Assembly: GCF_027571385.1 (NCBI RefSeq)
Contig: NZ_CP085636.1
Location: 2,542,001 to 2,606,000, forward strand
DNA: 64,000 nucleotides
Direction of reading: 5' to 3'
From: Shewanella sp. MTB7
GTDB lineage: Bacteria > Pseudomonadota > Gammaproteobacteria > Enterobacterales > Shewanellaceae
Shown here piece after piece: positions 1 to 64,000 of this stretch (its first letter is position 1; the number at the start of each line of letters is the position of its first letter). Both the position numbers and the translations under genes were made by a program. The notes beneath the pieces are model-generated. The model saw nothing but the letters and a program-made list of their open reading frames with translations. It was not told the DNA's origin and did not search any database.

Positions 1-347
1 ATATCTTTCGCCATTATATGCAAGGTGTTGGCTGTAAAAATAGCATCGATATTGGCTTGTTTGTTCAGTGGCCAAGTTGTCGTCACGTCCAGTGTTAAAG
101 GCATCTGCAAATTAGCGATCTGGGATTGAGCGAGTCTCATCTCAATTCCCTGAAGATAGATAGATTGATCGCTGGTTTGCCAGATAAGATGGGGTAGGTG
201 CTTGGCAAAATGAACTGCATGCTGGCCTGTTCCTGTGCCTATTTCAAGTAGATGGGTGGCGGTTGAAAAAATGGGATTAATGATATTCAGAATCGAGTCT
301 TTATTATTTTCACAGGCTTGAGAAAAGGGCAGTTGGCTCGTGGTCAT
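1..347 (-). CDS. DUF938 family SAM-dependent methyltransferase (5' part; runs off the window start)
   Basis: Reading the minus strand from the ATG at 347 gives about 115 residues before the window edge, so only the N-terminal part is visible. It begins MTTSQLPFSQACENNKDSIL, the typical opening of the DUF938 family (related to METTL26), followed by a class I methyltransferase SAM-binding glycine loop, LLEIGTGTGQHAVHFAKHLP, at about residues 38-57. A second conserved segment, TANTLHIMAKD, starts near residue 105. DUF938 proteins are about 200 residues, so roughly half is missing. Substrate and physiological role are unknown for the family. The gene has no visible operon partner; the next gene on this strand starts at 1013. 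Confidence 0.8.
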   Translation of the reverse strand, partial: MTTSQLPFSQACENNKDSILNIINPIFSTATHLLEIGTGTGQHAVHFAKHLPHLIWQTSDQSIYLQGIEMRLAQSQIANLQMPLTLDVTTTWPLNKQANIDAIFTANTLHIMAKD

Positions 348-740
348 TGTTCGATACTCGATTAGTGTGACTGAGGTCGATACCGTTATGGCATGTTAGT
401 TTTACACTGTATCGTGATTTATCTATTCAAAGAAGAGGGAAGAGGATTTTTGGAACTGTGTTAAATCATTATCTAGCCGTGCTTTGCTGATGAGGCCTTT
501 GTCGAAAATCAATATAGTCGAGGTCATTTTTGGTTGTTTGATGGTAGTGCCCGCCTCCTCTTATCCCCACATAGTTCCCTTGCCCTTTTCTGTTGAGGCT
601 GATGTGGAGCAGAGATAGTGTTGTAACGATTAAATGGTGTTTTATACTAAACGCTATTACTTGCCTCGCGAGATAATGCGAGGCAAGAGTTCATGTTATT
701 TTTATTTATTCAGTGAAAAGGTATGACGAGTAAATATGAA
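348..740. other. Gap with no convincing gene
   Basis: A 393-base stretch between the methyltransferase and the small gene at 741-1013. No ORF with both a plausible start and a ribosome-binding site was found. A GTG-started minus-strand reading near 475-575 ends in RPHQQSTAR, but it has no supporting context. The only clear structure is the inverted repeat at 660-687, listed separately. Confidence 0.5.
660..687. terminator. Perfect 10-bp inverted repeat, terminator-like
   Basis: CTTGCCTCGC and GCGAGGCAAG are perfectly complementary arms separated by 8 bases. The repeat lies 53 bases beyond the stop of the minus-strand gene at 741-1013. The T-rich flank is on the plus-strand side, so its direction as a terminator is uncertain. 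It could also be a structured intergenic repeat. Confidence 0.45.
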
Positions 741-1013
741 CTAGCTGGTTTCAGCTTTTCCTGCTTCTTTTGCTTTTTTAATGTCGAAATTGTCCAGCAA
801 AAGTAGGGTATCTGCCAGAGCTGATTTTAGCTTTGTTGCGGGGGGAATTTTTTTCGCATGACTTAATGATTCCCTTCTGGTAACTGATTCTAATATTGCA
901 TCCAGTCTTTCGGGGGATTCGAGCTCGAGCTCAGGCAGTTTGTTAGTCGTAGAATCATTGTAAAGCTTATACTCATTCTTTAGATGCTCTTGTGCTTCCT
1001 TAATTCTATTCAT
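741..1013 (-). CDS. Hypothetical protein, 90 residues
   Basis: I do not recognise this protein. The start at 1013 is supported by a GGAG 8 bases upstream. The sequence is highly charged and rich in Lys, Glu and Leu, with no signal peptide, membrane segment or cysteine. It looks mostly helical, with a probable amphipathic helix at residues 1-16 and another around residues 60-85 (KLKSALADTLLLLDNFDIKK). It stands alone: the next minus-strand gene upstream starts at 2451 and has its own terminator at 1186-1213. A cytoplasmic soluble protein is the most that can be said. Confidence 0.6.
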   Translation of the reverse strand: MNRIKEAQEHLKNEYKLYNDSTTNKLPELELESPERLDAILESVTRRESLSHAKKIPPATKLKSALADTLLLLDNFDIKKAKEAGKAETS

Positions 1014-1185
1014 TTACGCTTCTCCATTTTAAAATGCTTAGTAATTAAGCTAGTTCATAAGTCAACTTTTCGCAAGTAGTTGAATTATATTAAAATGAAA
1101 GCTAATACTGAGAATAGAAAGCTAAAAGGCTCTGGTAGTTGAATAGACGAGTCGAACTGGGGATAAAATAAAATCATGTGAGAAT

Positions 1186-1213
1186 AAAGATCCGTTTGCA
1201 AAAACGGACCTTT
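1186..1213 (-). terminator. Rho-independent terminator of the YibE/F gene
   Basis: On the minus strand AAAGGTCCGTTT pairs with AAACGGATCTTT (12 bp, one G-T pair) across a 4-base loop, followed by TATTC. It sits 45 bases beyond the stop of the gene at 1258-2451. Confidence 0.7.
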
Positions 1214-1257
1214 ATTTTTGATTAATACCGATTAGTTCTAATTGGAATTATATCAAT

Positions 1258-2451
1258 TTATCTTTTTATTGCTGTCATGTCAGTTTTGAGAATAGCAGTA
1301 TCAATCTTTGACTTTGAATGGACTGTTGCAGTATCTCGTGGGTCATTTAAGAAATACATAGCAAGCCATGCAGTGATAGGAATTGTTAGCACAATACCCA
1401 CGCTACCAGCCAGTGCATGTATGATGCTTAATGCAATAACAGGCGTATTTATAAACTGAGTTAATGGCATATCCAACCCCCACACCATCATAATCGTAGT
1501 GAGCGAGCTACCTGCAAAGGCCATAATCAGTGTGTTGGTCATGGTACCCATAATGTCACGTCCAATGTTCATGCTGGCTTGCATAAGCTGTTTTGGCGTG
1601 AGTTTAGGATCGGTAATTTTAAGCTCGTTATAAGCTGATGCAATAGAGATCGCTACGTCCATCACAGCGCCTAATGCTGAGATCATGATGGCGACAAACA
1701 TTAACCAGCGGATCTGTATTGGTTGAGTAGCAAGATAGATAACATCCTCACCCTTATCGAGATAAATTCCTGATAAATGTGCAAACTCACCGAAGAGTTG
1801 CGCCATTACCCCTGCAGCGATAACACCCAGAAGTGTGCCCGCCATGGCACAATAGCTTTTGCGATTATTTCCAGTCACCAACAAGAAGTTGACCACAATT
1901 TTTAAGCCCATCAAGATGATAGTAATAAGCACGGGATCCCAACCAGCAAAAATAGCGGGTATTAATATTCCTATGACTAGGGCTGCGGTAAAATAGAGCG
2001 AGACTACTGAATTTATTCCCTGTCTTTTACCAAATGACATAAGTAACAATAAAAAGGCAAAGCTCATCCAATAAATGGCCGTAGAACGTTTATGATTATA
2101 GGCCCAGTAAACGGTCCCATTGGCTGTTTCACGGATCATCATGATGAAGGTGTCGCCCTCAGAAACCAACACGTTATGTTGCCTGCTGAGTGGATTTTTA
2201 ACCTCGACAACTTTTCCTGATAACTCTCCATCTAAAATTTCGGCCGTGAAGACCTGCTTGCCTGTCAAAATGGAGGGTACTCTGGGATCCGGTGCCAAGT
2301 CATTTGAGATGACGCTAATTACTCTTGCGTCTACAAATACCTGCTCAACTGAAGATTGAGGCTTTAAATGCTCGCTCAAACCAGGAGACATATAGAAAAT
2401 CAGGGTCGACAATAGGGTGATAAACAGAGTAAAGCGATAGGTTTTTAGCAT
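1258..2451 (-). CDS. YibE/F family inner-membrane protein
   Basis: A 397-residue protein of the YibE/F family, the usual length. An N-terminal hydrophobic segment (about 8-24) precedes an extracytoplasmic region of about 100 residues with the family pattern GKQVFTAEILDGELSGK. A block of seven or eight membrane segments follows, separated by short loops, from about residue 128 to the end. The conserved core includes ALGAVMDVAISIASA and DIMGTMTNTLIMAFAGSS. The biochemical function of YibE/F is not established; family members have been proposed to be transporters. The gene is monocistronic, with a terminator downstream and the terminator of the 5'-nucleotidase gene at 2547-2600 upstream. Confidence 0.85.
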   Translation of the reverse strand: MLKTYRFTLFITLLSTLIFYMSPGLSEHLKPQSSVEQVFVDARVISVISNDLAPDPRVPSILTGKQVFTAEILDGELSGKVVEVKNPLSRQHNVLVSEGDTFIMMIRETANGTVYWAYNHKRSTAIYWMSFAFLLLLMSFGKRQGINSVVSLYFTAALVIGILIPAIFAGWDPVLITIILMGLKIVVNFLLVTGNNRKSYCAMAGTLLGVIAAGVMAQLFGEFAHLSGIYLDKGEDVIYLATQPIQIRWLMFVAIMISALGAVMDVAISIASAYNELKITDPKLTPKQLMQASMNIGRDIMGTMTNTLIMAFAGSSLTTIMMVWGLDMPLTQFINTPVIALSIIHALAGSVGIVLTIPITAWLAMYFLNDPRDTATVHSKSKIDTAILKTDMTAIKR

Positions 2452-2546
2452 AAGGAAGCTACTGTTTGTTGATTGAGCACAATGATTGCAAAGGTTAACT
2501 GATATCGTTATTTCGCATGATTGATAATATACAAAGGGTGTAAATC

Positions 2547-2600
2547 GACATAAAAAGAAGATAGCCCGAGTCAGTTTGAACGGGTTATCTCTTTTATGTC
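2547..2600 (-). terminator. Long hairpin terminator after the nucleotidase-family gene
   Basis: GACATAAAA and GATAGCCCG on one arm pair with CGGGTTATC and TTTTATGTC on the other, interrupted by small internal bulges, around a 12-base loop. It lies 44 bases beyond the stop of the minus-strand gene at 2644-4806. Confidence 0.65.
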
Positions 2601-2643
2601 GTGTTATAAAATAGCTTATGGCCAGAGTTAGACCGCTAAATTA

Positions 2644-4806
2644 TCACTTACCAGCAGGAACACAGCCTTGGTAAACCATATCTGGATCTAGGTTGCCCGC
2701 ATTAGGGTTGACAAAATATGTGCTGTCATCATTAGCATTCAATGAATGTAAGATACCAGGATATTTAGGGTTATCAAGGTCAATACTCACACAGATCTCT
2801 TGCTTGATCAGTCTATTCCAAAGTGCTTGACCTTCAGCGCCATCGTTACGTTCTTTAGTGATTGCGCCATCTTTCTGATACTGTTTAAACTCCCAGTTTG
2901 GATTGAAAAAATCATCTGCGATGACGCCTTTATTGATCTCAACGTACTCAGTTAACATGTCACGAATAGCGTATACAGATTCGTTTACTGAGTCATACTT
3001 AACATCTGCATCGGTGGCCCAGCCATACTTCTTAACGTTAGAGCCCCAACGGTAGCTGTTCATTGCCACTTTATATGTAGCAGCTGCATCAAATTCTTTT
3101 CCAGCAATCTCGATGATCTCGATACGGCTACCTTCGGTGGTGACCTTGTAATCTTCGTCCATCGCAAAAGCTTCACCGGTTAGATCGACAACAAACTCAA
3201 TCTCGCCATCGAATTGATCGTACATGTACGCTTTACTGCCCTTCATAAAGGAGACGGTTAAGTCACCCTCTTTATAGGTGTTGAAGTAAGTGTAAGACCA
3301 CTCCATATAACGTTTCAGATTTGCACCCGTCATCTCAATAGCCACTAAGGTGTTATCGTACTCATACAGATTGGTTGAATCTTTCTTAGCGTACTCTTGA
3401 CCATCGAGTAGGTTAGAGCTATCGGAGAACAGAGAGGCCGCTGAAACTACAGCACCGGATTTTCTAATCTGGATCTGATTAACAAAGTCCATTAACGGCG
3501 TGTCGACAACCTTAGCAGTATGAATCGTTGTGTATAAACGGCCTATGTTATCATTGTAATCTTCATGAATAGCTTCATCAGCGCCACCACCTGGTGTGAA
3601 GTCGCCAGTGACCATTCCTAATAGCGTCTGAGCATCCTCTTTAGAGATATCATCAACATATTGGAATTGAGCACTGATATCCTCTTCCTCTTTCACATCT
3701 TTAGTGGTGATGTTGCTTAGTGTGGTGTCCACCATCTCCCACTTGCCGCTGGTGTTCTTCTTCAGCTGAATTTCAGCTTTGGCAAGGGCCCAACCCCATT
3801 TGCCCGGCTCGATGATCTTAACGCTTTCAGCGCGGTTAGCTTCGTTATATGTGCCTGAAATAGCTTTATCTTCCATAGTGTCTGAGCCACCAACGGAGAT
3901 ATCTGTTGATGTGATCTCATCACCTGATGATTTTGCAATGCTTTCAATGTAGGTCGCGTGTTCATGACCGGCTAAAATAACATCAAATTTGTCAGCCATC
4001 TCAGCAGCTATTTTATGCACGCCCGCACCGGCGTCTGAGTCACGGCCGATATGGAAGGCGCCCACGATAACATCTGGTGCGTACTTTTTGATAAGTTCAT
4101 CAACTGCTGCACGTGTCGATGCTAACTCTTCATCAAATTTAAGACCGGCGAAGTGACTCGGCGCCGATGCTTCCCAGTTTGGTACATTGGAAGGTGTTAC
4201 ACCGACAATTGCAATTTTGGCACCATCGACTTCAAAGATCTGGAACGCGCGGATATAATTCGCGCTATTGTCTTCCCACTTAATGTTGCTCGAGATCACT
4301 GCGCCGTTGAAGTGGTTTAGGTTACGATCGATAAAGCTACGTTCGAAGTTAAATTCATGGTTACCTGGCACCCACACGTCGAATTCGAGGGCATTTAGGG
4401 TTGCGACAACCGGATGAGTCGGATCGTCGTTAAAGAGTTGAGCAGAGTTACCCTGAACCGTATCACCGATATCGATCAAGATCATGTTGGGATTGTTGGC
4501 TTTTTCTGCCTTTAATAATGTGGCGATACGGGTGAGGCCCGCATCAGCATCTTCGCCATCGATAGCGTAATCATAACCAAAAATGCGACCATGAAGATCC
4601 GCTGTTGCGCCGATTGTAATGGTTAGCTCATCAACCTCTTCTTGGCTTTTAACTATGATATCTGGCGTATTTGTGAGGGTTCTTCCCTCTGTGACAACGA
4701 CTGAAAAACCGTTATCAACTTCAACTTCAACAATCTTGTCGTCGGAACAACCTGCAATACTGGCAAGGATCGCCAAGCACAAGACACTATATTTTGTATT
4801 TTTCAT
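2644..4806 (-). CDS. 5'-nucleotidase / 2',3'-cyclic phosphodiesterase-like lipoprotein
   Basis: A two-domain metallophosphatase of the UshA/CpdB/YfkN superfamily, 720 residues from the chosen start. I prefer the ATG at 4806 over one 12 bases upstream. It is preceded by GGGGTTGAT, as in the two paralogues at 26942 and 29223, and gives a clean lipoprotein signal with lipobox ASIAGC, so it is probably anchored facing the periplasm. Metal-binding motifs are in order: TADLHGR (about 68), DIGDTVQGN, GNHEFNFE and AGHEHATY. A C-terminal 5'-nucleotidase substrate domain (about 400-640) follows. The GEDADAGLTRIATLLK region resembles CpdB more than UshA. The expected reaction is hydrolysis of extracellular nucleotides to nucleoside and phosphate; the exact substrate cannot be read from sequence. 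It shares an upstream element with the two other nucleotidase genes. Confidence 0.85.
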   Translation of the reverse strand: MKNTKYSVLCLAILASIAGCSDDKIVEVEVDNGFSVVVTEGRTLTNTPDIIVKSQEEVDELTITIGATADLHGRIFGYDYAIDGEDADAGLTRIATLLKAEKANNPNMILIDIGDTVQGNSAQLFNDDPTHPVVATLNALEFDVWVPGNHEFNFERSFIDRNLNHFNGAVISSNIKWEDNSANYIRAFQIFEVDGAKIAIVGVTPSNVPNWEASAPSHFAGLKFDEELASTRAAVDELIKKYAPDVIVGAFHIGRDSDAGAGVHKIAAEMADKFDVILAGHEHATYIESIAKSSGDEITSTDISVGGSDTMEDKAISGTYNEANRAESVKIIEPGKWGWALAKAEIQLKKNTSGKWEMVDTTLSNITTKDVKEEEDISAQFQYVDDISKEDAQTLLGMVTGDFTPGGGADEAIHEDYNDNIGRLYTTIHTAKVVDTPLMDFVNQIQIRKSGAVVSAASLFSDSSNLLDGQEYAKKDSTNLYEYDNTLVAIEMTGANLKRYMEWSYTYFNTYKEGDLTVSFMKGSKAYMYDQFDGEIEFVVDLTGEAFAMDEDYKVTTEGSRIEIIEIAGKEFDAAATYKVAMNSYRWGSNVKKYGWATDADVKYDSVNESVYAIRDMLTEYVEINKGVIADDFFNPNWEFKQYQKDGAITKERNDGAEGQALWNRLIKQEICVSIDLDNPKYPGILHSLNANDDSTYFVNPNAGNLDPDMVYQGCVPAGK

Positions 4807-4920
4807 TATCAACCCCATTTATTATTGGAATAATGGCCTATCGCGTAAATCAATACCTGATCTAGCTGGCAATTATCTATCTGTTAGTTAACTATTTTTT
4901 ATTAGCTTTTAACCAACAGA

Positions 4921-4939
4921 AACGGATTCTAATGATATG
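4921..4939 (-). promoter_or_regulatory. Shared upstream element of nucleotidase genes, copy 1
   Basis: On the minus strand this reads CATATCATTAGAATCCGTT, ending 115 bases before the start at 4806. ATCA-(N)-AGAATCCGT recurs upstream of the two other 5'-nucleotidase genes (26884-26904 and 29141-29161). Function unknown; it may be an operator or a 5'-leader target. Confidence 0.5.
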
Positions 4940-5067
4940 AAAAGTAATGATATTGATCTTTATCACATCCAGTTAATTGTATGATGACCGAGTGGATACA
5001 CTTGTGTTTAAGCTGTTGCTTTTTTACGGTGGTTTGGTTGGGGAAAGTGAATTTGTTGTATTTATAA

Positions 5068-5093
5068 AAAAGCACGGTAAACACCGTGCTTTA
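5068..5093 (-). terminator. Rho-independent terminator of the M3 peptidase gene
   Basis: On the minus strand AAAGCACGGT pairs with ACCGTGCTTT around a short loop and is followed by TTTTTATAAA. It lies 28 bases beyond the stop of the gene at 5121-7298. Confidence 0.8.
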
Positions 5094-5120
5094 ATATAAA
5101 TCATATGCCAGTTTGTTAAA

Positions 5121-7298
5121 TTAGTCCGATAGCAACCCGCGACTGCGAAGTAGTGGGTCGATCCCCGCTTCTTTACCGCGGAACTCTTTATAAAGTTTCA
5201 TCGGATCTTCACTTCCACCCTGTGATAGCACGGTGTTTCTGAATGCATCTGCAGTGGCTTTATCGAAAATACCATTCTCTTTAAAGGCTTCAAAAGCATC
5301 GGCGCCTAAAATATCAGACCAAAGGTAGCTATAGTAGCCCGCAGAATACCCACCTGAGAAGATATGTGCGAAGTAAGTACTACGATAACGAGGTGCTATC
5401 TCACCAATTAAACCCATTTTATTGAGTGAGGCCGCTTCAAATACTGTCGCATCTTTTGGCGTGAAGTCTGTCAGCGTGTGCCAGTCTAAATCAAGTTTAG
5501 TTGCCGCCATATACTCAACCGTTGCGAATCCCTGGTTAAATTTACTTGCCGCTTGAATTTTCTGAACCAGTTCCTGAGGGATCACTTCACCGGTTTTATA
5601 ATGTTTAGCGAACTGAGCAAGGACTTCAGGCTGGGTCATCCAGTTTTCCATCACTTGTGATGGAAACTCTACATAGTCACGCGGTACAGATGTTCCTGCC
5701 TGTGAGCGATAATTTACATCGGATAACATACCGTGTAGCGCATGGCCAAACTCATGGAAGAGTGTGCTTGCTTCATCGAAAGTGAGCAGAGATGGCTCGT
5801 CGCCAACTGGGCGAGGGTAGTTAAGTACGTTGACGATAATAGGCATAGAATCGACACCATTCATATCATATTGCTGACGATACGAGTTCATCCAAGCACC
5901 ACCACGTTTACTGTCACGCACGTAATAGTCACCCATAAAGATAGCCATTAACGAGCCATCTTTGTCATACACTTCCCATGTACGCACGTCATCATTATAT
6001 TTTGGTAGATCGGTACGCTCTTTTACTGTGATGCCAAATAGACGATTAGCCGTATAGAACACGCCTTTTAAGGTGTTTTCCAGTGAAAAGTAAGGTCGAG
6101 TTTGTTGCTCATTAAAGCTGTATTTCGCGACGCGAATTTTGTCGGCATAATAATCCCAATCCCAAGCAGAAAGTTTGAAGTCGCCACCTTGCTCATCGAT
6201 AAGCTCTTGCATCACTGCAACTTCAGCTTTAGCTTGACCTAATGCCGCGGGCCATACCTTGTCCAGCAAGTCATAGACGTTTTCGGGGGTTTGTGCAGTG
6301 CGTTCTTCGAGTACTAAATGGGCGTGTGTTTTGTAACCTAACAGTTGAGCACGCTCTGCACGAAGCGCCGCCATTTTGGCTAAGATTTTCTTGTTATCAT
6401 TGGCGTTGTTATTGTTACCACGCTCAACATAGCCCTTGTAGATTTTTTCGCGAAGTTCACGATTATCAGCGTAGGTCAAAAATGGTGTGATAGAGGGGCG
6501 AGATGTGGTGAATACCCACTTGCCTTCATGACCACGCTTCGTTGCTGTTTGGGCGGCAGTGCTGATCACATCGCTTGGTAAACCCGCTAGATCGGCTTCA
6601 TTGTCGATCACTAGTTCAAATGCATTGGTTTCGGCCAATAAGTTGTCACCAAACTCTAGGCTTAATTTACCTATCTGATCATTCAATGCTCGTAGTGTTG
6701 TTTTATCTGCTTCGTTTAGGTTGGCGCCACCGCGAGTGAAAGACTTATAAGTGTCTTCCAATAGCTTTGCTTGGGCTGTGTTGAGGTTTAACGTTTTACG
6801 TTGCTCATACACGGTTTTTACTTTCTGGAACAGTTTGTCATTCAATAAGATGTCATCGCTGGCTGCTGAAAGCATAGGTGACACCTCTTTAGAGATGACT
6901 TGAAGTTCATCATTGGTATCAGCACCAGTAAGGTTATAGAAGACACTGGCGACTTTTGAGGTTAGGTTACCTGAAAACTCCATCGCTTCGATCGTATTAG
7001 CGAAGGTGGGTGCTTGTGGGTTGTCGATGATGGTTTTGATCTCAGCATTAGTTTGTGCAATACCTGCTTTAAAAGCGGGTAGGTAATGCTCGGATTTGAT
7101 CTTATCAAAATCAGGTATACCTAAATAGGTGTCATATGGCTTAAAGAACGGATTAGCAACTGTTTTTTCAACGGGCTGCTCTACAACGACTTCAGCTGCA
7201 ACCTTAGTTTCTGCAGTAGATGGCGCTTCACCACATGCACTAAGAGCTAACGTGAGTGCAATGGCTGCTGCGAGTGGTTTGAGGGTTAATCCCTTCAT
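5121..7298 (-). CDS. M3 family zinc metallopeptidase (peptidyl-dipeptidase Dcp type), lipoprotein
   Basis: A 725-residue thimet-oligopeptidase-family protein. Its N-terminus is a lipoprotein signal with lipobox LALSAC near residue 22, so it is probably membrane-anchored in the periplasm, unlike the cytoplasmic E. coli Dcp. The zinc site HEFGHALH lies near residue 515, and the C-terminal substrate-binding signature FSGGYSAGYYSYLWSDIL is intact. The length matches Dcp (about 680) plus the signal and linker. It would hydrolyse short peptides, releasing dipeptides from the C-terminus in the Dcp subgroup. An M20 peptidase is divergent at 7503 and a gamma-glutamyltransferase follows, suggesting a local group of extracytoplasmic peptide-degrading enzymes. 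Dcp versus oligopeptidase A specificity is inferred. Confidence 0.9.
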   Translation of the reverse strand: MKGLTLKPLAAAIALTLALSACGEAPSTAETKVAAEVVVEQPVEKTVANPFFKPYDTYLGIPDFDKIKSEHYLPAFKAGIAQTNAEIKTIIDNPQAPTFANTIEAMEFSGNLTSKVASVFYNLTGADTNDELQVISKEVSPMLSAASDDILLNDKLFQKVKTVYEQRKTLNLNTAQAKLLEDTYKSFTRGGANLNEADKTTLRALNDQIGKLSLEFGDNLLAETNAFELVIDNEADLAGLPSDVISTAAQTATKRGHEGKWVFTTSRPSITPFLTYADNRELREKIYKGYVERGNNNNANDNKKILAKMAALRAERAQLLGYKTHAHLVLEERTAQTPENVYDLLDKVWPAALGQAKAEVAVMQELIDEQGGDFKLSAWDWDYYADKIRVAKYSFNEQQTRPYFSLENTLKGVFYTANRLFGITVKERTDLPKYNDDVRTWEVYDKDGSLMAIFMGDYYVRDSKRGGAWMNSYRQQYDMNGVDSMPIIVNVLNYPRPVGDEPSLLTFDEASTLFHEFGHALHGMLSDVNYRSQAGTSVPRDYVEFPSQVMENWMTQPEVLAQFAKHYKTGEVIPQELVQKIQAASKFNQGFATVEYMAATKLDLDWHTLTDFTPKDATVFEAASLNKMGLIGEIAPRYRSTYFAHIFSGGYSAGYYSYLWSDILGADAFEAFKENGIFDKATADAFRNTVLSQGGSEDPMKLYKEFRGKEAGIDPLLRSRGLLSD

Positions 7299-7502
7299 AG
7301 TTTTATATCCCCGATTTTTTGTTGAGTTGTTTTTATTCTTTTAGGTTAATCGTTTTAAGTATCATGATTGAAGGTGTTAAATCCATTGAAATTATGTTTA
7401 GTTTGTAACAAATGTTTTGAGTGCTGTGTTTTTATACATTATTAGGCTGGTTTTATGGCAAACTAACAGAGTTTCCTGATAATTATAATAATTGGATAGC
7501 CC

Positions 7503-9029
7503 ATGAAATACTTAACTAAATTGATGATTTTAGCCCTTGGCTGTGTGATGGCTTTTTCTGTACTGGCGCTAAGTCCACAATCCCAGTCTGTTGCGGATTA
7601 CGCTGTTAAAACTTACGAACAAGCGATGGTAGATTCCCTGACCAAATTAGTCAGTTTTAAGACGGTTGCTACGGAGGGACTGACACCGGATAACGATCCA
7701 GAATTCATCGGTTTTAAGGCGGAGCTCAAACAATTGACGCTAGAGCTGGGTTTAAGCTATTCAGATCATGGCTACGTGCTCTTAATTGGCTTAGGTGAAC
7801 ATGATGATAAATTAGGGATTATTACTCATGGTGATGTCCAACCTGCTAACCCGCTATTGTGGGCACAAAACCCATATATTCTTGATACTCATTCACAACC
7901 TGGGCAATTAATCGGCCGCGGTACAGAGGATGATAAAGGTGCAATTGTCACTGCTATGTACGCGATGAAATCGATAAAAGATAAGCAACTTAAGTTGAGT
8001 AAACGTATTGAGTTGATGGTCTACCTCGCTGAAGAATCCGATTGGGATCCCCTTAAAGCATTTTTGAAAACCTATACTCCAGCTGAAATTAATATCACCA
8101 TAGATGCAGAGTATCCGGTGGTGACTGCCGAAAAAGGTTGGAGTCAAATAGCGTTTACGGTACCGAACATCGATAAGGGAATAATTAACAAAGATCCAGT
8201 CGAAAATCGCGCTGAGTTACTGTCATTCTCCGGTGGTTATTTCTCTAGTCAGATCCCTCAACAAGCCAGAGCAACGTTATCCAATGTGTCATCCTCATTA
8301 CTCTCTAAGTTAAAAGCTGATGTGCTAAAGCAGAAAAGAATGTTGTATCGCTTCGAGCGCCAAGGCAATGAATTGACAATTTATGCCGATGGTAAAGCCG
8401 CACACTCCTCTTCACCGGAAGATGGGGTGAATGCAGTGACACATTTAGCTGAGCTATTATCCAGTCATCCCTGGCCCAAATCTCAAGCTTCACTGACACT
8501 TGCATTTATTCATGAGCTTGTTGGGCTGGGCATTGAGGCAGAGAAGTTTGGGAATATCGCATATCGGGATGATTTTATGGGGCCGATGACGTTAGCGCCA
8601 ACAGTGGTTGAGCAAACTGATGGGGGAACTAAAGTGACGTTGAACTTGCGTCGACCAGTGGGCAAAACACCTGAGTTACTCGATGTTCAAACCACTAGGG
8701 AACTTAAGGCGTGGCAGAACAAACATGGGGTTAGCTTACTCGGTGTGGAAACCTATTGGGGTAAGCCTATGATCATGGAGGATGCACCTCATTTGAATAC
8801 GTTATTGGCTGTATTTTCACATTTTACCGGTGTTAACGATCCACAACCAGTTGCAATCGGTGGCTCAACTAACAGTAAATTGTTTCCTAATGCCTTAAGT
8901 TTTGGACCTACAATGCCAGGGAAAGAGTACACGGGACATACTGAAAATGAGTTTATGACGCAAGAGCAGTTTATGCTGAACTTGAAGATGTATACCGCTG
9001 CATTTATCGAACTTACGGTGGAGCAATAA
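7503..9029 (+). CDS. M20 family metallopeptidase (dipeptidase, PepV-like), exported
   Basis: A 508-residue protein with an N-terminal signal peptide (hydrophobic residues about 7-24, cleavage near VLALS). M20 motifs are present: THGDVQP (first metal-binding His/Asp), GRGTEDDKGAIV (bridging Asp) and YLAEESDWD (catalytic Glu pair). A dimerisation insert follows in the middle. The overall pattern is that of PepV/Xaa-His dipeptidases, which cleave dipeptides with zinc. The gene is divergent from the M3 peptidase with about 200 bases between them. It ends in a bidirectional-looking terminator shared with the gamma-glutamyltransferase gene. The signal peptide indicates a periplasmic or secreted role. 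Confidence 0.85.
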   Translation: MKYLTKLMILALGCVMAFSVLALSPQSQSVADYAVKTYEQAMVDSLTKLVSFKTVATEGLTPDNDPEFIGFKAELKQLTLELGLSYSDHGYVLLIGLGEHDDKLGIITHGDVQPANPLLWAQNPYILDTHSQPGQLIGRGTEDDKGAIVTAMYAMKSIKDKQLKLSKRIELMVYLAEESDWDPLKAFLKTYTPAEINITIDAEYPVVTAEKGWSQIAFTVPNIDKGIINKDPVENRAELLSFSGGYFSSQIPQQARATLSNVSSSLLSKLKADVLKQKRMLYRFERQGNELTIYADGKAAHSSSPEDGVNAVTHLAELLSSHPWPKSQASLTLAFIHELVGLGIEAEKFGNIAYRDDFMGPMTLAPTVVEQTDGGTKVTLNLRRPVGKTPELLDVQTTRELKAWQNKHGVSLLGVETYWGKPMIMEDAPHLNTLLAVFSHFTGVNDPQPVAIGGSTNSKLFPNALSFGPTMPGKEYTGHTENEFMTQEQFMLNLKMYTAAFIELTVEQ

Positions 9030-9063
9030 AGCTTAATCAATACAGGTAAATTGGCTGAATAGA

Positions 9064-9098
9064 AAAAGCCAGTGCTTATATTCTCACTGACTTTTTTG
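9064..9098. terminator. Bidirectional terminator between M20 peptidase and ggt
   Basis: AAAAAGCCAGTG and CACTGACTTTTTT form an imperfect stem with a loop of about ten bases, flanked by A's on the left and T's on the right, so it can serve both convergent genes. Confidence 0.65.
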
Positions 9099-9128
9099 AA
9101 TAAGGTAACTGATCAGACTACGAGATAG

Positions 9129-10874
9129 TTAATAACCTAAGGTTTCGCTACCTGCACGTCTTGGATCAGATGCACCAAATATGCCTTGCTCTGTCACCAT
9201 AATAGATTGGGTTGAGCCCATGGCATTATTGACTTTAACGTCATGGCCCTTAGCTCTTAACAGCTCTATGGTGTCGCTATTTAAACTATGTTCAACGCGT
9301 AATATATCGGGTAACCACTGATGGTGAATACGCGGCGCAGCGGTGGCTTCGGCGATATTAAGATCGTGATCGATGACATTCATGATGATCTGCATAGTGG
9401 TATTGATAATACGCGAGCCGCCAGGGCTGCCTGTGACGATAAAAGGTTTACCGTCCTTCATCACTATGGTTGGACTCATTGAGCTGAGAGGGCGCTTATT
9501 ACCTTCAACTGCGTTAGCATCACCACCCACTAAGCCATAACCGTTAGGCGTACCAGGCTTAGCTGAGAAATCGTCCATCTCGTTATTGAGCAATATGCCT
9601 GTTCCTTTTGCCACCATGCCTGAGCCGTAACTGAAGTTAAGGGTGTAAGTATTAGATACAGCATTGCCCCATTTATCGACAACTGAGTAATGGGTGGTCT
9701 GGTTACTTTCATAAGGCGCTAAGTTGCCAGGCTTTACCTCACTGCTGGGCGTTGCTTTATTAACGGCTATTTGACTGGCGAGTTTTTTGGCGTAATCTTT
9801 GTTGATTAGCGCTTGTACGGGGACCTTGTAAAAGTCAGGATCACCTAAGTATTCACTACGATCAGCATAGGCTCTTCGCATGGATTCAGTCATTAAGTGC
9901 AAGGTGGCTGCAGTATTATGGCCAAGCTTATCGATAGGGAATTGCTCAAGTATGTTGAGCATCTCTATGATATGAACACCACCAGATGATGGCGGGGGCA
10001 TAGAGATGACCTGATAGCCTCGATAATTTCCCTCAACAGGTTCGCGTTCAATGACCTTATAATGTTTCAGATCATCTAAGGTCATGATCCCGCCAGCTTG
10101 TTGAATTGCAGATATTAATTTGTCGGCAGTTTCACCTTCATAGAATCCTTTACTGCCTTGCTGCGCAATAAGTGTCAGAGAGTGGGCTAGCTCAGGCTGT
10201 TTAAACAGATCGTCTACCTGATAATCACTGCCATCGTTTTTATAGAAGATTTCCGCCGAACTTGGCCACTGTGCAATGCGACGTTTTAAGCCCGTCAGAG
10301 AGGTGGAGAGATCTGGAGTGACATAAATGCCATCTTTTGCCATTTTTATTGCCGCTTGAGTGAGCTGTTTCATGGTCATAGTGCCATATTTTTCCAGTGC
10401 CAACTCCATGCCCATCACTGTGCCGGGGACGCCAACGGCTAAACCGTGCTCTCGGCTCAGAGCGGCAACAGGATCACCTTGCTCATTAAGGAAAATGTCT
10501 TTGTGGGCTTTTGATGGAGCCATTTCACGATAATCGATGGCGATGGTTTTGTTTTGATCTGCAATATGAACCATCATAAAGCCGCCGCCGCCAATATTTC
10601 CTGCTCTAGGGAGGGTGACTGCCAGACTAAAACCGACCGCTACAGCGGCATCTACCGCGTTACCACCTTGTCTTAATATCTCAACGCCAGCTTGTGTGGC
10701 TAAGGCTTCTTGACTGGACACCATGCCATGTTTAGCCCATATAGGTTGGGTTGTTGCCATGTGGCTGTAGACTGATGTTTCAGCTGCTTTTACTGGTGAA
10801 ACGAATGCTGTAGACAGATTTATGATAGGTATAGCTATCGACATGGCAACAAATAAGGACTTGAACGCGCGCAT
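9129..10874 (-). CDS. ggt: Gamma-glutamyltransferase (glutathione hydrolase)
   Basis: A 581-residue precursor with a signal peptide (residues 1 to about 30). It has the N-terminal nucleophile hydrolase signature NQTTHYSVVDKWGNAVSNTY; the first Thr of TTHYSVVD (residue 393) should be the autoprocessing site and catalytic nucleophile of the small subunit. Upstream motifs GGNAVDAAVAVGFSLAV and GNIGGGGFM, and downstream GSPGGSRIINT, are intact, and the length matches E. coli Ggt (580). It should act in the periplasm, hydrolysing glutathione and other gamma-glutamyl compounds or transferring the gamma-glutamyl group to amino acids and peptides. It is convergent with the M20 peptidase gene. Confidence 0.93.
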   Translation of the reverse strand: MRAFKSLFVAMSIAIPIINLSTAFVSPVKAAETSVYSHMATTQPIWAKHGMVSSQEALATQAGVEILRQGGNAVDAAVAVGFSLAVTLPRAGNIGGGGFMMVHIADQNKTIAIDYREMAPSKAHKDIFLNEQGDPVAALSREHGLAVGVPGTVMGMELALEKYGTMTMKQLTQAAIKMAKDGIYVTPDLSTSLTGLKRRIAQWPSSAEIFYKNDGSDYQVDDLFKQPELAHSLTLIAQQGSKGFYEGETADKLISAIQQAGGIMTLDDLKHYKVIEREPVEGNYRGYQVISMPPPSSGGVHIIEMLNILEQFPIDKLGHNTAATLHLMTESMRRAYADRSEYLGDPDFYKVPVQALINKDYAKKLASQIAVNKATPSSEVKPGNLAPYESNQTTHYSVVDKWGNAVSNTYTLNFSYGSGMVAKGTGILLNNEMDDFSAKPGTPNGYGLVGGDANAVEGNKRPLSSMSPTIVMKDGKPFIVTGSPGGSRIINTTMQIIMNVIDHDLNIAEATAAPRIHHQWLPDILRVEHSLNSDTIELLRAKGHDVKVNNAMGSTQSIMVTEQGIFGASDPRRAGSETLGY

Positions 10875-11061
10875 AGGTTTCCTTGTTATTAGTTATAATT
10901 AATTATCACTGCAATGTGACGTTAAAGAAAACAAATTGCAAGTGCTAGCGAAGTTATGACTATCTTTGAGCAAATAAAATCCTAGCTAGCTCTGATCGGA
11001 GTAACTAATTATACTGATTTGAATAGCGGTGTTCTTTAATTTTTAGTGAGTCAAAATATTC

Positions 11062-12270
11062 ATGTCAGAGCTACGTATTGAGTTCCTCCAGCAAATCTCA
11101 TTAATCCCTGCTGATGAGTGGAATGCCTTGATGCGGGGCAAGTCTATGAGTGTGAACCCCTTTATTCGCCATGAATATTTAGCTGCTCTGGAGTCGAGCC
11201 ATTGCGTTTGCACTAAAACGGGTTGGACACCTATGCATCTTACGATCTTCAAAGGTGAACTGCGTGTGGTGGTTATGCCGCTTTATGCTAAGACCCACTC
11301 CTATGGTGAATATGTATTTGATTGGGCATGGGCTGAAGCCTATGAACGTAATCAAATTGAGTATTACCCTAAGCTGGTTAATGCCATTCCCTTCACGCCG
11401 GTAACAGGTTCAAGAGTTGGGGTCAGTAAAGAGTTAAATGAAGAGGAGGTTGAGCAAGTGTGGTCAGCAATCATCAACAGTTTATCAGAACTGATTAAAC
11501 TCGGTGGATATTCAAGCTGGCATGCTTTGTTTCTTGACTCTGATGAGTGTGAACAATATTCAAAGAGAGGTTTACTGACTCGGCTAGGTACTCAATTTCA
11601 TTGGCAAAATTATGGATATCAGAATTTCGATGATTTTTTGGCAAGAATGCATTCCCGTAAACGTAAAGCTATTCGTAAAGAGCGAAGTCGAGTCGCTCAG
11701 CTTGGCCTCAACATGCGTTTTATTGATGCCAATGAAGTGACGGAAGTGCAGTGGCAAGCCTTTAACCACTGTTATCAAATGACCTATGCCAAGCGTTCGG
11801 GTCATTACGGTTATCTTAATTTGGCTTTTTTTAAAGCGTTAGCATTAAGTATGCCTGAGCAGATTAAACTGTTGGTGGTGGAGGCTACTGGTGCAGAAAG
11901 CCATGATGGGCTCCAAGTGCAACAAGAGGTAAGAGTTATCGCTTCAGCTCTATTTTTTTGCAGCGATACGCATCTTTATGGGCGTTATTGGGGAACTCTA
12001 GAGACAGTGGAGGGATTACATTTTGAGGCTTGCTACTACCAGGGTATCGAATATTGCATTAAACATGGCTTACGAACATTCGATGCCGGAGCTCAGGGGG
12101 AACATAAGGTTTCTCGTGGATTTGAGCCGATAGACATCCACTCAAATCACGAGATTGCTCACCCTGCATTTCGTGATGCAATTGAGCATTTTATTCATCA
12201 AGAAAAGGCTCAGACAACTTGCTATATAGAAGAAATGACTAAGATTTTACCTTTTAAATCTAACCGCTAA
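11062..12270 (+). CDS. GNAT-fold protein of the DUF482/COG3146 family
   Basis: A 402-residue protein recognised from family motifs: an N-terminal segment with EWNALMRGKSMSVNPFIRHE, the central block RMHSRKRKAIRKERSRV, and the C-terminal FDAGAQGEHKVSRGFEP. These are typical of the DUF482/COG3146 group, often annotated as a peptidoglycan-biosynthesis or N-acetyltransferase protein because of its FemX-like double GNAT fold. No signal peptide is seen, so it is probably cytoplasmic. The true substrate is not known. It overlaps the convergent LysE-family gene by 4 bases at the 3' end. Confidence 0.75.
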   Translation: MSELRIEFLQQISLIPADEWNALMRGKSMSVNPFIRHEYLAALESSHCVCTKTGWTPMHLTIFKGELRVVVMPLYAKTHSYGEYVFDWAWAEAYERNQIEYYPKLVNAIPFTPVTGSRVGVSKELNEEEVEQVWSAIINSLSELIKLGGYSSWHALFLDSDECEQYSKRGLLTRLGTQFHWQNYGYQNFDDFLARMHSRKRKAIRKERSRVAQLGLNMRFIDANEVTEVQWQAFNHCYQMTYAKRSGHYGYLNLAFFKALALSMPEQIKLLVVEATGAESHDGLQVQQEVRVIASALFFCSDTHLYGRYWGTLETVEGLHFEACYYQGIEYCIKHGLRTFDAGAQGEHKVSRGFEPIDIHSNHEIAHPAFRDAIEHFIHQEKAQTTCYIEEMTKILPFKSNR

Positions 12271-12884
12271 CCAAGAGCAAGCCAAACACCAACGCCAATC
12301 ATTAAACTACCAGCGATCCGATTCAGCCATTTGATGTTGTCACCGCGACTTAAAAAAATCTTCAAACTTTTTCCGCCGGTAGCATAGGCGATCATACTGA
12401 TAAATTCGGTGAAAAGTATAATGCTTAATAGGGCGATAAACTGTGGAGCTAACTCTCTATCGACATTAATGAAAGGCGGGAGTAGGGAGATCATAAAGGC
12501 CCAACTCTTAGGATTCGCGATGGCAGTAATAAACCCTTGTGAAATTAGAGTACCATTACTGATCCTAGAGGATTGCTCATCGAGTTTTGCCATTTTGCCT
12601 TTAGCGCGCCACATCTGAACACCTATGTAGGCTAAATAGATCCCACCAATCCATTTTAAGAGTTCAAATATTTGGGGGTAATTAAGCATAATGCTGGCTA
12701 CGCCCATGACTGCGGCTATAGCAACTAAAGCAACGCCGGCAAGTTCACCTACCATCATCCATAGTGTACGACGAATACCGATGCTCATGCCTAACGTCAT
12801 GGCTAAAGTCATGCACATTCCAGGTGTAATGGAAACGAAGAAGAACGTCGGTAAAAATACCGCAAGTAGAGCGAGATCTGGCAT
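12267..12884 (-). CDS. LysE family translocator (RhtB type)
   Basis: A 205-residue protein with six predicted membrane segments, matching the LysE/RhtB exporter family in length and topology. The conserved N-terminal SITPGMCMTLAMTLGMSIG (about residues 18-36) and the IANPKSWAFMISLLPPF motif near residue 127 are clear. The family exports amino acids or homoserine-lactone-like compounds across the inner membrane by proton antiport; the substrate here cannot be assigned. The 3' end overlaps the convergent gene at 11062-12270 by 4 bases. Confidence 0.88.
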   Translation of the reverse strand: MPDLALLAVFLPTFFFVSITPGMCMTLAMTLGMSIGIRRTLWMMVGELAGVALVAIAAVMGVASIMLNYPQIFELLKWIGGIYLAYIGVQMWRAKGKMAKLDEQSSRISNGTLISQGFITAIANPKSWAFMISLLPPFINVDRELAPQFIALLSIILFTEFISMIAYATGGKSLKIFLSRGDNIKWLNRIAGSLMIGVGVWLALG

Positions 12885-12948
12885 TTTAAGATTACAGTTA
12901 AGTGATAAGGGAAGGGATTTTATACCTATACTGGGTTAGTGAAAACAA

Positions 12949-12972
12949 AAAACCAGCCACTTGGGCTGGTTT
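12949..12972 (-). terminator. Rho-independent terminator of hppD
   Basis: On the minus strand AAACCAGCC pairs with GGCTGGTTT around a 5-base loop, followed by a run of T's. It lies about 70 bases beyond the hppD stop. Confidence 0.8.
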
Positions 12973-13044
12973 AATACCAATTGGTATCGTGTTAATGCTA
13001 AATGTGCAAACAATTAGCTCAGGTTATGATGAAAACTAACTCTT

Positions 13045-14085
13045 TTATAGAACACCACGACGTTGCTGGTCACGTTCGATTGACTGGAATAGCGCGGTAA
13101 AGTTACCTTCACCAAATCCAAGGTTATTTTTACGCTGTATAATTTCGATAAAAATCGGACCAAATAGGTTTTTAGTGAAAATCTGCAGTAGATACCCATC
13201 TTCATCACCATCGATTAAAATCTGATGATGTTTGATGCGCTCTCTGTCTTCAGTTACTTGCGGTAATTTTTCAAAAATAGTTTCGTAGTACTCAGGGATA
13301 ATATCTAAAGTTTGGATTGACGAACCTTCCATCGCATCGAGTGATGCGACGATATCTCGGCTTCTAAAAGCTAAGTGCTGTACACCTGGACCATCGTACT
13401 CTCTTAGGTATTCATCTATCTGATTTTTCTCGCTGCCTTTACCTTCATTGATTGGAATACAGAAGCTTCCATCTGGTGAACGCAAAGCGTATGAGACCAA
13501 AGCAGTTTGAGAACCTTTAATATCAAAGTAACGAACTTCGGTGAAGCCAAATATATCCTTATAGAAATTTGACCAGTATTCCATTGTACCTTGGTAGACA
13601 TTATTGGTGAGGTGGTCGACTTCGGTGAAGCCTTTTTCTTGAGTAATAATTGGATCTTCAAGGTCAACAAAATCATTTTGATAGATGTTGTTCTCTTCAC
13701 CAAAGATATCGATAAAATAGATCAAACTATCACCAATGCCGTAAATGGCAGGGTATGGATGATCTTTACTGGCTTCCTCTGCAGGTTTTGCACCACGAGC
13801 GACAGCACCTTCGAAAGCAAATTTGGCATCTTCCACACGCCAGCCCATAGAACAAATAGCTGGCCCATGACTTTTAGCAAACTCAGAAGAAAACCCACTT
13901 CGCTCACTATTAAGCAAGAAATTGATATCATTCTGTTTATAGTAGGCAATCTCTTTTGTCTTACTCTTTTTTAATTTAGAGAAGCCAAAATCGATAAATA
14001 CCTGATGCATGAAATCAAGCTCAGGTGTGGCAAACTCAGTAAATTCGATGCCTAGTAATCCCAGTGGATTTTTTTCGCTTGCCAT
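13045..14085 (-). CDS. hppD: 4-hydroxyphenylpyruvate dioxygenase
   Basis: A Fe(II)-dependent dioxygenase that converts 4-hydroxyphenylpyruvate to homogentisate in tyrosine catabolism and pyomelanin formation. I chose the ATG at 14085, giving 346 residues: it has an AAGGA 7 bases upstream and starts MASEKNPLGLLGIEFTEFA as in relatives. The longer frame from 14154 adds 23 unrelated residues. Two vicinal-oxygen-chelate halves are visible, with the metal ligands in VDHLTNNV, VQHLAFRSRDIV and the C-terminal FIEIIQRK. The C-terminal NNLGFGEGNFTALFQSIE block is intact. Homogentisate dioxygenase is not adjacent here. A LysR gene diverges immediately upstream and is the likely regulator. Confidence 0.93.
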   Translation of the reverse strand: MASEKNPLGLLGIEFTEFATPELDFMHQVFIDFGFSKLKKSKTKEIAYYKQNDINFLLNSERSGFSSEFAKSHGPAICSMGWRVEDAKFAFEGAVARGAKPAEEASKDHPYPAIYGIGDSLIYFIDIFGEENNIYQNDFVDLEDPIITQEKGFTEVDHLTNNVYQGTMEYWSNFYKDIFGFTEVRYFDIKGSQTALVSYALRSPDGSFCIPINEGKGSEKNQIDEYLREYDGPGVQHLAFRSRDIVASLDAMEGSSIQTLDIIPEYYETIFEKLPQVTEDRERIKHHQILIDGDEDGYLLQIFTKNLFGPIFIEIIQRKNNLGFGEGNFTALFQSIERDQQRRGVL

Positions 14086-14275
14086 TTTCTTATCCTTATT
14101 CATTATCTTCACTCTGTTCATGACAATTTCTTTGTTGAGGCATGAACTAAGCAAAGCATTCAGTGTGATCTAAGTATCAATCTAGTAGGTGACATGAACA
14201 AAGAAAAGAATAATAATTAGCTTGTTTCAATCTAAATATCTGATGGTATTTTTAAGTTTACATCTTGGAGGTCAT

Positions 14276-15172
14276 ATGCGGATCGATGTCGATGCTTTTA
14301 AAGTTCTAGAGGTTTTAGTTCAAGAGGGGAGCTTTGCTAAGGCTGCAGAGCGTTTACATAAGGCACAGTCAGCGGTGAGTTACCAAGTAAAAAAGCTTGA
14401 GCAACACTTAGGTGTAAACCTTTTTTGTCGTGATCAGTATCGTGCTGAATTAACGCCAGAAGGCAAAGTTATTCTTGCTGAAGGTCAAAAGCTGTTGCAG
14501 TACCTTGCCAACATTGAACATTTAGCCAGCAAGTTCAGTGATGGTTGGGAGCCTAAGCTTGAACTCATCGTCGATGGTGCTTTGCCTATGGACCCCATCA
14601 TGAAGGCATTAAAGCGTATGGCATCGGAACAAATCCCCACAAAAATCCAGTTGAATGTTGAGTTTTTAGGTGGTGTGCAGGCTCGATTTGAGCGAGATCA
14701 TGCTGATTTGATGTTAGTGAAAGACTACCGAACTGGGCCAAACTATCGTCCACAATCACTTCCTGATATCAGCAGTATTCTTGTCGTGTGTGCAACACAT
14801 CCCCTCGCGTCAGAAAAACGTATCTCTTTACTTGAATTGCAAAGGCATGTGGAGTTAACGATTGAAGACTCCTCCCCCGATATTAATTATCAAGACGAGT
14901 TGCAGTTTGGTGGTGATAAGGTTTTTTATCTTTCAGATTTTATCATGAAGAAAAATGCACTTAAGATTGGGCTTGGTTTCGGCTGGATGCCTGATTTTCT
15001 TATACATAAGGAACTTGAGAGCGGTGAGATGGTTGAAGTTGATTTTAATGGTGGCAGTCGATATAGCTTTAGTCCAAAGTTGGTATCCACGATGGAAAGA
15101 CCATTAGGAAAGGCTGGTCTATTATTTACCCAGTTTATACTGGATGAGTTTGCGAAAACGCAGTTTGGCTAA
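14276..15172 (+). CDS. LysR family transcriptional regulator, divergent from hppD
   Basis: A 298-residue regulator when started at the ATG at 14276, which has a strong GGAGG 4 bases upstream; an in-frame ATG at 14222 has no such site and would add 18 atypical residues. The winged helix-turn-helix is at residues 4-62 (FKVLEVLVQEGSFAKAAERL, then AQSAVSYQVKKLE), followed by a LysR substrate-binding domain. The start lies about 190 bases from the hppD start in divergent orientation, the classic arrangement for a LysR regulator and its target. Control of hppD is therefore likely but inferred; the inducer is unknown. Confidence 0.85.
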   Translation: MRIDVDAFKVLEVLVQEGSFAKAAERLHKAQSAVSYQVKKLEQHLGVNLFCRDQYRAELTPEGKVILAEGQKLLQYLANIEHLASKFSDGWEPKLELIVDGALPMDPIMKALKRMASEQIPTKIQLNVEFLGGVQARFERDHADLMLVKDYRTGPNYRPQSLPDISSILVVCATHPLASEKRISLLELQRHVELTIEDSSPDINYQDELQFGGDKVFYLSDFIMKKNALKIGLGFGWMPDFLIHKELESGEMVEVDFNGGSRYSFSPKLVSTMERPLGKAGLLFTQFILDEFAKTQFG

Positions 15173-15509
15173 CTAAATTGCATTGCAATATGAAATTTAG
15201 CGTTTTATTTTGTTGAATATGTCAAAAATTTGATTTCTCATTCAAATAAAAACTCAAATTTCTCTCGACATTTTGATAATCGATTTTAGTTCCAATTTAA
15301 ACTGACTATAAAGTTAAGCTCATGTATGTGATGGAAATAAAGAGTGATCTTGCTTCATCAATTATTCGTATTGTTAAGCTTAGGTTCAGATGTCCAGCTT
15401 TAAGATAACTCTATAGATGGTACGGCATATGCAGCTTCTCTTAATAATTGAAGAGAAAAGCTCTTTTATTAACAAGAATATTGCTTTATCAGTTTGAAGG
15501 AGGCATCAG
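15173..15509. other. Gap with no gene seen
   Basis: A 337-base A+T-rich stretch between the LysR gene and the small gene at 15510. No coding frame of note. The only functional site recognised is the AAGGAGG ribosome-binding site just before 15510. A short imperfect inverted repeat (CTTCTCTT ... AAGAGAAAAG, about 15434-15460) is weak. Confidence 0.5.
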
Positions 15510-15866
15510 ATGAATCAGATACTACTCAGTCATATCTCAGAACATTATACTAAATATGTGAGTGATTTAGCTTGTGGAGAGTACGTAAACTCTGGACGTA
15601 AACTGCATGAGTTTATAGAAGAGTTATCAGAATATCGTTTGTTATTAACTAATTTTGATTGGGATGATTGGTATCACAATAGCCATTTAGTCGACAGGCC
15701 GGAATACATTGCCGATGCTAGTTTATATGAATGTCAGCTATTACTTACAGCCATGACCCGTTTAGAACAATTTAGTCCAGGAGTGATGGACAATATGCGT
15801 CGTAGAGGGGTATTACTTGCGATCTTGGAGAGGTTTAACTGTATTTCATTAAAGTTAAATGCATAG
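15510..15866 (+). CDS. DUF6508-like small protein, 118 residues
   Basis: Preceded by an excellent ribosome-binding site (AAGGAGG, 8 bases before ATG). The sequence has FDWDDWYHNSHL (about 49-60) and a C-terminal LLTAMTRLEQFSPGVMDNM, followed by RRRGVLLAILERF. This pattern resembles the DUF6508 family, in which an aromatic FDW.W motif is followed by a TALxRxxRFxxG segment. Function of that family is unknown. No signal peptide or membrane segment. It stands alone between a LysR gene and the convergent cytochrome c peroxidase gene. Assignment to DUF6508 is from memory of its consensus. Confidence 0.6.
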   Translation: MNQILLSHISEHYTKYVSDLACGEYVNSGRKLHEFIEELSEYRLLLTNFDWDDWYHNSHLVDRPEYIADASLYECQLLLTAMTRLEQFSPGVMDNMRRRGVLLAILERFNCISLKLNA

Positions 15867-15914
15867 AGATGCCAACTTTTGCTAGTATCTCTATTTTAGT
15901 TTTATTTGCGTAAA

Positions 15915-16907
15915 TTACTCAGCAAATGGAACTGGTCTTGGTGTATTCGCATTCGACGGCGGTAAAATAGGCAAGACTATTTGAGGTTGATCGCCAGTTA
16001 ATGATTTAAGAAACGCGATCATCTCTATATTTTCCTGCTTTGACAACTTTTGTCCTAACTGAATTTCGGCCATAACATTAATGGCTTCTTCTAAGCTCCA
16101 AATTGCACCGTCATGGAAGTATGGGTAGGTTAACTCAATATTTCGTAATGTCGGCACTTTAAATACGTTCATATCTGCCGCATTACCAGTTACCGCAATT
16201 CGACCTTCTGCCGGGTTTTTAGTATGGAATGGTTTGATTAATCCCATCTTCATGTACATGGTTCCCCCAACAGCTGGGCCGTTGTGACAGCTCACGCAAC
16301 CTTTGTTTTTAAATAGTTGATATCCGGCGGTGGCTTCATCAGAAATCGCAGATTTGTTACCCAATAAGTACTGATCAAAAGGACTGTTTGGGGTCACCAG
16401 TGTTTTTTCAAAGGCGGCTATAGCATCGGTAATGTTGTCAATTGATATCTTACTATCACCATATACATTTTCAAATCTTGCTTTGTACGCTGGCATAGAG
16501 TCGATAGTTGACACGGCAAGATCGTGAGAGAAGCCCATCTCTTTTGGATTGGCAATAGGACCGCCAGCTTGTTCTTTGAGATCTTTAGCACGACCGTCCC
16601 AAAACTGTGCTAACCCATATTCAGCATTTAATACTGTCGGTGAGTTGATTGGACCCTCTTGCCAATTATGACCAATTGAAGTTGGTAATGCATCTACACC
16701 ACCAGTGGAGAGGTTATGACAAGAGTTACACGAAATAAATCCAGACATTGATAGCCGTGGTTCGAAAAAAAGCATCTTACCCAACTCAACTTTTTCTGGC
16801 TCAGTGATCATTGTAGATTTAATGATCTCAATAGGTTCTTTAGCCATAACTGGAGAGGTGCAAATTGCAGCAATAATGGCAAGTGCTAAGGGAGAAAATG
16901 GTTTCAT
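15915..16907 (-). CDS. Di-haem cytochrome c peroxidase (CcpA/MauG family)
   Basis: A periplasmic peroxidase that reduces H2O2 with electrons from c-type cytochromes. I start it at the ATG at 16907 (330 residues), preceded by AGG at 7 bases and followed by a clear signal peptide ending at PVMA-KEP; the frame extends further upstream to 16976 but that would bury the signal. Two haem c attachment sites are present, CNSCH (about residue 60) and CVSCH (about 206). The family segments KVELGKMLFFEPRLS, WDGRAKDLKEQAGGP, VPTLRNIELTYPYFHDG and EMIAFLKSLTG are all there. Length agrees with bacterial CCPs (about 320-340). It has no partner gene nearby. Confidence 0.92.
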   Translation of the reverse strand: MKPFSPLALAIIAAICTSPVMAKEPIEIIKSTMITEPEKVELGKMLFFEPRLSMSGFISCNSCHNLSTGGVDALPTSIGHNWQEGPINSPTVLNAEYGLAQFWDGRAKDLKEQAGGPIANPKEMGFSHDLAVSTIDSMPAYKARFENVYGDSKISIDNITDAIAAFEKTLVTPNSPFDQYLLGNKSAISDEATAGYQLFKNKGCVSCHNGPAVGGTMYMKMGLIKPFHTKNPAEGRIAVTGNAADMNVFKVPTLRNIELTYPYFHDGAIWSLEEAINVMAEIQLGQKLSKQENIEMIAFLKSLTGDQPQIVLPILPPSNANTPRPVPFAE

Positions 16908-17146
16908 AATAGACCTTTGATTAAGATGTTTAATTCGATTAAATTTATCGACGTAAACATAATATTCAGTTCTCACATACTTTTATAACACTTTGTTTAG
17001 ATAGGGACTATCGCATATTTGGATTGATTTTTAGTGAAGTAGATCTCGGACAAGAATGTGAATTTTAGATAGGATCTTAGCTCAAGTTCAAACTTTGCTT
17101 GTAAAGTGTGAACTTGATGGTTAAGTATGCTTGCGATATAAACGAG

Positions 17147-17374
17147 TTAACGTTTTATGCTCCACAGCAGCATTTTTCTATCAAGCCATGCAGCTGATGT
17201 CGACAATTGTTTCTGACTTTTACGTAACCAAGTTTTAGCCCAAGGATATTCTAGGCTTAAAATGGCTAAGCCTATCGGTAACAGTAACCAAGCGGGTCCT
17301 GGTAAAATGAGCAGTGCAGCTCCTAGTAATGTGAGTCCTCCACCTAGGACTGTTATGGCAGTCTTTCGTAGCAT
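17147..17374 (-). CDS. PGPGW-type small membrane protein
   Basis: A small two-helix membrane protein, 75 residues from the ATG at 17374. That start has GGGGA 8 bases upstream; an ATG at 17395 in the same frame would add 7 residues and lacks a well-spaced site. The core GGGLTLLGAALLILPGPAWL, then LLPIGLAILSLEYPWAK, matches the PGPGW putative transmembrane family, with the conserved PGPG/PGPA turn between the helices and a basic C-terminal tail (WLRKSQKQL). Function of the family is unknown. Confidence 0.75.
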   Translation of the reverse strand: MLRKTAITVLGGGLTLLGAALLILPGPAWLLLPIGLAILSLEYPWAKTWLRKSQKQLSTSAAWLDRKMLLWSIKR

Positions 17375-17510
17375 AAGCAGCTTCCCCTTCTTCATCTTTC
17401 ATTATATTCTCACTATTCTCCCCCTCTTTTGCTAGGCAAAAATTGTAACAAAGGTTGATTTATTTTCGAGCTAAATCATCTATACTTTCAACAAATCACT
17501 AATGAGTAAT

Positions 17511-17523
17511 GAATCCGTTTTAT
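17511..17523 (+). promoter_or_regulatory. GAATCCGTTTTAT motif, possible copy 4 of the nucleotidase-leader element
   Basis: This 13-base string is identical to part of the element before the nucleotidase gene at 29223 and lies 71 bases before the start at 17595. The flanks do not match as well as in the three nucleotidase leaders, so it may be chance. Confidence 0.25.
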
Positions 17524-17594
17524 TGCTTTAAGGGGATTATAATATCGATGGTGCTACTGGTTTAATTCGCGGTAGTAAAGGCAGAACACTCATT

Positions 17595-18338
17595 ATGGCT
17601 CTTGGTTTTCTCGTTGGGATACTTGGAGGGATTGTTGCTACTCAGATAAAAGCTGACACCTTACATCTAGTCTCTCTTCATTGGCCCCCTTACTCCGGAA
17701 GTCAGTTAGCAGAGCAGGGCGCTATCATTGCGATAACTCGTGCAGCGGTTAATGTGATGGGTCATGAGCTTGTTGTGGATTTTTATCCCTGGAGTCGAGC
17801 TGTGAGGTTGGTTAATAGAAACAATTCTAAATATGAAGGTTACCTACCCGCATATATCTATCCAACTGAAAAATTTGTTTTTTCCGATGTATTAGGTACC
17901 AGTCCTTTAGGGTTAGTAGAGCGACAATTACATCCTATAGGCTGGTCAAAAATGGCAGATCTTAATCAATACACCCTAGGTGTTGTCAGTGACTATGTGA
18001 ATACAGTAGAGCTCGATGCTATGATAAAACTAGGAACTCAAAAGGTTGAAGTGGTTAATTCTGATGAACATAATTTGACTAAAGTGGCTACTGCCAGAAT
18101 TGATGCTGCAGTGATGGATGTTAATGTGCTGCAGTTCCTACTTTTACAAAAAGAGTTAAAACCTCTGAGCAATAAAGTACAAGTAAATAGAAATATATTA
18201 GAAAATAAACAACTAACTATCGCGTTAACTAATAGCCCGCAAGGGCATTTCTGGCGTGATATTGTCAACGCTGGACTTGCCAAAATTGATGAAGACTCAA
18301 TGCTTTCAACTTATATAGAAAATAGAACAAATAAATAG
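17595..18338 (+). CDS. Periplasmic substrate-binding-like protein (SBP family 3 type)
   Basis: A 247-residue exported protein. Residues 1 to about 21 form a signal peptide ending near IKADTLHLVS. The body has the pattern of solute-binding family 3 proteins often found alone in Shewanella: LHWPPYSGSQLAEQGAIIAI (about 29-48), FYPWSRAVRL, then EGYLPAYIYPTEKFVFSD. There is no adjacent permease or ATPase gene, so it may be an orphan sensor-like or scavenging protein rather than a transporter component. The start codon has only a weak upstream AGG. Substrate unknown. Confidence 0.7.
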   Translation: MALGFLVGILGGIVATQIKADTLHLVSLHWPPYSGSQLAEQGAIIAITRAAVNVMGHELVVDFYPWSRAVRLVNRNNSKYEGYLPAYIYPTEKFVFSDVLGTSPLGLVERQLHPIGWSKMADLNQYTLGVVSDYVNTVELDAMIKLGTQKVEVVNSDEHNLTKVATARIDAAVMDVNVLQFLLLQKELKPLSNKVQVNRNILENKQLTIALTNSPQGHFWRDIVNAGLAKIDEDSMLSTYIENRTNK

Positions 18339-18422
18339 GTTTTTAAGGTGTTTTTTTACTCAATATGGTCATTTTGAGTGTCGTATCGATGACGTCACTT
18401 TAGTTATTTAGATACCCTATTA

Positions 18423-18454
18423 TCTATTTTGGCCCACTCGAGGGCCAGAATAGA
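18423..18454. terminator. Hairpin between convergent genes
   Basis: TCTATT-TGGCCC and GGGCCA-AATAGA arms pair around a 6-base loop, centred between the convergent genes at 17595-18338 and 18478-18897. There is no T tract, so termination is only likely. Confidence 0.5.
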
Positions 18455-18477
18455 TCTAGCAGATAGAAATGTAAGCT

Positions 18478-18897
18478 TTACGCCCTTGTGACAACAGTTT
18501 GTCCTATTGGTGTTAAGCTCAATATGGCCAATTTAAGGTGCTGTATACCAAATGGAATACCTATAATTGTAACGAAACAGGCTAGCGCATGAGTCAGGTG
18601 ACCAATGGCAAGCCAGATCCCAAAAAGTAGAAACCAGACTATATTCCCAATAGTTCCGAAAGCGCCTGTTCCAATATCTTCGTTACCAGTGAGATTTTTT
18701 CGATTCATATGGTCTTGGCCAAATGGCCAGAATGTCATCTCACCAATAACAAAGCATGCTCTCCCGAATGGAATGCCTATAATACTAATATAACAAAGTA
18801 AACCTGCGAACCACCAGGCAAGTCCCATCACGAAACCACCAAGAACAAACCAAGCGATGTTAAATATCAAACGTAAAACGGCCATTAATAACTCCAT
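18478..18897 (-). CDS. yccF: YccF domain protein
   Basis: A 139-residue inner-membrane protein with two tandem YccF (DUF307) units, each containing the motif IIGIPFGxxxF/L: ISIIGIPFGRACFVIGEMTF at about residues 37-56 and TIIGIPFGIQHLKLAILSLT near 111-130. Four hydrophobic segments surround these. The length is close to E. coli YccF (148). Function is not established. The start at 18897 gives a hydrophobic N-terminus typical of the family. No operon partner. Confidence 0.88.
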   Translation of the reverse strand: MELLMAVLRLIFNIAWFVLGGFVMGLAWWFAGLLCYISIIGIPFGRACFVIGEMTFWPFGQDHMNRKNLTGNEDIGTGAFGTIGNIVWFLLFGIWLAIGHLTHALACFVTIIGIPFGIQHLKLAILSLTPIGQTVVTRA

Positions 18898-19125
18898 AAT
18901 TAAAGATATAGACTCATAAAAAGATCATAGGTGAGTATACTTTTCATGATTAATATTTTTTATTAAGCTATTTTTGTGCCAAGTTTTCATCTTGCTGTAA
19001 TTGTTGGGTTTTATTATTTGTTGGCTCTGTCTTATTAGTCAGAAATACTCGTGATTGGCTATTTTGCTCAACTGATCTAAGTGGTAAAATGCGTTAGGAA
19101 ATACGATTTGACGGTTTATCTCTAT

Positions 19126-20043
19126 ATGAAGTTAAGCAATACACCTGTAGATTCAATAAACATGTTTGACAGAGAGATTTTTATTAAACGTGATGATCTT
19201 CTACATCCAGAGTTTTCTGGCAATAAGGCGCGCAAGTTTGCTTATTTTCTTGCCCATGATTTTCCTGGAGCAAATAAACTAATCGGTTACGGATCGCCTC
19301 AAGCTAACTCTCTTTACTCTATGTCGGCATTAGCTAAACTTCGGGGCTGGGATTTAGACTTTTATGTGGATCATATTGCTGCACAAATTAAGATCCAAAC
19401 AGAGGGCAACTATGTTGCTGCATGTCAAAACGGGGCAAATGTGATTGACCTTAGTGAGCAGCCGGATAGAGCTGGTCGTGACAGTGCACAATATATAGAA
19501 GAAGTTGTATTAGTTAATGAGCCCAACGCATTATTTGTTCCCGAAGGAGGACGTTGTGAGTACGCTGAATTTGGTGTTGCTCAATTGGCTAAAGAGATCA
19601 TTGACTGGGCAGTTCAAACTGAGCATCCCAATTTAACCGTATTTCTTCCTTCTGGCACAGGTACAACTGCACTGTTTCTTAATAAGCATTTTATCCAGTC
19701 AGGTGTAAATATCCGAGTGTTGACTTGTGCATGTGTGGGGGGAGATGATTATTTGAGCCTACAGTTTACTGATCTTTGTCAGATAGAGAAATTTCATCCG
19801 CAAATTGTCTCTTTGTCGAGAAAATACCATTTTGGCAAACTATATCGTGAATGCTATGACATGTGGAAACATGTTGGTGAGCAGGGAATTGAGTTTGAAC
19901 TCTTATATGACCCTATCGGTTGGTTGACGCTTGAAGAATACCTAAGAAAGAGAGGTAAACAAGATCCAATTATGTATATACATCAAGGTGGTTTATTAGG
20001 CAATACCAGCATGTTACCAAGGTATAAACGTAAATTTGGATAA
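19126..20043 (+). CDS. ACC deaminase / D-cysteine desulfhydrase-like PLP enzyme
   Basis: A fold-type II pyridoxal-phosphate enzyme of the ACC-deaminase/D-cysteine desulfhydrase group, 305 residues from the ATG at 19126; an in-frame GTG at 19081 would add an atypical N-terminus. The PLP-lysine motif FIKRDDLLHPEFSGNKARKF is at about residues 15-34, with the Schiff-base Lys in GNKARK, and a phosphate-binding SGTGTTALF lies near 186. The reaction would be beta-elimination or deamination of a small amino acid such as D-cysteine; specificity cannot be fixed from sequence. No recognisable ribosome-binding site is seen in front of 19126, so the start is uncertain. Confidence 0.8.
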   Translation: MKLSNTPVDSINMFDREIFIKRDDLLHPEFSGNKARKFAYFLAHDFPGANKLIGYGSPQANSLYSMSALAKLRGWDLDFYVDHIAAQIKIQTEGNYVAACQNGANVIDLSEQPDRAGRDSAQYIEEVVLVNEPNALFVPEGGRCEYAEFGVAQLAKEIIDWAVQTEHPNLTVFLPSGTGTTALFLNKHFIQSGVNIRVLTCACVGGDDYLSLQFTDLCQIEKFHPQIVSLSRKYHFGKLYRECYDMWKHVGEQGIEFELLYDPIGWLTLEEYLRKRGKQDPIMYIHQGGLLGNTSMLPRYKRKFG

Positions 20044-20190
20044 TGAGTATTAAGAGTTTAGGTTTGAAAGGAAATATTTGAAGTTTTTACCAGTTGGTCA
20101 GGCTAAGTATCTGTGAAATTGATACGGCCTAGACCAAAGGTAGATGCTGCTTTAATGCTTAATAGCCGACGTAATGAAGTCAGTCCTATC

Positions 20191-20207
20191 TGTTCTTTTA
20201 AAGAACA
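20191..20207. repeat. 17-bp palindrome TGTTCTTT-T-AAAGAACA
   Basis: Two perfect 8-base complementary arms around a single T. It could be an operator or part of a termination structure for the minus-strand gene ending at 20272. Confidence 0.4.
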
Positions 20208-20209
20208 CT

Positions 20210-20234
20210 CGATACTAATGAGAGGAGAGTATCG
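20210..20234 (-). terminator. Hairpin CGATACT/AGTATCG downstream of the 57-residue gene
   Basis: Seven-base perfect arms around an 11-base loop, 38 bases beyond the minus-strand stop at 20272 and followed on that strand by AGTGTTCTTT. Plausible weak terminator. Confidence 0.4.
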
Positions 20235-20271
20235 AATTGCATAATGTTAACTTTTATAACTTGTTTTTGAT

Positions 20272-20445
20272 TTACTTGTTGCTTGAAAGCAACCATTTCA
20301 TAAACGTTAATGCTTCTGTACGCTTTGAAAATGTTTGTCTATTTTTCCCAAGACTATCGGTGAATGCGATAGAAGACTTGTTTAGAGAAATAGAATTTAC
20401 CGGAAAACTAACTGTGATCTCATGACCATTTACGTTGTACGACAT
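20272..20445 (-). CDS. Small hypothetical protein, 57 residues
   Basis: Found by reading the minus strand directly. ATG at 20445 is preceded by AAAAAGGAG with 8 bases of spacing, a strong ribosome-binding site. The product starts MSYNVNGHEITVSFPVNSIS and ends TFMKWLLSSNK. It is soluble in character, with alternating polar and hydrophobic residues in the first half (likely beta strands) and a helical C-terminus. There are no cysteines or signal peptide. I do not recognise the family. The opposite-strand ORF over 20237-20425 is weaker, having no ribosome-binding site. A hairpin follows the stop. Confidence 0.55.
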   Translation of the reverse strand: MSYNVNGHEITVSFPVNSISLNKSSIAFTDSLGKNRQTFSKRTEALTFMKWLLSSNK

Positions 20446-20906
20446 ATGTCATACTCCTTTTTATTGTTGTACTGCTTTATTGGCAGTGTATATGTAATTA
20501 TAAATATCCTTAGCATTTTTGCGAAAGACTAATTTAGGGTTCGATTTGAGCCTACTTAGCTTCTGAATCTTAATCAAGACTATTTTCTATCTATAAATGT
20601 TAGTGTTTGTAACAGTCTAGATTTGAAGTTCATTGATTTAGTCAGATTTAATCATAGTAGTAGGACCGTAATATGACCAGTTTTTAGATGCAAACCAGGT
20701 GTATTAATATTTTTGCGAGGCATTGACGAGAGGGTCAAACAAAAAGCAAACTACTTTAACTAGGGTACTCAAAATCTATTGTCAGTATACCTGTCGATTT
20801 CCAAGTGTCAATATTTATTTAATCAATTATTTTTTGTTTATATCACCAAAATTTAGCAGCCATAAACTGCTGTTTTATTAAATAAGTGATAGTATTTATA
20901 GGTGTT

Positions 20907-21158
20907 ATGTCTGAAATTGGTTGTGCAAATGAGATGCTTTCGTCTCTTAATTGTATGGTTATTTTCAGCAGTGCTAGCAGCAGGCTAGGCAAAGGGAGTG
21001 TTCATGTCACTTCTGAAGTCGATGGTTTACGTGGAAAACAGGTGATTTAGCTGATGTATAACTTATCGAACAGGCGCCTTTATAGGGGCATTATGGCAAT
21101 TGTACAAGAACATGGTTCTAGAATTATTCCTGTTGTGTTTATAGCTGCTAAAATATAA
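20907..21158 (+). pseudogene. Possible gene relic with one internal stop
   Basis: From an ATG at 20907 the frame gives 47 residues (ending SEVDGLRGKQVI) to a TAG at 21048-21050. It then continues in the same frame for 35 more residues (including YRGIMAIVQEHGSRIIPVVF) to TAA at 21158. The amino-acid composition after the stop is protein-like. The family is not recognised and no ribosome-binding site is evident, so this may be chance. Confidence 0.25.
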
Positions 21159-21295
21159 CTATCTATGGGTAGGTGAGTGTCACGTATGTCATCTTATTCG
21201 AATTGTGACTTAAGTTCGACTATGGATTTACTGGCCACCATTAATAAGCATTATTGTCTGAGACTAAGTGTCTCATATTTTCCGAGATTTGTATT

Positions 21296-22234
21296 ATGGC
21301 AAAAGTACTCGATTCAGTTGATCAACGCACTAAACTCGTCGGTGAAAACCGTTTAGAACTTCTATTATTTCGGATCAATGCAACTCAATTATTTGCAATA
21401 AATGTATTTAAAGTCAAAGAGGTTGTTAAGCTTCCTCCGCTGAGTTCTTTACCTGGTAGCCATGCTAATATCTCGGGAGTCGCTAATATTCGTGGGACCT
21501 CAATACCTGTTATAGATCTAAGAGGTGCTATCGGTTTTTCACCTATGAGTGATGATCAGGAGCGCAATTTGATTATCACGGAATATAATCGGAGTGTTCA
21601 GGGCTTTATGGTGGGTAAAGTTGAGCATATTGTGAACATGACCTGGAGTGATATTTTGCCTCCACCAAAGACTGCAGGTGTTCATAATTACCTGACCGCT
21701 ATATGTCGATTAGAGATTGATGGTGTGATCAATATGGTGTCTATTATCGATGTTGAAAAAGTGTTAGCTGAGATCATTAATTATGATATTCGCCTGTCAG
21801 ACGGCGTTTTGGATGAAGAGTTAGCAAAAGAGATGGTTGGGCTTAAGATCCTCATTGCAGATGATTCTTCTACCGCGAGAAGACAGATTAAAGAGACGTT
21901 AGAGCCCTTAGGTATTGAGATTCTGGAAGTCTCTGATGGCCTTCAGGCATTAAAATTACTGCAAAGTTGGTGTGATGATGGCAAGTCCATTTATGATGAG
22001 ATCTTAATGTTGATAACCGATGCAGAGATGCCTGAAATGGATGGTTATAAACTCACCTCTGAGATACGAAGTGATAAACGTATGAGTGCTCTCTTTGTTG
22101 CATTAAACACATCTCTGAGTGGGAGCTTTAATGAAGCAATGGTTGAAAAAGTGGGTTGTGATCGATTCATCTCAAAGTTTCAGCCCGATCTCTTGGTCGG
22201 TGTAGTACAAGATTGTCTTAGAAAATCAAAGTAG
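21296..22234 (+). CDS. cheV: Chemotaxis coupling protein CheV
   Basis: A CheW domain (about residues 15-165) fused to a receiver domain (about 180-305), 312 residues, the CheV architecture. I use the ATG at 21296, since MAKVLDSVDQRTKLVGENRL is the family N-terminus; an ATG at 21254 would add 14 atypical residues. The receiver has the acidic pair in ILIADDSS, the phospho-acceptor Asp in LMLITDAEMPEMDGYKL and the late Lys in RFISKF. CheV couples chemoreceptors to CheA at the cell pole, tuned by receiver phosphorylation. No receptor gene is adjacent; it is monocistronic with a terminator at 22251. Confidence 0.92.
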   Translation: MAKVLDSVDQRTKLVGENRLELLLFRINATQLFAINVFKVKEVVKLPPLSSLPGSHANISGVANIRGTSIPVIDLRGAIGFSPMSDDQERNLIITEYNRSVQGFMVGKVEHIVNMTWSDILPPPKTAGVHNYLTAICRLEIDGVINMVSIIDVEKVLAEIINYDIRLSDGVLDEELAKEMVGLKILIADDSSTARRQIKETLEPLGIEILEVSDGLQALKLLQSWCDDGKSIYDEILMLITDAEMPEMDGYKLTSEIRSDKRMSALFVALNTSLSGSFNEAMVEKVGCDRFISKFQPDLLVGVVQDCLRKSK

Positions 22235-22250
22235 TTATAAAATATAGTCA

Positions 22251-22278
22251 TAATAAAGCAGCTTATGCTGCTTTATTA
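22251..22278. terminator. Bidirectional terminator between cheV and the gene at 22295
   Basis: TAATAAAGCAGC pairs perfectly with GCTGCTTTATTA around the loop TTAT. The convergent genes end on either side of it. Confidence 0.85.
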
Positions 22279-22294
22279 TTTGGCTTTTAATCAG

Positions 22295-22966
22295 TTAAAA
22301 CCAAGTTGAATCACTTAGCTCTTCTCCTTGCTCAATGGAGAGATCTTTTAATACTTCTTGTTTAACTCTTTTATTTGAAGCGATATTGATCCGGCAGAGT
22401 CTAACAGCATACCCAAATCGGGATCGACCGACTTGCGACACTACCGCTTGAAGAAAAAGTTTATCTAACCCTAAGGTTTCACTGTAATGACTTACAGCTT
22501 TTGCCAGTGAGGGGAATTTTACGCCATCGAACTCAAATATTGATTTAATCTCATCTGTGTCTATTGGAACGCCATCTATGGCTATTGGCCAACTATGAGC
22601 ATTGACTCTATCTCTAGCGATGAGATACATCATCCAGCCGCTTTTTTTAAATCCTTCAAATACCTTACAGGAAAACTCAGAATCGATTAACTCCTGTTCT
22701 GTCCAGTTAATGCCTATCGCCAGATGTTTTGCATATATATGCATCAGTTCATCTTTAACTGCGCTCTGACACTCCCAGATAGAGGTCAATTTATGCTGTT
22801 CGGCCAGTTTTAAGCATTCTTTACAAACGGGCACTGCTAAGCTTGGGTGTGGAGTGTGATTATTAGCATGATACTTAAATAGAGCATTACAAGGTTCAGC
22901 ACAAAACCAACAGGTATGACGAAGATCGAATGGAATATCGATAAGAGGGGGAGATAGCGTCATCAC
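22295..22966 (-). CDS. Hypothetical protein with a four-cysteine putative zinc site
   Basis: A 223-residue protein I do not recognise. Residues 14-52 contain CWFCAEPC and, after 26 residues, CKECLKLAEQH, which look like the two halves of a zinc ribbon. A helical, charged middle follows, with WTEQELIDSEFSCKVFEGF (about 103-121) and FDGVKFPSLAKAVSHYSETL (about 150-169). There is no signal peptide or membrane segment, so it is presumably cytoplasmic. The C-terminal RRINIASNKR-like basic stretch could bind nucleic acid, but that is speculation. It is followed 70 bases upstream by the separate DUF2750 gene on the same strand. Confidence 0.65.
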   Translation of the reverse strand: MMTLSPPLIDIPFDLRHTCWFCAEPCNALFKYHANNHTPHPSLAVPVCKECLKLAEQHKLTSIWECQSAVKDELMHIYAKHLAIGINWTEQELIDSEFSCKVFEGFKKSGWMMYLIARDRVNAHSWPIAIDGVPIDTDEIKSIFEFDGVKFPSLAKAVSHYSETLGLDKLFLQAVVSQVGRSRFGYAVRLCRINIASNKRVKQEVLKDLSIEQGEELSDSTWF

Positions 22967-23036
22967 ATTCTAGCCTGCTTGACGCCATTAATTTTATTTA
23001 TCATTCTGAGGCTTTTGATTTAATTGAAATAAATTA

Positions 23037-23393
23037 TTACTCTTCGACATTAACCAAAGACTTAGCAAGTCGGATAGGATCCAATTCCAAACAATCATGA
23101 TCTTCTTGCCAGTTTAAGCCAATTAAAACGCCATCTTCATTAAGATCTGAGATCCAGAACTCAAGTAGCTCGGTTAAAGCGATAGCAACAGGCTTATAGT
23201 CAGCCCACTCTTCGTTACAGTGAATCTTGGCTTGAGCTTCTGTTGACCAGAGTGGCATAACATCTGCATCTTCATATTCAGAAGAGTCACAAACGACCCA
23301 CCCCTCACCTGATTCATCTTGAAGCCCCCAGACGGCTTGGTGTTGTTTAACATCTTCAATAAAGCTGGCTAATATTGGATTTTCTTCAGTCAT
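23037..23393 (-). CDS. DUF2750 family protein
   Basis: A 118-residue soluble protein from the ATG at 23393; a start at 23429 would add 12 residues with no obvious site. The sequence has the DUF2750 pattern: an N-terminal helix (PILASFIEDVKQHQAVWGLQ), GWVVCDSSEYEDADVMPLWS in the middle, AKIHCNEEWADYKPVAIALT, then LEFWISDLNEDGVLIGLNW. Function unknown. It is upstream of the cysteine-rich gene at 22295-22966 in the same direction, 70 bases apart, and could be cotranscribed with it. Confidence 0.75.
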   Translation of the reverse strand: MTEENPILASFIEDVKQHQAVWGLQDESGEGWVVCDSSEYEDADVMPLWSTEAQAKIHCNEEWADYKPVAIALTELLEFWISDLNEDGVLIGLNWQEDHDCLELDPIRLAKSLVNVEE

Positions 23394-23673
23394 GACGGGT
23401 CTCTTAAGTATGTTATTTTTCGCAGCCATTATACGACATCATGCCTATTCGCCAAGTTAATCTTTACCCATTAACTTGGTTAACTCTCCTAGAAGATAAA
23501 AATTGAACTCATAATAAATGATAAAGTCACATTTCTCACTCTGTTTAGGAAATAAAAGGCAATAAATTGACAATTAAGGGGGTTTTCATCTTGCTTGAGC
23601 ATAGTAAATATGGCTCAATTTGAGCTCGATATCTTAGGGCTGTCTCATCTACAACATTCTTGGAGTATTCATT

Positions 23674-24861
23674 ATGATTAAATATGTCCCTTTAGCTTCC
23701 CTGCTACTTTTTTCGAGTTTGAGTGCGCCACTTGCCTTTGCTACTGATTTTCCTACTTGTGTGGTTGAACTGCAAAAACTGGCCAAAATTCAAGGTTTGT
23801 CCACCGATACCATAGAAAATACCTTAGGCAAAGTGACGTATGTCGCCCGTGTTATAGAGCTTGATAAAAAGCAGCCTGAGTTTAGCCAAACTTTTGATAA
23901 CTATTTTAGTAAACGGGTCACTGATTGGCGTGTCAATGAGGGCCGGCGTTTACTGAAGGAGAATAGTGAACTTTTGTCGAAGTTAAGCGACGAATATGGG
24001 ATCCCAGCCCAATATTTAATGGCTTTCTGGGGCTTGGAGACCAATTTCGGCTCCTATAAAGGCAAAATGTCGGTGTTAGATTCGTTGGCTACCTTAGCTT
24101 GCGATCCCAGAAGAAGTCAGTATTTTACCGGTGAATTGATGAAAGCGCTTAAGTTAAAAGAAAAGTATCAATTCGACGCGTCTGAGATGGTAGGTTCGTG
24201 GGCTGGTGCAATGGGTCATACCCAATTTATGCCATCGGCATATACCGCTTATGCCGTTGATGGAGACGGTGATGGTAAGGCAGATCTGTGGAATAGCACC
24301 ACCGATGCATTGACTTCAGCTGCTAATTTTCTGCAGCAACTGGGTTGGCAGCGCAATGAACGTTGGGGTCGAGAGGTAAGCTTGCCCTTGCATTTTAGTT
24401 ATGAGTTTTTAGGTAAGAGTCATGAACAAACATTGATAAAGTGGGCCGAGATTGGGGTGATGAAAAACGATGGGAAACCTCTATCTACACCTGACATGAT
24501 GGCAACTCTTTATCTTCCGGCCGGCTATACTGGCCCTGCGTTTCTTGGATACAAGAACTTCGATGTGATCATGCGCTGGAATCGTTCAATTTTTTATGCC
24601 ATTGCAGTAGGTCATTTGGCGGATCGTATTAACGGTGGTATCAGTTTAACTGTAGCACCACCTAAGCAAGATAATTTAAGTCGAAATAGGGTTAAGTTGT
24701 TACAAGTTAAGCTCAATGAGAAAGGGTTTGACGTGGGTAAACCCGACGGCGTTATGGGAACAAACTCAAAATCAGGATTACGTCAGTTTCAACGTTCAGC
24801 GGGCTTAATAGCTGATGGCTTTCCGAGTGAAGCGAGTTTTAATGCATTAGGCGTGCAGTAA
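23674..24861 (+). CDS. MltB-type lytic murein transglycosylase with C-terminal peptidoglycan-binding domain
   Basis: A 395-residue exported protein: signal peptide about 1-23 (cleavage near AFA-TDF), an SLT_2/MltB lytic transglycosylase domain at about 28-320 and a PG_binding_1 domain at about 330-393 (VKLLQVKLNEKGFDVGKPDG). The catalytic Glu is in FWGLETNFGSYKG near residue 125, and MGHTQFMPSAYTAYAVDGDG is the typical following motif. It cleaves the MurNAc-GlcNAc bond of peptidoglycan to form 1,6-anhydro-MurNAc in the periplasm. No lipobox is seen, so it is a soluble MltB-family enzyme rather than lipoprotein MltB itself. Monocistronic. Confidence 0.9.
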   Translation: MIKYVPLASLLLFSSLSAPLAFATDFPTCVVELQKLAKIQGLSTDTIENTLGKVTYVARVIELDKKQPEFSQTFDNYFSKRVTDWRVNEGRRLLKENSELLSKLSDEYGIPAQYLMAFWGLETNFGSYKGKMSVLDSLATLACDPRRSQYFTGELMKALKLKEKYQFDASEMVGSWAGAMGHTQFMPSAYTAYAVDGDGDGKADLWNSTTDALTSAANFLQQLGWQRNERWGREVSLPLHFSYEFLGKSHEQTLIKWAEIGVMKNDGKPLSTPDMMATLYLPAGYTGPAFLGYKNFDVIMRWNRSIFYAIAVGHLADRINGGISLTVAPPKQDNLSRNRVKLLQVKLNEKGFDVGKPDGVMGTNSKSGLRQFQRSAGLIADGFPSEASFNALGVQ

Positions 24862-24983
24862 AATAGCGAACTCTGCTCGAGGTCAAGCTCTTAGAACACT
24901 CAGATAAATACTAGTGGTAATTGAGGAGTTTTGGTAAGCTTCGTTTCCAAAATTTAAGTCAGTATTATGGTTGAGGAAAGATA

Positions 24984-25466
24984 ATGAGCATTAAAAACGA
25001 CATGGTAGTTCAGTTTAACTATACATTACGTGATGAACAGGGTGAAATATTGGAGACCAATGAAGGCTTAGATCCTATCGCCTATCTGCACGGTCACGAC
25101 AATATGATGCCAGGTGTTGAAGATGCCATTGCCGATAAAACCATAGGTGAGAAGTTTTCTGTCACTCTAGCACCTGAAACCACCTACGGTATTCGTGATG
25201 AAGAAGCCATTCAACGGGTATCAGTGAAGCACCTTCAAGGTGAGAAAGTGTGGAAAGCGGGGATGCACGCACTATTAAATACGGATCAAGGTCAACGTCA
25301 AGTGACTGTGGTTAAAGTCGGTAAGTTTATGGCGACTGTCGATGTTAATCACCCACTAGCAGGTCGAGAGTTGACTTTTGATCTTGAGGTTGTTGATGCA
25401 AGAGATGCAACAGAAGAAGAGATAGCCCATGGACATGCTCATGGTGGTGCTGGTCATCACCACTAA
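24984..25466 (+). CDS. FKBP-type peptidyl-prolyl isomerase, SlyD-like
   Basis: A 160-residue cytoplasmic FKBP of the SlyD group: FNYTLRDEQGEILETNEG (residues 11-28), YLHGHDNMMPGVEDAIADKT and TYGIRDEEAI, with the insert-in-flap domain at about 70-128 (LTFDLEVVDAR closing it). The C-terminal tail HGHAHGGAGHHH is histidine-rich, as in metal-binding SlyD, but shorter than in E. coli SlyD (196 residues). Roles in the family are proline isomerisation, chaperoning and nickel binding for hydrogenase maturation. Which of these applies here is inferred. A ribosome-binding AGGAAAG precedes the ATG. The terminator follows at 25507. Confidence 0.88.
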   Translation: MSIKNDMVVQFNYTLRDEQGEILETNEGLDPIAYLHGHDNMMPGVEDAIADKTIGEKFSVTLAPETTYGIRDEEAIQRVSVKHLQGEKVWKAGMHALLNTDQGQRQVTVVKVGKFMATVDVNHPLAGRELTFDLEVVDARDATEEEIAHGHAHGGAGHHH

Positions 25467-25506
25467 TCGCTTTTTCCAAGTTGCTTGGGTATAAGATTAG
25501 GCAAAT

Positions 25507-25535
25507 AAAAAACCAGCATCTTTTGCTGGTTTTTT
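25507..25535 (+). terminator. Rho-independent terminator of the SlyD-like gene
   Basis: AAAAAACCAGC pairs with GCTGGTTTTTT around a 7-base loop. Confidence 0.9.
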
Positions 25536-25564
25536 AATTCACGTTTATTTTTCAGGAACAGACT

Positions 25565-25786
25565 ATGGTCATCAACTTTTCACAGGGGAAGATTATTCTG
25601 ACACCGTTTGAGGTGCAGATTAAATTATCAGCATCGGGTAGTGGTATGTATGCAATGGCTGAAGATCTTACGTTTATAGATGATGCGTTAATCATCAGTG
25701 CAGATGCAGGCTCAATAAAATGGAGTCTACGTCTAGACACCCTTGAGCAACTCATGATGATCCGTGCAGAGCTAGGTGTCGGTTAA
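25565..25786 (+). CDS. DUF3389-like small protein, 73 residues
   Basis: A small soluble protein starting MVINFSQGKIILTPFEVQIK and containing SIKWSLRLDTLEQL, a pattern I associate with DUF3389, found in Shewanella and Vibrio. Function unknown. The ATG has AGGAAC 11 bases upstream. The gene begins 30 bases after the strong terminator of the SlyD-like gene, so it probably has its own promoter or is read by escape. Predicted largely beta, without signal peptide. Confidence 0.6.
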   Translation: MVINFSQGKIILTPFEVQIKLSASGSGMYAMAEDLTFIDDALIISADAGSIKWSLRLDTLEQLMMIRAELGVG

Positions 25787-25917
25787 ATCTGCTCACTTAA
25801 CAGGATAGTGGTCAACTCAATCGTAGAGTGACTTAAGGCTCAGGTTTAGCGAGTACGATAGGGCTGCTATGATGCTGGTCTATAACAAATTCAAGTGATA
25901 ATAATCTAAGGGAACAT

Positions 25918-26589
25918 ATGCCAGTCGTAAAATTAGAGCGGATAACTATCGAACCACAATTTAAGGCTACAGCCTGTGTGATCTGGCTTCATGGTTTAGG
26001 AGACTCTGGTGCAGGTTTTGCTCCTGTTGTGCCAGCACTCGGTTTACCAGTAGACAATAGTATACGCTTTATCTTCCCCCATGCCCCAGAGCAAGCTGTT
26101 ACTATCAATCAAGGTTATGTCATGCGTGCATGGTATGACATCAAGAGTATGGATTTGCACAACAGAGCTGATATGCAAGGAGTACTAATGTCTGAAGAAT
26201 CAGTGAAGGCTTTGATTCAGGAACAGATAGACTCAGGTATTCCGGCAAACAAAGTAGTACTTGCAGGTTTTAGTCAAGGCGGTGTGATGAGTCTATTTAC
26301 CGGACTTAGATATCCACAGCAATTAGCCGGCATTATGGCGTTATCATGTTACCTTCCAACTGCGGATAAGCTTCCCGAAGAGTTGAGTGAAGTGAACAGA
26401 ACAACCGCCATCTTGCAACATCATGGCGAGCAAGACGATGTAGTGCCAGTCAGTTCAGGAAAGATGGCGAACTCACTGCTCAAGGCTGCCGGATACAACG
26501 CACAATGGAAAACTTATCAGATGCCCCATAGTGTGTTACCAGAACAACTGCGTGATATTGGACAATGGTTACGCACAGTGCTTGCGTAG
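25918..26589 (+). CDS. Carboxylesterase / acyl-protein thioesterase-like alpha/beta hydrolase
   Basis: A 223-residue alpha/beta hydrolase of the phospholipase/carboxylesterase (Abhydrolase_2) family. Motifs in order: VIWLHGLGDSGAGFAPVVPA (oxyanion region, about 21-40), IRFIFPHAPEQAVTINQG, the nucleophile in VLAGFSQGGVMSLF (Ser near residue 122), the acid in GEQDDVVPVSSG and the His in MPHSVLPEQL. Length fits the family (about 220). It hydrolyses short-chain or acyl esters in the cytoplasm; the natural substrate is unknown. GGAACAT precedes the ATG. Monocistronic. Confidence 0.9.
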   Translation: MPVVKLERITIEPQFKATACVIWLHGLGDSGAGFAPVVPALGLPVDNSIRFIFPHAPEQAVTINQGYVMRAWYDIKSMDLHNRADMQGVLMSEESVKALIQEQIDSGIPANKVVLAGFSQGGVMSLFTGLRYPQQLAGIMALSCYLPTADKLPEELSEVNRTTAILQHHGEQDDVVPVSSGKMANSLLKAAGYNAQWKTYQMPHSVLPEQLRDIGQWLRTVLA

Positions 26590-26941
26590 ACTGCTATTTT
26601 ATAAATGATACTGTCGGCACGCTGCTGTCGACTCCCCCTAGTTGTTCGCAATGCAGAATAATCCACATGAGCACCATAATTTTATAAATTATTGAAAATA
26701 ATGATAAGTTTATATACCTAATAGAGCTGCTTTCTTTTATTTCTCAATCCAACCATGTATTTACTCCTACCTGTTTTTATATGTGCAAAGTGATATTTAT
26801 AAGTTGATGTTTTAACAGATATTTTACCTCGATTATTCAACTTGGTTAACAGTTTTCCCCTTGCATTTTGGTATGATGCTCATCAGCGAGATCAGAGAAT
26901 CCGTAATTTTAATTATTAATAATAACTAAAGGGTTGATGTA
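26590..26941. other. Intergenic region with the leader of the first tandem nucleotidase gene
   Basis: 352 bases, A+T-rich, with no coding frame. The last 60 bases carry a candidate -10 (TATGAT at about 26872-26877), the shared AGAATCCGT element (26884-26904) and the ribosome-binding site GGGTTGAT before 26942. Nothing else recognised. Confidence 0.55.
26884..26904 (+). promoter_or_regulatory. Shared upstream element of nucleotidase genes, copy 2
   Basis: Reads CAGCGAGATCAGAGAATCCGT. It differs at one position from the copy at 29141-29161 over 21 bases and shares AGAATCCGT with the minus-strand copy at 4922-4930. It lies 37 bases before the ATG and just downstream of a TATGAT-like -10, so it may be in the 5' leader of the mRNA. 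Confidence 0.55.
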
Positions 26942-28708
26942 ATGATGAATAAGCTAGTAAAAGGTTTAGTCGCAACGGCAGTTTTAGCTGCATTAGCGGG
27001 ATGTAATAGCAGTGATGATGACAACACTCCTCAAACAGCTTGTGAAGCTGCCGGTGATGCTTGTACTCAATTTACCGTGCTCCACACCAATGATAACCAT
27101 GGCCGTTTCTGGCAGAACAAGAACGGCGAATATGGTATGGCGGCTCGTAAGACTGTTATTGATCAAATTCGCACTGAAGTTGAGCGTAATGGCGGAGAAA
27201 CGATTCTCTTATCTGGTGGTGATATCAACACTGGTGTGCCTGAATCCGATATGCAAGATGCAGTTCCTGACTTTATCGGGATGAGCATGTTGGGCTATGA
27301 TGCTATGGCTGTAGGTAACCACGAATTTGATAACCCGTTAACCACTCTAGATATGCAAGCCACTATCGCTCAATTCCCTATGTTAGCTGCAAATATCTAT
27401 AAAAAAGACTCGGATGGTAATGTCACTTCAGAACGTTACTTTGAACCTTACCGTGTTTTCGACATTAATGGTCTTAAGGTTGCCATTATTGGCTTTACAA
27501 CTGTTGATACACCAAAAGTTGTGAGCCCAGATAACGTCGCTAGTCTACACTTTACTGATCCACAATCTGAGATCTCCATAGTATTAGCTGAAATTGAAGC
27601 CAATGAAAAAGTCGACATGGTGTTTGCTTTGACTCATATGGGTCACTACGCAAATGGTGAGCACGGTACTGAAGCCGCTGGTGATGTTAAGCTTGCTGAG
27701 TCAGTTGCTAAAGGCCAACTACAAGCCATTATCGGTGGTCATTCACAGAACCCTGTCTGTATGGAAGGCGATGGTTATGCTGACTTTAAACCGGGTGATG
27801 AGTGTAAGCCAGATCAGAAAAATGGTACTTATATCATGCAAGCTCACGAGTGGGGGAAGTATGTGGGTCGTGCCGATTTCGAATTTATGAATGGTGAGTT
27901 AACACTTGCCAGCTACAAATTGATCCCAATTAACCTTAAAGTAGAAAATGAGAATGAAGAGCTTGTTTTTGTCACCGAAGAGATTGAACAAGATCAATTG
28001 GTGATTGATGCACTTGAACATTACCAGACACTAGGTCAAGAGTTATTAGATGTTGTTATCTCAAGCACAGATGGCAAGCTAGAAGGTGACCGTAATGTCG
28101 TTCGTGCAGAGCAGACAAATTTAGGTCAATTGCTAACCCGCGCTTATGGCGATTGGGTGACGACTAACTTTGAACCAACAGTCGATTTTGGTGTGATGAA
28201 CTCGGGCGGTGTCCGTGACTCTATCGTCGCTGGCCCAGTGTCATATCGTGACGTATTGACTGTACAACCATTTAGCAATGATGTGGCCTTTGTCACTATG
28301 TCAGGTACTGAAGTACAGCAATACCTTGCTGATGTTGCGCTAAAGACGGGCGGTGGCATGGCGCAGCTTTATCCAATGGAGATGAACGTGACATGTGATG
28401 CAGTTGAAATTGACCCAGAAGCAACAGCTGCTGATATCGTTGAGATCACCTCTTTAGGCAAACGAGCTTTCAAACTTGAAGATAGCTACACCTTCTCATT
28501 GATCAACTTCAGTGCAAAAGGCGGTGATGATTATCCTAAGCTGACAGGCCACGCAAACTATGTCGATACTCAACGTAGCGACGCATCGGTGCTGCGTGAA
28601 TACTTTGAGAATAACCCAGAAATCAAGGTTGCTGATTATAACCCAGTTAATGGCGGACACCCAATTTTCTACCGTGGCGGCGCGATCGTTAAGAGTTGTG
28701 CTAAATAA
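26942..28708 (+). CDS. UshA-type 5'-nucleotidase / UDP-sugar hydrolase lipoprotein, first tandem copy
   Basis: A 588-residue metallophosphatase with a lipoprotein signal (lipobox LAALAGC, about residues 15-21). The N-terminal metallophosphatase domain (about 42-340) has LHTNDNHGRF, SGGDINTGVPESD, GNHEFDNP, THMGHY and GGHSQNP, covering the two-metal ligands. The C-terminal 5'-nucleotidase domain (about 360-560) has NSGGVRDSI, LTVQPFSNDV and FSAKGGDDYP. It should release nucleoside and phosphate from extracellular nucleotides, probably for P and N scavenging. The start ATGATG has GGGTTGAT upstream. A related gene follows in tandem at 29223; a third relative is at 2644-4806. Its terminator is at 28750. 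Confidence 0.92.
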   Translation: MMNKLVKGLVATAVLAALAGCNSSDDDNTPQTACEAAGDACTQFTVLHTNDNHGRFWQNKNGEYGMAARKTVIDQIRTEVERNGGETILLSGGDINTGVPESDMQDAVPDFIGMSMLGYDAMAVGNHEFDNPLTTLDMQATIAQFPMLAANIYKKDSDGNVTSERYFEPYRVFDINGLKVAIIGFTTVDTPKVVSPDNVASLHFTDPQSEISIVLAEIEANEKVDMVFALTHMGHYANGEHGTEAAGDVKLAESVAKGQLQAIIGGHSQNPVCMEGDGYADFKPGDECKPDQKNGTYIMQAHEWGKYVGRADFEFMNGELTLASYKLIPINLKVENENEELVFVTEEIEQDQLVIDALEHYQTLGQELLDVVISSTDGKLEGDRNVVRAEQTNLGQLLTRAYGDWVTTNFEPTVDFGVMNSGGVRDSIVAGPVSYRDVLTVQPFSNDVAFVTMSGTEVQQYLADVALKTGGGMAQLYPMEMNVTCDAVEIDPEATAADIVEITSLGKRAFKLEDSYTFSLINFSAKGGDDYPKLTGHANYVDTQRSDASVLREYFENNPEIKVADYNPVNGGHPIFYRGGAIVKSCAK

Positions 28709-28749
28709 TCAAGTTATTTAATATAGAAAGCACTTAGTGTTTAGATAGA

Positions 28750-28775
28750 AGCGGCCTTTACCGGCTGCTTTTTAA
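28750..28775 (+). terminator. Rho-independent terminator of the first tandem nucleotidase gene
   Basis: AGCGGCC pairs with GGCTGCT (one G-T) around a short loop, followed by TTTTTAATTT. Confidence 0.7.
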
Positions 28776-29222
28776 TTTCTACAGATCTCAAACATGTATT
28801 TTCCTATTTATAAATACTCAAATCTGTTTGATGTGATTTATTCCCCATTTTTATAAGATTTTTATTAAAAAATAACCATAGTTGCGACTGTCAACTGTTC
28901 TCCTTGAAGGTTAAATGCTGTAATTAAAGCTGCTAACGCTAATTAACTGAATCAATGTAGGACTATTATCATTCTATCTAATATTCCACATTCATCAGTA
29001 AAGTGGTTATCAATTATCTCTTGAGCCTGTTTTATATACAGAACAATTAACAACAAAAAAGCCTCTACTTAGTCGTGTTTGTATTGCAAAAGATCATATT
29101 GGTGACACATTTGTAATGAATTCTTTGTTATTATGTTCTCCAGCGAGATCATAGAATCCGTTTTATAAAAAATGATGGTAATTAATAAAACGATTTAATT
29201 AAAAATCTAGGGGTTGATAATA
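28776..29222. other. Intergenic region between the tandem nucleotidase genes
   Basis: About 450 bases after the terminator with no coding frame seen. It is very A+T-rich. The last 120 bases include a TATTAT-like -10 (about 29129-29134), the shared element at 29141-29161 and the ribosome-binding site before 29223. Confidence 0.5.
29141..29161 (+). promoter_or_regulatory. Shared upstream element of nucleotidase genes, copy 3
   Basis: Reads CAGCGAGATCATAGAATCCGT, 20 of 21 bases identical to the copy at 26884-26904, whereas most of the flanking intergenic DNA has diverged. It lies 61 bases before the ATG. Confidence 0.55.
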
Positions 29223-30929
29223 ATGAGAAATTTGTTAATTAAAGGACTTGTCGCAACTGCGGTACTAGCAACATTAACTGGATGTAACAGTGATGATAAT
29301 GACGCACCAGTTAAACCAACGACCTGTGCTGAAGCCGGGGATGCATGTACCACTTTTACACTGCTTCATACGAATGATAACCATGGTCGTTTCTGGGAAA
29401 ATAAGTATGGTGAATATGGTATGGCTGCACGTAAGACGCTGATCGACCAGATCCGCGCTGAAGTGGGATCAAATGGTAGCGAAACGATTCTGTTATCCGG
29501 TGGTGATATCAACACTGGTGTTCCCGAGTCAGACTTACAAGATGCGCGTCCTGATTTTGTTGGTATGAACTTGATTGGTTATGATGCAATGGCTGTCGGT
29601 AACCACGAATTTGATAACCCATTAGCCACCGTTGAGATGCAGCGTGAACTGGCTAATTTCCCCATGTTGGCTGCAAATATCTATGACAAAACATCAGGTG
29701 AAAGATATTTCGACGCCTATAAAGTATTTGATGTAAACGGTCTACGTATAGCTGTCGTTGGGTTAACCACTGAAGATACGAAGAAAATCGGTAACCCTGA
29801 ATTTATCAGTGGCCTAGAGTTTACCGATCCAACCACAGAGATCCAAAAAGTCATTAAAGAGATTAAAGATGCTGATGCAGCGGATATTATCTTCGCTACA
29901 ACCCACATGGGACATTATGCTGATGCGCAAAATGGTAGCAATGCCCCAGGTGATGTGGCTATGGCTCGCGGAGTAACAGCTGGCGATCTGCAAGCTATTA
30001 TTGGTGGTCACTCGCAAAATCCAGTGTGTATGGAGCCTGGTACCAACAGTTACGCTGATTTTAATCCAGGGGATGATTGTACTCCCGATACACAAAATGG
30101 CACTTACATCATGCAAGCCCATGAGTGGGGCAAGTATGTAGGTCAAGCGGATTTTGAATACTTTAATGATGAACTGCACCTTGCAAGCTACAAGCTGATC
30201 CCGGTTAATTTGAAGCAGAAAAATGAAGCTGGCGATCGTGTACTTATCGGTGAAGAGATCCAGCCAGATGGTACCGTTTTAGAAATTCTTAAGCAGTACC
30301 AAGAAAAAGGTCAAGAGCAGTTAAGTGAAGTGATTGCAACGACTGCTGAATTGTTAGAGGGAGACCGTGCCAAAGTTCGTTTTATGCAAACTAACTTAGG
30401 TCACTTAATCTCAACTGCTCACACATCTAAGGTTAATGCTGATGTTGGTGTGATGAACTCAGGTGGTGTACGCGCTTCAATAGAGGCGGGTGATATCACC
30501 TATAAAGATGTATTAACAGTACAGCCTTTTGGTAACTCGATAACTAAGAGCACAGTAACAGGCGCTGAATTATCTGAGTATTTAGGGGCTGTAGCCTCGT
30601 TACAGATTGATTCAGGTGCTTATGCTCAGCTAACGGGTGTGACCATGACTGTCGATTGTCAGGCTAAAACCGTTGATATCAGTGATGTTAATGGCAAAGG
30701 TTTTGATGCTGCCGGAACATACAGCTTCACCGTTCCTAGTTTTAACGCGGCAGGTGGTGATGGCTACCCAGTTCTGACTCCTGTTATGACAGGTTTTGTA
30801 GATGCTGCTGTAATGTATGATTTTTTAAAGGCTAAAGGCTCTATCGCTGCAGGTGAGTTCGCGCCTACTGGTGATGTTGTTTATGAAAATTCTACCAGCA
30901 CAGATGGTTGTCAAATTCTAAGTCAGTAA
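29223..30929 (+). CDS. UshA-type 5'-nucleotidase / UDP-sugar hydrolase lipoprotein, second tandem copy
   Basis: A paralogue of the protein at 26942, about the same length (568 residues from the ATG at 29223, which I prefer over 29214 because GGGGTTGAT lies just upstream). Lipobox LATLTGC. Motifs LHTNDNHGRF, GGDINTGVPESD, GNHEFDNP, TTHMGHY, GGHSQNP and the C-terminal NSGGVRASI and LTVQPFGNSI are all present. The two copies match strongly in the catalytic domain and diverge more in the C-terminal domain (FNAAGGDGYP versus FSAKGGDDYP), suggesting an old duplication with possible change in substrate range. It is an extracytoplasmic lipoprotein by its signal. A strong terminator at 30962 is shared with ilvH. 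Confidence 0.92.
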   Translation: MRNLLIKGLVATAVLATLTGCNSDDNDAPVKPTTCAEAGDACTTFTLLHTNDNHGRFWENKYGEYGMAARKTLIDQIRAEVGSNGSETILLSGGDINTGVPESDLQDARPDFVGMNLIGYDAMAVGNHEFDNPLATVEMQRELANFPMLAANIYDKTSGERYFDAYKVFDVNGLRIAVVGLTTEDTKKIGNPEFISGLEFTDPTTEIQKVIKEIKDADAADIIFATTHMGHYADAQNGSNAPGDVAMARGVTAGDLQAIIGGHSQNPVCMEPGTNSYADFNPGDDCTPDTQNGTYIMQAHEWGKYVGQADFEYFNDELHLASYKLIPVNLKQKNEAGDRVLIGEEIQPDGTVLEILKQYQEKGQEQLSEVIATTAELLEGDRAKVRFMQTNLGHLISTAHTSKVNADVGVMNSGGVRASIEAGDITYKDVLTVQPFGNSITKSTVTGAELSEYLGAVASLQIDSGAYAQLTGVTMTVDCQAKTVDISDVNGKGFDAAGTYSFTVPSFNAAGGDGYPVLTPVMTGFVDAAVMYDFLKAKGSIAAGEFAPTGDVVYENSTSTDGCQILSQ

Positions 30930-30961
30930 GTATTTAAGAAAAACCATATGAACAAAAAGGT

Positions 30962-31014
30962 AGCCTTAGGGTTCAATGCCGGTAAGTTAAGCTTACTGGC
31001 ATTGGCCTAAGGCT
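30962..31014. terminator. Long two-part bidirectional terminator between nucleotidase gene and ilvH
   Basis: Outer arms AGCCTTAGG/CCTAAGGCT (9 bp) and inner arms AATGCCGGTAAG/CTTACTGGCATT (12 bp, one G-T) form one extended hairpin. CCCTTTTT follows on the right and AAAAAGG precedes on the left, so it can stop transcription from both sides. Confidence 0.9.
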
Positions 31015-31131
31015 CCCTTTTTGCACATGGATGTGCTTATCTCTGATCGCAAGGTACCTGAAATGCTCCAAGCATTTGTCGGTATTCCCTACATCCATGT
31101 AGGTCAAAGCGATAGAAGGGTTTGTCCTTCT

Positions 31132-31626
31132 TTAAGCCCGCATAGACTTTTCACCACGGCTGAGTCCAACCACGCCAGAGCGTGAAACTTCAACGACCTT
31201 AGTTATTTCACCTACAGCGCTAATAAAGGCATCTAGCTTAGCGCTGGGTCCCGTTAGCTGTACTGTGTAAAGTTCTGCCGTAATATCGACAATTTGAGCG
31301 CGGAAGATATCAGCGGTACGTTTAATCTCTTCACGAATACTGCCTTTCGCTTTCACTTTAACCAAGGCCAATTCACGTTCGACATGTTCAGACTCGGTGA
31401 TATTCGCCACTTTTAAAATATCGATTAGCTTATTTAGCTGTTTCTCTATTTGCTCCAAAACATGCTCATCTGCAAACAGAGTGATATTAAGGCGTGACAA
31501 CGTCGAATCATCTGTTGGTGCAACGGTTAACGTTTCAATGTTATAGCCGCGCTGAGAAAACAAGCCAACGACACGAGAGAGGGCGCCCGGTTGATTTTCA
31601 AGTAATACCGATATAATACGACGCAT
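31132..31626 (-). CDS. ilvH: Acetolactate synthase small (regulatory) subunit
   Basis: The 164-residue regulatory subunit of acetohydroxyacid synthase. The start [20 protein letters not shown] is the family N-terminus; its ATG at 31624-31626 overlaps the ilvI stop in TAATG and has GGAG upstream, so translation is probably coupled. The N-terminal ACT domain (residues 1-78) with RVVGLFSQRGYNIETLTVAP is followed by the ALS_ss_C domain (about 85-160). It binds valine and controls IlvI activity in branched-chain amino acid synthesis. Length matches E. coli IlvH (163). Confidence 0.95.
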   Translation of the reverse strand: MRRIISVLLENQPGALSRVVGLFSQRGYNIETLTVAPTDDSTLSRLNITLFADEHVLEQIEKQLNKLIDILKVANITESEHVERELALVKVKAKGSIREEIKRTADIFRAQIVDITAELYTVQLTGPSAKLDAFISAVGEITKVVEVSRSGVVGLSRGEKSMRA

Positions 31627-33347
31627 TAGCTTTTCTCCTTTTTGCTCAGCCACATTTCGTTCATCGCGCCGCCGCGAATAAGCATAGGGTAAACGTGTTC
31701 AGTCTGATCGACATTGATATCGACAAATACCAATTTATCTTTCATAGATAGCGCTCTTTCGAGTTCAGATTCAAGCTTAGCGGGATCGCTAATGGTGATC
31801 CCCACATGACCATAAGCTTCGGCAATTTTGGCAAAATTAGGTACTGAATCCATATAGGAGTGTGAATGACGACCTGAATAGATCATATCTTGCCACTGTT
31901 TAACCATACCTAAAAAGCGATTGTTTAGGTTGATGATTTTCACTGGGATATCATATTGCAATGCAGTTGATAACTCTTGAATGTTCATTTGAATCGAACC
32001 ATCACCGGTAACACAAAGCACGGTTTCATCGGGCATGGCAAGTTTGACGCCCATAGCTGCTGGAAGACCAAAACCCATGGTGCCCAGACCGCCAGAGTTT
32101 ATCCAACGACGTGGTTTATCGAAAGGATAATAAAGTGCGGCAAACATTTGGTGTTGACCCACATCAGATGCCACATAGGCATCACCATTGGTGAGTCTAT
32201 GTAAGGCTTCAATCACCTCCTGTGGCTTAATTTTATCCGTTGTCTTGTCGTAGGCTAAGCTTTTTTTAGCGCGCCATTGATTGATCTCACTCCACCAGAA
32301 ATCGACTGCAGCAACATCTTGAGTTTCTTCAGCCGTGGAGTCTAATAGGGATAACATTTCATCAAGGATACTATCCGCTGAGCCCACTATGGGGATATCC
32401 ACATGAATCGTTTTAGAAATTGAAGAGGGGTCGATATCTATGTGTAAAATTTTGGCGTTAGGGCAATATTTTTCAACATTATTGGTGGTTCTATCATCAA
32501 ACCGTACCCCTATACCAAAAATAAGATCACAATTGTGCATCGCCATATTAGCTTCATAACAGCCGTGCATACCTAACATGCCTAAGCTATTTTTGTGGCT
32601 ACCAGGAAATGCACCTAAGCCCATTAATGTGCTGACAACAGGAATGTTAAGTTTTTCTGAAAGCGCTAAAATCTGCTTGTCGCATTCGGAGATAACAGCA
32701 CCACCACCCACGTATAGTACCGGCTTCTTCGCGGCTAAAAGTGCACGTAAACCTCGGCGAATTTGCCCTTTGTGACCAGAAGTTGTTGGGTTGTAAGATC
32801 GCAGACTGATCTCTTTGGGGTACTCGTAATCAAACAATATCTCAGGATTCATACAATCTTTAGGCACATCAACCACCACAGGACCTGGTCTGCCACTGGC
32901 TGCGATAAAGAAAGCTTTTTTTATTATCTCAGGAATGTCTCTGGCATCGGTGACTAAGAAGCTGTGCTTAACAACAGGTCTTGATATACCTATCATATCG
33001 CACTCTTGGAATGCGTCATTACCGATTAAATTACTCGGAACCTGGCCCGAAACGATAACCAGTGGGATAGAGTCCATATAGGCGGTGGCAATACCAGTAA
33101 TAGTATTCGTAGCGCCGGGACCTGAAGTGACTAATACCACACCGACTTCACCTGTGGCACGGGCATAACCATCGGCCATGTGTACAGCGGCTTGTTCGTG
33201 ACGAACTAAGATGTGTTCAATTTTGGACTTTTCGTGCAGGGCGTCATAGATATCTAACACGGATCCGCCTGGATAGCCGAATATATGTTTTACGCCTTCG
33301 TCGATAAGTGAACGAACTATCATACTGGCGCCTGATAACTTCTCCAT
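31626..33347 (-). CDS. ilvI: Acetolactate synthase large (catalytic) subunit
   Basis: The 573-residue catalytic subunit of acetohydroxyacid synthase, a thiamine-diphosphate enzyme condensing two pyruvates, or pyruvate with 2-oxobutyrate. Motifs: [16 protein letters not shown] at the N-terminus, the catalytic Glu region [18 protein letters not shown] (about 45-62), and the ThDP motif [20 protein letters not shown] with [12 protein letters not shown] (about 430-470). Length matches IlvI (574). It is translated with ilvH via an overlapping stop/start. Upstream is a 170-base leader with a good sigma-70-like promoter (33526-33553). Confidence 0.95.
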
Positions 33348-33520
33348 TTGTAAACCCTCATAGGTTACCGCTACGGTATGCAGTATCTCGATACAGCGAC
33401 GGTAATCGCTTAAATATAGTGAGTTTGGATGGTGATCCTTACTCTCGAAATGTCAAACGACTTCACTATGGAAGTTATTTATCACCCTGTAAGGTGTGAC
33501 ATCTGTCTCAAATGAACAGA
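33348..33520 (-). promoter_or_regulatory. Leader of the ilvIH operon with nested stems
   Basis: About 170 bases between the predicted start of transcription and the ilvI ATG. On the minus strand TTACCG pairs with CGGTAA, enclosing a perfect GTATC-GA-GATAC hairpin. No leader peptide rich in Leu, Ile or Val was found, and no T tract follows the stems, so classical attenuation is not supported. GAGGG upstream of the ATG is the ribosome-binding site. Confidence 0.4.
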
Positions 33521-33525
33521 ATTTC

Positions 33526-33553
33526 ATCATATAAAAAAGAACACATATTTCAA
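33526..33553 (-). promoter_or_regulatory. Sigma-70-type promoter for ilvIH
   Basis: On the minus strand TTGAAA (-35) is followed after 16 bases by TATGAT (-10). It is about 180 bases upstream of ilvI. Confidence 0.6.
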
Positions 33554-33645
33554 GCTTTTTGTGTAAAAAAAGTCATTAAATGAAAAAAAATACGGTTCTA
33601 GGCATGATTTGATTAATTTTGAGCGTAATATTTCGATTAACTTCA

Positions 33646-34872
33646 TTACGTTTGCGCATTAACACCATTTGCTGCAAAAAACTGACAGAGCCCAACCAAC
33701 ACAACAGCACTTAACATTAAGGCTGAAAAGGGGACCGCTGTGCCCGTATAAAACAGTGCGAGCAAAGGCCCTGCCATTGCGCCACAACCAAAACGTAACG
33801 TACCGATCACGGCCGTTGCCGTACCGGTCTCTTTTTGGAACTTCATTAACACGATAGCATCAGCATTGACCGACATGATCCCTAAAAATCCCATAAAAGG
33901 GATGAGCATTGCTACGGTATAATGAAAACTGAATTCAAAAAAATTAACCAGCAATAGTGCTGAACCTGCGACTATAGCGAGTAACGTTGCTACTTTCAGC
34001 ATCAATCTTGAGCCGTAACGCACGACGATGCGGCTATTAATTATATTAGCCAACATGAGTGCTCCCACGTTGATACTAAACAAGATTACAAACAAAGATT
34101 TATCTAGACCAAACACCTCCATATAAACGAAAGGAGAAGCGGTTAAATAACAGAAAAAAGCAAAAGATGTCAGTACGCCACTGGCGATATGCAATTTGGT
34201 ACCTGGCTTGGTAAATACCACTGCATAGGCTCCAAAAAATGATTTTTGGCTGCGACTATTCCGGTCACTGTCGCTAGGCATCTTTAACTTCCAGATAACC
34301 AAAGTTAATAGCAAACAAGCATAAGTGGCCAAGATGAAGAAGATTAAATGCCACTCGCCAAATTCTAGAATAAGGCTACCTAAACTTGGGGCGATTAATG
34401 GCGCTAACATCATGATTAAACTTACGTAAGACATACCTTTAGCTGTGTTATCGCCATAAACTTCTTTGATGTAACTTGGTACAACGACAGTGGCTGCCGC
34501 GCCAATAAAAGCTTGTGCAAACCTTAGTGTTAAAAACAGTTCAATACTGGTGACGAAGGCCAAGGCCAAGCTGATAAGCATAAAGCCGGTTAACCCGAGT
34601 ATCACCATTGGGCGTCGACCAATTCTGTCAGCCAAAGGGCCAAAGCACAGCATCCCTAGCGCATAACCAGCAAGGTACAGACTCAAAGATTGTTGAACGG
34701 TGGTGATGTCGGAATGAAAACTGCCAGCTAGGGTTGCCATCGCGGGTAGATACATGTCGATGGCCAAAGGCGTAATGGCGACAATTGCGGCCAACATTGG
34801 AATTAAAATGGTAAGGTTGATGATGGCTACAGGTGTAGTGGTAGACGGTGATTGCTGTGGTTCTGTTTGCAC
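33646..34872 (-). CDS. Bcr/CflA family multidrug efflux MFS transporter
   Basis: A 408-residue, 12-segment major facilitator of the Bcr/CflA subfamily. Signatures: ITPLAIDMYLPAMATLAGSF in TM1 (about 35-54), LSLYLAGYALGMLCFGPLAD followed by RIGRRPMV at the TM2-TM3 loop, and FIGAAATVVVPSYIKEVYG in TM4. It would export drugs or metabolites by proton antiport across the inner membrane; substrates are not predictable. It stands alone, divergent from the DM13-protein gene. Confidence 0.9.
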   Translation of the reverse strand: MQTEPQQSPSTTTPVAIINLTILIPMLAAIVAITPLAIDMYLPAMATLAGSFHSDITTVQQSLSLYLAGYALGMLCFGPLADRIGRRPMVILGLTGFMLISLALAFVTSIELFLTLRFAQAFIGAAATVVVPSYIKEVYGDNTAKGMSYVSLIMMLAPLIAPSLGSLILEFGEWHLIFFILATYACLLLTLVIWKLKMPSDSDRNSRSQKSFFGAYAVVFTKPGTKLHIASGVLTSFAFFCYLTASPFVYMEVFGLDKSLFVILFSINVGALMLANIINSRIVVRYGSRLMLKVATLLAIVAGSALLLVNFFEFSFHYTVAMLIPFMGFLGIMSVNADAIVLMKFQKETGTATAVIGTLRFGCGAMAGPLLALFYTGTAVPFSALMLSAVVLVGLCQFFAANGVNAQT

Positions 34873-35152
34873 TGATACCTCTTGATATTAATTTTGTTAA
34901 AAAAGGGGATATGAGCGGTTTAACATGTCGAGTTTGGGATCACTAAGCTGAGTCAGTGAAAGAATATTGTACGACGTATTGTCTGAGTAAGCCATGTTGA
35001 TATTGATGCTTTACTTAATAAAGTTGGCGCATTTTGTAACTAAACTTTATTCAAGAGTATAAGTTTTCGAAATGCAAATGAAGTTGCTATAGAATTGGCT
35101 TAGGGGTTTATTTGTGATGCGATAGCATTCTTTGACATTATTGAGTAAAAAT

Positions 35153-35638
35153 ATGAGAAAACGTATTTTTTTGGCTTTATTCGTTTCCCACCTGTTGGTC
35201 GCTGGTGGTGGATTTATGATGGGAATATACCTGTTACCTATTATAACTGCGCCCTCAGCGCCTAAGTTCTCTTCGTTGGAGCCGACGATTCAAAGCCGTG
35301 AGTTTAAAGGTCAATTTTCACGAGAGAGAGTTGATAGTGATCTGCTTCATTGGGGTGAAGGGGAAGTGTCTATCAATGCAGATAACATAGCTTTTTTGGG
35401 TAAACTTGCTCCAGGTCCTGACTATAGGCTATATCTGTCACCGGTGTTTGTTGAGACGGAAGCGGATTTTAATCGTTTTAAATCCTCAATGGTGCAAGTG
35501 GGAGAGGTTAAAACCTTCGAGAACTTTATGATACCTATACCTGTGGGTGTCGAACCATCCCAATACACTAGCCTTATTGTGTGGTGTGAAACATTCGGTC
35601 AATTCATCACATCAGGCGGTTATGCAAAAGTCGAGTGA
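35153..35638 (+). CDS. DM13 domain protein, membrane-anchored
   Basis: A 161-residue protein from the ATG at 35153; an in-frame TTG at 35132 would add 7 residues. It has an N-terminal signal anchor (about 6-30), then a DM13 domain (about 60-160) marked by GEVSINADNIAFLGKLAPGP, DYRLYLSP and YTSLIVWCETFGQFITSGGY. DM13 is an extracytoplasmic, beta-rich domain with a conserved cysteine, proposed to have a redox role. The protein should sit in the periplasm or inner membrane facing out. Adjacent genes are an MFS efflux protein (divergent) and an MscS channel (convergent), with no evident functional link. Confidence 0.8.
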   Translation: MRKRIFLALFVSHLLVAGGGFMMGIYLLPIITAPSAPKFSSLEPTIQSREFKGQFSRERVDSDLLHWGEGEVSINADNIAFLGKLAPGPDYRLYLSPVFVETEADFNRFKSSMVQVGEVKTFENFMIPIPVGVEPSQYTSLIVWCETFGQFITSGGYAKVE

Positions 35639-35687
35639 TGAAATGATACGTAATAGTTTTTATGCATCACTCTAGTCATCTTATTTA

Positions 35688-36527
35688 TTAGCCGTTTCCA
35701 AAGGCTTGGTGGTAGGCAATCATAAAGTCTTGACGGATTGATTGCTCTAAATGGGATGCGCGCTCGGTGGGGCAAAAAATCATGATATGCACTTTTTGCT
35801 CTCCGGCCGGGCCGCTACTTATGTGAATATGTGGCTCCGAGCCCGGTAAGTCGACACCAGCATGCCTCTCTATGACGCTATTGTAGCGTATTGCCACTTC
35901 ATTAAAGTCTTCACAGTGTTGTTCTATTTGAGTTAGCAGAGCTGGAAATAAGGGGTATAAGTTAACAAATTCAACCACAGTAATCGTCATGTTGTGGTAA
36001 ACATAGCGCTTCATAAAATTCAGATTTTTTACCGGATAAGTAAAAAAGATGCTGTTTGGAAAAGTGGCGGTTTTGCCGGTGAAGTGATATTGACCATGGT
36101 GCAGATCTATCTCTTGAATGACGGTCGCCATCAAGTTGTGTTCGATAACTTCACCACATAAGGCACCGACCTCTATCCAGTCACCAATAACAAAGGAGCG
36201 TGAACTGGCCCGTTGAATTGAGCCTGTGAAGCAAAGAATAATCTCCTTAGAGGCAACAACGATGGCGATGGCGATGGCGGTTACCGACAAGGCAAATTTA
36301 TTTATCTCCGTCTGCCAAAGCATAAACAGGACAACCATAAGTAATATGAAAGTGCCGTTCTTGGTTCGCGACATCCATTTACGCTGAGATTCGGTTAAAA
36401 AGGCCACATCGCCGCGGACCTTATAGATGATAAAGCGTTTGATTGCCGAAATTAAAATAATGATTAATAAGGTTAATAAAAGTTTATGGTTTGCCAAAAA
36501 GTCGATAACCAGAGTTAAATTGTCCAC
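35688..36527 (-). CDS. Small mechanosensitive channel family protein (MscS)
   Basis: A 279-residue MscS-family protein, close to E. coli MscS (286). Three hydrophobic segments (about 12-32, 52-72 and 75-98) precede the beta domain, which contains SRSFVIGDWIEVGALCGEVI (about 109-128), TATFPNSIFFTYPVKNLNF and a C-terminal alpha/beta domain. The pore helix is less glycine/alanine-rich than in canonical MscS, so the channel role is inferred from overall architecture. It would release osmolytes on hypo-osmotic shock. It is convergent with the DM13 gene. Confidence 0.85.
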   Translation of the reverse strand: MDNLTLVIDFLANHKLLLTLLIIILISAIKRFIIYKVRGDVAFLTESQRKWMSRTKNGTFILLMVVLFMLWQTEINKFALSVTAIAIAIVVASKEIILCFTGSIQRASSRSFVIGDWIEVGALCGEVIEHNLMATVIQEIDLHHGQYHFTGKTATFPNSIFFTYPVKNLNFMKRYVYHNMTITVVEFVNLYPLFPALLTQIEQHCEDFNEVAIRYNSVIERHAGVDLPGSEPHIHISSGPAGEQKVHIMIFCPTERASHLEQSIRQDFMIAYHQAFGNG

Positions 36528-36720
36528 TAAACCCTCTTCAATACTTAAGTGTGCTCTGTTGCAATAAGTGATTTATAACATGTGTTAGTGCCAGAAACAT
36601 AAGCAGATTTCATTTAACAGCAATAAATCAATCTTGTTCCAAGATTTTACCTCAGTAACTCCACAGAATGAAACAGATTAACTATGCTTTTAGTTATTGC
36701 TAAATGTCGCTGAGCTTCTG

Positions 36721-36784
36721 ATTAAACCTATCCGATTTTGAGAAGTTATTGTCAATTATGAGAATTTGGCTGTTTAAGCATTAA
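36721..36784 (+). pseudogene. 3'-end relic of a second hybrid histidine kinase
   Basis: Bases 36734-36784 encode DFEKLLSIMRIWLFKH followed by TAA, identical in all 16 residues to the last 16 residues of the broken hybrid kinase ending at 41041, but with different codons at most degenerate positions. The preceding IKPI (36721-36732) is also the receiver-domain TKPI equivalent, put out of frame by one extra C at 36733. The sequence between this stop and the next ATG (TCTGGGAGCCTGGAT) also resembles the region between 41041 and cheR. So it looks like the residual tail of a tandem paralogue whose body has been lost. Nothing further upstream is confidently alignable. Confidence 0.7.
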
Positions 36785-36799
36785 TCTGGGAGCCTGGAT

Positions 36800-39700
36800 A
36801 TGTTATCTGAACTTAAGTTTAAAACTCAGCTGTTAATGAGTTATGCGGTTATCTTATCTTTTATGTTTGTTATCGCGGTGGTGGTTTTCTTTAGCGTTAA
36901 ATCCCTAGAGGATGATCTGAATTGGGTTAATCACACTCACTCCGTATTAGATAAAGCAGCAAAAGTTGAAGCCTCAGCTGTCGATATGGAAACCGGAATG
37001 AGGGGTTATCTTCTAGCGGGTAAGGATGAGTTTTTATCCCCCTATGAGCAGGGCGACAAAAGATTTAACGAACTGATGGTCGTACTCTCCTCCGATGTCA
37101 GCGATAACCCAGCACAAGTCAGTTTACTTAAAGATATATCCGTCACGATTGACGAGTGGCACAGTAAAGTGACCAAGCCTGTGATCGCGTTAAGAACCGA
37201 AATTGGCAATTCCAAGTCTATGAATGACATGGCAAAAATTGTAAAACAGGCCCGTGGCAAGCAGTTTTTCGATAAATTTCGTTCTCAGATTGACCTGTTT
37301 ATTGCACGTGAAAATGAGTTAATGCTCAAACGCGAGAATAAGTTAACAGACAGTAGCGATTTAGATGAACTTAGGGAGTTAAATGCTTGGGTTCTTCATA
37401 TCTACCGAGTTATTGTTATGGCACAAAATTTGCTAGCCTCTGCGGTCGATATGGAGACGGGGATGCGTGGTTTCTTGCTATCAGGACAAGAGAACTTTCT
37501 CGACCCCTATAGAGAGGGAAGCCTTCGTTTTAATCAGTTAAGTAATGAGCTGTCCATGCTGGTTGCCGACAATCCCCAGCAAGTTGCACTGTTAGCACAG
37601 AGTCAAATCACCATAGATGCTTGGGCCAATGAGGTGGTGAAGTTTCAGTTAGCGCTGCGTCGTGAGATTGGCGATGCAAAAACCATGGAGGATATGGCCA
37701 ATCTTGTGGGCGAGGCGAGGCGAGGGGAAAGATCTATTTCGATAAATTCCGTCAGCAGATACAAACATTTAAAGACAAAGAGCTTGTGTTGTTGGCACAA
37801 AGGCAAGAATCTTTGGCGAATACTGAGTCCCTGTTAACTAATACGACTATTTTCGGCACTCTGTTAGCTATTTTTGTCGGGCTAGGGGTCGCGTTTAGGC
37901 TAACAAAACATATTGTGAATCAATTGGGGGGGAACTGACCTATATCGCCGAGATTGCCAGAAAAGTATCCAATGGCGATCTGAGTGTTGAGCTTAAGCAA
38001 AGTGGAGCTGCCCAAGGTATTTTTGCTGAGATTAAACAGATGCTGGTGACGCTAAAAGATAAGGCAAATTTGGCTCAGCGAATAGCTGTTGGAGAGTTAG
38101 ACCTGGTGGCAAAGCTTGCCTCAGACAAAGATGAGTTAGGCATGGCATTAAAAGTGATGCTGCAGAATTTAAATAATGTTGCCGATCAGGCCGATGCCAT
38201 AGCCTGTGGTGATTTTACTAAGGATGTGATGGTAAACAGTGAGAAGGACAGGCTGGGGATTGCCTTGCACGAGATGAAAACTCAGATAAAGCAACGTAAT
38301 GCTTCTTTGTCACGCAGTTTAGGTCTGAACCAAGGGATAGTGAACATTGCTGTCGATGCCATTATCTCGATAAGAGAGGATGGCACTATCTTATCGGTTA
38401 ATGACGCTACCGAGAGGATGTTTAAGCATTCAGCTGAGTCTCTTATAGGGCAAAATATTAAAATCTTGATGCCTGCCCCATTTCATCAGGAACATGATAC
38501 CTATCTTAATAACTACAAAACCACAGGCATTAAGAAAATCATCGGCATGGGGCGTGAGATGCAAGCCCTGCGGAGTGATGGCAGCACTTTTCCTATCTAT
38601 CTCTCAATCGGAGTGGTGAAACAAGGTGACGAAACCCTGTATACCGGATTTATTCGTGACATCACTCAACAGAAGAGTTTTGAGCAAGACATAATTAAAC
38701 GTGAAGCAATAAATCGAGGCATGGTCGATACTTGTCTCGATGCTATCCTGTCTATCTCATCACATGGTGAAATACTTGCCTGTAATAGCGTCGCCGAAAC
38801 TTTGTTTCAATATCGAAGCGAAGAGATTATGGGTAAAAAATCAATACTTTGATGCCAAGCCCTTTCTGCGAAGAGCATGATGATTACCTCAACAATTATC
38901 TGACTACAGGCATCAAAAAAGTCATAGGGAAAGGCAGAGAGGTCATTGGATTAAGAAAAGATGGCAGTACTTTCCCCATGTATCTGGCCGTTGGTGAGGT
39001 CAAGCAGGAAGATGGCGTCATTTTTACTGGCTTTGTGCGTGATATTACCAAGGAGAAGCAGTTTGAAAGCGATCTGCAACAGAGTAATGTAGATCTGATT
39101 AAACAAAATGAGTTAAAAAGCCAAGTGTCTCGCATTAATGACTTGACTCAAGGAGCATCAAATCTGATGGCGATGGCGGATGAGATCATCTCAGCATTAG
39201 CCGAGATGATGAAAGCGGGCCATGGCGTTATCTATATTTATGAACAAGGTGATGATGAACTCAGTTTATCAGGCAGTTATGCATTTAAGAAGAGAAAAGC
39301 GGTTTTACCCACAATAGGTATTGGTGAGGGTTTAGTTGGTCAATGTGCCAAAGAGCGGAAAACCATATTACTAACCCAAGTGCCTAGTGATTATATTCAG
39401 ATTAATTCTGGCTTAGGGCAAAGTACGCCCCTCAATGTCATGGTCGTTCCGGTGTTGTTTGAAGAGGAGTTGATCGGGGTGATAGAGTTGGCCTCCTTTA
39501 AAGGCTTTAATGATGAACAGGTCGAAGTTATAGAGCTTATCTCAACCAATCTGGGGATCGTGATTAATAATCTCAGAAATCAAGAGCGGACTCAGACACT
39601 GCTGCTTGAGACACAGAGGCAATCAGAGGAGTTACAGTCCCAGCAGGAGGAACTTAAGAGTTCAAATGAGAGTCTATTAGAACAAACACAACTGCTGAAA

Positions 39701-41041
39701 ACTTCCGAAGAGGAGCTCAAACAGCAAAGTGAAGAGCTCAAGGTTTCCAATGAGGAGTTAGAGGAGAAGCAAGTCTTCCTCAGAAGGCAAAAAAATGAGA
39801 TCGAAGCGGCTAAAGAGGACCTCACGACTAAGGCTGATGAGTTGGCCCTAGCAAGTAAATATAAGTCTGAATTTTTAGCTAACATGAGTCACGAGCTCAG
39901 AACCCCTCTCAACAGCCTATTGCTATTGGCTAAAGGGTTGGCCGATAACAAGAGCCAGCACCTGGATGAAACCGAGGTTGAAGATGCTAAGATCATCTTT
40001 GATGGCGGTAATAATCTGCTCTGTCTGATTGCTGGGGATGGCCGTATGGGGATTTATCTGGCACAAGAGTACCAACCTAGCGGCATCATTCTTGACATTA
40101 TGCTGCCAGATATCGATGGGCACCAAGTTCTCGAGCAGCTAAAGTTCAGTCTCAAAACTCGTCATATTCCCGTCGAGATTATCTCAGCCCACAGTGAAGA
40201 CAAGAATTTGGCTCTAGTTCAAGGTGCAATAGGGCTACAGACTAAACCTGTCACTCAGGAAACATTATTGACAGTGTTTGATGATATAAAAGCGTTCTGC
40301 TCCTCAGAATTACGTCATCTACTAGTGATTGAAGATGATGTCGGCAATCAAGCGTCAATTGTTAGATTACTTAAGGGCTGTGATATCGATATTAAATGTG
40401 TCGAAGAGCTGTTATCGGGTCATTATGATTGCGTCATACTGGACTTAGGTTTACCCGATATTAGTGGCTTTGAGGTGCTCAAAAAAATTGAAGCCAGTGA
40501 ATTGAAACGAGTACCCCCAGTGATCATCTATACGGGTAAGGAGATCACCGATGAAGAGCAAAGTGAGCTCGATGATGTCTCGCTTTTTCTCCACGATATA
40601 GAATCAAGATTCAGCAGTGATAGTCAGAAAAAAATTCACATGCTTCACGATGAAGATGCCATGTTTCAGGGGCGTAAAGTGTTAATTGTCGATGATGATA
40701 TGAGAAACACCTATGCCCTGTCAAAAAAATTGATTGAGTACGGGTTTGAGGTCGATATGGCTCACAATGGCAAGGAAGCTGTAGAACAGTTATTAGTGGA
40801 GAAAAACTTTGAACTGGTGTTAATGGACACCATGATGCCTGAGATGGATGGCTATGAGGCTACAAAACAGGTAAGAGCTATGAAACATTATAAACAGCTC
40901 CCTATCATTGCATTAACAGCAAAGACGATGCTAGAGGATAGAGAAAAATCATTACAATCAGGCGCCTCAGAATACCTAACTAAACCGATCGATTTTGAGA
41001 AGTTACTATCGATTATGCGGATCTGGTTATTCAAGCATTAG
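36800..41041 (+). pseudogene. Broken membrane hybrid histidine kinase (CHASE3 x2, HAMP, PAS x2, GAF, HisKA, REC x3)
   Basis: Three successive reading frames together encode one former protein. Segment 1 (36800 to about 37723): a membrane helix and two CHASE3-like repeats, each with SAVDMETGMRG. A third GGCGA unit at 37709-37723 shifts the frame. Segment 2 (to about 37932): the rest of CHASE3, the second membrane helix and the HAMP start; a G-run at 37926-37932 is one base short. Segment 3 (to about 38840): HAMP and two PAS domains; an A-run at 38835-38840 is one base short. Segment 4 (38849-41041): end of the second PAS, GAF, coiled coil, HisKA (SHELRTPLNSLLLLAKGLAD) and three receivers. The HisKA is joined directly to mid-receiver sequence (LCLI-AGDGRMGIYLAQEY), so the ATPase domain and the start of REC1 are missing. 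REC2 also seems to lack two short blocks. The last receiver is complete. The kinase cannot be functional. Confidence 0.85.
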
Positions 41042-41057
41042 CTTAGGGAGGGGATAT

Positions 41058-41897
41058 ATGTTGATTATGAAACCGGAAGATATGCAGGAATTTGAAATTA
41101 ATCAGTTGCTGGAAGCTATTAACTTTCGTTATGGTTATGATTTTCGAGATTATTCTAGAGCCTCACTTGAGAGAAGGGTTTTACACCGGGTACAACAATC
41201 AGATCTAGGTTCAGTCTCTGAGATGGTGCCAAAAGTGATGCATGATATTGAGTTTTTCGAGCTGTTTCTGCGTGATATGTCAGTCACTGTGACTGAAATG
41301 TTTCGAGATCCTAAGGTATTTAAGAGGTTACGCCAGGAGGTCTTTACTCAACTCAGAACCTATTCGAGAGTCAATATTTGGCATGCTGGTTGTGCTACGG
41401 GTGAAGAGGTGTACTCTATGGCGATTATGCTTAAGGAAGAGGGATTACTCGAACGAAGCAGGATATATGCCACTGATTATAATAATCACTCCCTAGATAT
41501 TGCCGAGAAGGGAATATATCCAGCGGATAAAATGAAAACCTACACAGAGAATTATCTGGCCGCTGGCGGCAAGGCATCTTTTGCTGATTATTACCAAGCA
41601 AAATTTGGTTCGGTAAAAATGGCCGAGTCATTGAAAAATCATATCACTTTTGCTAACCATAATTTAATGAAAGATCAACCTTTTGCTGAGATGCAGCTGA
41701 TTGTATGTCGAAATGTGCTTATCTATTTTAATCCTAGATTGCAGGATAGAGTGCTTAACCTCTTTAAAGATAGCCTGATCTCAAGAGGATTTTTGTTATT
41801 GGGTGATAAAGAGAGCATTGACTATAGTCACGTTAATTCATCTTTCGAAGCTGTAAGTAAAAAAGAAAAAATTTTCAGGCGGTTGATGCATGTATGA
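41058..41897 (+). CDS. cheR: CheR-type protein-glutamate methyltransferase
   Basis: A 279-residue MCP methyltransferase. I start it at the ATG at 41058, with GGAGG 6 bases upstream; the longer frame from 40995 overlaps the kinase gene and is not needed. An N-terminal all-alpha CheR_N region (FEINQLLEAINFRYGYDFRD, SLERRVLHR) precedes the SAM-dependent methyltransferase domain, with IWHAGCATGEEVYSMAIMLK (about 97-116) as SAM site, NHNLMKDQPFAEMQLIVCRN and LIYFNPRLQDRVL. It overlaps cheB by 8 bases. In this kinase-associated context it may act in signalling outside classical chemotaxis; that is an inference. Confidence 0.9.
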   Translation: MLIMKPEDMQEFEINQLLEAINFRYGYDFRDYSRASLERRVLHRVQQSDLGSVSEMVPKVMHDIEFFELFLRDMSVTVTEMFRDPKVFKRLRQEVFTQLRTYSRVNIWHAGCATGEEVYSMAIMLKEEGLLERSRIYATDYNNHSLDIAEKGIYPADKMKTYTENYLAAGGKASFADYYQAKFGSVKMAESLKNHITFANHNLMKDQPFAEMQLIVCRNVLIYFNPRLQDRVLNLFKDSLISRGFLLLGDKESIDYSHVNSSFEAVSKKEKIFRRLMHV

Positions 41898-42486
41898 AGC
41901 AATAGTTGTGGGAGTGTCTGCTGGTGGCTTGCATGCACTTAGTCAGTTTTTACCCTGCTTGCCTCCACATTATCCATTGGCAGTGATAGTCGTTCAACAT
42001 CGTCATAGAGATTCAGATGATTTCTTGGTCAATCACTTAAATAATTTGTCTGCTGTTGAGGTAAAAGAGGCTGAGCCAGGAGAACTTATTCAGCCAGGTT
42101 ACGCTTATATTGCTCCCGCTGGTTATCACCTCTTGGTCGAGCGGGATAAAACATTAAGTCTGAGTATAGACCTCCCTGTTAATTACTCCATTCCTTCCAT
42201 CGATGTCTTATTTCAATCTGCCGCCACTTGCTACAAAAATCATCTAATAGGGCTTATACTTACCGGAGCAAACTCAGATGGAAGCTTAGGTCTGCAAACG
42301 ATAAAACAATTTGGTGGATACGCCATCGTTCAAGACCCTCAAACTGCCGAGGTCGATGTAATGCTGAAAGCTGCGATAGATTTGGTTGAAGTTGATAATA
42401 TCCTTTCCATTGTCGATTTGGGGAATTTCTTTGCACAATGTCAATTTGAGTCTCAGTCAGTAGGCGATAAGGAGGGGGAGGCATGA
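41890..42486 (+). CDS. cheB: CheB-type methylesterase, catalytic domain only
   Basis: A 198-residue protein consisting of the CheB methylesterase/deamidase domain without the usual N-terminal receiver. The catalytic triad motifs are present: Ser in VVGVSAGGLHAL (residue 10), His in VIVVQHRHRDSDD (about 38) and Asp in LILTGANSDGSLGL (about 131). The expected reaction is hydrolysis of receptor glutamyl methyl esters, opposing CheR. It overlaps cheR by 8 bases and the following kinase gene by 4 (ATGA), so the three are translationally coupled. Confidence 0.9.
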   Translation: MYEAIVVGVSAGGLHALSQFLPCLPPHYPLAVIVVQHRHRDSDDFLVNHLNNLSAVEVKEAEPGELIQPGYAYIAPAGYHLLVERDKTLSLSIDLPVNYSIPSIDVLFQSAATCYKNHLIGLILTGANSDGSLGLQTIKQFGGYAIVQDPQTAEVDVMLKAAIDLVEVDNILSIVDLGNFFAQCQFESQSVGDKEGEA

Positions 42487-43766
42487 GTGACTTTTTTCCA
42501 AAAATCCTTGTTGTTGATGATGAGCCCAATAACCTGCGAGTCTATGAGCGTATTTTAGCTCCGCTTAAATTAGATATCATTAAAGCTCATTCGGGTCAGC
42601 AAGCCTTAGCGATTGCTCATAAGCATGATTTTTTTCTGATTTTAATGGATGTTCAGATGCCAGGTATGGATGGATTTGAAACAGCCTCACTCATCTTAGA
42701 TCATCCCAAGACATCTCATATACCTGTGATATTTATTACCGCATTTGCCCGTGATGAAACTTTCGAGTTCAAAGGCTATATGAATGGCGCGGTGGATTAT
42801 TTAGTCAAACCAATTAATGATGAGATTTTGAAAAGTAAATTGGGTGTGTTCTTAGAGCTTTATAAAGAGCGAATTAAATTAGACAAAGCTTTTAAAATAA
42901 AGGAAAAAGCTGAAGAGGAGTTAAAAGTACATAAGGAGAATCTCGAAGAGACAGTTAAAGCGAGAACCAAAGAGTTACAAGAGTCTATTGAACATTTATT
43001 AGCCACTCAGGACAAGTTGGTTAAAGTTGAAAAAATGGCCTCTTTAGGACGTTTGGTTACAGGTGTTGCTCACGAACTAAACACTCCAATTGGGATTTGT
43101 GTGACCGCAGCATCCTTTATTGAGGAGGAGACAATTCGGATCCATAAAAGTCTGATTGATCAAACATTAGATTCATGTGATCTTTCCGCTTTCTGTGAGT
43201 CATCGATTCAAGGGTCTGAAATGTTACTTTCAAACCTAAGTCGAGCGACTAACTTGATTAAGAAGTTTAAGTTAATCGCGGTTGATGTATCGACGGAAGA
43301 GTTATCTACGTTAAATTTGATGTCACATATTGATGAAATCATCATTCAAACCTTACCAAGTTTAGATCTCACTCATCATCAGATCACCATTGAAGGAGAT
43401 AAAGAACTGACGGTGGTGACTTATCCAGAGACATTGAAACAGGTATTAAAGGAATTAATGCTTAACTCCATCACTCATGCATTTGAAAGTGAGGTTGATG
43501 GCCGTATTGCGATTGATATTAAAAGAGTGGAGGATAAAGTTCGCCTCTGTTTCCGTGACAATGGCCGAGGTATAGAAGCTGAAACCTTGGGCATGGTATT
43601 TGAACCTTTTTTTACCACAAGTAGGGGGACTGGAGCGAGTGGTTTAGGCTTGTATATCGTGTTTAACTTAGCTACTCATGTACTTAAGGGTGAAGTGTCC
43701 TGCAGCAGCCAAGTTGGCGAAGGAACTGAAGTTATCATCACTTTTCCCCTTGAACATAGATATTAG
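42483..43766 (+). CDS. Response regulator-histidine kinase fusion (REC-HisKA-HATPase)
   Basis: A 427-residue cytoplasmic protein with an N-terminal receiver (about 8-122; acidic pair VVDDEPNN, phospho-Asp in LILMDVQMPGMDG, Lys in YLVKPI). A long coiled coil follows (about 130-180), then a HisKA-like dimer helix with the phospho-His in VTGVAHELNTPIGI (about 196) and a HATPase_c domain with N box ELMLNSITHAFE, RDNGRGIEAETLGMVFEPFF and the G2 box GASGLGLYIVFNL. It is translated with cheR and cheB. The receiver is presumably phosphorylated by a partner kinase, which would once have been the large upstream hybrid kinase; that kinase is now broken, so its input may have been lost or replaced. No output effector gene is visible nearby. 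Confidence 0.92.
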   Translation: MSDFFPKILVVDDEPNNLRVYERILAPLKLDIIKAHSGQQALAIAHKHDFFLILMDVQMPGMDGFETASLILDHPKTSHIPVIFITAFARDETFEFKGYMNGAVDYLVKPINDEILKSKLGVFLELYKERIKLDKAFKIKEKAEEELKVHKENLEETVKARTKELQESIEHLLATQDKLVKVEKMASLGRLVTGVAHELNTPIGICVTAASFIEEETIRIHKSLIDQTLDSCDLSAFCESSIQGSEMLLSNLSRATNLIKKFKLIAVDVSTEELSTLNLMSHIDEIIIQTLPSLDLTHHQITIEGDKELTVVTYPETLKQVLKELMLNSITHAFESEVDGRIAIDIKRVEDKVRLCFRDNGRGIEAETLGMVFEPFFTTSRGTGASGLGLYIVFNLATHVLKGEVSCSSQVGEGTEVIITFPLEHRY

Positions 43767-43944
43767 CGGGTCTTAAAGTGGCTTAAATTACTATGTTAAT
43801 TATAAATTGGTTGAATGAATTGTGATAAACAACACAAAAACAAATTGTTAATGGCTAACTTAGCGCAGCGTCACACATACTAAAAATACTATGTAATATC
43901 ATTTAGATAAAGCTATATTGATAGAATAAATAGGATTTATCGAA

Positions 43945-44292
43945 ATGAAAAAAATATTACTAGTTGGTCTAATTACCAGTTTATTTCTGGCTCCAGCATC
44001 TGCTAAAAATCTTGACACAGACACAGCGCTTGGCATGGCAAGTTTAATGTTCTGTACAACAGTTTACAGTGAAAATGAAATGCAAATGGAGGGCACTATC
44101 GTGAGTCAGTCGATGAAGGCACATCAAAATGCTGGTATTGATGCAATGATAATGTCAAAAGAGACCAGTGAGCAACTAGATGAGCACATGGCTAAGTTTC
44201 AATCAGCGAGTACTGAGCAACAAATTAAATTATGTGACCAAGCTATTCAATTTGCGCGCGAAAGTGACTTTGTAAAAGTGAACGCGTCATAA
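43945..44292 (+). CDS. Small exported hypothetical protein, 115 residues
   Basis: I do not recognise this protein. It has a clear signal peptide (MKKILLVGLITSLFLAPASA, cleaved before KNLDTD), giving a mature protein of about 95 residues with two cysteines (in SLMFCTTVY and IKLCDQAIQF) that could form a disulfide. The mature part appears all-helical and Met/Gln-rich. Probably periplasmic. It is monocistronic: a terminator follows at 44328. Confidence 0.7.
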   Translation: MKKILLVGLITSLFLAPASAKNLDTDTALGMASLMFCTTVYSENEMQMEGTIVSQSMKAHQNAGIDAMIMSKETSEQLDEHMAKFQSASTEQQIKLCDQAIQFARESDFVKVNAS

Positions 44293-44327
44293 ATCAAATT
44301 TCCCATCGTTAATGATCTATATCTATG

Positions 44328-44367
44328 CCTCCTACTAAACTTTAATGATAGTAAGTAGGAGGTTGTT
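44328..44367 (+). terminator. Terminator after the exported small protein
   Basis: CCTCCTAC and GTAGGAGG, 8-base perfect arms around a 19-base loop, followed by TTGTT. Moderate support because of the long loop and short T tract. Confidence 0.5.
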
Positions 44368-44513
44368 AGACTTAAGACTCTCAAATTACTCCACATAACG
44401 GGTGTGCAACGTCATAAAAAGTTTTATGTTACTTTTCTGATGTTTACCTGCGTTTAGCGATGATAAATAGATTTTGAATGCTAAGACTTTTTCGCCCTAG
44501 ACTTGTTTCGAGT

Positions 44514-45452
44514 TTAATTTTTAAGTTGTTCAACAAAGTGATTAAATAAAACAGCACTCTTTTTTGGGGATTCAATCATAGGGAGGTGACCTGTGTTTTT
44601 AAGTAATATTACTTGAACATTATTGAGTAATGGACAAATCTTATCCAGGGCACTTTTGTCTAAAATTCTGTCTTTCTCACCCCATATAATCAGTACCGGA
44701 ACTTGAATTCTATTTAAGTAAGGGAGAAGATCATTATGGTGAAAATCATTAAATATCTTGTGATGTAATCGTTTTTTATGTGCCTGAAGTGCCAAGTGTG
44801 TTTGCTTTAGAAATTTTGGGATATGAGTTGACTTATAGAAAGTGTAGTTAAAGTATTCAATCGGATTTGTGCAATCAATCAATGGATTGGGACGGTTCGA
44901 AGCCAAATCACGAAACATATCGCTCTTAATTGGGCTATCGATACCTGCATTATCAAATAAAGTGACCGATAGAACTTCCTTGGGAAATAGGGCTGCATAG
45001 GTTGCAGCAATCTGTCCTCCCATAGAACTGCCAAGTATATGAAAAGGGGCTAGTTGGATTTTGGTAACAAACAAATGGACACGTTTAACCTGCGCTTCGA
45101 CACTGTAGTCGGCATCAAACGGTGAATCACTCTCTCCATGCCCAAGTAAATCCAATGCAATGATTCGATATTTTTTATTTAAAAATAACGACATTTGCAG
45201 CCAGTTATCCTTGTTTGCGGTAAAGCCATGGAGCATAAGGAGTATTGGTTTATCGTTTATTTTGTTGCTTATCATTACGTTATCTAGATAAACATAATGC
45301 TCACCAAGTAGAGTGATATGTTTACGGTTGAATCCAGAGAAATAACGGATGATGTAAGTTATTAATCGATATAGGTATGAGGGGATAAAATAGACAAAGA
45401 TTAAGGCAATTAGCAGTATTAGCATGAATGTAGATATAAAAAACCAAAACAT
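44514..45452 (-). CDS. Membrane-anchored alpha/beta hydrolase (lipase/esterase-like)
   Basis: A 312-residue alpha/beta hydrolase with an N-terminal hydrophobic anchor (about 1-24). Motifs: oxyanion-hole LLMLHGFTANKDNW (about 70-83), DLLGHGESDSPF (about 99-110), the nucleophile elbow LGSSMGGQIAA (Ser near 142), an acid in WGEKDRILDKS and the His in NTGHLPMIES. This resembles the lipase 1 type of Moraxella/Psychrobacter. The substrate is unknown. It lies next to luxR in the same orientation, about 180 bases from the luxR stop. A link to fatty-acyl metabolism for luminescence is only speculation. The gene is as A+T-rich as the lux genes. Confidence 0.82.
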   Translation of the reverse strand: MFWFFISTFMLILLIALIFVYFIPSYLYRLITYIIRYFSGFNRKHITLLGEHYVYLDNVMISNKINDKPILLMLHGFTANKDNWLQMSLFLNKKYRIIALDLLGHGESDSPFDADYSVEAQVKRVHLFVTKIQLAPFHILGSSMGGQIAATYAALFPKEVLSVTLFDNAGIDSPIKSDMFRDLASNRPNPLIDCTNPIEYFNYTFYKSTHIPKFLKQTHLALQAHKKRLHHKIFNDFHHNDLLPYLNRIQVPVLIIWGEKDRILDKSALDKICPLLNNVQVILLKNTGHLPMIESPKKSAVLFNHFVEQLKN

Positions 45453-45632
45453 GAAGTTCTCCTATTAAAAGTGACACGTTTTCCTACGCTAAACTAAAGA
45501 GTGTGAAACTATCACTATTGTTACAGTAGCATAGTATTTACTGTGAGCTTGATAATGTAGAAGATATGGCTTGCTTTAAGAGCGCTATCCTGATGATGAA
45601 TTAAGCTCTTTAGATATGATCATTGCCGCAGA

Positions 45633-46382
45633 CTATGATGAGGAAAATGGATTAATTATTCCTGTTAAGATCGATTTTGAGACACTTTGACAGCGATTGT
45701 TAGTACCAAGTTTGGCTTGTAAATTAGTAAGATGAAAAGAAATCGTTCTTTCTGAACGATCCAGTATTTTAGATATTTCCCAGGTGGTTTTACCTTCACA
45801 AATCCAAGCTAAACACTCTTTTTCCCTTTGTGTTAAATACGTACAAACTTTATCAATATTCTTATTAACTCTTTGATAACTATCTAATAATTCTGGAATG
45901 ATTAATGGGACGCAAATATAAGCATTTGAACATATAGTGTTTAATGATTTTGCATGTTTTGAATTAGCAAAACTGATTAATCCAAAACCTTGGTTCTTGG
46001 TATGTATAGGAAAGCTAAACCCTGAAAATAAACCGACACTTTTTGCCTGCTCTATTACATTTTGTTCTTTTTTTATATTATTGTGTTGTTTTAGCATACT
46101 CCAAATTATGGGTGAATAATTCGATATACAATAATCAAGAACAGGATCATGCTTAATTAGGTTTTCATTATTATAGTATTCCTTCCAATGTTTAGGGTAG
46201 TTATCTAAAATAAATAAGTCTGTTTTAATCATAGATGTTGGGTTTACTATAACAAATAGAAAATATTCACAACGAAGAAATAAAGTTAACTCAGATAGAC
46301 ATAAGTTAATGTCATTATTACTTTCAGATTGACGAAGTTTATTGTTAATTTCAAATACCATGCCAATGTCAAAATTATTCAT
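45633..46382 (-). CDS. luxR: LuxR-type quorum-sensing transcription activator
   Basis: A 249-residue regulator, the length of V. fischeri LuxR (250). An autoinducer-binding domain (about 20-165) carries the signal-pocket region with WKEYYNNENLIKHDPVLDYC (Trp, Tyr and Asp in canonical order). A LuxR-type helix-turn-helix (about 178-240) has LTQREKECLAWICEGKTTWE and then ISKILDRSERTISFHLTNLQ, ending NNRCQSVSKSILTG as in V. fischeri. It binds acyl-homoserine lactone and activates luxI-luxCDABEG through the lux box at 46545-46572. It is transcribed divergently from luxI, with 233 bases between the starts. Confidence 0.95.
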   Translation of the reverse strand: MNNFDIGMVFEINNKLRQSESNNDINLCLSELTLFLRCEYFLFVIVNPTSMIKTDLFILDNYPKHWKEYYNNENLIKHDPVLDYCISNYSPIIWSMLKQHNNIKKEQNVIEQAKSVGLFSGFSFPIHTKNQGFGLISFANSKHAKSLNTICSNAYICVPLIIPELLDSYQRVNKNIDKVCTYLTQREKECLAWICEGKTTWEISKILDRSERTISFHLTNLQAKLGTNNRCQSVSKSILTGIINPFSSS

Positions 46383-46544
46383 TTAAAATCCATTTCATGT
46401 ATATACTTAGATTGTGTGTCTTTTGTCATGCTAGCACATTACACTCTGTTCCGCATTGCTAACAACTGCTTATATTATATTATTAAACTAAAGTCGTAGT
46501 GGGAAGTAAACCTTGTAAAGATCTGTATTGATAAGAACAGTGTC

Positions 46545-46572
46545 GTAACCCTGTAAGATAATACAGGGTTAC
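46545..46572 (+). promoter_or_regulatory. Lux box (LuxR operator) of the luxI-luxCDABEG operon
   Basis: A perfect inverted repeat with 11-base arms GTAACCCTGTA and TACAGGGTTAC around AGATAA. Its core CCTGTA-N6-TACAGG is the same as the V. fischeri lux box ACCTGTAGGATCGTACAGGT. Its centre is about 34 bases before a TATAGT -10 (46590-46595), placing it near -43 from transcription start and overlapping -35, as expected for LuxR class-II-type activation. Confidence 0.85.
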
Positions 46573-46589
46573 GAATTACTCATGATTGC

Positions 46590-46595
46590 TATAGT
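46590..46595 (+). promoter_or_regulatory. Candidate -10 of the luxI promoter
   Basis: TATAGT, with no good -35 of its own; the lux box occupies that position, as expected for an activator-dependent promoter. A start near 46602 would leave only about 14 bases of leader before the luxI ATG. Confidence 0.5.
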
Positions 46596-46615
46596 GATTT
46601 CCAAAGGGAGGTGGT

Positions 46616-47197
46616 ATGACTATCATTATAAAAAAATCAGAGTTCCTTACTATTCCAGATAGAGAATATATTGGTTTGTTGCGCTTGCGTTATCAAGTAT
46701 TTATTTTAAGATTGCAGTGGGAATTAACTTCAGGGCTAGGTATTGAATCAGACCAATATGATAATGCGGATGCTAAATATATATACGCTTGCGATAATAC
46801 TGATAAAGTTAACGGTTGTTGGCGCTTACTACCTACTACCGGAGACTACATGTTAAGAACGGTATTCTCAGAATTACTTGGTGATCAAGATGTTCCTAAT
46901 GACCCTACTATTGTTGAGTTAAGTCGATTTGCGGTTGAAAAACAGAGTTCAACAATGAATGGGGTAAGTAGTGAAATAACAATGAAACTTTTCGAAGCTA
47001 TATACACTTATGCGATAAGTAATGGGATAAAAGAATATGTTTCAGTGACATCCACAGCTATTGAAAGGTTTTTGAAACGAATTAAAATCCCTTGCCATCG
47101 TATTGGTGATCAACAGGTTCATTTACTAGGTTCAACCAAATCAGTTGTGTTATCTATGCCTGTTAATGATATTTTTAAAAAAGCAGTGATATATTAA
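46616..47197 (+). CDS. luxI: LuxI-type acyl-homoserine lactone synthase
   Basis: A 193-residue autoinducer synthase, the length of V. fischeri LuxI. The conserved residues are in order: Arg and Phe in LLRLRYQVFILRLQWEL (about 22-38), acidic residues in ESDQYDNADAKY, Arg in GCWRLLPTTGDYMLR (about 68-82), and VELSRFAVEK (about 100). It makes an acyl-homoserine lactone from SAM and an acyl-ACP in the cytoplasm. The ribosome-binding site GGGAGG precedes the ATG. It is the first gene of the lux operon and so gives positive feedback. The acyl chain cannot be read from sequence. Confidence 0.95.
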   Translation: MTIIIKKSEFLTIPDREYIGLLRLRYQVFILRLQWELTSGLGIESDQYDNADAKYIYACDNTDKVNGCWRLLPTTGDYMLRTVFSELLGDQDVPNDPTIVELSRFAVEKQSSTMNGVSSEITMKLFEAIYTYAISNGIKEYVSVTSTAIERFLKRIKIPCHRIGDQQVHLLGSTKSVVLSMPVNDIFKKAVIY

Positions 47198-47322
47198 TAA
47201 TGTGAAGCTAAAGGTTATATATTTATAGTCGTGTAGTCTTAGAATTGACGATGTGGAGTTAAATAGGTGGTTGGTGTAAATGAATCTAGGTGTTAACTAT
47301 TATGTAAATAAAGAGGTTGTCA
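47198..47322. other. luxI-luxC gap (125 bases)
   Basis: A+T-rich, without a hairpin terminator or a second lux box, so cotranscription of luxI and luxC is expected. A 34-residue ORF starting at 47280 overlaps the luxC start in another frame and is not convincing. Confidence 0.4.
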
Positions 47323-48762
47323 ATGACAAAATGTATTCCGATAATAATTGGTGGTGTAATTCAAGACGTTGTAGGTGGAAAAACTAAAGAGCTAACATTA
47401 AGTAATGAACAGAAGGTTTTCATTCCTGTTCTTGATAGTAATCATATTAATTTATTAATAGGAAGCAAAATAAAAATCAATCTAACATTAAATCAAATAA
47501 TTAATTTTCTATATACTGTTGGACAGCGTTGGAAGAGTGAAGAGTATGCTCGTCGCCGAACATATATTAGAAATTTAAAACAGTGCCTTGGGTATTCAAG
47601 TGAAATGGCAAAATTAGAAGCAAATTGGATTGCAATGTTGCTTTGCTCCAAAAGTGCTTTATATGACATTGTAAAATATGACTTAGGCTCGCTGCACATT
47701 ATTGATGAATGGATTGCTCAAGGAGAGTGCTATGTTAAAGCATTTCCCAAGGGGAAGTCTGTGCACTTATTGGCTGGTAATGTACCTCTGTCAGGAGTGA
47801 CTTCTATTCTTAGGGCTATTTTAACTAAAAACGAGTGCATTGTTAAAACATCTTCAGCAGATCCATTTACCGCTACGGCATTGATATCAAGCTTTATTGA
47901 CACTGATGCTGACCACCCTATAACTCGCTCTATGTCGGTGATGTATTGGTCGCATGATGAAGATATTTCTCTGCCAAAAATAATAATGAAACATGCTGAC
48001 GTTGTGGTGGCTTGGGGGGGAGATGAAGCTATTAAATGGGCTGTTAAGTATACACCAGCTAATATTAACATTCTAAAGTTTGGTCCGAAGAAAAGCATCA
48101 GTATTGTGGATAACCCAGAAGATATGATTATAGCGGCAACGGGTGTAGCTCATGATATTTGCTTTTATGATCAGCAAGCATGTTTTTCTACCCAGAATGT
48201 ATATTACATAGGAGATAAAATAAGTTTATTTATTGATGAACTTGAAAAACAGTTAACTCTTTATGAGAATATTTTACCAAAAGGTTTTCAAAGTTTTGAT
48301 GAGAGAGCTGTTTTTAGTTTAACAGAAAAAGAATGTTTATTTGCAGGGTATAAAGTGAAAAAGGGGATAAACCAAAGTTGGTTAATTGTTGAATCACCTT
48401 TAAATGCACTCGGTAGTCAACCTTTATCACGTTCTGTCTATGTTCATCATGTCTCAGAATTATCTGACATACTTCCTTTTATTAATGGGAGTACTACGCA
48501 AACAGTCTCGATAACTCCATGGGAATCCTCATTTAAATATAGAGATCAACTCGCTGAACGTGGTGTTCAGCGTATCGTTGAATCAGGTATGAATAATATA
48601 TTTAGAGTCGGTGGTTCCCATGATGGTATGCGCCCTCTTCAGCATTTAGTTAATTATATATCTCAAGAGAGGCCATCTGATTATACAACAAAAGATGTTG
48701 CTGTAGGAATAGAACAGACACGTTATTTACAAGAAGATAAGTTTTTAGTTTTTGTCCCATAA
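47323..48762 (+). CDS. luxC: Long-chain fatty acyl reductase of bioluminescence
   Basis: The NADPH-dependent acyl-CoA/acyl-protein reductase that makes the luciferase aldehyde from the LuxE-bound acyl group. I start at the ATG at 47323 (479 residues) because GAGG lies 7 bases before it; a TTG at 47317 in the same frame is unlikely. The active-site Cys is in [13 protein letters not shown] (residue 287), matching V. harveyi Cys286. The nucleotide-binding part includes [16 protein letters not shown], and a family block is [19 protein letters not shown] (about 148-166). Length agrees with LuxC (about 478-488). LuxC forms a complex with LuxD and LuxE. Confidence 0.95.
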
Positions 48763-48778
48763 TTTAAAAGGAAATCAT

Positions 48779-49705
48779 ATGGAATGCTCAAGTCTTTGCT
48801 TCGCGATAGATCATGTTATTCATCTTGATAATGATAAAGAAATCAGAGTTTGGGAGACGTTACCAAAAGATAATACTGAGTTAAGGAATAATACAATTCT
48901 TATCGCTTCAGGTTTTGCTCGAAGAATGGATCATTTTGCAGGTTTAGCTGAATATCTATCAAGCAATGGTTTTCATGTTATTCGTTATGACTCACTTCAT
49001 CATGTTGGCTTGAGTAGCGGAAATATTAATGAGTTTTCAATGTCGATTGGTAAAGATAGTTTGCTTATCGTAATCGAATGGCTTAAGGGGCGTAATATTA
49101 ATAAGTTAGGTTTGATTGCTGCAAGCCTATCTGCTCGTATTGCATATGAAATAGCAAGTGAAGTAGATTTATCTTTTTTAGTGACAGCTGTTGGGGTTGT
49201 AAATTTGAGAGATACATTAGAAAGATCACTCAAGTATGATTACTTACAATTAAATATTGAAGACTTACCTGAAGATCTAGATTTTGAAGGTCATAATTTG
49301 GGCTCTAAAATTTTTGTGACTGATTGTTTTAAACATAATTGGGACACGTTAGAGTCAACAAAAAGTAAAATGAAAGATTTAAACATTCCATTTATTGCAT
49401 TTACTGCTAATAACGATGATTGGGTTAAACAATCTGAAGTGTTGGAGGTGATGGGTTGTATTACGTCTAAAAAATGCAAACTTTACTCCTTAATTGGCAG
49501 TTCCCACGATTTAGGTGAAAATCTTGTAGTACTAAGAAATTTTTATCAATCAGTGACTAAGGCTGCAATATCTTTGGATAATGGATCAGTAGATCTAAAT
49601 GTTGAAATTATCGAACCAGGGTTTGAAGTGTTAACGAGTGTCACAGTACAAGAGCGAAGATTAAAAAATAAAATTGAAAATGAATTTCTAGAGTTGATGA
49701 ATTAA
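48779..49705 (+). CDS. luxD: Acyl-ACP thioesterase/acyltransferase of bioluminescence
   Basis: The serine esterase that diverts tetradecanoyl groups from acyl-ACP to free fatty acid for the luminescence aldehyde. Start at 48779 (AAGGA 7 bases upstream), 308 residues, as in LuxD of other species (about 305). The nucleophile lies in IAASLSARIAYE (Ser116), the counterpart of V. harveyi Ser114; the oxyanion/early motif is IASGFARRMDHFAGLAEYLS (about 42-61) and the catalytic His is likely in GSSHDLGEN near the end. It follows luxC by 16 bases. Confidence 0.95.
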   Translation: MECSSLCFAIDHVIHLDNDKEIRVWETLPKDNTELRNNTILIASGFARRMDHFAGLAEYLSSNGFHVIRYDSLHHVGLSSGNINEFSMSIGKDSLLIVIEWLKGRNINKLGLIAASLSARIAYEIASEVDLSFLVTAVGVVNLRDTLERSLKYDYLQLNIEDLPEDLDFEGHNLGSKIFVTDCFKHNWDTLESTKSKMKDLNIPFIAFTANNDDWVKQSEVLEVMGCITSKKCKLYSLIGSSHDLGENLVVLRNFYQSVTKAAISLDNGSVDLNVEIIEPGFEVLTSVTVQERRLKNKIENEFLELMN

Positions 49706-49742
49706 TAGCCATATCCCGTGATATCAAATAAAGGAAAATATT

Positions 49743-50807
49743 ATGAAGTTCGGAAATATTTGTTTTTCATATCAGCCACCTGGTGAGACTCATAAACAGG
49801 TAATGGATCGTTTTATTCGACTTGGTGTTGCTTCGGAAGAGCTTGGTTTCGATACATACTGGACTCTTGAGCACCATTTTACAGAGTTTGGTCTTACAGG
49901 TAACCTTTTTGTTGCTGCAGCAAATCTACTTGGCCGAACTAGCACATTGCAAGTAGGAACTATGGGCGTAGTACTGCCTACGGCTCATCCAGTTCGTCAA
50001 TTAGAGGATGTGTTGTTATTGGATCAAATGTCTAAAGGTCGCTTTAACTTTGGCGTTGTCCGAGGTTTGTATCATAAAGATTTTCGAGTATTTGGCGTCA
50101 ACATGGAAAATTCACGTGGGATAACTCAAAACTTCCATAAAATGATCATAGATGGCGTAAAGACAGGAAGAGTAAGCTCTGATGGAGAGCATATTGAATT
50201 TCCTGAAGTTGAGGTTTATCCAACAGCTTATTCGAAGGAGATTGCAACGTGTATGACTGCTGAATCAGCCAGTACAACGGAGTGGTTAGCTGAACGTGGA
50301 TTGCCAATGGTGCTTAGTTGGATAATTGGAACCAACGAGAAAAAGGCACAAATGGATCTTTATAATGAGATTGCGACAGAGCATGGTCATGATATTACTA
50401 AGATTGACCATTGTATGACATTTATATGTTCTGTTGATAAAGATAGTAATAAGGCCCGTGAAATATGCCGTGCTTTCCTAGCTAATTGGTATAACTCTTA
50501 TGTTAATGCCACCAATATATTCAATGATAGCAACCAAACTCGTGGTTATGACTATCATAAAGGTCAATGGCGAGATTTTGTATTAAAAGGTCACACAAAT
50601 AGTAGAAAGCGTGTTGATTACAGTTATGAAATTAACCCTGTAGGTACACCTGAAGAGTGTATTACCATTATACAACGTGATATTGATGCCACAGGAATCA
50701 CTAATATTACCTGTGGTTTTGAAGCAAATGGTAGTGAAGATGAAATTGTGGATTCTATGGGGCGCTTTATGACTCAGGTGGCTCCTTTTTTGAGAAAACC
50801 TAGCTAA
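49743..50807 (+). CDS. luxA: Bacterial luciferase alpha subunit
   Basis: The catalytic subunit of the FMN-linked luciferase (TIM-barrel flavin monooxygenase), which oxidises FMNH2 and a long-chain aldehyde with O2 and emits blue-green light. 354 residues, as in V. harveyi LuxA (355). The catalytic His44 is in [10 protein letters not shown] (residues 41-50). The FMN phosphate-binding region includes [20 protein letters not shown], with Arg107 in VVRG. The mobile loop near residues 260-290 is present ([20 protein letters not shown]). GGAAAAT-type site before ATG. It pairs with LuxB. Confidence 0.97.
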
Positions 50808-50846
50808 TCATTAATATATTTAGTTAAATATAGTAAGGAACACACT

Positions 50847-51830
50847 ATGAAATTTGGATTGTTTTTCCTCAATTTTCAGCTCGATGGTATGACGTCAGAA
50901 GAAACCTTAGATAATATGGTTAATACAGTCTCTCTTGTAGATTCTGAAGAATATCATTTCGATACAGTTTTCATCTATGAACATCACTTTTCTAAGAACG
51001 GCATTATAGGTTCTCCTATTACAGCTGCAGGTTTTTTACTTGGGATGACTAATAAACTGCATATTGGTTCTCTTAATCAAGTGATTACAACTCATCACCC
51101 AGTGCGTGTAGCTGAGGAGTCAAGTTTATTAGATCAGATGTCTGAAGGTCGTTTTATTCTTGGTATCAGTAATAGTGAAAATGACTTTGAGATGGATTTT
51201 TTCAAGCGTCAACGTTCATCTCGACAGCAACAATTTGAAGCCTGTTATGACATCATTAATGATGCGTTGACGACTGGCTATTGCCATCCTCAAAATGATT
51301 TTTATGATTTTCCAAAAGTGTCAATCAATCCACATTGCTTTAGTGAAGGAGGTCCTAAACAATATGTTACTGCAACAAGTAAAAGTGTCGTTGAGTGGGC
51401 AGCAAAGAAAGCACTACCTTTGACTTTTAAATGGGATGATAGTCTTGTAGATAAAGAAAGTTATGCAGTGCTGTATAATAAAGTTGCTATGGAGCATGGC
51501 ATTGATACTTCAAGTGTGGAACATCAACTTACGGTTATTGTTAATTTGAATTCTGACGGTAATGTAGCTCGTGAGGAGGCTAAGGAGTATTTAAAGAATT
51601 ACATTTTAGAAACATATCCAGATATTGATCATGTTACTAAATTAAATTCAATTATTAGTGAGAATGCTATTGGTACTGATGATGATTATTATGCACCTAT
51701 TAAATTAGCCGTTGATAAGACTGGTGTTAAAAATATTTTGTTATCATTTGAATCTATGAAAGAACATTGTGATATTAAAGGTGTGATTAATATGGTAAAT
51801 GAAAAAATTGCTAGTAATATTAAGGCGTAG
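50847..51830 (+). CDS. luxB: Bacterial luciferase beta subunit
   Basis: Structural partner of LuxA, homologous to it but lacking the active-site loop; 327 residues, as in V. harveyi LuxB (324). It has the common N-terminus [40 protein letters not shown] with the His equivalent to LuxA His44/45, and [20 protein letters not shown]. The beta subunit has no catalytic site of its own but is required for activity and stability. It starts 39 bases after luxA with AAGGA upstream. Confidence 0.97.
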
Positions 51831-51918
51831 TATTTGTTAGTTTTTAAATAGTGGTAAGAATGTATTTGTCTGCCGCTATTTAAAGCTTTATTAATGATTT
51901 CGATAATTCAGGTTGTAT

Positions 51919-53049
51919 ATGAATACTCAATACATGGTTGAAAAACATCAAGTTATAGTAAGCTCAGAAATCGATGATCTTATATTCATGAGTAATCCAA
52001 ATGAATGGTCATTTGAAGAGCAAAAAGAGATTCAAGATAAACTTATCCTTCAAGCATTTAACTATCATTATAATAGGAATGAAGATTATAGGAACTATTG
52101 CATTACACAGCATGTTAATGAAAATATCACTTCAATTGATGATATTCCTGTATTCCCAACATCTGTTTTTAAATATATAAAATTACATACAGCTAGAGAG
52201 CGTGAGATTGAGAATTGGTATACAAGTAGCGGTACAAACGGTATGAAAAGTCATATTGCTCGCGATCGGCTAAGTATTGAACGATTACTTGGTTCAGTTA
52301 ATTTTGGAATGAAGTATGTTGGTAATTGGTTTGAGCATAAAATGGAGTTGGTGAATCTTGGTCCTGATCGTTTTAACACTAATAATGTATGGTTTAAGTA
52401 TGTGATGAGTTTGGTTGAGCTTCTTTATCCAACTGAATTTACAGTAGATGATGATATTATCAATTTTGAAAAAACAATGCATCACTTGTTTCGTATTAAT
52501 AGCACGACAAAAGATATCTGTTTAATCGGTCCTCCTTACTTTATTTATCTTTTATGTCAGTATATTAAAAAAAATAATATTATTTTTAATGCTGGGGGAC
52601 GATTATATATTATCACTGGTGGTGGTTGGAAATTAAATCAAAATGAGTCTTTAAATCGTGATGATTTCAATCAAATGTTGATGGAAACATTTCATCTTCA
52701 CGATATAAATCAAATTAGAGATACCTTTAATCAAGTTGAGTTAAATACATGTTTTTTTGAAGACGAATATCAACGAAAGCATGTTCCTCCATGGGTATAT
52801 GCTCGCGCTCTTGATCCTGTAACATTACTACCAGTTGCTGATGGTGAACAAGGATTATTGAGTTACATGGATGCATCATCAACAGGATATCCAGCTTTTA
52901 TTGTAACAGATGATATTGGCATCATTCATCATGTTAAAAGCCCTGATCCTTACCCTGGAACAAAAGTTGAAATAGTGAGGAGATTAAATACACGTGCACA
53001 GAAGGGATGTGCACTCTCTATGACGAAGGCTATTAAAGTAAATGGTTAA
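51919..53049 (+). CDS. luxE: Acyl-protein synthetase (fatty acid activation) of bioluminescence
   Basis: ATP-dependent enzyme that activates the fatty acid from LuxD as acyl-AMP and transfers it to its own cysteine before handing it to LuxC. Started at the ATG at 51919 (AGG 6 bases upstream), 376 residues; the frame could extend to a TTG at 51913. The acyl-accepting Cys is residue 364 in [14 protein letters not shown], the same number as in V. fischeri LuxE. The adenylating motif is [18 protein letters not shown] (about 97-114). Its stop overlaps an ATG (TAATG), although luxG probably starts 18 bases later. Confidence 0.96.
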
Positions 53050-53066
53050 TGCGATATGGTGGATAT

Positions 53067-53777
53067 ATGAAGATGAAATGTAACATATCAAGGATAGAGT
53101 CAACAAATAACAATATATATAAAATATATATTAAACTTCAACAACCTATTAGTTTTAAAGCTGGACAGTATATATATGTTTATTTAAATGATAGCAAGAA
53201 ACAACCATTCTCGATTGCTAGCTGTCCTACAGACAATAGTATGATTGAATTACATATTGGTAGTTCTAATAAAAACTGCTCTTTAGATACGATGGAATTC
53301 TTCGTTGATGCTTTAATGCACAATAGTACTATTGTAATTGATGCTCCACATGGAGAAGCATGGCTACGTGATGACAGTAACAAACCAATATTATTAATTG
53401 CTGGTGGCACTGGCTTATCTTATATCAACAGTATTCTTAGAAACTGTTTAAATCGAAGCTTCACTCAACCTATTTATGTTTATTGGGGGGTAAAAAATAG
53501 TGGTTTTCTGTATGCTGACGATGAACTGCAAGCATTATCTTACAAATACAGTAACTTAAAATATGTACCTGTGGTTTTAGAAGATGATGAAGATACGTGG
53601 TTAGGCAAGAAAGGAACCGTCATTGATGCCGTAATGGATGATTTTACCGTTCTTACTCTTTTTGATATATATGTCTGTGGGCCTAATCTGATGACAAAGG
53701 CGGCAAAAGAGCAATTAGTTGCAAAAAGAAATGCGAATTTAGATCAAATGTTTTCCGATGCTTTTGCATATATGTAG
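53067..53777 (+). CDS. luxG: NAD(P)H-flavin reductase of the lux operon
   Basis: Fre-family reductase that supplies FMNH2 to luciferase. Start chosen at 53067 (GGTGG upstream; MKMKCNISRIESTNNNIYKI aligns with the LuxG/Fre N-terminus), 236 residues. The flavin-binding motif is KKQPFSIASCPT (about 49-60) and the nucleotide site is LLIAGGTGLSYINSIL (about 109-124), with a C-terminal YVCGPNLMTKAAKEQL. Last gene of the operon; no terminator is obvious before the convergent GST gene. No luxF or rib genes follow. Confidence 0.95.
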   Translation: MKMKCNISRIESTNNNIYKIYIKLQQPISFKAGQYIYVYLNDSKKQPFSIASCPTDNSMIELHIGSSNKNCSLDTMEFFVDALMHNSTIVIDAPHGEAWLRDDSNKPILLIAGGTGLSYINSILRNCLNRSFTQPIYVYWGVKNSGFLYADDELQALSYKYSNLKYVPVVLEDDEDTWLGKKGTVIDAVMDDFTVLTLFDIYVCGPNLMTKAAKEQLVAKRNANLDQMFSDAFAYM

Positions 53778-53836
53778 TATTTTTGAACTGAGTATAGCGT
53801 CATTAAATCGCGGATTATATCCTAAGAAAAATAGAT

Positions 53837-54514
53837 TTAATCAATGTGAATCTTAGAACTTAAGGATTTGCTAAATACAAACTCCTCTTCATTATCGAGC
53901 CAGAGTGGATATTTCATCATTATGTTGATAAAAGAGGTACTTGATAGATGTTTGGCAAGCCACCTTCGCACATTTGGGCAAGGAGATGCGTCGAACCAGG
54001 TTTTATCCACATGGGCAAACTGTCGTACGAATGGGTAGATAGCATAGTCGGCGATACACGCTGTATGACTAAGTAAGTTATTGTGTTTCGTCAAAAAGTT
54101 TTCCAGTTGGGAGATAAACATCATGCCCTGATCGCGATAATGAGTTTGAGTGAATTCAGGGTATCTGTCAGCATATTTGTACCTGTCTAACCAAGGCTTA
54201 AACTCATGATCATTATTGCTGATTAAGCTCATGGCCACCGCTTGTAACTCCGGCTGCTTGGCGAGTAATAGGTCCCTAGGGTCGTTTTGCATTAAAGCCC
54301 AACGCATAATATCGATACTCTCATCAATCACTTGGTTATCTGCAGTGATGAGTATCGGCACGGTCCCCTTTGGAGATGCATTTAACAGGTGTGGAGGTTT
54401 ATTTTTAAGCATAATCTCCCTTAACATGACTTGAGTGCTGGATAGATAAATAGCAAGTCGAGCACGCATGGCATAGGGACAGCGTCTAAAAGAGTAGAGA
54501 GTGGCTAAAGACAT
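53837..54514 (-). CDS. Glutathione S-transferase family protein (Grx2-like N-terminus)
   Basis: A 225-residue cytosolic protein with a GST/thioredoxin fold. The ATG at 54514 is used because MSLATLYSFRRCPYAMRARL is the typical start; the frame extends to 54577 with an unlikely tail. The N-terminal CPYAMRARLAIY resembles glutaredoxin-2-type GSTs, followed by PKGTVPILITADNQVIDESI (the cis-Pro loop and glutathione gamma-Glu site, about 49-68) and a C-terminal helical domain (about 85-210). It could act as a thiol transferase or glutathione-dependent oxidoreductase. Physiological substrate unknown. It is convergent with luxG and divergent from trhO. Confidence 0.88.
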   Translation of the reverse strand: MSLATLYSFRRCPYAMRARLAIYLSSTQVMLREIMLKNKPPHLLNASPKGTVPILITADNQVIDESIDIMRWALMQNDPRDLLLAKQPELQAVAMSLISNNDHEFKPWLDRYKYADRYPEFTQTHYRDQGMMFISQLENFLTKHNNLLSHTACIADYAIYPFVRQFAHVDKTWFDASPCPNVRRWLAKHLSSTSFINIMMKYPLWLDNEEEFVFSKSLSSKIHID

Positions 54515-54734
54515 GGTTTTCTCTGGTGAGCAGCTTGAATTCGATACTATGTTGTGGTTTTTTTTATCAAAAAACAATTAAGATTTAATAACCTTACTTT
54601 TTATCTCTGTTTATTTTATGGTGACCCATGTAAGATTCTCGCTGTTTTTTGCGAGCCAGCTCACTATTTGGGTTGGTTTACCATTGAGTCAATATGCACT
54701 GGAGATTAAGCTCCAGCAAGCAGTAGAGGTTAGT

Positions 54735-55730
54735 ATGTCCCAAGTTGTTGTTTGTGCCCTTTATAAGTTTGTTTCCCTTCCTGGTTTTGAATTGATCCAG
54801 AAGCCCCTATTAACCGAAATGGAAAAATCAGGCATTAAAGGCACCTTGTTGTTGGCTAACGAAGGGATAAATGGTACGGTTGCAGGCTCACAAAAGGCAA
54901 TTGATAACTTGCTTAGTTGGCTGGCCGAACAACCAAGTCTTGATAATATAGTGCATAAGTTTTCGTTTGATGCAACCATGCCTTTTTACCGTACTAAGGT
55001 AAAACTAAAAAAAGAGATCGTGACCATGGGAGTAGAGGGAATTGATCCCCTGAAAGTGGTTGGCACTTATGTTAAGCCCAAAGATTGGAATGCGCTCATT
55101 TCAGATCCAGAGGTGTTACTGGTCGACACCCGTAATGAATATGAAGTGAAGATAGGGACCTTTAAAAATGCTGTCGATCCTAAGACCGACACATTTCGTG
55201 AATTTCCAGCTTATGTAAAAGAACATCTCGATCCTGCGAAACATAAAAAAGTGGCCATGTTTTGTACTGGCGGGATCCGCTGTGAAAAATCCACCGCTTA
55301 CCTTAAGGAGCAGGGTTTTGATGAGGTTTATCACCTTGAAGGTGGCGTGCTTAAGTATCTTGAAGAGGTTAAGCAGGAAGAGAGCTTGTGGCAAGGTGAG
55401 TGTTTCGTGTTTGATAATAGGGTTGCCGTTAACCATAATCTGGAAAAAGGTCAATATGATCAATGTAACGCGTGTCGTATGCCGATAACAGAGATTGAGC
55501 AAACCAGTGAGGCATTTGTTCAGGGTGTGAGTTGTCCTTATTGTATCGATACTATTTCAGATAAACAGCGTCAACGCTTTGAAGAACGCGAGCGCCAAAT
55601 GCAACTGGCAGATATACGTGGTGAGGCTCATATCGGTAGCGATGTCGGTGTGGTGATTCAAAACCGCCGAGAGTACAAAGAAAACCTTAAGAAAGCACAG
55701 CTTAAGGTTAATATAAAAAATAGAAATTAG
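54735..55730 (+). CDS. trhO: tRNA uridine(34) hydroxylase TrhO (YceA), rhodanese-like
   Basis: Prephenate-independent, oxygen-dependent hydroxylase forming 5-hydroxyuridine at the wobble position of tRNAs. Start at 54735 (AGAGG 6 bases upstream) gives 331 residues beginning [20 protein letters not shown]; the frame opens further upstream (54618) but with unrelated sequence. An N-terminal UPF0176 domain (about 1-95, [18 protein letters not shown]) is followed by the rhodanese domain with the active-site Cys in [20 protein letters not shown] (about residue 178). Near the C-terminus, CNACRMP and CPYC may bind zinc. Length fits E. coli YceA (350). Confidence 0.93.
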
Positions 55731-55820
55731 TGAGTTGGATGTTGAAATGGCGTCTATACTCATTTGGTAATAAGAGATTTATTGATCCTGTATCGGGCGA
55801 TTAATACTTCAATGCTGTTG

Positions 55821-55848
55821 AAAAAGCCGTCTTTGACGGCTTTTTTTT
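55821..55848 (+). terminator. Rho-independent terminator after trhO
   Basis: AAAAAGCCGTC pairs with GACGGCTTTTT around the loop TTT and is followed by further T's. The trhO stop is about 90 bases upstream. Confidence 0.92.
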
Positions 55849-56096
55849 GTTTCTGTCATTGAATAATTTTCTCTTTATTTTATCCATTTTCAAGCTCATC
55901 AATTTACTTCCCAATTGAGTATTCTTAGTTATTAATATTTAACTATTTATATTTTTGTCATGGGTATCTTTTTTATTTTTACTCTTTGCGTTCTATTTTT
56001 CAGAATATTCTAAATAGTATTTGTGAATTTACAAATTTAATAATGGATGTAGTTTTGTTCAAAGAAACAACAAAAATAATTAAATAGGAATAGATA
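55849..56096. other. Region upstream of the porin gene
   Basis: A+T-rich, no coding frame. It contains the inverted repeat ATTTGT-GAATTT-ACAAAT (56019-56036), which includes the shared AATTTACAAA motif, and the palindrome AGAATATTCT (56002-56011). Confidence 0.5.
56019..56036 (+). promoter_or_regulatory. Candidate operator ATTTGTGAATTTACAAAT before the porin gene
   Basis: Perfect 6-base arms with a 6-base spacer; its AATTTACAAA part (56026-56035) recurs at 58602-58611 and 58701-58710 around the LysR gene and transport operon. A common regulator is plausible. Confidence 0.45.
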
Positions 56097-57275
56097 ATGA
56101 AACAGTGCAAAGAAAAGTTAATAGTATCAATATTATTTGGATGTTCTGCTGGTATCGCCAGTTATGGCGCACAAGCGATAGAAATACAAGTCGATCCATG
56201 GACGTTAAATATAAATGGCAATGTTAATGGCCATCTGTCTTATGTGCAGTGTGATGACAGTACTAATGTCGTCGCGGGTAACCCATTATTATGTACAGGC
56301 GATGATGCAACCTCTGTTGCAAATGGATATTTACCAACAGGTATCGATTTCGGAATTTCCAGAACGGTTAATGATTATCATGTTGCCGTGCACTTTGCTT
56401 ATGAAGGAGGAACAGTGACAAATGGACCATTTAATTCTGGGGGCACAACAGAGTCTTTTAGAGGATATTTAACCATTGAAAATGAACATTATGGTGAGGT
56501 TAAAATTGGACGAGATTACGGTGTATTCGGAATAGACGTCATTTTGTCTGATATGTCTTTATTGGGCGTAGGAGCCTCAGCCATCATAAAATCCCCATTA
56601 AATACCACATTGGGTAGTTCAGGATATGGTTACATATTTGTCGACCGTTTAGCACAAATTAACTATTCGTTTCCTACCAAAAATAGTGTGAGTGCAACTG
56701 TCGGTGTATATCAACCGCTTGATCCATCAACCCTTGGAGCTGAAAATACCTATGTAGGAGACTCTGGCTCTAAAACACCAGGTTTCCATGGAAGATTAAA
56801 GTATGAGTTTGATCAAGGCTTTATATCTAGCACCTGGTTAGTTCAGAAGGTTGATAACGAAGATATTAGTGAGACGGCTTTTGCGTGGGATGTCACGGGT
56901 AAAATGAATTTTGGGGCGCTTTCTCTTGTGGCATCTTACCATGATGCGAAAGGTGTTGGTCACTCTGGGTTGTTTTTCGATGGCATCGATGCTCAAGGTA
57001 ATGCGAGAAATTCTAATGGTTACTTTGTGCAAGCCATGTATAGCTTTACAGATACTCGTTTAGGTATTAATTATGGAATATCAACATTAGACAGAAATGC
57101 CAACGACCCGTTGATTAATCTTAAACAAAGTGAAAAAGTGACATTTGGTGCCTATCATAGCTTGTTTGAAGGCCTAACTTTGGTGGCTGAGGTTTCTCTG
57201 TATGAATCTGAAAATAATAAAAATCAAAGCATTGATAACCTAGGGGTAAATTTAGGCGCTGTGTATTTTTTCTAA
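56097..57275 (+). CDS. Gram-negative outer-membrane porin
   Basis: A 392-residue exported beta-barrel protein. Signal peptide about 1-28 (cleavage near AQA-IEIQ). The mature part has alternating beta-strand pattern and ends with Phe (NLGVNLGAVYFF), the typical outer-membrane C-terminus recognised by BamA. It contains family segments such as GYLTIENEHYGEVKIGRDYG (about 122-141) and INYGISTLDRN. The general-porin superfamily is clear; subclass and substrates are not. It has a motif upstream in common with the LysR-regulated transport operon 2.5 kb away, suggesting it lets that operon's substrate cross the outer membrane. A terminator follows at 57310. Confidence 0.85.
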   Translation: MKQCKEKLIVSILFGCSAGIASYGAQAIEIQVDPWTLNINGNVNGHLSYVQCDDSTNVVAGNPLLCTGDDATSVANGYLPTGIDFGISRTVNDYHVAVHFAYEGGTVTNGPFNSGGTTESFRGYLTIENEHYGEVKIGRDYGVFGIDVILSDMSLLGVGASAIIKSPLNTTLGSSGYGYIFVDRLAQINYSFPTKNSVSATVGVYQPLDPSTLGAENTYVGDSGSKTPGFHGRLKYEFDQGFISSTWLVQKVDNEDISETAFAWDVTGKMNFGALSLVASYHDAKGVGHSGLFFDGIDAQGNARNSNGYFVQAMYSFTDTRLGINYGISTLDRNANDPLINLKQSEKVTFGAYHSLFEGLTLVAEVSLYESENNKNQSIDNLGVNLGAVYFF

Positions 57276-57309
57276 TATAGAACATTAAACTAAATGTAAT
57301 ATTATTAAT

Positions 57310-57347
57310 AACCACTTAGTGATATCAATCAATGTGACTAAGTGGTT
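57310..57347 (+). terminator. Hairpin between the porin and cupin genes
   Basis: AACCACTTAGT and ACTAAGTGGTT, 11-base perfect arms around a 16-base loop, then CTTTG. It probably ends the porin transcript or attenuates reading into the cupin gene, whose GAGG ribosome-binding site is a few bases on. Confidence 0.65.
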
Positions 57348-57362
57348 CTTTGTGAGGTTTTT

Positions 57363-57653
57363 ATGGATTCAATTAGAGGTAGAGCTATTTCAAACGTTCA
57401 AATTGATAATGACAGAGTATTGGTCACAAAGTGGTGTTTTTCTGCTGGTGCAGAAACTCGTTGGCATCATCACCGTTTAGATTATATTGTGGTTCCTGGT
57501 ATGGATGGGCGTTTGTTATTAGAAACAAGTAGTGGCAATGATATTATTGAATTAGAAGCGGGTAAAGCATACTCACGGCTATCAGGTGTTGAGCATAATG
57601 TGGTTAACATTAATGATTTTGACTTTTCATTTGTAGAGATAGAACTTAAATAA
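57363..57653 (+). CDS. Small cupin-fold protein, 96 residues
   Basis: A single-domain cupin from the ATG at 57363 (GAGG 5 bases upstream). The histidine-rich metal site is in AETRWHHHRLDYIVVPGMDG (about 32-51), followed by LLLETSSGNDIIELEAGKAY and VEHNVVNINDFDFSFVEIEL with the second conserved His. Such small cupins act as sugar or keto acid isomerases, dioxygenase-like proteins or sensors; the function is unknown. It sits between the porin and the LysR gene and probably belongs to the same catabolic locus. The porin terminator may limit its cotranscription. Confidence 0.75.
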   Translation: MDSIRGRAISNVQIDNDRVLVTKWCFSAGAETRWHHHRLDYIVVPGMDGRLLLETSSGNDIIELEAGKAYSRLSGVEHNVVNINDFDFSFVEIELK

Positions 57654-57677
57654 ACATCGCTTATATTTAACCGTTGT

Positions 57678-58586
57678 TTATCTTGCTTGTCCTGAATTAT
57701 ATTCCATCCTACAGAACTCGATAAAGGCTTGAGTTAACTCAGGAAGCTCTTTTTGTGTCAGCCACATAAGACCAACATCCATACTTGGTATATCATCGAT
57801 AATACTACGTGATTCTATTCTTTCACCTTCTAAAGACCAAGGTCGATAAACCATATCAGACAGAATGGTTATACCTTCACCGGTTGCAACCATGCTTCTT
57901 ACTGCTTCTATCACACTGGTTTCAAATACTATATTGGGTTTTAAGTTAAACATATCCCAATAATTCATATGGCTCTTAGCGGCTTCATCAATGGTTAATT
58001 GTATATAGGGATATGACGCTATATCGTTGAGGGTGATTGATTTTTTTTGTAGTAAAGGGTGATCGGTTGCTGTCCATACCTTGCGCTTAGAACTGACTAA
58101 TATTTCTCTGGACAACTGGTCACTAGCTTGAGCATTGGAGACTAATAATATTGCAATATCAATTTGATTATTCGTTATTTTGGATTCTGCTACTTGTCGT
58201 TTTAATTCTAATATTTCGACATCCACATTAGGAAATGCGCGTCCAAACCGAGAGAGAAGCGGGGTTAAAAAGTAACCAGAAACCGTCGGACTTACACCGA
58301 GCTTTAGCTTTCCTGAATATTGTTTTCGATCTTTGAATGTGTGCATCGCGGTAGAGACGGCAGAGAGAATGTTTTGGCAATGCTGTAAAAAGTGGTAGCC
58401 GTTATAAGTCAGTTTTAAGCCTTTATGATGTCGATCAAATAGAGAAACACCTAACATAGATTCAAGTTCTTGAATTGCGCTAGTGACTGCTGATGCCGAA
58501 ATCCCAATTGAGGCTGCAGCTTCGGTGACTTTGCCGCTTTCTGCTGCCGCAACAAAATACCTTATTTGTCTCAGTGTGATGGACAC
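57678..58586 (-). CDS. LysR family regulator of the porin/transport locus
   Basis: A 302-residue LysR protein with a GTG start at 58586 (AGGAG 7 bases upstream). N-terminal winged helix-turn-helix: RQIRYFVAAAESGKVTEAAA (about 6-25) then SIGISASAVTSAIQELESML. The substrate-binding domain follows (about 90-295, LGVSPTVSGYFLTPLLSRFG). It is divergent from the TorT-like/ABC operon with 231 bases between starts and faces the cupin gene tail to tail. Control of the operon, and perhaps of the porin via the shared AATTTACAAA motif, is inferred. The inducer is unknown. Confidence 0.88.
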   Translation of the reverse strand: MSITLRQIRYFVAAAESGKVTEAAASIGISASAVTSAIQELESMLGVSLFDRHHKGLKLTYNGYHFLQHCQNILSAVSTAMHTFKDRKQYSGKLKLGVSPTVSGYFLTPLLSRFGRAFPNVDVEILELKRQVAESKITNNQIDIAILLVSNAQASDQLSREILVSSKRKVWTATDHPLLQKKSITLNDIASYPYIQLTIDEAAKSHMNYWDMFNLKPNIVFETSVIEAVRSMVATGEGITILSDMVYRPWSLEGERIESRSIIDDIPSMDVGLMWLTQKELPELTQAFIEFCRMEYNSGQAR

Positions 58587-58601
58587 GAATATTCTCCTGT
58601 T

Positions 58602-58710
58602 AATTTACAAAATAATTTCACTTATTAATCAGTCTATTAAAAGCATAGTTTTTATATTTTTATGATTCTGAAAATCAGAATTTAATGAGCTGAAATTCTA
58701 AATTTACAAA
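58602..58710. promoter_or_regulatory. Divergent control region with two AATTTACAAA motifs
   Basis: AATTTACAAA occurs at 58602-58611 (just before the LysR start) and at 58701-58710. Between them is a perfect inverted repeat TTCTGA-AAA-TCAGAA (58666-58680). Likely binding sites for the LysR regulator; the same motif lies before the porin gene. Confidence 0.45.
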
Positions 58711-58817
58711 TGTTTGCGTAGGGTTAAAGATAAAACAAGTTTTTAACAAAGTCAGTTTTATTTTGGATTAATTCAATACCACTACAAATTTTAATAACAA
58801 TAATGATGGAGATTAAA

Positions 58818-59900
58818 ATGAAATTTACACATTTAATATTTATTTTCATGGCCTTAGTTTTATCGACTAACCCAAGTTATGGATCTGAAAGTAAAGATGT
58901 AAATTGGTACCCCTATGAAGTCGATGTACTCAACCCACCTTTTGATATGAAAAGTGAAAAAACCAGTTTGAACTACGTTCCTCTTAAAAGAGCGAAACAA
59001 AAATGGCAGTTATGTGTGTCATTTCCACACATGAAAGACGCTTATTGGACCGCGGTTAATTACGGAATTATTGATGAAGCTAAACGTTTAGGCGTCAACA
59101 TAAATTTAGTTGAGGCAGGAGGGTATACCAATCTGAGTAAGCAGATTTCACAGATTGAAGATTGTATCTCCTCCGGTGCTAATGCAGTCATTGTCGGTGC
59201 TATCTCTTACCAAGGATTGAATAACGTTATAAGTGAGGCGCGTAATAAAAACATTCCTGTCATTGATGTTATTAACGGTGTCTCATCAACGGATATTGTC
59301 GCTAAATCATTGGTCTCTTTTGGCGAAATGGGTGGAAAAACCGGCGAGTACCTAGTGTCGATGCATCCAAAAGGATCGAAAAAAATGAAGGTTGCTTGGT
59401 TTCCCGGACCTTCAGGTGCTGGTTGGGTAGAGGCGGGTCATAAAGGCTTTTCAGCAGCCGTTGCCAATGGCGCTATTGAGCTGCTTGAAACCAAATACGG
59501 TGATACTGGAAAAGAGGTTCAAACTAAATTGGTTGAAGACACCTTACAGGCTCACCCTGATGTCGACTACATCGTTGGAACCGCGGTTACAGCTGAAGCG
59601 GCTGCGAGTATTTTACGAAGCCGAGGGCTTGATAAGAAAATAAAAGTCATCTCTTACTATTTTACCCCCGGTGTTGAAAGTGGCATTAAGTCTGGAAGGA
59701 TCATGGCGGCTCCCACTGACTCAACGGTGATACAGGGCCGAATAGCGGTTGATCAGGCTGTTCGCGTTCTAGAGGGGATTCCATATCGTATGCATGTAGG
59801 GCCACAGCTTTTTATGGTCGATAAAAGCAACATCAACACGTTCAATCGTGATGGTGCATTAGCGCCTGTGAATTTTAAACCTACTTTTAATCTTGATTAA
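58818..59900 (+). CDS. TorT-like periplasmic binding protein of an ABC importer
   Basis: A 360-residue periplasmic protein starting at 58818 (GGAG upstream). Signal peptide about 1-25 (cleavage near SYG-SES). The mature part has the fold of ribose-type binding proteins (Peripla_BP_4) and resembles TorT of the TMAO sensing system: LKRAKQKWQLCVSFPHMKDA then YWTAVNYGIIDEAKRLGVNI (about 56-95), LVEAGGYTNLSKQISQIEDC and AHPDVDYIVGTAVTAEAAAS. But there is no torS/torR; instead it is the first gene of an operon with RbsA-type ATPase and RbsC-type permease, so it should deliver a ligand for uptake. Ligand unknown. Confidence 0.82.
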   Translation: MKFTHLIFIFMALVLSTNPSYGSESKDVNWYPYEVDVLNPPFDMKSEKTSLNYVPLKRAKQKWQLCVSFPHMKDAYWTAVNYGIIDEAKRLGVNINLVEAGGYTNLSKQISQIEDCISSGANAVIVGAISYQGLNNVISEARNKNIPVIDVINGVSSTDIVAKSLVSFGEMGGKTGEYLVSMHPKGSKKMKVAWFPGPSGAGWVEAGHKGFSAAVANGAIELLETKYGDTGKEVQTKLVEDTLQAHPDVDYIVGTAVTAEAAASILRSRGLDKKIKVISYYFTPGVESGIKSGRIMAAPTDSTVIQGRIAVDQAVRVLEGIPYRMHVGPQLFMVDKSNINTFNRDGALAPVNFKPTFNLD

Positions 59901-59915
59901 AAGGTGGAGTCAATC

Positions 59916-61445
59916 ATGAATTTAGCGTTGAACAAGGATAATGACATTGTTATGTCATTATCTAATATAGGCAAGAATTATGGACAAAACACAGCTCTTC
60001 ATCCTATTAATTTTGAATTAAAAAGAGGTGAAGTGCATGTTTTGTTTGGTGAGAATGGTGCGGGGAAATCAACGTTAATCTCATTAATAGCCGGTGCGAA
60101 TAAACCAAGTTCAGGTCAGATTAATTACGATGGCAAGAATGTGGCTTTTTCGTCAGTGAAAGAAGCGAGGTTATTAGGAATATGTGCTGTGTTTCAAGAG
60201 TTTTCTTTAGTTCCGCAATTAACTGTCGCGGACAACATGTTTCTCGGTAATGAGTTATCTAGTGGTTATATGTTAGATAAAGCGGCAATGAACAATAAAG
60301 CCAATGCAGTGCTTAATGAGTTGGAATTCGATTTAACAGCGAATAAAATCGTTGGTGAGTTACCTCGTGCAGGCCAACAGATGGTGGAAATTGCAAAAGC
60401 ATTTTGTGCCAACGTTTCAGTGCTTATTTTAGATGAACCTACAGCGTCGTTAACTGAACATGAAACGGCGCAGTTATTTAGGTTAGTGAATAAGCTTAAG
60501 TCACAAGGCGTTGGGATTATCTATATTACCCACCGCATGGCTGAAATTCGCCAAATATCAGATCGAGTCACAGTGCTAAGGGATGGGCATTTAATTGGAC
60601 GTTTAAACACCCGAGATCTTGATGAAAACAGTTTAGTCGAGATGATGACCGGAGGTTCTGCATCTGATGTGTTTCCTCATGTTGAGTCCACTGCCGGAAA
60701 CATCATGTTTGAAGTGACCAATTTATCCTCAAATCTTGGGATTAATGACATAAGTCTGCATGTAAAGCAGGGGGAAATTGTGGGTTTAGCCGGACTTATT
60801 GGTTCTGGCAAGTCGGAGTTTGCCCAAGTCTGCTATGGGTTAGCACCTAAAACCCATGGTCAAATCAAGGTTTGTGCTAAAGATATTTCAGCTGCTAGCC
60901 CTAGCGTGTTGATTGAGGCTGGATTGTATTACTGCTCACCCGATCGCCATGACTCAGGTTTAGTGCTTGATGCCAGTATTGGCCATAACTTGACCCTGAG
61001 CGCCTTAAAAACCGCTGAGTTCAGTTTTGATTATAGCTATGTTTTAAAAACAAATAATGAACGACAACGTATCAACAAATTAATGAAAAGGCTGGGTATT
61101 AAAGCGGATGATTCTCATCATCTGGTTAACAGTTTAAGTGGCGGGAATCAGCAGAAAGTTATGCTAGCTAAAGCGCTTTCTCGACAATTTGAGGTGTTTA
61201 TTTTTGATGAACCAACGGTAGGTGTTGATGTTGCGACTCGAAAAGTCATCTACCAATTTATAGCTGAGCTATGTCAACAAGGGGCTGCAATTTTACTTAT
61301 CTCCTCAGATCTTCCTGAAATAATCCATTTAACACACAGAGCCTATGTTTTTTGTGAAGGGCAAATAGCTGTGCATTTAGAGCAAGAACACATTACTGAG
61401 CAAAAAGTACTTAGCCACTTTTTTGCTAAAGGAGAGGCCGCATGA
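59916..61445 (+). CDS. RbsA-type ABC transporter ATPase (two nucleotide-binding domains)
   Basis: A 509-residue fused double ATPase of the sugar-import (CUT2) family, from the ATG at 59916 (GGTGGAG upstream). Domain 1: Walker A FGENGAGKSTLISL (about 46), Walker B VLILDEPTASLTE and switch YITHRMAE. Its signature segment is LPRAGQQMVEIAKAF, not the usual LSxGxxQ, so the first half looks degenerate at the C-loop. Domain 2: GLIGSGKSEFAQV, a good signature LSGGNQQKVMLAKALSRQ and VFIFDEPTVGVD. It powers the permease encoded next. ATGA overlap with the permease gene shows translational coupling. Confidence 0.92.
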   Translation: MNLALNKDNDIVMSLSNIGKNYGQNTALHPINFELKRGEVHVLFGENGAGKSTLISLIAGANKPSSGQINYDGKNVAFSSVKEARLLGICAVFQEFSLVPQLTVADNMFLGNELSSGYMLDKAAMNNKANAVLNELEFDLTANKIVGELPRAGQQMVEIAKAFCANVSVLILDEPTASLTEHETAQLFRLVNKLKSQGVGIIYITHRMAEIRQISDRVTVLRDGHLIGRLNTRDLDENSLVEMMTGGSASDVFPHVESTAGNIMFEVTNLSSNLGINDISLHVKQGEIVGLAGLIGSGKSEFAQVCYGLAPKTHGQIKVCAKDISAASPSVLIEAGLYYCSPDRHDSGLVLDASIGHNLTLSALKTAEFSFDYSYVLKTNNERQRINKLMKRLGIKADDSHHLVNSLSGGNQQKVMLAKALSRQFEVFIFDEPTVGVDVATRKVIYQFIAELCQQGAAILLISSDLPEIIHLTHRAYVFCEGQIAVHLEQEHITEQKVLSHFFAKGEAA

Positions 61446-62473
61446 TTTCTAACCTGCACAGCAACATTCGCCATATTGGTTTAGGAGGAATAAATAAGGC
61501 GATGAAAGTCATTAGTCATATATTTTATCGGTTGGGTGTTTTGCCATTTTTGTTATTAATTGCGGTGGTGACGTTTAGTTTACTTTCTGGAAACTTCTTA
61601 ACCACAGACAATTTGCTCAATGTTGCAAGGCAATCAACGTATTTAATGTTAGTCGCGATGGGACAAATGTTTGCCTTGCTCACCGGAGGTTTTGATTTGT
61701 CTGTCGGCGTTATTATTGCGTTGACATCCGTTATCGCTGCAATGGTGATGGCTTGGGCTCACTTACAATGGCCTGAACAAGTGGGGTTATCCATTTCTGT
61801 TGGTTCTGTTGCTGGGCTACTAGCAGGCATGATGATAGGTGTGGTTAATGGACTTGGGGTGGCTTATGGTCGAGTCTCTCCGTTTATGATGACCTTAGGT
61901 ATGTCCTCAATCGGTTTAGGCCTTGCTTTATATTTAACAGGAGGAACGCCGGTTTATGGCATGCCAGAAAGTTTTAGTGATCTGTTTGGTTTTGGTCAGA
62001 TATTGGGGATACCAACACCTGTTGTTATCACATTAATTATCGCTATTTTCTTATGGTTCTTTCTCAATTATACCGTGGGTGGTCGTTACTTTTATGCTGT
62101 TGGCGGTAATGTTAAAGCCGCAAGACTTTCAGGCATCAATACCAAGTTGGTGTTATTTAGCACTTATGTTTTGTGTGCACTATTAGCCGCCATCAGTGGT
62201 TTGTTATTAACCGCGCGTTTAGAAACGGGTGAGGCCAATATTGGTGCTTCGTTGCCACTTGAATCTATTGCTGCTTGTGTCATTGCTGGAGTGTCATTGC
62301 GTGGTGGTGTTGGACGACTTCCTAGTGTGGTGATGGGCGCTTTGTTTATTGGTTTGATTCAAAACGGCATGAACTTGGCTAAGGTTGGATCATACTTTCA
62401 AATTGTCGTCATTGGCGCACTGTTAATTATTGCCGTGCTCGCGGATCAATTTAGACAAAGAATGGGGAATTGA
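61442..62473 (+). CDS. RbsC-type ABC transporter permease
   Basis: A 343-residue inner-membrane permease of the BPD_transp_2 (RbsC) family with 8-10 hydrophobic segments. Characteristic stretches: LMLVAMGQMFALLTGGFDLS at about 72-91 (with the GGFDLSVG motif), GVAYGRVSPFMMTLGMSSIG, and VIAGVSLRGGVGRLPSVVMG near the C-terminus. It overlaps the ATPase gene by 4 bases and is followed by pxpA through a TGATG overlap. The N-terminus is about 25 residues longer than in typical RbsC. Confidence 0.92.
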   Translation: MISNLHSNIRHIGLGGINKAMKVISHIFYRLGVLPFLLLIAVVTFSLLSGNFLTTDNLLNVARQSTYLMLVAMGQMFALLTGGFDLSVGVIIALTSVIAAMVMAWAHLQWPEQVGLSISVGSVAGLLAGMMIGVVNGLGVAYGRVSPFMMTLGMSSIGLGLALYLTGGTPVYGMPESFSDLFGFGQILGIPTPVVITLIIAIFLWFFLNYTVGGRYFYAVGGNVKAARLSGINTKLVLFSTYVLCALLAAISGLLLTARLETGEANIGASLPLESIAACVIAGVSLRGGVGRLPSVVMGALFIGLIQNGMNLAKVGSYFQIVVIGALLIIAVLADQFRQRMGN

Positions 62474-63216
62474 TGATGACTGTTGAAATTAATTGCGACA
62501 TGGGTGAAGGCTTTGGCTTATATAAGTTAGCCAATGACGAAGAGTTAATGGATTTGATTACTGCGGCGAATGTTGCTTGTGGCTTTCATGCATCAGATCC
62601 TGTGATTATGCATAAAACCGTTTTATTGGCTAAAGCACATGGTGTAAAAGTTGGTGCTCATCCCTCTTATCCAGATAAACAAGGTTTCGGTCGTCGTTTT
62701 ATTGAGTTGAGCTGTGAGGAGTTACGTTCAGATCTCATCTACCAAATAGGGGCGCTAAAAGGATTTTTAGAAACGTTAAACATGCCGTTAAACCACATTA
62801 AACCCCACGGTGCCTTATATGGTCGAGCAGCGGTTGATGAGGATACAGCTGGTGTACTATGTGATGTAGCACAAAAATTTAATGTTCCCATTTACGGCAT
62901 GTCAGGCACCGTTTTAGAACGAGCTTGCCGCCAGCATAAAGTTGAGTTTGTTGCTGAGTTCTATGCTGATCTCGATTATGGCGATAAGGGCCAATTAATT
63001 ATTACTCGAGAACATCATCATATCGATCCAGAACAGGTAAGAGAAAAGATGGAACGGGTTTTACATGATGGGACCGTTAGTTCAATTAACGGCATTGTAA
63101 TACCGATCAAAATTCAGAGTGTTTGTATTCATTCAGATACCCCAAATGCGAAAGAGATCGGACAGGTGGTTAGTCAGACTGTTAAACATTTTCAATATAA
63201 TAAGAGTGTCTTATGA
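62473..63216 (+). CDS. pxpA: 5-oxoprolinase subunit PxpA (LamB/YcsF family)
   Basis: A 247-residue LamB/YcsF-family protein, the PxpA subunit of the ATP-dependent bacterial 5-oxoprolinase that opens 5-oxoproline to glutamate with PxpB and PxpC. Motifs: VEINCDMGEGFGLYKLANDE at the N-terminus (metal site), TAANVACGFHASDPVIMHKT (about 32-51), KVGAHPSYPDKQGFGRR and LNHIKPHGALYGRAA. Two in-frame ATGs, 62473 and 62476, are both possible; the first overlaps the permease TGA (TGATG). PxpB and PxpC are not in the window and may lie beyond 64000. It overlaps the biotin carboxylase gene by 4 bases. Confidence 0.93.
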   Translation: MMTVEINCDMGEGFGLYKLANDEELMDLITAANVACGFHASDPVIMHKTVLLAKAHGVKVGAHPSYPDKQGFGRRFIELSCEELRSDLIYQIGALKGFLETLNMPLNHIKPHGALYGRAAVDEDTAGVLCDVAQKFNVPIYGMSGTVLERACRQHKVEFVAEFYADLDYGDKGQLIITREHHHIDPEQVREKMERVLHDGTVSSINGIVIPIKIQSVCIHSDTPNAKEIGQVVSQTVKHFQYNKSVL

Positions 63217-64000
63217 AAACAAAAATAAATAAATTACTCGTGGCTAACCGTGGTGAGATTGCTTGTAGAGTCATACGCGCCGCGAAATCAATGGGTATAT
63301 TGACCGTTGCAATATACTCAGAAGCAGATCTTGGTTCTTTACATTGTGAACTTGCAGATGAAGCCTTTTGTGTTGGACCAGCATCCCCTAAAGAGAGTTA
63401 CCTGCACCAACAAACGATATTGGATGTGGCGTTGTCGGCAAATGTAGATGCTATTCATCCAGGCTACGGCTTTTTAGCAGAAAACAGTGGCTTTGCTCGT
63501 AAAGTTGTCGGCGAGAACATGTTGTGGATTGGTCCGAGCCCTGATTGTATAGATGCGATGGGTGATAAAGACAGCGCACGTCAGTTAGCCAAAGCGGCTA
63601 ATGTTCCGGTGCTGCCAGGTACCGATAGATTCACCATTGATGAGCATCCCGATTTACTTGGGCTTGCGAGTGAGATTGGCTTTCCATTACTTGTCAAAGC
63701 AACGGCTGGGGGGGGAGGGATTGGAATGAAGCTAGTGACCGATCCTACCAAGTTAACAGAAGTGGTCGAATCAACGGCTAATCTAGCAGAACAAGCATTC
63801 GGAGATGGAACCTTGTACCTTGAACGCTATGTGGCTAATGCAAGGCATATAGAGATTCAAATATTCGGTTTCGGTCATGGTAAAGCAATTCATCTACATG
63901 AACGAGAGTGCAGCATTCAGAGACGATTTCAAAAAATTATCGAAGAGTCTCCAGCCCCAAATCTAAGGGTTGATGTTGTTGCGAATATGGCTATTGCGGC
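63213..64000 (+). CDS. Biotin carboxylase (AccC-like), 5' part, cut by the window end
   Basis: At least 262 residues from the ATG at 63213, continuing past 64000. It opens with KINKLLVANRGEIACRVIRA, followed by DAIHPGYGFLAENSGFARKV and the ATP-grasp glycine loop LVKATAGGGGIGMKLV near residue 164. HLHERECSIQRRFQKIIEES (about 228-247) contains conserved active-site residues. It would carboxylate biotin with bicarbonate and ATP. Next to pxpA and an importer, it is probably part of a catabolic carboxylase working on the imported compound rather than housekeeping AccC, but that is inferred. A biotin carrier and pxpBC would be expected downstream. Confidence 0.92.
   Translation, partial: MKTKINKLLVANRGEIACRVIRAAKSMGILTVAIYSEADLGSLHCELADEAFCVGPASPKESYLHQQTILDVALSANVDAIHPGYGFLAENSGFARKVVGENMLWIGPSPDCIDAMGDKDSARQLAKAANVPVLPGTDRFTIDEHPDLLGLASEIGFPLLVKATAGGGGIGMKLVTDPTKLTEVVESTANLAEQAFGDGTLYLERYVANARHIEIQIFGFGHGKAIHLHERECSIQRRFQKIIEESPAPNLRVDVVANMAIA

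Follow-up and report, generated by a model that had tools for sequence, protein, structure and literature searches.

The luminescence circuit of Aliivibrio fischeri is described in PMC6409340, which also places Shewanella among the luminous genera and states that in some species, A. fischeri for example, luxI and luxR lie upstream of luxCDABEG. Shewanella is likewise counted as a luminous genus in PMC8301110 and PMC9332260. PMC1793995 uses published LuxA and LuxB sequences of Shewanella hanedai, so that luciferase genes of this species had entered the databases by 2007. The available parts of PMC3759921 and PMC6020299 contain nothing on the lux locus, and the open-licence PMC literature, which mostly leaves out subscription papers, offered in the portions available no description either of this locus or of the pair of Shewanella sites compared below.

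In A. fischeri, luxR diverges from luxICDABEG and a lux box lies 21 nt from the −10 element TATAGT. The same order, divergence, box and spacing recur in the DNA analyzed here, a window of 64,000 nucleotides from a single-contig genome of 6,367,435 bases, in a different host genus and with protein identities of 52 to 83% to A. fischeri. The arrangement is already known from S. hanedai JCM 20706 (NZ_VKGK01000005.1), which shares with the window the luxR/luxICDABEG order, the lux box, the −10 element and the genomic site, between an alpha/beta hydrolase gene and GST-trhO-porin genes, and differs in its proteins, whose identity to those of the window runs from 65% (LuxR) up to 94% (LuxA). The initial annotation had pointed to luxR and luxI sitting beside luxC in a non-Vibrio-like chromosome; the chromosome is indeed that of a Shewanella, but the juxtaposition is not unusual, since S. 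hanedai carries this operon in the corresponding place and luxRI beside luxC is therefore not new outside Vibrio. Only the contrast with Shewanella woodyi goes beyond the routine. The features of the locus and its immediate neighbors are as follows.

44514..45452, − strand: left neighbor, alpha/beta hydrolase, outside the lux system
45633..46382, − strand: luxR, AHL-binding transcription activator, 249 aa (Pfam Autoind_bind 3.7e-26, GerE 1.4e-19)
46543..46574, no strand assigned: 32-bp inverted repeat enclosing the lux box, 13 pairs, from the terminator scan of the − strand
46549..46568, + strand: lux box, predicted LuxR binding site, CCCTGTAAGATAATACAGGG, between luxR and luxI; core 46550-46567
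46590..46595, + strand: TATAGT, predicted −10 hexamer of the luxI promoter, 21 nt beyond the lux box
46616..47197, + strand: luxI, AHL synthase, 193 aa (Pfam Autoind_synth 4.1e-32)
47323..48762, + strand: luxC, long-chain fatty acyl reductase, 479 aa (NF052251, 891.5 bits, cut-off 750)
48779..49705, + strand: luxD, acyl transferase, 308 aa (NF052253, 559.7 bits, cut-off 420)
49743..50807, + strand: luxA, luciferase alpha subunit, 354 aa (NF052254, 720.2 bits, cut-off 600)
50847..51830, + strand: luxB, luciferase beta subunit, 327 aa (NF052255, 589.6 bits, cut-off 500)
51919..53049, + strand: luxE, acyl-protein synthetase, 376 aa (NF052244, 726 bits, cut-off 550)
53067..53777, + strand: luxG, FMN reductase, 236 aa (NF052252, 375.3 bits, cut-off 340)
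53837..54577, − strand: right neighbor, GST-like protein, outside the lux system

According to the open reading frame list of the window, all eight lux frames are open, with luxR on the minus strand diverging from luxI-luxCDABEG on the plus strand (45633-53777) and luxI standing, by gene order, first in the operon. In the list, the starts of luxC, luxD, and luxE are TTG codons and that of luxG is an ATG, all upstream of the ATGs adopted here for these four genes on the basis of homology and upstream sequence; from the adopted ATGs each frame runs open up to one terminal stop. All eight proteins pass their Pfam cut-offs, and the six structural proteins (LuxC, LuxD, LuxA, LuxB, LuxE, and LuxG) also pass the curated NCBIfam cut-offs; LuxR and LuxI, which passed in Pfam, matched NCBIfam families below cut-off only. 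The genes luxC, luxD, luxA, luxB, and luxE are contiguous on one strand, each above its curated family cut-off. Chance is excluded as the explanation for eight lux genes in such an order. The lux region has a G+C content of 33.7%, compared to 40.8% in the rest of the window. Elsewhere in the genome, the LuxC family is represented by two weak matches (30 and 28 bits, against 376 bits for luxC), and LuxA has a single match. Similarly, luxI and luxR are the only matches found in the genome to PF00765 and PF03472, respectively (E ≤ 0.001).

The catalytic residues named in the initial annotation, LuxA His44, LuxC Cys287, LuxD Ser116, and LuxE Cys364, are all four present when LuxC, LuxD, and LuxE are numbered from their ATG starts. 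Cys287 lies within QQACF, which all 17 rows of the alignment preserve, and Ser116 within ASLSAR, with (A/S)SLSAR again in 17 of 17; Cys364 forms part of KGCAL, the KGC being kept in all 16 rows aligned. In LuxA, all but one of the 18 rows aligned have E43, H44, and H45, the exception being without that end of the protein, and D113 occurs in all 18.

The region between luxR and luxI reproduces the A. fischeri layout, in that the lux box is correctly spaced from the −10 element of luxI; both the place of the box and the 21-nt spacing to TATAGT are identical in S. hanedai, A. sifiae, and A. fischeri. The core CCTGT-N8-ACAGG has one exact match in the window and was present in 1 of 100 shuffles (mean, 0.01). 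The whole genome contains a single site for the tighter pattern CCTGTA-N6-TACAGG, and likewise one for the backward control pattern, so that the case for the lux box rests on its place and not on its uniqueness. Allowing as many as three mismatches, the full A. fischeri 20-mer did not match the site, and another spaced pattern, allowing one mismatch, matched at position 32960 only. The outer arms of the 32-bp inverted repeat are incompletely kept in S. hanedai. A CRP site was considered and rejected as no better than chance, 582 of 1,000 shuffles having contained one equally good. Taken together, the gene order, the divergent luxR, and the lux box bear out the reading of luxR and luxI as linked to the structural genes in the manner of A. 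fischeri, just as the open frames and the family cut-offs support the initial description of a complete luxR-luxI-luxCDABEG set of intact genes.

The nearest named match of LuxA is that of S. hanedai, and the genomes grouped with the window in one genus include those of S. hanedai and S. woodyi. LuxI is 82% identical to its S. hanedai counterpart and 70% identical to that of A. fischeri; LuxR is the most diverged part of the system, with identities to S. hanedai, A. sifiae, and A. fischeri of 65, 58, and 52%, respectively. The flanking genes are 77 to 90% identical in DNA to those of S. hanedai, which indicates a different species, and the genome is that of a Shewanella distinct from both S. 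hanedai and S. woodyi. Across the eight lux genes, dN/dS against S. hanedai ranges from 0.055 (luxA, the lowest) to 0.187 (luxR, the highest), with luxI at 0.096, values that show selection against changes of amino acid. The dS values of the lux genes (0.57 to 1.24) stand beside those of five flanking genes, which are 0.54 to 0.90 for four of them and 2.43 for the fifth, a sensor kinase gene. Because the lux genes combine such dN/dS values with a dS like that of most of their flanking genes, the operon was probably in place before the window species and S. hanedai parted and has probably been kept under selection since.

All these features make it very probable, as far as can be judged from the DNA, that a functional A. 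fischeri-type luminescence operon is resident in this Shewanella chromosome. We infer LuxR binding, the identity of the AHL, light emission, and density dependence as the parts of a circuit that would run as follows. The product of LuxI would be an acyl-homoserine lactone which, by analogy with A. fischeri, is probably of a short 3-oxo-acyl type; at high cell density, liganded LuxR would bind the lux box at 46549-46568 and recruit RNA polymerase to the luxI promoter. Transcription from this promoter would cover luxICDABEG, with positive feedback via luxI; LuxC, LuxD, and LuxE would supply the fatty aldehyde and LuxG the FMNH2 with which LuxA and LuxB would emit light.

The divergence of LuxR means that its ligand could differ from that of its relatives, and one alternative is that the structural genes work but that light is not mainly controlled by LuxR and LuxI at the lux box, owing to a changed ligand or to other regulators. 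Besides the 65% identity of LuxR to S. hanedai and its dN/dS, the highest of the eight, such a reading can draw on the luxCDABEG operon that S. woodyi carries apart from any adjoining luxRI and on the LuxS homologue present in the genome. The AinS family, PF17327, had no match in the genome in a search whose control also matched nowhere. We nevertheless consider control from elsewhere unlikely, given that the geometry of lux box and promoter has been kept and that the dN/dS values of luxR (0.187) and luxI (0.096) stand against it. Cryptic luminescence is known in Vibrionaceae, and the locus might in like manner be dark, with its genes intact and no visible light produced; against intact frames, six of six structural proteins above the curated cut-offs, and a low dN/dS for each gene, this appears slightly less likely still.

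Carriage of the A. fischeri-type operon by a mobile element was also considered and rejected. The window contains no tRNA, Rfam gave no match above gathering score between positions 44000 and 55000, and 45453-45640 and 53770-53870 have no word of 9 or more bases in common. Reading alone through the open reading frames examined brought no transposase or integrase to notice. Direct repeats within each flank amounted to two short two-copy ones (16 and 14 nt), both on the left. When the intergenic stretches flanking the lux genes to left and right, in the window and in S. hanedai, were compared with lux-free sites, only short, chance-level matches were obtained, so that the insertion ends are not placeable to the base.

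LuxA was found (E ≤ 1e-50) in 3 of the 129 Shewanella genomes searched, that of the window included. One of them is identified here as S. woodyi, since a very short branch joins its LuxC to the sequence A8R7L4 of that species. Like the window, this genome carries luxCDABEG preceded by a lux box, here with one mismatch and beginning 193 bases ahead of the luxC frame; it differs in that the operon lies at another chromosomal site, at 4.43 Mb, and without adjoining luxR and luxI. The LuxI of the window has no match in the S. woodyi genome at E ≤ 0.001; the one LuxI-family match found there is distant and located at 3.67 Mb, and the gene is preceded by a different lux-box-like palindrome with two mismatches. 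Luminescence in S. woodyi is under the control of a SwoI/SwoR pair. About 420 bases upstream of the S. woodyi lux box lies a stretch matching, over 95 codons and at 80% identity, the C terminus of a frame of 286 aa in the genome of the window (positions 10067-10927 of our locus L081), around which there are no lux genes. Given this matching stretch in a lux-free setting, the S. woodyi operon probably adjoins a gene remnant.

The locus of the window adds a further Shewanella of luminous type, one whose quorum switch is self-contained. Alongside S. hanedai and S. woodyi, it allows one light operon to be compared in nature with its own luxRI present or absent, which is of use in asking how horizontally acquired operons get rewired to host regulators.

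Comparison of LuxA and LuxC across genera had been proposed initially as a way to establish the origin of the genes. In a 15-row LuxCDABE tree, the window shares a single branch with S. hanedai (100/100), and S. woodyi groups with Aliivibrio (95/95). A 37-row LuxC tree joins S. woodyi to the A. sifiae group (96/93) and puts the sequences of the window and S. hanedai together with other Aliivibrio in a group that it does not resolve. Such groupings hint at, and do not prove, two separate arrivals of lux in Shewanella. We put at about even the chance that luminescence entered the genus at least two times from the Aliivibrio lineage, once as the complete luxRI-luxCDABEG unit that the window species and S. 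hanedai now have between their hydrolase and GST genes, and once as an operon that lacked luxRI on arrival or lost it later in S. woodyi, in which the lux box would have been kept and control passed to a distantly related LuxI/LuxR pair. Somewhat more doubtful, yet a serious candidate, is a single ancient gain, after which the operon would have moved and been stripped of luxRI in S. woodyi. Constraining the three Shewanella as a clade was mildly rejected by the larger sets (AU p 0.019 for LuxCDABE and 0.034 for LuxDABE), but not by LuxAB (0.065), LuxE (0.20), or LuxC (0.37). In addition, S. woodyi and the window pair branch in a different order from one gene set to another, as a single gain would allow. 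The grouping of S. woodyi LuxC with A. sifiae also speaks against a single gain, although in the 15-row LuxC tree the pairing received only 49/14.

The lux sites are reciprocally lux-free, that of the window being so in S. woodyi and that of S. woodyi in the genome of the window, an observation that fits a single gain and two arrivals alike. Hydrolase and GST genes are adjacent without lux in S. woodyi and in one further genome, G062; the gap between their tblastn matches measures 225 bases in G062 and 694 in S. woodyi, where it contains a frame of 113 aa. These two were the only ones with the hydrolase among 12 GST regions fetched, the other 10 showing no match to it within the 20 kb fetched. 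The GST gene itself has a match (E ≤ 1e-40) in 120 of the 129 Shewanella genomes, and in all 12 regions fetched it stands beside trhO without lux.

The lux operon of S. woodyi (genome G125) lies in the region designated L024, as follows:

L024 8646-15981, S. woodyi lux operon region

No luxRI genes adjoin the operon, and luxC is preceded by a lux box (predicted LuxR binding site) with one mismatch. Sequence comparison with the Shewanella sp. MTB7 genome revealed, near the S. woodyi operon, a 95-codon C-terminal gene stretch, the full counterpart of which is a 286-aa open frame at positions 10067-10927 of L081, the corresponding lux-free region of the MTB7 genome.

In Aliivibrio finisterrensis (L007 7486-15628), luxR-luxI are placed downstream of luxG, not upstream of luxC; a lux box with the exact core precedes luxI and a second, with one mismatch, precedes luxC. 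For Aliivibrio sifiae ATCC 33715 (L006 5918-7492), single-piece matches were limited to residues 76-245 of luxR and 43-191 of luxI. Only the later part of each gene thus aligns in one piece, so the 5′ portions of both may be disrupted in the sequence as recorded.

Among the relatives of the window's LuxC, the protein recorded from the betaproteobacterium Iodobacter ciconiae (P0008; 76% identity) clusters with Aliivibrio logei LuxC in the 37-row LuxC tree (support 89/79), a grouping that points to a possible further jump of lux. Another relative, P0046, is a shortened LuxC of 267 aa on a 5.95-Mb contig, 73% identical across 54% of the query; the underlying luxC is possibly truncated. For the Pseudomonas plasmid pUTK21 (L017), the identity figures of LuxC, D, and G to the window equal those of A. 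fischeri; its lux genes are probably an engineered reporter, and the plasmid was excluded from the concatenated trees.

Elsewhere in the window, reading of the frames identified three in succession:

36800-37837, first frame
38040-38852, second frame
38849-41041, third frame

They resemble fragments of a single large hybrid sensor kinase that frameshifts may have interrupted.
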